DNA of 13,733 nucleotides from Candidatus Aenigmatarchaeota archaeon (GTDB taxonomy: Archaea; Aenigmatarchaeota; Aenigmatarchaeia; GW2011-AR5). Below are positions 1 through 13,733 of this stretch, piece by piece. Each line of letters opens with the position of its first letter. The stretch's first letter is position 1. A model generated the notes under the pieces. That model had not been told where the DNA came from, searched no databases, and worked only from the letters and a program-made list of their open reading frames with translations. The stretch lies in NCBI GenBank assembly GCA_016198645.1, contig JACQIE010000044.1, forward strand, positions 1 through 13,733, in the 5' to 3' direction. A program made the position numbers and the translations under genes.

Positions 1-2
1 AG

Positions 3-422
3 CACAAGGAGATAAAGGACGTGAGCGGCGCCGAGCTTGACGCGTTTATCGCGAAAGCAAAAGCATTCGTCACGCGCATGGAGCAGCTGCTGACGCACCT
101 GCAAAAAGAAAGGAAACTGGACCTCGTCAAGAAGAACTATGAAATTATGGTGAAGGCGGCAGTCGCGGGTTTAAAGAAAATGGAAAAGCTCCCGCCCGAC
201 CCGAAGGATTTGCCGGGCGCCATAAAAACGTATCTTATCGACACAAACCGCGTGGATGCCTACTACGGAGACGTATTCAAGAAAGTCGTGACTATGAGGA
301 AGATGCTTGACGAAGACCGTATAGCCGAGATACCGCAGCGCGACATAGAGATGACGCGCGAATATGTCCGCCGCTTTGTCCGCGACATGGCGTCCGTCGT
401 AGAAGGGGGTAAAAAGAAATGA
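3..422 (+). CDS. C-terminal part of an unrecognised helical protein (5' end outside window)
   Basis: The frame is open from base 3 through the GTG at 21 to the TGA at 420-422, with no stop before the GTG. The gene therefore probably starts left of the window and this is its C-terminal 139 residues. A GTG start at 21 behind AAGGAGATAAAGGAC is possible but less likely. The protein is highly charged and looks almost entirely alpha-helical, with long amphipathic helices and no membrane segment. Its tail is lysine-rich. The general look resembles the helical C-terminal halves that follow nucleotidyltransferase domains in some archaeal proteins (HEPN-like), but no RxxxxH motif is visible, so I assign no function. 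Its stop overlaps the next start by four bases (ATGA), which suggests translational coupling. Confidence 0.7.
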   Translation, partial: HKEIKDVSGAELDAFIAKAKAFVTRMEQLLTHLQKERKLDLVKKNYEIMVKAAVAGLKKMEKLPPDPKDLPGAIKTYLIDTNRVDAYYGDVFKKVVTMRKMLDEDRIAEIPQRDIEMTREYVRRFVRDMASVVEGGKKK

Positions 423-619
423 AGATGGAATTTCACAGCCACGGCTTCTGGTTCATCGGCTCGCTGACGCTTCTGGCAGCGTCGCTCATAGCAGGCAACG
501 CCGAGTGGGTGGAAGGCACGACTCCCGTGAGCTTCGCGTTGGCGCTGCTCATTTCACTGGCGCTTTTCCTGCTTTCCGGACTGCTCTGGATATCGGCGGC
601 GATTAATGCGCGGAATTAA
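419..619 (+). CDS. Small two-helix membrane protein, unknown function
   Basis: This 66-residue protein has a short N-terminal segment (KMEFHSHG) and two hydrophobic stretches, roughly residues 9-27 and 37-63. They are separated by a short polar loop with two glutamates (around AEWVEGTT). The topology is probably a helical hairpin in the cell membrane. The ATG overlaps the upstream stop as ATGA, so it is probably translated by re-initiation and may work with the upstream helical protein. I do not recognise the family. Codon use is GC-rich like the upstream gene and unlike the AT-rich ORF that follows. Confidence 0.65.
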   Translation: MKMEFHSHGFWFIGSLTLLAASLIAGNAEWVEGTTPVSFALALLISLALFLLSGLLWISAAINARN

Positions 620-623
620 TGAG

Positions 624-633
624 TTTTAATTTA
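624..633 (+). promoter_or_regulatory. Probable box A for the orphan ORF at 653
   Basis: TTTTAATTTA is centred about 25 bases before the ATG at 653. This is the archaeal TATA-box position for a leaderless transcript, and no Shine-Dalgarno sequence precedes the ATG. Confidence 0.4.
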
Positions 634-652
634 CGGCCGAATAAAAGTATTT

Positions 653-1069
653 ATGACAGGACTGCGGTCAAGCCATTCCTTAGCTATAGCAAATATAGTT
701 CATCTTGCCCAACAACTGGGTTATGAAGTGGAATTAGAGCATAGAATTTTAACTACATGGCCGAATGGCGAGAAATATCGTGGAAGAATTGACATTGCAC
801 TACATGAAAAGGGTTCTCTAAAAGCTCTGATAGAGGTGGAAAGACCAACTTTCATTAATCCCGAAGTATCCAAAAGCGCAGGCACTCCCAATCCGTCTGG
901 TTATCTTAGGTCAAAACCTAGTTTCGACAACTCAAAGATAAAATTAAACGCAGCTGGGGGGAGTACAATTAAAATAATAATTTCAACTCCTAACGCCAAT
1001 GACCTGTCAGTAAATGGATTAAAAGAAATATTAGACACGACATCGGATGAAATAATTATTATTGATTAA
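653..1069 (+). CDS. AT-rich orphan protein, possible PD-(D/E)XK nuclease-like fold
   Basis: This 138-residue protein has no recognised family. Its order of elements suggests a restriction-endonuclease-like core: an N-terminal helix (residues 8-23), then strands with E27/E29, then GRIDIAL (D47), then ALIEVE (E61, E63), then a strand KIIIST (107-112). That would match a D...ExK core with glutamate in place of the usual lysine, so a migrated lysine (for example K57) or loss of activity would have to be assumed. The fold call is inference and catalysis is doubtful. Codons are visibly richer in A and T than in the neighbouring genes, which suggests recent acquisition. No partner methylase or toxin/antitoxin gene is adjacent. 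It converges on the eS1 gene with only 11 bases between the stops. Confidence 0.6.
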   Translation: MTGLRSSHSLAIANIVHLAQQLGYEVELEHRILTTWPNGEKYRGRIDIALHEKGSLKALIEVERPTFINPEVSKSAGTPNPSGYLRSKPSFDNSKIKLNAAGGSTIKIIISTPNANDLSVNGLKEILDTTSDEIIIID

Positions 1070-1080
1070 CTTCGCAACTT

Positions 1081-1644
1081 TTACTCTGCTTTCGCTTTCT
1101 CCGTTATGAGTTCAGTCTTCCGAACTTCAACGGCGCTCACAGGAGAAATTTTCTTGCATTCCTGCCTTATCTTTTGCGGGAGTTCATTCGAAAATATCAT
1201 TGTTGCTATCTGGTCCAGCGTGTTTTCCTTTACTATCGCGTCCACGGTCTCTTTCATTTTTTTCCGCACCGCGCTCTTTACGGACGCCCCGCCTTTCGTT
1301 CTTATTATCGCAACGGTCTTCACGCGCAGCTTTACGCCGTCCTTTGTTTGAGTGTCTTGAATCGCATCGACTTTTTTCGCCCTTCGCTGGACCATGCGGT
1401 AAAGCCGCTCGCGCATTATTTCGTGCCCTACGAAAGCCGTATCGGCCTTGTCTCCGTTCACGCTTTCAACGCGCAGGTTGGCCCGCAGATAATACTTGCC
1501 AAAATCGCCTGAAAGCTCGGCAAAGCTCACGCCGACTTTCCTGCCCACCAGCGCCTTTGCATCAGAGGCGAGCGTCTCGCCTATGACCTTGCTGCCGAAG
1601 AGCTTTGGAGAAACTATCTCGTACCACTGCTTTTTGACCGCCAT
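1081..1644 (-). CDS. rps3ae: 30S ribosomal protein S3Ae (eS1)
   Basis: This 187-residue protein is the archaeal/eukaryotic small-subunit protein eS1. Recognisable stretches are the N-terminal KKQWYEIVSPKLFG, the GRKVGVSFAELSGDF segment, YYLRANLRVESV, GHEIMRERLYRMVQRR, and the lysine-rich SAVRKKMKETVDAI region. It binds the platform of the 30S subunit close to the mRNA exit. The length is normal to slightly short for archaea, ending in a short KAKAE tail. The ATG at 1644 has a strong Shine-Dalgarno, GAGGTGA, four bases upstream, which fixes the start. It diverges from the DNA ligase gene. Confidence 0.96.
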   Translation of the reverse strand: MAVKKQWYEIVSPKLFGSKVIGETLASDAKALVGRKVGVSFAELSGDFGKYYLRANLRVESVNGDKADTAFVGHEIMRERLYRMVQRRAKKVDAIQDTQTKDGVKLRVKTVAIIRTKGGASVKSAVRKKMKETVDAIVKENTLDQIATMIFSNELPQKIRQECKKISPVSAVEVRKTELITEKAKAE

Positions 1645-1672
1645 TATCTCACCTCTTTAATTAATGGGAAGT

Positions 1673-1682
1673 CTTAAAAAGG
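1673..1682 (-). promoter_or_regulatory. Box A of the eS1 gene
   Basis: On the minus strand this reads CCTTTTTAAG, about 33 bases before the ATG. It places transcription start close to the GAGGTGA ribosome site (1649-1655), giving a very short leader. Confidence 0.55.
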
Positions 1683-1711
1683 TTGAATTGGAGCGCGCCG
1701 CGCAAGGCTTG

Positions 1712-1721
1712 CTTTTTATAC
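1712..1721 (+). promoter_or_regulatory. Box A of the DNA ligase gene
   Basis: CTTTTTATAC is centred about 25 bases before the ATG at 1741, with no Shine-Dalgarno between them. A leaderless transcript is the simplest reading. Confidence 0.6.
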
Positions 1722-1740
1722 GGCAAACGCGACTATATTT

Positions 1741-3366
1741 ATGGATTACTCTCGCCTTGCGAGGCTTTACGAAGAGCTCGAATCCACAGCAAAGAAGCTG
1801 AAAAAGGCAGAAATTCTGGGAGAATTTTACGGTTCCGTGGAAAAGAAAGACCTTTACGGCATTGTATTGCTTTCCATGGGGCAGGTCTTCCCGTCCGAGC
1901 AGGAGAATCTCGGCATCGCCTCGGAAATGATGCGGAAGATTTTGCAGAAGGTAACCGGTGCCGGCGAGAAAGACGTGACAAGCGTCTTCAACGCCACGGG
2001 CGATTTGGGCATTGTGGCGGAAGCGCTGCTGAAAAAAAGGAAACAGCACACTCTGATTTCACGCAGGCTTTCCCATGCCAAGGTCATGGAAAATCTGCAG
2101 AGCCTGCCTTATGTTGAAGGCAAAGGCTCGCAGGAAAAGAAAATGGGAATCATAGCCGAGCTTCTTTCCTCCGCCTCGCCTGTTGAGGCAAGGTATATCG
2201 TTCGTACGGTATTGGGGGAGATGCGCATAGGCGTTGCCGCCGGCACCGTCAGGGACGCGCTTGCGCGGGCGTTCTCACTCGACAAGAGTATCGTTGAAAG
2301 GCTTTTTGACGTGACCGGCGATTATGGCCGGGTGGCGACGCTGCTTGCACAGGGAAAGACGGAAGCGTCAGTGGAGCTTTTTACGCCGCTCCGCGTCATG
2401 CTTGCGGACCGCGCGAAAGACCTGAAAAGCGCGCTGGAAAAGTTCGGCAACGCGGCTATAGAAACGAAATATGACGGATTCCGCGTGCAGATTCACAAAG
2501 ACGGACCGCGCGTGAAAATCTTTTCGCGCCGCATGGAAGACGTAACGAGGCAGTTTCCTGACATTGAGAAATCGTCACGGGAATCCCTGCGCGCACAACG
2601 ATGCATCGTTGAGGGCGAGGTTATTGCTGTAGGCAAAAACGGAAGTCCCCTGCCGTTCCAGCTGCTTTCGCGCCGCATCCAGCGCAAGCATGAAATAGAG
2701 AAAATGTTGAGGGAGATACCCGTTGTGGTCAGGCTCTTTGACGCATTATACGTGAACGGGGAAACGCTGATGAGTACGCCTCTCCGTGAGCGGTGGGCGA
2801 AGCTCAAGCCTTGCGTGAAAACGTCATCGCACATGAGCCTTGCGGAGCACGTGGAGACGCGCGACTTTGACGAGGCGAATGCTTTCTATAAGAGCGCGCT
2901 TCGCGCGGGGCAGGAAGGCGTGATGGTCAAGAACATGGAAGCGCCTTATCAGCCGGGCAAGCGCGTCGGATACTGGTTGAAAGTGAAGGAGATAATGGAA
3001 ACGCTGGACTGCGTGCTGACAGGCGCGACGCACGGAGAGGGCAAGCGCGGGAAGTGGTTCAGCTCTTTCCTGCTGAGCGTGCGCGGCAAAGACGGGCTCG
3101 TTGAGATAGGAAGAATGGCTTCGGGTACGAGTGAACAGGAGCTGGAAGAGCTGACGCGGAGAATCGAGATAGTTGAAGACATGGGGCGGGAAGTCACGGT
3201 CAAGCCAAAAATAATCGTGGAGGTCGCGTACGAGGAAATACAGCGCTCTCCGACCTACTCAAGCGGCATGGCGCTCCGTTTTCCGCGCCTCGTCCGGATA
3301 CGTGACGACAAGGAGGAAGCGGATGACGTGAAAAAAGTTTCGCGGCTCTTCCGTATGCAGAAGTGA
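1741..3366 (+). CDS. lig: ATP-dependent DNA ligase
   Basis: This 541-residue protein seals nicks in duplex DNA (Okazaki fragment joining and repair) through an enzyme-adenylate intermediate. The N-terminal DNA-binding domain covers about residues 1-210 and contains the helical GEMRIGVAAGTVRDAL region. The adenylation motif KYDGFR puts the nucleophile at K243. Motif III is in VRLFDALYVNG, motif IV is EGVMVK (392-397), and motif V is WLKVK (412-416). The OB-fold domain follows, with GKRGKWFSSFLLSV, and the protein ends in FRLVRIRDDK-type sequence (ALRFPRLVRIRDDKE). It is slightly shorter than typical archaeal ligases but complete. The promoter looks leaderless. It diverges from eS1 and converges on the HAD gene. 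Confidence 0.97.
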   Translation: MDYSRLARLYEELESTAKKLKKAEILGEFYGSVEKKDLYGIVLLSMGQVFPSEQENLGIASEMMRKILQKVTGAGEKDVTSVFNATGDLGIVAEALLKKRKQHTLISRRLSHAKVMENLQSLPYVEGKGSQEKKMGIIAELLSSASPVEARYIVRTVLGEMRIGVAAGTVRDALARAFSLDKSIVERLFDVTGDYGRVATLLAQGKTEASVELFTPLRVMLADRAKDLKSALEKFGNAAIETKYDGFRVQIHKDGPRVKIFSRRMEDVTRQFPDIEKSSRESLRAQRCIVEGEVIAVGKNGSPLPFQLLSRRIQRKHEIEKMLREIPVVVRLFDALYVNGETLMSTPLRERWAKLKPCVKTSSHMSLAEHVETRDFDEANAFYKSALRAGQEGVMVKNMEAPYQPGKRVGYWLKVKEIMETLDCVLTGATHGEGKRGKWFSSFLLSVRGKDGLVEIGRMASGTSEQELEELTRRIEIVEDMGREVTVKPKIIVEVAYEEIQRSPTYSSGMALRFPRLVRIRDDKEEADDVKKVSRLFRMQK

Positions 3367-3447
3367 ATATTCATTGCGAAACAAAAAACGATTCTTCGGG
3401 CATAATTGAATCTTACGTGCTTCTTTCCCTAACTAAACGGTAAATTT

Positions 3448-3468
3448 CAAATCGGCTCAGCCGATTTG
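3448..3468. repeat. Stem-loop 1 of the array
   Basis: The arms CAAATCGGCT (3448-3457) and AGCCGATTTG (3459-3468) are exact reverse complements around a single C, giving a 21-base palindrome. As RNA it would fold with about an 8-9 bp stem. Confidence 0.85.
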
Positions 3469-3469
3469 A

Positions 3470-3489
3470 TTTTGGCGAAAACGCCAAAA
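3470..3489. repeat. Stem-loop 2 of the array
   Basis: The arms TTTTGGCG (3470-3477) and CGCCAAAA (3482-3489) pair perfectly over 8 bp around an AAAA loop. It begins one base after stem-loop 1 ends. Confidence 0.85.
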
Positions 3490-3498
3490 CAAGTACAA

Positions 3499-3524
3499 CA
3501 AAGACTTTTTGTAGAAAGTCTTTG
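3499..3524. repeat. Stem-loop 3 of the array
   Basis: The arms CAAAGACTTT (3499-3508) and AAAGTCTTTG (3515-3524) pair perfectly over 10 bp around a 6-base loop. The hexamer CAAAGA in its left arm recurs in the loop of stem-loop 4. Confidence 0.85.
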
Positions 3525-3528
3525 GGTA

Positions 3529-3552
3529 TACGAGGAACAAAGATTCCTCGTA
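3529..3552. repeat. Stem-loop 4 of the array
   Basis: The arms TACGAGGAA (3529-3537) and TTCCTCGTA (3544-3552) pair perfectly over 9 bp. The loop CAAAGA (3538-3543) is complementary to TCTTTG in the right arm of stem-loop 3. Confidence 0.85.
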
Positions 3553-3722
3553 ATAAAGCCGAAACTAAGCCCCGTCAAAAGTCACCGGCGACGAGTCCTT
3601 ACTAAACGCCCGCCACGAACAACTCGACGCGACGGAAAGCGAAGCAGTCATATAGCATTGTGCGTCTTTCACCAGCGGGTAGTTTACTTGCTTACCGTAA
3701 CAGCACCAGAAAACGCAACACG

Positions 3723-4406
3723 TCACGCGTCTATGCCGTAACTTCGCAGCGCTTCTTTCAGCTCTTTCATCGAGCGCGCGACTTTTGCGCCCTTCGGCGT
3801 GCGCATATCCCCGTCCTGCGCCCTGCTCGCTTCTTCGCTGTCGATAAAAGCCGTGAACACCACTCCTTTCCACCCGTGCTTTATTCCTTCTTTCACGTAA
3901 GCCGCCTTGTCGTCTATGAAAACGACCGTGTCGTATCCGCGGATTTTTTTATATATCGCGCTCTGCGGCTTCCGGAAACCCGTCCTGAACGAGAGTATCC
4001 TCGGGTTCACGCTGGAAAACACGTCAAATATTTCCGGACATTTTTTCATCGTGATTTTGTAAGCGAACTCTGAAACGTTGGAAAGTATCCCGACGCAATA
4101 GCCTTTTTCGTGCAGCCGTTTTTTCAGCCGCAGCATTCCTGCTATGGGAGCGCCGAGATGCAGCGACACGAGCTTCTCCGCTTCACGGTAGGAAATCTTC
4201 GCATTGAGTATTTTATTCAGCTCTTTGACGTACTGGCGGAAGCGCATCTCCCCCGTGAATCCCCGCTGCGGCAGGTTTGCGCTTACGTATCTGGCTTTGA
4301 ACTCCTCCGGGGAAATGCCGGCTATTTTACCCGCCTGCCTGTAGAATCGCGCGAACCTGAGCCGCAGCAAAACCCCTCCGACATCGAAAAGCACGAGACT
4401 GCGCAT
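3723..4406 (-). CDS. HAD-superfamily phosphatase-like hydrolase
   Basis: This 227-residue protein has the four HAD motifs. Motif I is FDVGGVL with nucleophile D8, motif II is ILSNVS (S109), motif III is the lysine in FRKPQSAIYKKI (K146), and motif IV is FIDDKAAYV (D165, D166). The usual second aspartate of DxD is a glycine (G10), as in the YihX glucose-1-phosphatase type of HAD enzymes, so a sugar phosphatase is a reasonable guess. A helical cap lies between motifs I and II (about 15-90). It sits 33 bases after glmS on the same strand but has its own box A, so it may be transcribed alone or with glmS. The substrate cannot be read from the sequence. Confidence 0.88.
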   Translation of the reverse strand: MRSLVLFDVGGVLLRLRFARFYRQAGKIAGISPEEFKARYVSANLPQRGFTGEMRFRQYVKELNKILNAKISYREAEKLVSLHLGAPIAGMLRLKKRLHEKGYCVGILSNVSEFAYKITMKKCPEIFDVFSSVNPRILSFRTGFRKPQSAIYKKIRGYDTVVFIDDKAAYVKEGIKHGWKGVVFTAFIDSEEASRAQDGDMRTPKGAKVARSMKELKEALRSYGIDA

Positions 4407-4425
4407 CTTATTACTTCGTTCTGCG

Positions 4426-4435
4426 TGCTTAAAGG
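4426..4435 (-). promoter_or_regulatory. Internal box A before the HAD gene
   Basis: On the minus strand this reads CCTTTAAGCA, centred about 25 bases before the HAD ATG at 4406, and it lies just after glmS ends at 4440. No Shine-Dalgarno is evident at the HAD start, so an independent leaderless promoter is likely. Confidence 0.5.
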
Positions 4436-4439
4436 CTCG

Positions 4440-6152
4440 CTACTTCACGGTCACGCTCTTTGCCAAATTTCTCGGTTTGTCTATCGGCAGCCCCTTTTCC
4501 CTGGCAATATAATACGTAAGAAGTTGCCCTGCCATAGCCGCCATGACAGAGAACGAAACCTTGCCCGTTGAATCTATCTTTATGCCGCCCCGCGCTTCGT
4601 CCGAAAACATTATAACGTTCGCCCCGCGCCCGGCGACTTCATGGGCGGTGGACATGATATCATTGTCGCCTTTAGGCGCGAGACATATCACAGGCGTGCC
4701 CTGCTCTATCAGTGAAAGCGTCCCGTGCTTCAGCTCGCCTGCCATCATGCCTTCGGCGTGTATGTAAGTTATCTCCTTCAGCTTTAGCGCTATTTCTCGC
4801 GCCACGGGATAGGAAAATCCCCTGCCCAGCACGTATATGTCCCGTGCCGTAGCAAGCGTTTTCGCCACGTCTTTTATCCTCGCCTCTTGTGCGAATACGC
4901 TGTTAAAAACGCCTGTCACGCTGCGCATATCCATTGCGTAGCCCAGCAACGAAGCTATGTACGCCATTGCGAGAACCTGGTTCACGAACGTCTTCGTGGC
5001 GGCAACGGCAACTTCCTGCCCTGCGCAAATGTTTATGTGCGAGTGCGACATCCGTTGCACCGTGGAATAGGGAACGTTGACAAGCGACGCGATTTTAACG
5101 CCCCTTGCCTTTATGCCGTGCAGCGCTTCTATTACGTCCATGGTCTCGCCGCTCTGGCTGACTGCGACGACGAGCGTGTTTTCGTCTATCAATGTAAAGT
5201 TTTTGAATTCCGACGCGACTATGGCGTGCGCCTCCACGCCCGCGCGTCGAAGAAACTGTATCCCCAGCAGCGACGCATGATAAGAGCTGCCCGATGCGAC
5301 GAAAACTATCCGCTTGGCGTTTCTTACCAGCGACACGATGCTTTCTACGCTTTCCCGCTGTTCCGCCTCCAGCGAATCCAGCAATCGTCTGCTTGCTTCC
5401 GGTATTTCCTTTATTTCCTTCATCATATAGTGTTCGTAATCCTTCTTCGTTTCTTCCGCCATCCATTTGAATGCCGTCACTTGCTTTTCAGACGGCTCAA
5501 GTTTTCCGTTGACCTTGTAAAACTCGTAGCCGTTTTTGCCGACGACAGCAAACTCGTCCTCGTTGAAGAATACCGCGTTGCCCGTCCTGTCGGAAAATGC
5601 ATAGATGTCGCTTGCCAAAACGTAACCGTCCTGCGCGATACCGAGAACGAGCGGCGACCCGCGCTTGAACGCATATATTGCGTCTTCGCCTTTTTTTATG
5701 AGAAGCACTGCATATTCCCCTTTAAACTTTGCGAAGAACGGCGGTATCGAGTCCGCAATATTCTTTCCCTCGAAGAAGTGCGCTATCAGCTCGCTGTCCG
5801 TTTCGGATGCGAAGCGATGCCCCTCTGCTTTCATCTCTTCGCGTATTTCCGAAAAATTGCTTATGATGCCGTTGTGGACTATCGCTATGCTTCCTGTGCA
5901 GTCCGTGTGAGGGTGGGCGTTTGCCTCTGTAACGTTGCCGTGCGTTGCCCATCTAGTGTGCGTTATGGTTGTATTCACCAAACGGTCGCCCGCTTTCGTT
6001 TCATCTATCTCGCCGACGAACTTCTGTATCCTGCCGTTGCTATCGGCAATGCCGAACGAGTCGTAGCCGCGATATTCCAGTCGCTTGAGAGACGTGAGCG
6101 CGTCCCTTGCGGAAAACGGATTCTTAAAAACCATCCCGACTATTCCGCACAT
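4440..6152 (-). CDS. glmS: Glutamine-fructose-6-phosphate aminotransferase (isomerizing), GlmS
   Basis: GlmS makes glucosamine-6-phosphate from fructose-6-phosphate and glutamine, the first step towards UDP-GlcNAc, in the cytoplasm. The N-terminal glutaminase begins MCGIVG, so the nucleophile is C2 once Met is removed. It also has THTRWATHG (64-72), HNG (93-95) and ETDSE with D118. The C-terminal isomerase has two SIS domains, with GSSYHAS (287-293), SQSGET (331-336), ATKTF (384-388) and HAEGMMAGELKHG (464-476). The conserved tail KPRNLAKSVTVK carries the expected substrate-binding lysine (K565). At 570 residues it is somewhat shorter than bacterial GlmS. The start is certain because Cys must follow Met. 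AAGGTGAT before it lies inside the end of glmU, with one base between the genes. Confidence 0.98.
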   Translation of the reverse strand: MCGIVGMVFKNPFSARDALTSLKRLEYRGYDSFGIADSNGRIQKFVGEIDETKAGDRLVNTTITHTRWATHGNVTEANAHPHTDCTGSIAIVHNGIISNFSEIREEMKAEGHRFASETDSELIAHFFEGKNIADSIPPFFAKFKGEYAVLLIKKGEDAIYAFKRGSPLVLGIAQDGYVLASDIYAFSDRTGNAVFFNEDEFAVVGKNGYEFYKVNGKLEPSEKQVTAFKWMAEETKKDYEHYMMKEIKEIPEASRRLLDSLEAEQRESVESIVSLVRNAKRIVFVASGSSYHASLLGIQFLRRAGVEAHAIVASEFKNFTLIDENTLVVAVSQSGETMDVIEALHGIKARGVKIASLVNVPYSTVQRMSHSHINICAGQEVAVAATKTFVNQVLAMAYIASLLGYAMDMRSVTGVFNSVFAQEARIKDVAKTLATARDIYVLGRGFSYPVAREIALKLKEITYIHAEGMMAGELKHGTLSLIEQGTPVICLAPKGDNDIMSTAHEVAGRGANVIMFSDEARGGIKIDSTGKVSFSVMAAMAGQLLTYYIAREKGLPIDKPRNLAKSVTVK

Positions 6153-6153
6153 C

Positions 6154-7296
6154 TCATATCACCTTTCCCATTTTTGAGACGTTCGGCTGCTCTTCCACGT
6201 CTCTGACAACGATGGCGCCGGCCGGTATTGCCATTCCCGAGCGTATCTTCTTCCCCGGCATGATTGAAACGCGCACGCCCGTTTTCACGCCGTTGCCAAT
6301 TACCGCGCCGAGTTTTTTTCGCCCGCTGTCCCGCACTTCGCCTTTCACCCGCATGCCTATGTTCTGCCCGTTCAGCCGCAGGTTCGCGGCAATGAAACCG
6401 GCTGCAAGATTGCAATCCCTGCCTACAATCGAATCGCCGATGTAAGACATGTGCGGTATCTTCGTCCCGCTCATTACCACTGAATTCTTTATTTCAACTG
6501 CGTTGCCGATATGGCAATCCCTGCCAATCGAAGAGTATTTTCTTATATAGGCATTCGGCCCTATTCTCGCGCCTTCGCCTATGGCAACGGGCTCTTCTAT
6601 CGTGACGCCGCTCATTATAACCGCGCTTTTCGCTATTGACGATCCCCGCTCTTTAAGCAGACGCTCATTGGCGCTAAGAATATCCCATGGATATGATAGT
6701 GTCATCCAACTCTTCACTTCCACGGCATTTATCCTCCTTTCCTTCAGCATGGCGCTTATCGCATCGGTTATCTCGTACTCGCCGCGCTCCGACTTCTCTG
6801 CGCCGGCAAAGCCCCAGAAATCACCGGTAAATTTGTAGATGCCCGCGTTCACAAGCCCTCTGCCTTCTGCAGGCTTTTCCCTCAACGACGTGACGCGCCC
6901 GTCTTTCACTTCAACGGCGCCGAAATCCTTCACGGAAGCCGCGGGGGAGACGCCCATCGCATTGCCTTTCGTTCTTGCCACGGCCATTATATCTTCTTCC
7001 GAAAAGCAACAATCGCCGTTTATCACCATGAAATCACCACTGATTGCGCTTTTCGCCGCAAGCACCGCGTTCAGGGTGCCCAGCGCTTCTTTCTGAAAGA
7101 CTGTTTCTTCGCCCAGCGATTTGACGTCCTCCTGCTCTTCGCGGCAGACCACGAGAACCTCACCCACCTTCTTCGCAGAATCCATTGCCCATGAGATGAA
7201 AGGCACGTTCGCAACGGGTATCATCACCTTGGAAGCGCTGTCCGTGACAGGTTTCAACCGTTCACCGTTTCCCGCGGCGAGAAAGACAATGCGCAT
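6154..7296 (-). CDS. glmU: GlmU-like sugar-1-phosphate nucleotidylyltransferase/acetyltransferase
   Basis: The N-terminal nucleotidyltransferase domain (about 1-225) carries the signature LAAGNGERLKPVT (6-18) with K23, GTLNAV (73-78) and the metal-binding NGD (93-95). It also has NAGIYKF and the WDILSANERLL segment. The C-terminal part (about 230-380) is a left-handed beta-helix of hexapeptide repeats (IGEGARIGPNAYIR, IGRDCHIGNAVEIKNSVV), ending in IPAGAIVVRD. This arrangement matches archaeal bifunctional GlmU-type enzymes, which convert GlcN-1-P through GlcNAc-1-P to UDP-GlcNAc. A glucose-1-P or GDP-sugar specificity cannot be excluded from motifs alone, but linkage to glmS one base downstream favours the UDP-GlcNAc pathway. 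The promoter appears leaderless. The separate mutase GlmM is not in the window. Confidence 0.9.
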   Translation of the reverse strand: MRIVFLAAGNGERLKPVTDSASKVMIPVANVPFISWAMDSAKKVGEVLVVCREEQEDVKSLGEETVFQKEALGTLNAVLAAKSAISGDFMVINGDCCFSEEDIMAVARTKGNAMGVSPAASVKDFGAVEVKDGRVTSLREKPAEGRGLVNAGIYKFTGDFWGFAGAEKSERGEYEITDAISAMLKERRINAVEVKSWMTLSYPWDILSANERLLKERGSSIAKSAVIMSGVTIEEPVAIGEGARIGPNAYIRKYSSIGRDCHIGNAVEIKNSVVMSGTKIPHMSYIGDSIVGRDCNLAAGFIAANLRLNGQNIGMRVKGEVRDSGRKKLGAVIGNGVKTGVRVSIMPGKKIRSGMAIPAGAIVVRDVEEQPNVSKMGKVI

Positions 7297-7316
7297 CCTC
7301 TTACATCAAGACCAAT

Positions 7317-7327
7317 GCTTTAAATGC
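7317..7327 (-). promoter_or_regulatory. Box A of the glmU-glmS operon
   Basis: On the minus strand this reads GCATTTAAAGC, centred 26 bases before the ATG at 7296. There is no Shine-Dalgarno, so the transcript should be leaderless. Confidence 0.65.
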
Positions 7328-7330
7328 TTA

Positions 7331-7355
7331 TAGTAAGATTTTTATACTAATAGTA
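7331..7355. promoter_or_regulatory. TAGTA half-sites, candidate operator
   Basis: TAGTA occurs at 7331-7335 and 7351-7355, 20 bases apart, with the inverted copy TACTA at 7345-7349. The last two form a perfect 11-base palindrome TACTAATAGTA. The sites flank and overlap the box A of the winged-helix gene and lie beside the glmU box A. Confidence 0.45.
7339..7347 (+). promoter_or_regulatory. Box A of the winged-helix/S-layer-like gene
   Basis: TTTTTATAC is centred about 26 bases before the GTG at 7370. The same spacing is seen at the other leaderless starts here, which supports that GTG as a leaderless start. Confidence 0.55.
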
Positions 7356-7369
7356 AAAATTAATTCATA

Positions 7370-8233
7370 GTGATACTTATGCTTGTTGTGAACAGGAAAG
7401 GCGGCAAAATGGAAGCCCTTGAAACCGATGAAGTGGAATCTCTGCCCCACTCGAAACTCGCGTCACGGATAATGAGGCATCTGGCGAAGAGGCCGTCCTA
7501 CGCAAAGGAGATTGCCCGCGCGCTGGGCGAAGAAGAGCAGAAAATTTACTATCATGTGCGGGGCCTTGAGAAGCTGAAGCTCATCAAAAAACAAAGGGAG
7601 AGGATAATGGGCGGGGCAGTAGCGCGATATTATGCGCTGAGCAGTCCGTCGTTCTTCGTGCGTTTCGGCGAGTTCTCTCCCGCGTCCGTGATACCGCAAG
7701 AGTCGGCCTTTCTTTACCCGTTGATAGAACATGGCAGGCTTAATGCATGTATAGTATTAGGCTCCCCGGACCCGCACGGGCCGGAAGGTGCGCGTGCACG
7801 GGACGCTTATTATGCGGTAGACTTGGCGCTTTTTCTCGGCTCGCACCTGATGGAAAGCGCGCCTTCCGTGGTTTTGGACACGGATATCGACAGGGAAGGC
7901 ATGAAAGGAAACCTGATAATCGTCGGCGGCCCTGTAACGAATCGCGTCGCGAAGATAATGAACGACTCGCTGCCTGTTCGTTTTGCCGGCAAGGACGTTT
8001 ATTCCTCCGCCACGAAGAAAATGTACAAATCCGAAAATACCGGCATCATCGTGAAAACGAAAAATCCGCTGAACAAGGAAAGCACCGTTCTGCTTCTGGC
8101 AGGCAAGCGCCATGCAGGGACGAAAGCCGCCATCCTCGCGCTGTACCGCTCTTTTGCAAAAAATTACGCCGTAGTTGAAGGAATTGACAGTGATGGCGAC
8201 GGCATTGTCGACGACGTGAAAATACTGGAGTGA
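7370..8233 (+). CDS. Winged-helix regulator fused to an S-layer-like domain
   Basis: This 287-residue protein has two parts. About residues 26-92 form an ArsR-like winged helix: SRIMRHLAKRPSYAKEIARAL, then QKIYYHVRGLEKLKLIKK, then the wing and ARYYALS. The rest (about 95-287) resembles the C-terminal domain of archaeal S-layer proteins: NLIIVGGPVTNRVAKIMND, TGIIVKTKNPLNKE, STVLLLAGKRHAGTKAAILAL, and the end GIDSDGDGIVDDVKILE with a DxDxDG calcium-loop-like stretch. There is no signal peptide or membrane helix, so it is probably cytoplasmic and may sense a ligand or surface state. Starts at ATG 7379 or ATG 7409 are possible; GTG 7370 fits the box A spacing best. It diverges from glmU and may regulate both promoters (inference). 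Confidence 0.85.
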   Translation: MILMLVVNRKGGKMEALETDEVESLPHSKLASRIMRHLAKRPSYAKEIARALGEEEQKIYYHVRGLEKLKLIKKQRERIMGGAVARYYALSSPSFFVRFGEFSPASVIPQESAFLYPLIEHGRLNACIVLGSPDPHGPEGARARDAYYAVDLALFLGSHLMESAPSVVLDTDIDREGMKGNLIIVGGPVTNRVAKIMNDSLPVRFAGKDVYSSATKKMYKSENTGIIVKTKNPLNKESTVLLLAGKRHAGTKAAILALYRSFAKNYAVVEGIDSDGDGIVDDVKILE

Positions 8234-8791
8234 CTAGCCAAAAATATAGCCGTTATTGTGCATGGACTTCATATGGAGCAGGCTTTTCAGCTGGGCAGAA
8301 CCAAAGCCTTCCGGTAATTCCTGCCCGCTCACTTGCGTGTAAAGCGGCATCTCCATCGCCTCAGCAGCTTTCCCGTGCATGTCTATCTCGGGTTGAATAT
8401 GCACCATATCGCCGGCAATGAAAACGCGCCCGTCGTCCGTTCCGCCGTTATAAGAACCTTTGCCGTACGTAGCGCGCATTGTTCTTGATTTTTGCAGTTG
8501 CGCAGGCGTCGCTGTTTCACACAATCGGCGCGATGAAATTCTTGCCTGGGCATCATAAAAACTCTCGTATATTATTGTCAAAATAGGATTGTTAGGAGAA
8601 GCCGGCACTCCCAGTTCCTGCAGGGCGGTCGTGAGGTGCTCGGGACGTACGCTTTCTCCCGCTTGCCGCGCCCTCTGCATATATCTTCTGAATCTCGTAG
8701 TATAATCAGCAGGCCTGCGGTCGTCTATTGTAGCACTTATACCATTGAGTATTATAGTCTTCAAAGAATATTCCGGCGGGCGGCTCACCAT
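8234..8791 (-). CDS. Unrecognised 185-residue protein downstream of TFB
   Basis: The reading frame is open far upstream into the TFB gene, but the realistic start is ATG 8791 (MVSRPPEYSLKT), five bases after the TFB stop. A GAGGCGTGA ribosome-site-like stretch lies in the TFB C-terminal codons. The protein looks soluble and mixed: an arginine-rich helical N-terminal half (RFRRYMQRARQAGESV, HLTTALQELGVP), then a glycine-rich stretch (YGKGSYNGGTDDGRVFIAGD), then a methionine- and histidine-rich tail (LLHMKSMHNNGYIFG). I know no family for it. It is probably cotranscribed with TFB. Its stop codon directly abuts the stop of the convergent winged-helix gene with no spacer. Confidence 0.7.
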   Translation of the reverse strand: MVSRPPEYSLKTIILNGISATIDDRRPADYTTRFRRYMQRARQAGESVRPEHLTTALQELGVPASPNNPILTIIYESFYDAQARISSRRLCETATPAQLQKSRTMRATYGKGSYNGGTDDGRVFIAGDMVHIQPEIDMHGKAAEAMEMPLYTQVSGQELPEGFGSAQLKSLLHMKSMHNNGYIFG

Positions 8792-8796
8792 AAAAA

Positions 8797-9717
8797 TCAC
8801 GCCTCTTCCTCTTTTGCCTTCTGCTCCACTTCTTCCTCTATGTTCAGAGCTTCTGCCATTTCCTTGTACCTGTTGCGGATTGTAACCTCGGTGACGCCGA
8901 CGACGTCCGCGACTTCGCGCTGCGTTTTTCTCTCGCCTTCCAGCACCGACGCTATATATATCGCGGCAGCCGCGCATCCGGTGGGGCCCTTGCCCGAGAT
9001 AACGTCCTTCTCCTTCGCAGCCTTCAGTATCTTAATCGCGTGCATCTGCGTCTTGTCCGAGAGTTTAAGCATCGAAGAGAACCGCGGGATGTAAGCGTCC
9101 GCCTTTGCAGGAAGTATCCTTATATCCAGTTTCCTTGATATGTAACGATAAGTCCTTCCCAGTTCACGCTTGCCTATGCCCGACGCCTGCGATATCTCTG
9201 TGAGCGTTCGTGGCGTGTGATATTCGCGCGACAACGAGTAAACAAGAGCCGCTATTATGCTTTCTATCGAGCGCCCGCGAACGAGCCCCTTTTGCAGCGC
9301 CTTCTCGTAAAGCTTTGCCACCTCTTCGTGAAGCGTCTTCGGCAGTCCGAGATAAGACACGAGCCTCTGCAGCTCGCTCATGGCGAAACTCATGTTCCTG
9401 TCTTTGCTTGTAAGCAGGCGCTTCTGCCATTTTCGGATACGGAAAAACTGTCCTCGTTTTTTGGCGGGCACCTTGAAAAGTTCGGTGGAACCCTTGCCTA
9501 TCTCCGTGGTCAGTCCTTTATCATGGCGCTTGTGCGTCAGCGGCGCGCCCGTCCGCGCTCTCTTGACTTTCTGCTCGTAATCAAACGCCCGCCATTCCTG
9601 GCCGACATCTATCATGTCTTCTTCCATGACCATGCCGCATTTCCCGCACACCTTTTCAGCGCGGTCCGCATCCTTGATGAACTTCGTTGAGCCGCATTCA
9701 GGACATTTTGACGCCAT
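8797..9717 (-). CDS. tfb: Transcription initiation factor TFB
   Basis: This 306-residue TFIIB homologue recruits RNA polymerase to TBP-box A complexes and helps open the promoter. It has an N-terminal zinc ribbon (C5, C8, C24, C27), then the B-reader/linker (VGQEWRAFDYEQK, RTGAPLTHKRHDKGLTTEIG). Two cyclin repeats follow (about 105-195 and 200-290), including GRSIESIIAALVYSLSRE and GKGPTGCAAAAIYIAS. The helix-turn-helix near the end (REVADVVGVTEVTIRNRYKE) reads the BRE. A longer frame starts at 9804, but ATG 9717 directly before the zinc ribbon (MASKCPEC) is the standard start, with GTGGTG upstream. The acidic tail EEEVEQKAKEEEA is normal. Confidence 0.97.
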   Translation of the reverse strand: MASKCPECGSTKFIKDADRAEKVCGKCGMVMEEDMIDVGQEWRAFDYEQKVKRARTGAPLTHKRHDKGLTTEIGKGSTELFKVPAKKRGQFFRIRKWQKRLLTSKDRNMSFAMSELQRLVSYLGLPKTLHEEVAKLYEKALQKGLVRGRSIESIIAALVYSLSREYHTPRTLTEISQASGIGKRELGRTYRYISRKLDIRILPAKADAYIPRFSSMLKLSDKTQMHAIKILKAAKEKDVISGKGPTGCAAAAIYIASVLEGERKTQREVADVVGVTEVTIRNRYKEMAEALNIEEEVEQKAKEEEA

Positions 9718-9730
9718 TTGAACACCACAT

Positions 9731-9844
9731 CTACGCAATAATACCTGCCGTGACAACGGGATATCCATCGCAGTCCTCGCCGCAGTAGACCGTCTGCCTG
9801 CCATGAAGGCGATACGTAACGCTTGGAATTATATCCTTAGTCAT
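9731..9844 (-). CDS. Possible 37-codon ORF in the TFB leader
   Basis: ATG 9844 to TAG 9731 encodes 37 residues, including TYRLHGRQTVYCGEDCDGYP with a CxxxC pair, and ends 13 bases before the TFB start. A GTG at 9853 in the same frame would add three residues. The box A at 9906-9915 would place it in the TFB transcript. The family is unknown. It could be a small zinc-binding protein, a leader peptide, or a chance frame. Confidence 0.3.
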   Translation of the reverse strand: MTKDIIPSVTYRLHGRQTVYCGEDCDGYPVVTAGIIA

Positions 9845-9905
9845 ATTCGTCACTTTTATGAAGTAACAGTCAATTACCTGTCAAATTGTTAATTCTCGCA
9901 ATAAA

Positions 9906-9915
9906 GTATTTAAAG
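9906..9915 (-). promoter_or_regulatory. Box A for the TFB transcript
   Basis: On the minus strand this reads CTTTAAATAC, a near-consensus archaeal TATA box. Transcription would start near 9885, leaving a leader of about 170 bases before TFB that contains the 37-codon ORF. Confidence 0.45.
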
Positions 9916-9938
9916 ATTTTGGTTGTTGGCGGGAAAAG

Positions 9939-9949
9939 GCTTTTTAACC
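9939..9949 (+). promoter_or_regulatory. Box A of the histone gene
   Basis: GCTTTTTAACC is centred about 24 bases before the ATG at 9968, with no Shine-Dalgarno. The transcript is probably leaderless. Confidence 0.6.
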
Positions 9950-9967
9950 TGCCGGCAATAAGCTATT

Positions 9968-10174
9968 ATGCCTCTTCCTATCCTGCCTTTCGAGAAAATC
10001 GCCAAAAACGCGGGCGCCAGACGCATGGGTAAAGACGCCGTGGAAGAACTGCGGGACGTTGTGGAGGAATACGGCTTCTCGCTCGCCCAAAAAGCAGTCA
10101 AGCTGGGCGAACATGCCGGGCGGCGGACAGTAAAAGAAGAAGACGTGGAACTGGCTTCCAAGGGAATCGTTTAA
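9968..10174 (+). CDS. Archaeal histone (HMf type)
   Basis: This 68-residue single histone fold matches the usual length of archaeal histones. The order is LPILPFEKIAKNAGARRMG (helix 1 and loop 1), a long central helix DAVEELRDVVEEYGFSLAQKAVKLGEHA, then the conserved GRRTVKEEDVELA loop 2 and helix 3. The RRTVK stretch is the DNA-contacting RKTIK-type motif. It forms dimers that wrap chromosomal DNA into nucleosome-like particles. There is no N- or C-terminal tail. The gene converges on the uL16 gene with seven bases between the stops and diverges from TFB. Confidence 0.96.
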   Translation: MPLPILPFEKIAKNAGARRMGKDAVEELRDVVEEYGFSLAQKAVKLGEHAGRRTVKEEDVELASKGIV

Positions 10175-10181
10175 AACAGAT

Positions 10182-10700
10182 TCACTCAACGACGATACGG
10201 CACGGCGTGGGGAGCTTGTACTTCGCCTGCATCATCGTTTCCTTGACGAGTGGAACAAGCGCGCTGTTGACGCGTATCTCGAAAATCTTCTGCCCTTCCA
10301 TCACACGCGCGGCCGTGCCTATCGGCTTGCCGAAGGAGGCGCGCATTCCCTGCTGAAAACGGTCGGCTCCCGCTCCGGTTGCGAGAGCATTTTCGCGGAT
10401 AACGTGGTGGGGATAAACGCGGACTTTCATGAAGAAGGTCGCTCCCTTGCCCATGCGCTTCTCCAAATACTGGACGGCTGCGACACGGGCGGCGTCAAGC
10501 GAATTGTGCCTTATCTGGACGCTGCGCTTCGCGACAAGAAAAACCTTTTTGTCATAATTCCCTTTCGTTCCGTGCTCGAATTCGGTGAGCTTGGAGCGCG
10601 GCACGCCTTTTACATATCCCTTTGATGGGACGCGTACGCTTTGCCGCGTGTACGGGCGCTCCAACTGCCTATAACATCGTCCGGGTCTTATTGTTGCCAT
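10182..10700 (-). CDS. rpl10e: 50S ribosomal protein L10e (uL16)
   Basis: This 172-residue archaeal/eukaryotic uL16 begins MATIRPGRCYRQLERPYTRQ. It contains the family stretches GVPRSKLTEFEHG, ARVAAVQYLEKRMGK, FFMKVRVYPHHVIREN and the conserved loop GADRFQQGMRASFGKPIGTAARV, then ends in the strand-rich KLPTPCRIVVE. It binds 23S rRNA near the A site and central protuberance. GAGGGG (10708-10713) lies seven bases before the ATG and fixes the start. The 164 bases upstream carry a strong hairpin, and the leader looks long, unlike most genes here. Confidence 0.97.
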   Translation of the reverse strand: MATIRPGRCYRQLERPYTRQSVRVPSKGYVKGVPRSKLTEFEHGTKGNYDKKVFLVAKRSVQIRHNSLDAARVAAVQYLEKRMGKGATFFMKVRVYPHHVIRENALATGAGADRFQQGMRASFGKPIGTAARVMEGQKIFEIRVNSALVPLVKETMMQAKYKLPTPCRIVVE

Positions 10701-10723
10701 AATAATACCCCTCGCTCACTTAA

Positions 10724-10758
10724 GCAACTTGACGCACTTCGTGCGTCTAACAGTTCGC
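10724..10758. repeat. Extended hairpin upstream of uL16
   Basis: The inner arms GACGCAC (10731-10737) and GTGCGTC (10741-10747) pair around a 3-base loop. The outer arms GCAACT (10724-10729) and AGTT-GC (10752-10755 and 10757-10758, one bulged C) add six more pairs. It ends about 10 bases before the ribosome-binding site of the uL16 mRNA, if transcription starts upstream of it. Confidence 0.75.
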
Positions 10759-10810
10759 AAGTCGTATTCCATATTATGTTCATTTTATCAGCTATGCTTA
10801 CTCTGAGAAT

Positions 10811-10820
10811 GTTCTTAAAG
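10811..10820 (-). promoter_or_regulatory. Candidate box A for uL16
   Basis: On the minus strand this reads CTTTAAGAAC. It would start transcription near 10790 and give a leader of about 90 bases containing the hairpin. AT-rich stretches at 10769-10790 are alternatives. Confidence 0.3.
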
Positions 10821-10864
10821 ATTCACCGTCCGTAAGTCGAAAGCCCCGCATTCCTGCCGAACGA

Positions 10865-12016
10865 TTACCGGCTAGTCCATCTCCTGTCTATAGTATGAGT
10901 TAAGATTAGTGGCGTAGAATTAAGTACGCCGTCGCCTCCGTATGCCAGCAGCGCGTCTACAGCAAGATTAGATTGAGGATTTGCGTAAATTACATATGCC
11001 CGTTCTCCCGTGCTTGTCGGAACTTTTCCGCTTAGAAGCTCATCGGCTTCACTGAAGGGAGTTATATACACTGGTTGACGCCTTCTTCCATGACCGGGCA
11101 ATTCAATATACGGCATAGCCGGGTGTTCACCCAAATATACCCTTGGGTAGTAGCCCACAGGTTCTGGTTCTCTTGACGTCCCTGCTCCGGCCGGTTTGAA
11201 GCCAAGGCCTTCCCTGTCTTTAACTTTTTGCCCGATATCCTTGAGCACGATTTTGCCAATAGCAAACTCCTTTTGCAGTTCGCCTTGCAAACTGCCTAAG
11301 ACACCAGAGTTAATACGAACAATATCGACCTGCCTATAGTCTTCCCCGTTCTGTATTTTAGCGAATGTCTCCTGTTTGAACGGCGTACCATCAATCTCGG
11401 TCTCTATCAACCGCAATTCGTCTAAAATAGCGTTAGACAATTCCTGCCCTTCCTTTCCATATATCTTGTGCGGTACCCGCCCGTGTTTTCTTGACCGCAA
11501 CCCTTTCTCAAAAGCCCTCTTTACATCAGGAAAAACATTGTGAGGAATATAAAGTTGCGTATCCAACGGGTATGTAATTAAATACAAAGGCACTTGTAAC
11601 TGGTTTATCATCGTAACCAATTCCTCCGATGTCGGAGGCCGCCTGACATCGTCATATTGAACAGGAGCTCCCCAGAAACCTCTGAATTGGAAGCCATGAG
11701 CATCGGCGAGAACGACCGTTTTGCCATAACGATCAACCATCAGGGTGTCAATCCACGGATAAGACGCATGGATTTTATAGAACGCGCTTTCAGTCCAATC
11801 CCCGTTTTGTTCGCCGACCCGTTCCATCAAAGATGCAAGTCTTTGCTTCCTTTCACCGGCGGCGCCAGACGGTAAGTTTAGAAGCTCCGTATAGCCGTCC
11901 ATTACAGGAGTAAAATTAATAATATCTTTTGGCCCGTCGGCTTCAGGAAGATTTGTCACTGCTGTTTGCGGCAGTCCCGTCCCAGTTTTTATAAAACCCA
12001 TCGATCTGGTTGCCAT
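10865..12016 (-). CDS. Unrecognised 383-residue soluble protein
   Basis: I do not recognise this protein. It has no signal peptide and no membrane segment and looks like a mixed alpha/beta globular protein. Visible stretches are PWIDTLMVDRYGKTVVLADAHG (about residues 90-111), TMINQLQVPLYLITYPLDTQLYIPHNVFPDV (about 135-165), a basic helical linker (KRAFEKGLRSRKHGRVPHK), a long helical EGQELSNAILDELRLIETEI region, and a proline-rich stretch PVGYYPRVYLGEHPAMPYIELPGHG before a final domain with VYITPFSEADELL and AYVIYANPQSNLAVDALLAYGGDG. Composition is slightly more AT-rich than the core genes. ATG 12016 is supported by GGTGA (12026-12030) and a box A at 12054-12060. Confidence 0.8.
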   Translation of the reverse strand: MATRSMGFIKTGTGLPQTAVTNLPEADGPKDIINFTPVMDGYTELLNLPSGAAGERKQRLASLMERVGEQNGDWTESAFYKIHASYPWIDTLMVDRYGKTVVLADAHGFQFRGFWGAPVQYDDVRRPPTSEELVTMINQLQVPLYLITYPLDTQLYIPHNVFPDVKRAFEKGLRSRKHGRVPHKIYGKEGQELSNAILDELRLIETEIDGTPFKQETFAKIQNGEDYRQVDIVRINSGVLGSLQGELQKEFAIGKIVLKDIGQKVKDREGLGFKPAGAGTSREPEPVGYYPRVYLGEHPAMPYIELPGHGRRRQPVYITPFSEADELLSGKVPTSTGERAYVIYANPQSNLAVDALLAYGGDGVLNSTPLILTHTIDRRWTSR

Positions 12017-12053
12017 AATGAAGTGTCACCGAATTTTGGAACTTTAACAGTTA

Positions 12054-12060
12054 ACTATTT
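12054..12060 (-). promoter_or_regulatory. Box A of the 383-residue protein gene
   Basis: On the minus strand this reads TTAAATA and overlaps the stop codon of the glycosyltransferase gene. Transcription would start near 12031, just before the GGTGA ribosome site at 12026-12030. Confidence 0.45.
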
Positions 12061-12784
12061 AATGCAGTGATTCGCGCACGATTGGCCAAGGCTTCTCAAA
12101 CACCCCGAACTCGTAGCCTTTGTGGCTCATCTTTCCGGTGAGCAAAAACTCGACGAGCGAGAACGTATATATTGCGCAAAGGCGAAGGAAACCTTCGTGC
12201 TCAAATCGCCGCTGCGAGGTGACGCAATAATTGCGGATTAACACTTTACCCAGCCGGGACATCTTGCGAGAGAACTCAACGTCTTCTCCGAGACGGTGCG
12301 CAGGGAATCCGCCGGTTTTCAAAAAGTCACTTTTACGGCACGCCGCTGCCATCACGGCAGGCGCGCGGTTGATGCATCCAAGAAGTATAAACGCGGCGTA
12401 AACGAGCTTCAGCATCGCGCGATAGCGGAGCGGCGCGTCCATCCGCACTTCCGGGCCGAGCAGCGCAACGCGGGGATTTTTCAATCCGTCGTTTATAACG
12501 GAAAGATAATCCCGCGGCACTTTCGTGTCGGCGTCAAGAAAGAGCAGCAGCGTGCCGCGCGCCTTCTTTGCGCCCATATTCTTTGCGTGCCAAGGCCCGC
12601 GCTTCGCGGCGAAAACAATGCGCGCGCCGCATCGTTTCGCTGTCCGTATCGTCGCGTCCGTGCTATGGCTGTCAACAACGACGATTTCAAAGTCTTTGAA
12701 CGTTTGTTTCCTTAGCGAGTCAAGCGCACGCCTTATGTAATGCTCTTCGTTGAGCGTCGGGATTATGACGGATATGCGCGGCAT
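12059..12784 (-). CDS. Family 2 glycosyltransferase
   Basis: This 241-residue GT-A fold enzyme transfers a sugar from an activated nucleotide or lipid donor. It has the start ISVIIPTLNEEHYIRRALDS, then FEIVVVDSHSTDAT with the nucleotide-contacting aspartate, FLDADT with the metal-binding DAD at 84-86, and GEDVEFSRKM (E167-D168) as the probable catalytic-base region. Moderately hydrophobic stretches near 127-137 and 203-216 suggest membrane association. The donor and acceptor are unknown; UDP-GlcNAc, made by the operon at 4440-7296, is an obvious candidate but only inference. The ATG at 12784 has a box A 26 bases upstream and no Shine-Dalgarno. Confidence 0.92.
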   Translation of the reverse strand: MPRISVIIPTLNEEHYIRRALDSLRKQTFKDFEIVVVDSHSTDATIRTAKRCGARIVFAAKRGPWHAKNMGAKKARGTLLLFLDADTKVPRDYLSVINDGLKNPRVALLGPEVRMDAPLRYRAMLKLVYAAFILLGCINRAPAVMAAACRKSDFLKTGGFPAHRLGEDVEFSRKMSRLGKVLIRNYCVTSQRRFEHEGFLRLCAIYTFSLVEFLLTGKMSHKGYEFGVFEKPWPIVRESLH

Positions 12785-12805
12785 GGTAATGAATTTGCAG
12801 GGCTT

Positions 12806-12823
12806 CGGTTAAAGCTTTATAAT
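12806..12823. promoter_or_regulatory. Overlapping divergent promoters with a palindromic core
   Basis: Minus-strand CTTTAACCG (12806-12814) lies 26 bases before the glycosyltransferase ATG. Plus-strand CTTTATAAT (12815-12823) lies 25 bases before the ATG at 12843. They meet in the palindrome TAAAGCTTTA (12810-12819), so TBP binding may be shared or mutually exclusive. Confidence 0.5.
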
Positions 12824-12842
12824 TAGGAATGCTAACTTTGCT

Positions 12843-13040
12843 ATGGGACAGTGTAGGCAACAATTGACGGAAGATGTGGCGCGTGCGGTAGAACAAAAAT
12901 TAACGCAGCAACAACGGGAGTTTCTCACGGGCATTACGAGACCGCAGTTATTGGAAGACGCGGGTGCAGCATTATCAGTAGCATATCAGGGGCGCACGGC
13001 TCTTGGTTACCATCCTACTCTTTCACGATATGGCGACTGA
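12843..13040 (+). CDS. Small unknown helical protein, 65 residues
   Basis: This short protein has a charged amphipathic N-terminal helix (LTEDVARAVEQKLTQQQREFL) followed by ITRPQLLEDAGAALSVAY and a short polar tail. There is no membrane segment and no known family. Support comes from a well-placed box A (12815-12823), a leaderless-type ATG and a coding-like composition; no homology is recognised. It diverges from the glycosyltransferase gene. It could be a small regulator or part of an unrecognised family, but nothing in the sequence shows its role. Confidence 0.5.
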   Translation: MGQCRQQLTEDVARAVEQKLTQQQREFLTGITRPQLLEDAGAALSVAYQGRTALGYHPTLSRYGD

Positions 13041-13120
13041 AGTTCTGTTCTATTGTTTACTTCTAATGGATGATTATGAGATTGAATCAGCAAGAAATAG
13101 ATGGCATCATATTATGCATG

Positions 13121-13158
13121 TTTACCGAACATAATAAAATACATATTTATCAAACATA
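13121..13158. repeat. Imperfect 13-base direct repeat in an AT-rich gap
   Basis: TTTACCGAACATA (13121-13133) and TTTATCAAACATA (13146-13158) match at 11 of 13 bases and are 25 bases apart. The rest of the AT-rich stretch 13041-13210 shows no gene I can support. Confidence 0.4.
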
Positions 13159-13210
13159 TTCATAATCAACCGCGTGACAACTCTTCATGATTCCGCTTGA
13201 TATGAGAATA

Positions 13211-13218
13211 GAAAAAAG
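13211..13218 (-). terminator. Oligo-T terminator of the tRNA-Ser gene
   Basis: On the minus strand CTTTTTTC follows the discriminator base directly. This is the usual archaeal T-run termination signal, and it also shows that CCA is not encoded. Confidence 0.7.
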
Positions 13219-13334
13219 CGCCGAGAGCAGGATTTGAACCTGCGCGAGCATAAGCTCACACGCTATCTTTTGCGGCGGCGACTTGCCGCGCCAATTCCAG
13301 GCGTGCGCGTTGGACCAAGCTCCGCCATCTCGGC
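13219..13334 (-). tRNA. tRNA-Ser (GGA) with an anticodon-loop intron
   Basis: The 116-base gene folds as a class II tRNA: acceptor GCCGAGA/TCTCGGC, D stem GCG/CGC, anticodon stem CACGC/GCGTG, long variable arm with GAGC-TTAT-GCTC, and T arm GCAGG-TTCAAAT-CCTGC. The discriminator is G, as expected for serine. Removing a 30-base intron at 13265-13294, after position 37, leaves an 86-base tRNA with the loop CTGGAAA and anticodon GGA (13296-13298). The intron has its own GCGGC-AAGTC-GCCGC hairpin, but the splice junctions do not form an obvious canonical bulge-helix-bulge. A box A on the minus strand (13361-13367) is correctly placed. Confidence 0.88.
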
Positions 13335-13360
13335 TTCTTTGTTAAGTAGAGAAGCAACGG

Positions 13361-13367
13361 TTAAAAG
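13361..13367 (-). promoter_or_regulatory. Box A of the tRNA-Ser gene
   Basis: On the minus strand this reads CTTTTAA, about 30 bases before the first tRNA base, between the tRNA and the stop of the 92-residue gene. Confidence 0.5.
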
Positions 13368-13383
13368 GATGACGGAAAACGCG

Positions 13384-13662
13384 CTATATGTTCACTACGG
13401 AAACCAAACATCCTGCGGCTATATCGTTTATGATGGCATACGCCTCGCGGATGGTTCCTCCGGTGCATTTGGCGGTCACCTCAATAACATTGGAGCCGCT
13501 TCCAAGAAAGGCATAGTTGCACGGTCCTGCGTTTACGCCGTTCAATCGTAATTGTTCAACATAGCCGCCTTCGACGTTAATAAGGGCAACAAGAGGGTCG
13601 CGCCCTATCGGGATTATCTCAAAATCCAGAGTTATACTAGGTTCGATGGTGTATATTGACAT
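13384..13662 (-). CDS. Unknown 92-residue beta-rich protein
   Basis: This protein has no recognised family. The pattern of alternating hydrophobic residues (ITLDFEIIPI, PLVALINVEGGYVEQLRL, SNVIEVTAKC) suggests a small beta-sandwich or immunoglobulin-like domain of about 75 residues. The tail, AYAIINDIAAGCLVSVVNI, is moderately hydrophobic but short for a membrane helix. Three cysteines are present. ATG 13662 follows the Trm112-like stop by 10 bases with AAGGCGAT upstream, so the two genes are probably cotranscribed. Its stop lies just upstream of the tRNA promoter. Confidence 0.6.
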   Translation of the reverse strand: MSIYTIEPSITLDFEIIPIGRDPLVALINVEGGYVEQLRLNGVNAGPCNYAFLGSGSNVIEVTAKCTGGTIREAYAIINDIAAGCLVSVVNI

Positions 13663-13672
13663 TCAAATCGCC

Positions 13673-13733
13673 TTAGAGCTTTTCCGCTTCGTCTATCAGC
13701 ATGTTGGGTATGTCGTCCTTCACGAAGTAGCGC
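13673..13733 (-). CDS. C-terminal end of a Trm112-like small protein (cut by window edge)
   Basis: The last 20 codons read RYFVKDDIPNMLIDEAEKL before the TAA. The pattern Y-x-V-x-D-x-IPxML-x-(D/E)EA is the typical C-terminal end of small Trm112/DUF343-type proteins, which activate methyltransferases in archaea and eukaryotes. The zinc ribbon part lies outside the window, so the call rests on this end alone. Confidence 0.6.
   Translation of the reverse strand, partial: RYFVKDDIPNMLIDEAEKL

What the first reader, a model, noticed from the sequence alone, without database searches (positions are those of the whole stretch)
3448..3552. Four perfect stem-loops in a row between two convergent genes
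Within 105 bases there are four different hairpins with exact arms of 10, 8, 10 and 9 bases, separated by 1, 9 and 4 bases. Each has its own sequence, so this is neither a CRISPR nor a simple repeat. Chance formation of four consecutive perfect stems is very unlikely, and the gap is far longer than other convergent gaps here (0, 7 and 11 bases). A structured noncoding RNA, a multi-stem bidirectional terminator or the end of a mobile element could explain it.
Basis: seen in the sequence. Interest (0 to 1): 0.72.

Follow-up and report, generated by a model that had tools for sequence, protein, structure and literature searches.

The report
Nested jumping hairpins in an archaeon
The four stem-loops belong to one copy of a small jumping DNA element scattered over an uncultured archaeon's genome, and smaller hairpin units have in turn inserted into that element.

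Summary
The four perfect stems are real and are the only perfect stems of 8 bp or more (loops 3-8) in the window. They are not a locus-specific RNA or terminator. They lie in one copy of a dispersed repeat (41 copies judged) in a 655-kb Aenigmarchaeota assembly, extending beyond the finding (about 3413-3687). The base element (147-392 bp in 12 two-ended copies) behaves like a non-autonomous IS200/IS605 element ("PATE"): hairpins near both ends, a TTTAC/T target at the left that is not duplicated, an IS608-like guide whose last base covaries with the target, and a right end shared with tnpA- and tnpB-type genes in relatives. Stems 1+2 and stems 3+4 are two optional passengers; other copies show the sites without them. 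The stem 3+4 unit (TA-hairpin-hairpin-TA) is matched in 12 of 156 genomes of the class, two of them weakly, with different but still paired stems. No judged copy has its midpoint inside a predicted gene, and 4 of 27 lie between convergent genes. Single-strand transposition of the base element is strongly inferred, not shown; no transposase was found in this 70% complete assembly. What moves the double-hairpin unit is unknown.

The parts
3413..3687 (+). Recognisable extent of this copy of the base element with its passengers; the left hairpin and left target are not recognisable here, so the left border is uncertain
   Evidence: Comparison with other copies; letters checked
3429..3444 (+). Conserved link CTAACTAAACGGTAAA of the base element
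   Evidence: Recurs in other copies with up to 3 mismatches
3445..3489 (+). Passenger module 1: stems 1 (3447-3469) and 2 (3470-3489), optional
   Evidence: Seen in 7 places plus 2 degenerate ones; other copies join GGTAAA to CAAGTA directly
3494..3555 (+). Passenger module 2: TA-bounded double-hairpin unit with stems 3 (3499-3524) and 4 (3529-3552), optional
   Evidence: nhmmer and covariance-model matches; sites without it
3605..3608 (+). AACG, position of the right guide just 5' of the right-end hairpin
   Evidence: AACG in 15 of 24 right ends, AACA in 3, not assigned in 6; letters
3609..3679 (+). Right-end hairpin, outer arms CCCGC 3609-3613 and GCGGG 3675-3679, its loop enlarged by a GACGC...GCGTC segment (3626-3666)
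   Evidence: Intact copies read CCCGCCACTTTAGTGGCGGG; letters
3683..3687 (+). Right terminus TTTAC
   Evidence: TTTAC in 11 of 12 two-ended copies; letters

Best explanation
The feature is the interior of a non-autonomous IS200/IS605-derived element (a PATE) that carries two passenger hairpin modules. Base element (strongly inferred): an IS200-type TnpA acting in trans recognises its left and right subterminal hairpins in single-stranded DNA; the guide AAAG/AAAA 5' of the left hairpin pairs with a TTTAC/T target, and the element inserts 3' of it without target duplication. Passengers (presence and absence shown; mechanism unknown): stems 1+2 entered between GGTAAA and CAAGTA; stems 3+4 are a TA-bounded double-hairpin unit that entered at a TA and can stack in tandem. 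No host function is needed to explain the hairpins.
For: Dispersed copies. Two-ended copies with terminal hairpins; all 4 copies with TTTAT on the left still end in TTTAC, so the right TTTAC is not a target duplication. Guide-target covariation over 23 rows: C-G 11, T-A 8, C-A 2, T-G 1, A-A 1; p = 0.0002 for the 21 C/T rows with a recognisable flank, p = 0.0015 with the T-G row put back. IS608 has target TTAC and left guide AAAG (PMC5934647, passages). Right-end hairpin directly after a Y1_Tnp gene in G018 and at the end of a TnpB-type ORF in G021. Full copies in same-genus G001. Filled and empty sites for the unit in G000, G006 and G020. No judged copy has its midpoint in a predicted gene (0 of 41).
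Against: No Y1_Tnp, TnpB or DDE_3 in the own assembly, which is 70% complete. 2 of 23 rows break the pairing rule as C-A, 1 as T-G, and 1 flank is A. In the window the left hairpin, guide and target cannot be recognised. Left and right pentamers are identical in 5 of the 12 two-ended copies, which alone would also fit a target duplication at a fixed target. The copy-in-copy case (L057) matches the expected continuation only imperfectly. No empty orthologous site in another strain was available.
Confidence: 0.8

Rival explanations
1. The double-hairpin unit (stems 3+4) is a REPIN-like element, moved as folded single-stranded DNA by a Y1-type transposase that reads hairpin shape and a bulged base.
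For: Two hairpins in a conserved frame with changing but paired stems; in 30 listed doublets every hairpin has one unpaired base on exactly one side, the commonest arrangement (14 of 30) being mirror-image; 56 of 60 distinct single frames show the same. Stem 4 loop occurs in both orientations (6 and 3 of 23).
Against: Y1_Tnp is found in 3 of the 12 unit-matching genomes (G009, G014, G020), as short pieces in G009 and interrupted in G020; G006 has 9 model matches and none. No GTAG at the hairpin foot. The stem filter biases the bulge counts.
Confidence: 0.3
2. The double-hairpin unit is a very short TA-targeting MITE moved by an IS630/Tc1-type DDE transposase.
For: Filled sites have TA on both sides where empty ones have one TA, in G000, G006 and G020. 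DDE_3 genes occur in G004 and G020.
Against: DDE_3 found in 2 of the 12 unit-matching genomes; none in G006 at 90% completeness. The one IS630-type gene whose surroundings I read shows no hairpin-unit ends. The TA could be part of the unit.
Confidence: 0.3
3. The four stems form a bidirectional transcription terminator or stabiliser for the two convergent genes.
For: Convergent neighbours; strong folding on both strands; 3 terminator-like sites on the minus strand against 0.8 expected, one at stem 3.
Against: 4 of 27 copies with both neighbours called are in convergent gaps; the stems are optional between copies; the sites found are bacterial-type consensus matches.
Confidence: 0.06
4. A structured noncoding RNA specific to this locus.
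For: Strong folds; compensatory changes in stem 4 between genera.
Against: Dispersed repeat; no Rfam match at gathering threshold; stem 3 broken in about half of the distinct rows. Paired stems are also expected for folded DNA.
Confidence: 0.04

Closest known systems
PATEs of Haloquadratum walsbyi (PMC3119063, passages read)
   Same: Too short to code, near-terminal palindromes, no target duplication, related to IS605-type elements, often hit by other small elements
   Different: Other archaeal lineage; sequences not compared; here the guide-target pairing can be read from copies
IS608 / IS200-IS605 family (PMC5934647 and PMC6006769, passages read)
   Same: Subterminal hairpins, target TTAC, left guide AAAG, insertion 3' of the target
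   Different: No transposase gene in the element or found in the assembly; right terminus TTTAC, not TCAA
SMR-A small mobile repeats (PMC3119063, passages read)
   Same: Small non-coding elements that insert into PATEs
   Different: SMR-A are about 110 bp with inverted terminal repeats and no target duplication; the unit here is 56-66 bp, made of two hairpins and TA-bounded
REPINs (PMC3116915, passages read)
   Same: Two inverted hairpins forming a small dispersed unit
   Different: No GTAG foot, no consistent Y1 partner, stems change freely between genomes
Repetitive or double hairpin elements of mitochondria (PMC2800124, listing and start of abstract only)
   Same: Dispersed hairpin-forming repeats in intergenic DNA
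   Different: Organellar; not compared in sequence

Membership tests
IS200/IS605-derived PATE (base element) | Hairpins near both ends, no transposase gene | tested here: met
   12 two-ended copies of 147-392 bp; DNA fold of L124 shows both hairpins, overall z -2.35 with 4 of 200 shuffles as stable. In the window only the right hairpin is recognisable
IS200/IS605-derived PATE (base element) | Fixed short target at the left, no target duplication | tested here: met
   4 of 4 copies with TTTAT at the left end in TTTAC; 11 of 12 right termini are TTTAC. Not tested on orthologous empty sites
IS200/IS605-derived PATE (base element) | Guide tetranucleotide 5' of the hairpin that matches the target | tested here: met
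   23 rows, covariation p = 0.0002 (21 rows) or 0.0015 (22 rows)
IS200/IS605-derived PATE (base element) | Ends shared with transposase-bearing elements | tested here: met
   Right end after Y1_Tnp (8e-23) in G018 and at a PF07282 ORF (2.9e-18) in G021. Left end of the G018 element not identified
IS200/IS605-derived PATE (base element) | A TnpA that can act in trans in the same genome | tested here: not met
   No PF01797 in G000, assembly 70% complete; fragments in same-genus G001. This is not part of the PATE definition but of its working
REPIN (double-hairpin unit) | Y1 (RAYT) gene in the genome and GTAG/GTGG at the hairpin foot | tested here: not met
   Y1_Tnp in 3 of 12 unit-matching genomes; frame is TACA/TGTA
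SMR-A (double-hairpin unit) | About 110 bp, inverted terminal repeats, inserts into PATE palindromes | tested here: not met
   56-66 bp units; in G000 inserted in the middle of the base element, in G006 inside a palindrome
IS630/Tc1-type MITE (double-hairpin unit) | TA target duplication and a DDE transposase in the genome | tested here: inconclusive
   TA on both sides of filled sites; DDE_3 in 2 of 12 unit-matching genomes
Known Rfam RNA family | Gathering-score match | tested here: not met
   Only a tRNA at 13219-13334 in the window
Transcription terminator | Ends transcripts | not testable with these tools
   No RNA data; consensus scan found 3 sites on the minus strand against 0.8 expected

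The most novel reading that the evidence does not exclude
Aenigmarchaeota carry a so far undescribed class of mobile hairpin pairs: TA-bounded units of two hairpins with a fixed frame (TACA, one bulged base, a stem that changes freely but stays paired, TGTA), which insert at TA, stack in chains inside other elements, and are read by shape as folded DNA by an unknown enzyme.
Probability: 0.35. Interest if true: 0.72.

Novelty: new variant of a known kind. Interest (0 to 1): 0.52.

Why it matters
It gives a natural data set in which target choice by a single-strand transposon can be read from guide-target covariation in an uncultured archaeal lineage. It also shows a second, smaller layer of hairpin elements whose stem sequences change between genomes while the fold and frame stay, which makes recognition by shape testable. 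It warns that striking hairpin clusters in reduced archaeal genomes may be mobile elements rather than RNAs or terminators.

Tried and rejected
Locus-specific noncoding RNA: set aside because the sequence is dispersed and the modules are optional. Convergent terminator: set aside on gene context, although the consensus scan finds 3 sites against 0.8 expected. Phage or viral origin: no blastn match in the phage collection; exact-pattern hits in viral contigs (4) and genome contigs (26) aligned over 18-36 bases only and are taken as chance. Autonomous partner in the same assembly: none found for three families. Integron attC-like sites were considered from memory and not tested. The left end of the G018 tnpA element was not identified, and the one G020 IS630-type gene read shows no matching ends. 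Literature: among the rows listed I saw no paper on such elements in Aenigmarchaeota; only listed rows were seen, and subscription papers and preprints are not held.

Full report
1. Observation. The four stems lie at 3447-3469, 3470-3489, 3499-3524 and 3529-3552 and are the only perfect stems of at least 8 bp with loops 3-8 in the window. Both strands fold far better than shuffles. The neighbours are an ATP-dependent DNA ligase and a HAD-like protein in convergent orientation. The nearest relatives of the ligase that bear an organism name come from Candidatus Aenigmarchaeota.

2. It is a dispersed repeat. Blastn of 3400-3600 against the window's own assembly (655,388 bases, 96 contigs, 70% complete) gives 81 matches, self and both strands of palindromes included; another copy as query gives 73 matches and further places. 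I fetched copies with flanks and compared them. In 14 of 41 judged copies no gene was called on one side before the contig or stretch ended; several copies lie at contig ends, as repeats often do.

3. The base element. A pattern search gave 15 left-right pairs; I dropped three as internal or secondary matches (two of L018, one of L066). The 12 left are 147 to 392 bp long. L124 (186 bp) is the cleanest form without passengers. Left flanks: TTTAC in 5, TTTAT in 4, TTTAA in 1, GTTGC in 1, and TTTAC plus one base in 1. Right termini: TTTAC in 11, TTTAT in 1. All 4 copies with TTTAT at the left end in TTTAC, so the right TTTAC belongs to the element. Left and right pentamers are identical in 5 of 12, which alone would not exclude a duplication. 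The left and right hairpins of L124 form in a DNA fold, with a modest overall z of -2.35.

4. Guide and target. IS608 uses target TTAC and left guide AAAG (PMC5934647, passages). Here the tetranucleotide just 5' of the left hairpin is AAAG, AAAA or GAAA. Over 23 rows (20 from G000, 3 from G001) the last base of the flank and of the guide are C-G 11, T-A 8, C-A 2, T-G 1, A-A 1. My filter dropped the T-G row (L016, an extra base after TTTAC), and the A-A row (L018) is not C or T. The remaining 21 give p = 0.0002; with L016 back, p = 0.0015. A fourth G001 copy (L175, TTTAC with AAAG, seen) was missed by the pattern and agrees. The flank is acquired at each insertion and the 20-base flanks differ, so this reads target choice, although copies of a subfamily share their guide.

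5. Relatives. Blastn with L124 matches 8 of 156 genomes of the class, G000 included: four copies that I read in same-genus G001 at about 190-200 bp, and the right-end hairpin in others. In G018 that hairpin follows a Y1_Tnp gene (8e-23), and in G021 it ends an ORF with a PF07282 domain (2.9e-18) that has an in-frame stop upstream; the upstream piece has no Pfam match. The genes beside it in G014 and G017 were not tested. In G129 it ends a different GC-rich element. Y1_Tnp occurs in 31 of 156 genomes, including fragments in G001, but not in G000. This places the base element with PATEs as described for Haloquadratum (PMC3119063, passages).

6. Passenger 1 (stems 1+2). Seen in the window copy (L001), L002, L003, L008, L012 and twice in L056, with degenerate forms in L057 and L058. 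Other copies join GGTAAA to CAAGTA directly. In L057 a whole element lies directly after the TTTAC that follows such a module; the right flank resembles the expected continuation only imperfectly, and the alignment of the joined flanks breaks down soon after the joint. It looks like one copy inside another but does not prove it.

7. Passenger 2 (stems 3+4). Copies without it read CAAGTA-AAGCCGAA or close to it; copies with it read CAAG-TA-CAAC...CGTAA-TA-AAGCC. Tandem units occur in L002, L003, L012, L013, L052 and L069. In G006 a filled and an empty version of one palindromic repeat lie side by side, differing by a TA-bounded unit; in G020 one frame is filled in 5 and empty in 3 cases, after I set aside two chance matches. 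A covariance model from 27 copies (25 G000, one G006, one G004) matches 12 of 156 genomes at E <= 0.001 per genome: 31 matches in G000, 33 in G020, 9 in G006, some being both strands of one place. The two weakest, G011 and G103, show no clear double hairpin and may be chance. Same-genus G001 and G002 have no match.

8. Structure of the unit. Stem 4 is 96.4% paired with 4 of 9 pairs changed on both sides, all in the G006 and G004 rows. Stem 3 is 86.5% paired with one such pair (in L003), and two of its pairs are broken in 12 and 11 of 25 distinct rows. So stem 4 is kept, while stem 3 decays in many G000 copies. The model was itself built from copies including G006 and G004. Across genomes the frame TACA-stem-GTACA-stem-TGTA recurs with quite different stems. 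In fetched G020 DNA, 35 of 43 distinct TACA-N18-24-TGTA frames hold a hairpin of 6 bp or more, against 30 of 749 for the other 255 tetramer frames, some of these being shifted registers; these stretches were chosen because they hold the unit. In 30 listed doublets (60 hairpin positions, some hairpins in two doublets) each hairpin has one unpaired base on exactly one side. Among 60 distinct single frames with stems of 7 or more, 56 do; the exceptions are one in G000, two in G020 and one in G025. Both lists required a stem, so they do not measure how often frames are paired. The stem 4 loop occurs in both orientations (6 and 3 of 23).

9. Context. I judged 41 copies with hand-set ranges and a codon-usage gene caller of my own. 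The midpoint of none lies inside a predicted gene, though one hand-set range overlaps a gene by 90 bases. Of the 27 with genes on both sides, 20 are in tandem, 4 in convergent and 3 in divergent gaps. Gap lengths and orientation were not compared with the genome-wide background, which I did not have.

10. Verdict. The base element is a member of a known kind in a new host lineage, with direct sequence evidence for guide-target pairing. The double-hairpin passengers resemble SMR-A, REPINs and TA-targeting MITEs but fail or leave open part of each definition. What moves them is not known: G006 has 9 model matches but no Y1_Tnp or DDE_3 match in a 90% complete assembly.

Noticed in passing
window 13219-13334 (-): Rfam finds a tRNA 116 bases long against a 71-position model, which ARAGORN does not report; an intron is likely.
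   Followed up: no
window 3688-3700: Just after the right end the sequence TTGCTTACCGTAA resembles the reverse complement of the element's own ACGGTAAACAA motif, as in C22 (L020), so this copy may sit in the remnant of another.
   Followed up: partly
L014, L052, L054, L126 right ends: In 4 of 41 judged copies the stop codon of the next minus-strand gene overlaps the element's terminal TTTAC by 3 bases (gap -3), as if insertion had preserved the gene's end.
   Followed up: no
L004, L005, L006, L011, L051, L053 against L012, L013, L052: The stem 4 loop is exactly inverted between copies (ATTCAAAGAT and ATCTTTGAAT) while the flanks keep their orientation.
   Followed up: partly
L183-L202 (G020): G020 carries elements with ends TATAGCAAACCAAG...CTTGGTTTGCTATA that hold chains of TACA...TGTA hairpins with many different stems.
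   Followed up: partly
L169-L173 (G129): A GC-rich repeat family in G129 has a different interior but the same type of right end.
   Followed up: no
L177 (G001), around 1016: A base-element copy in G001 begins directly after what looks like a tRNA gene (sequence; not checked with a tRNA finder).
   Followed up: no
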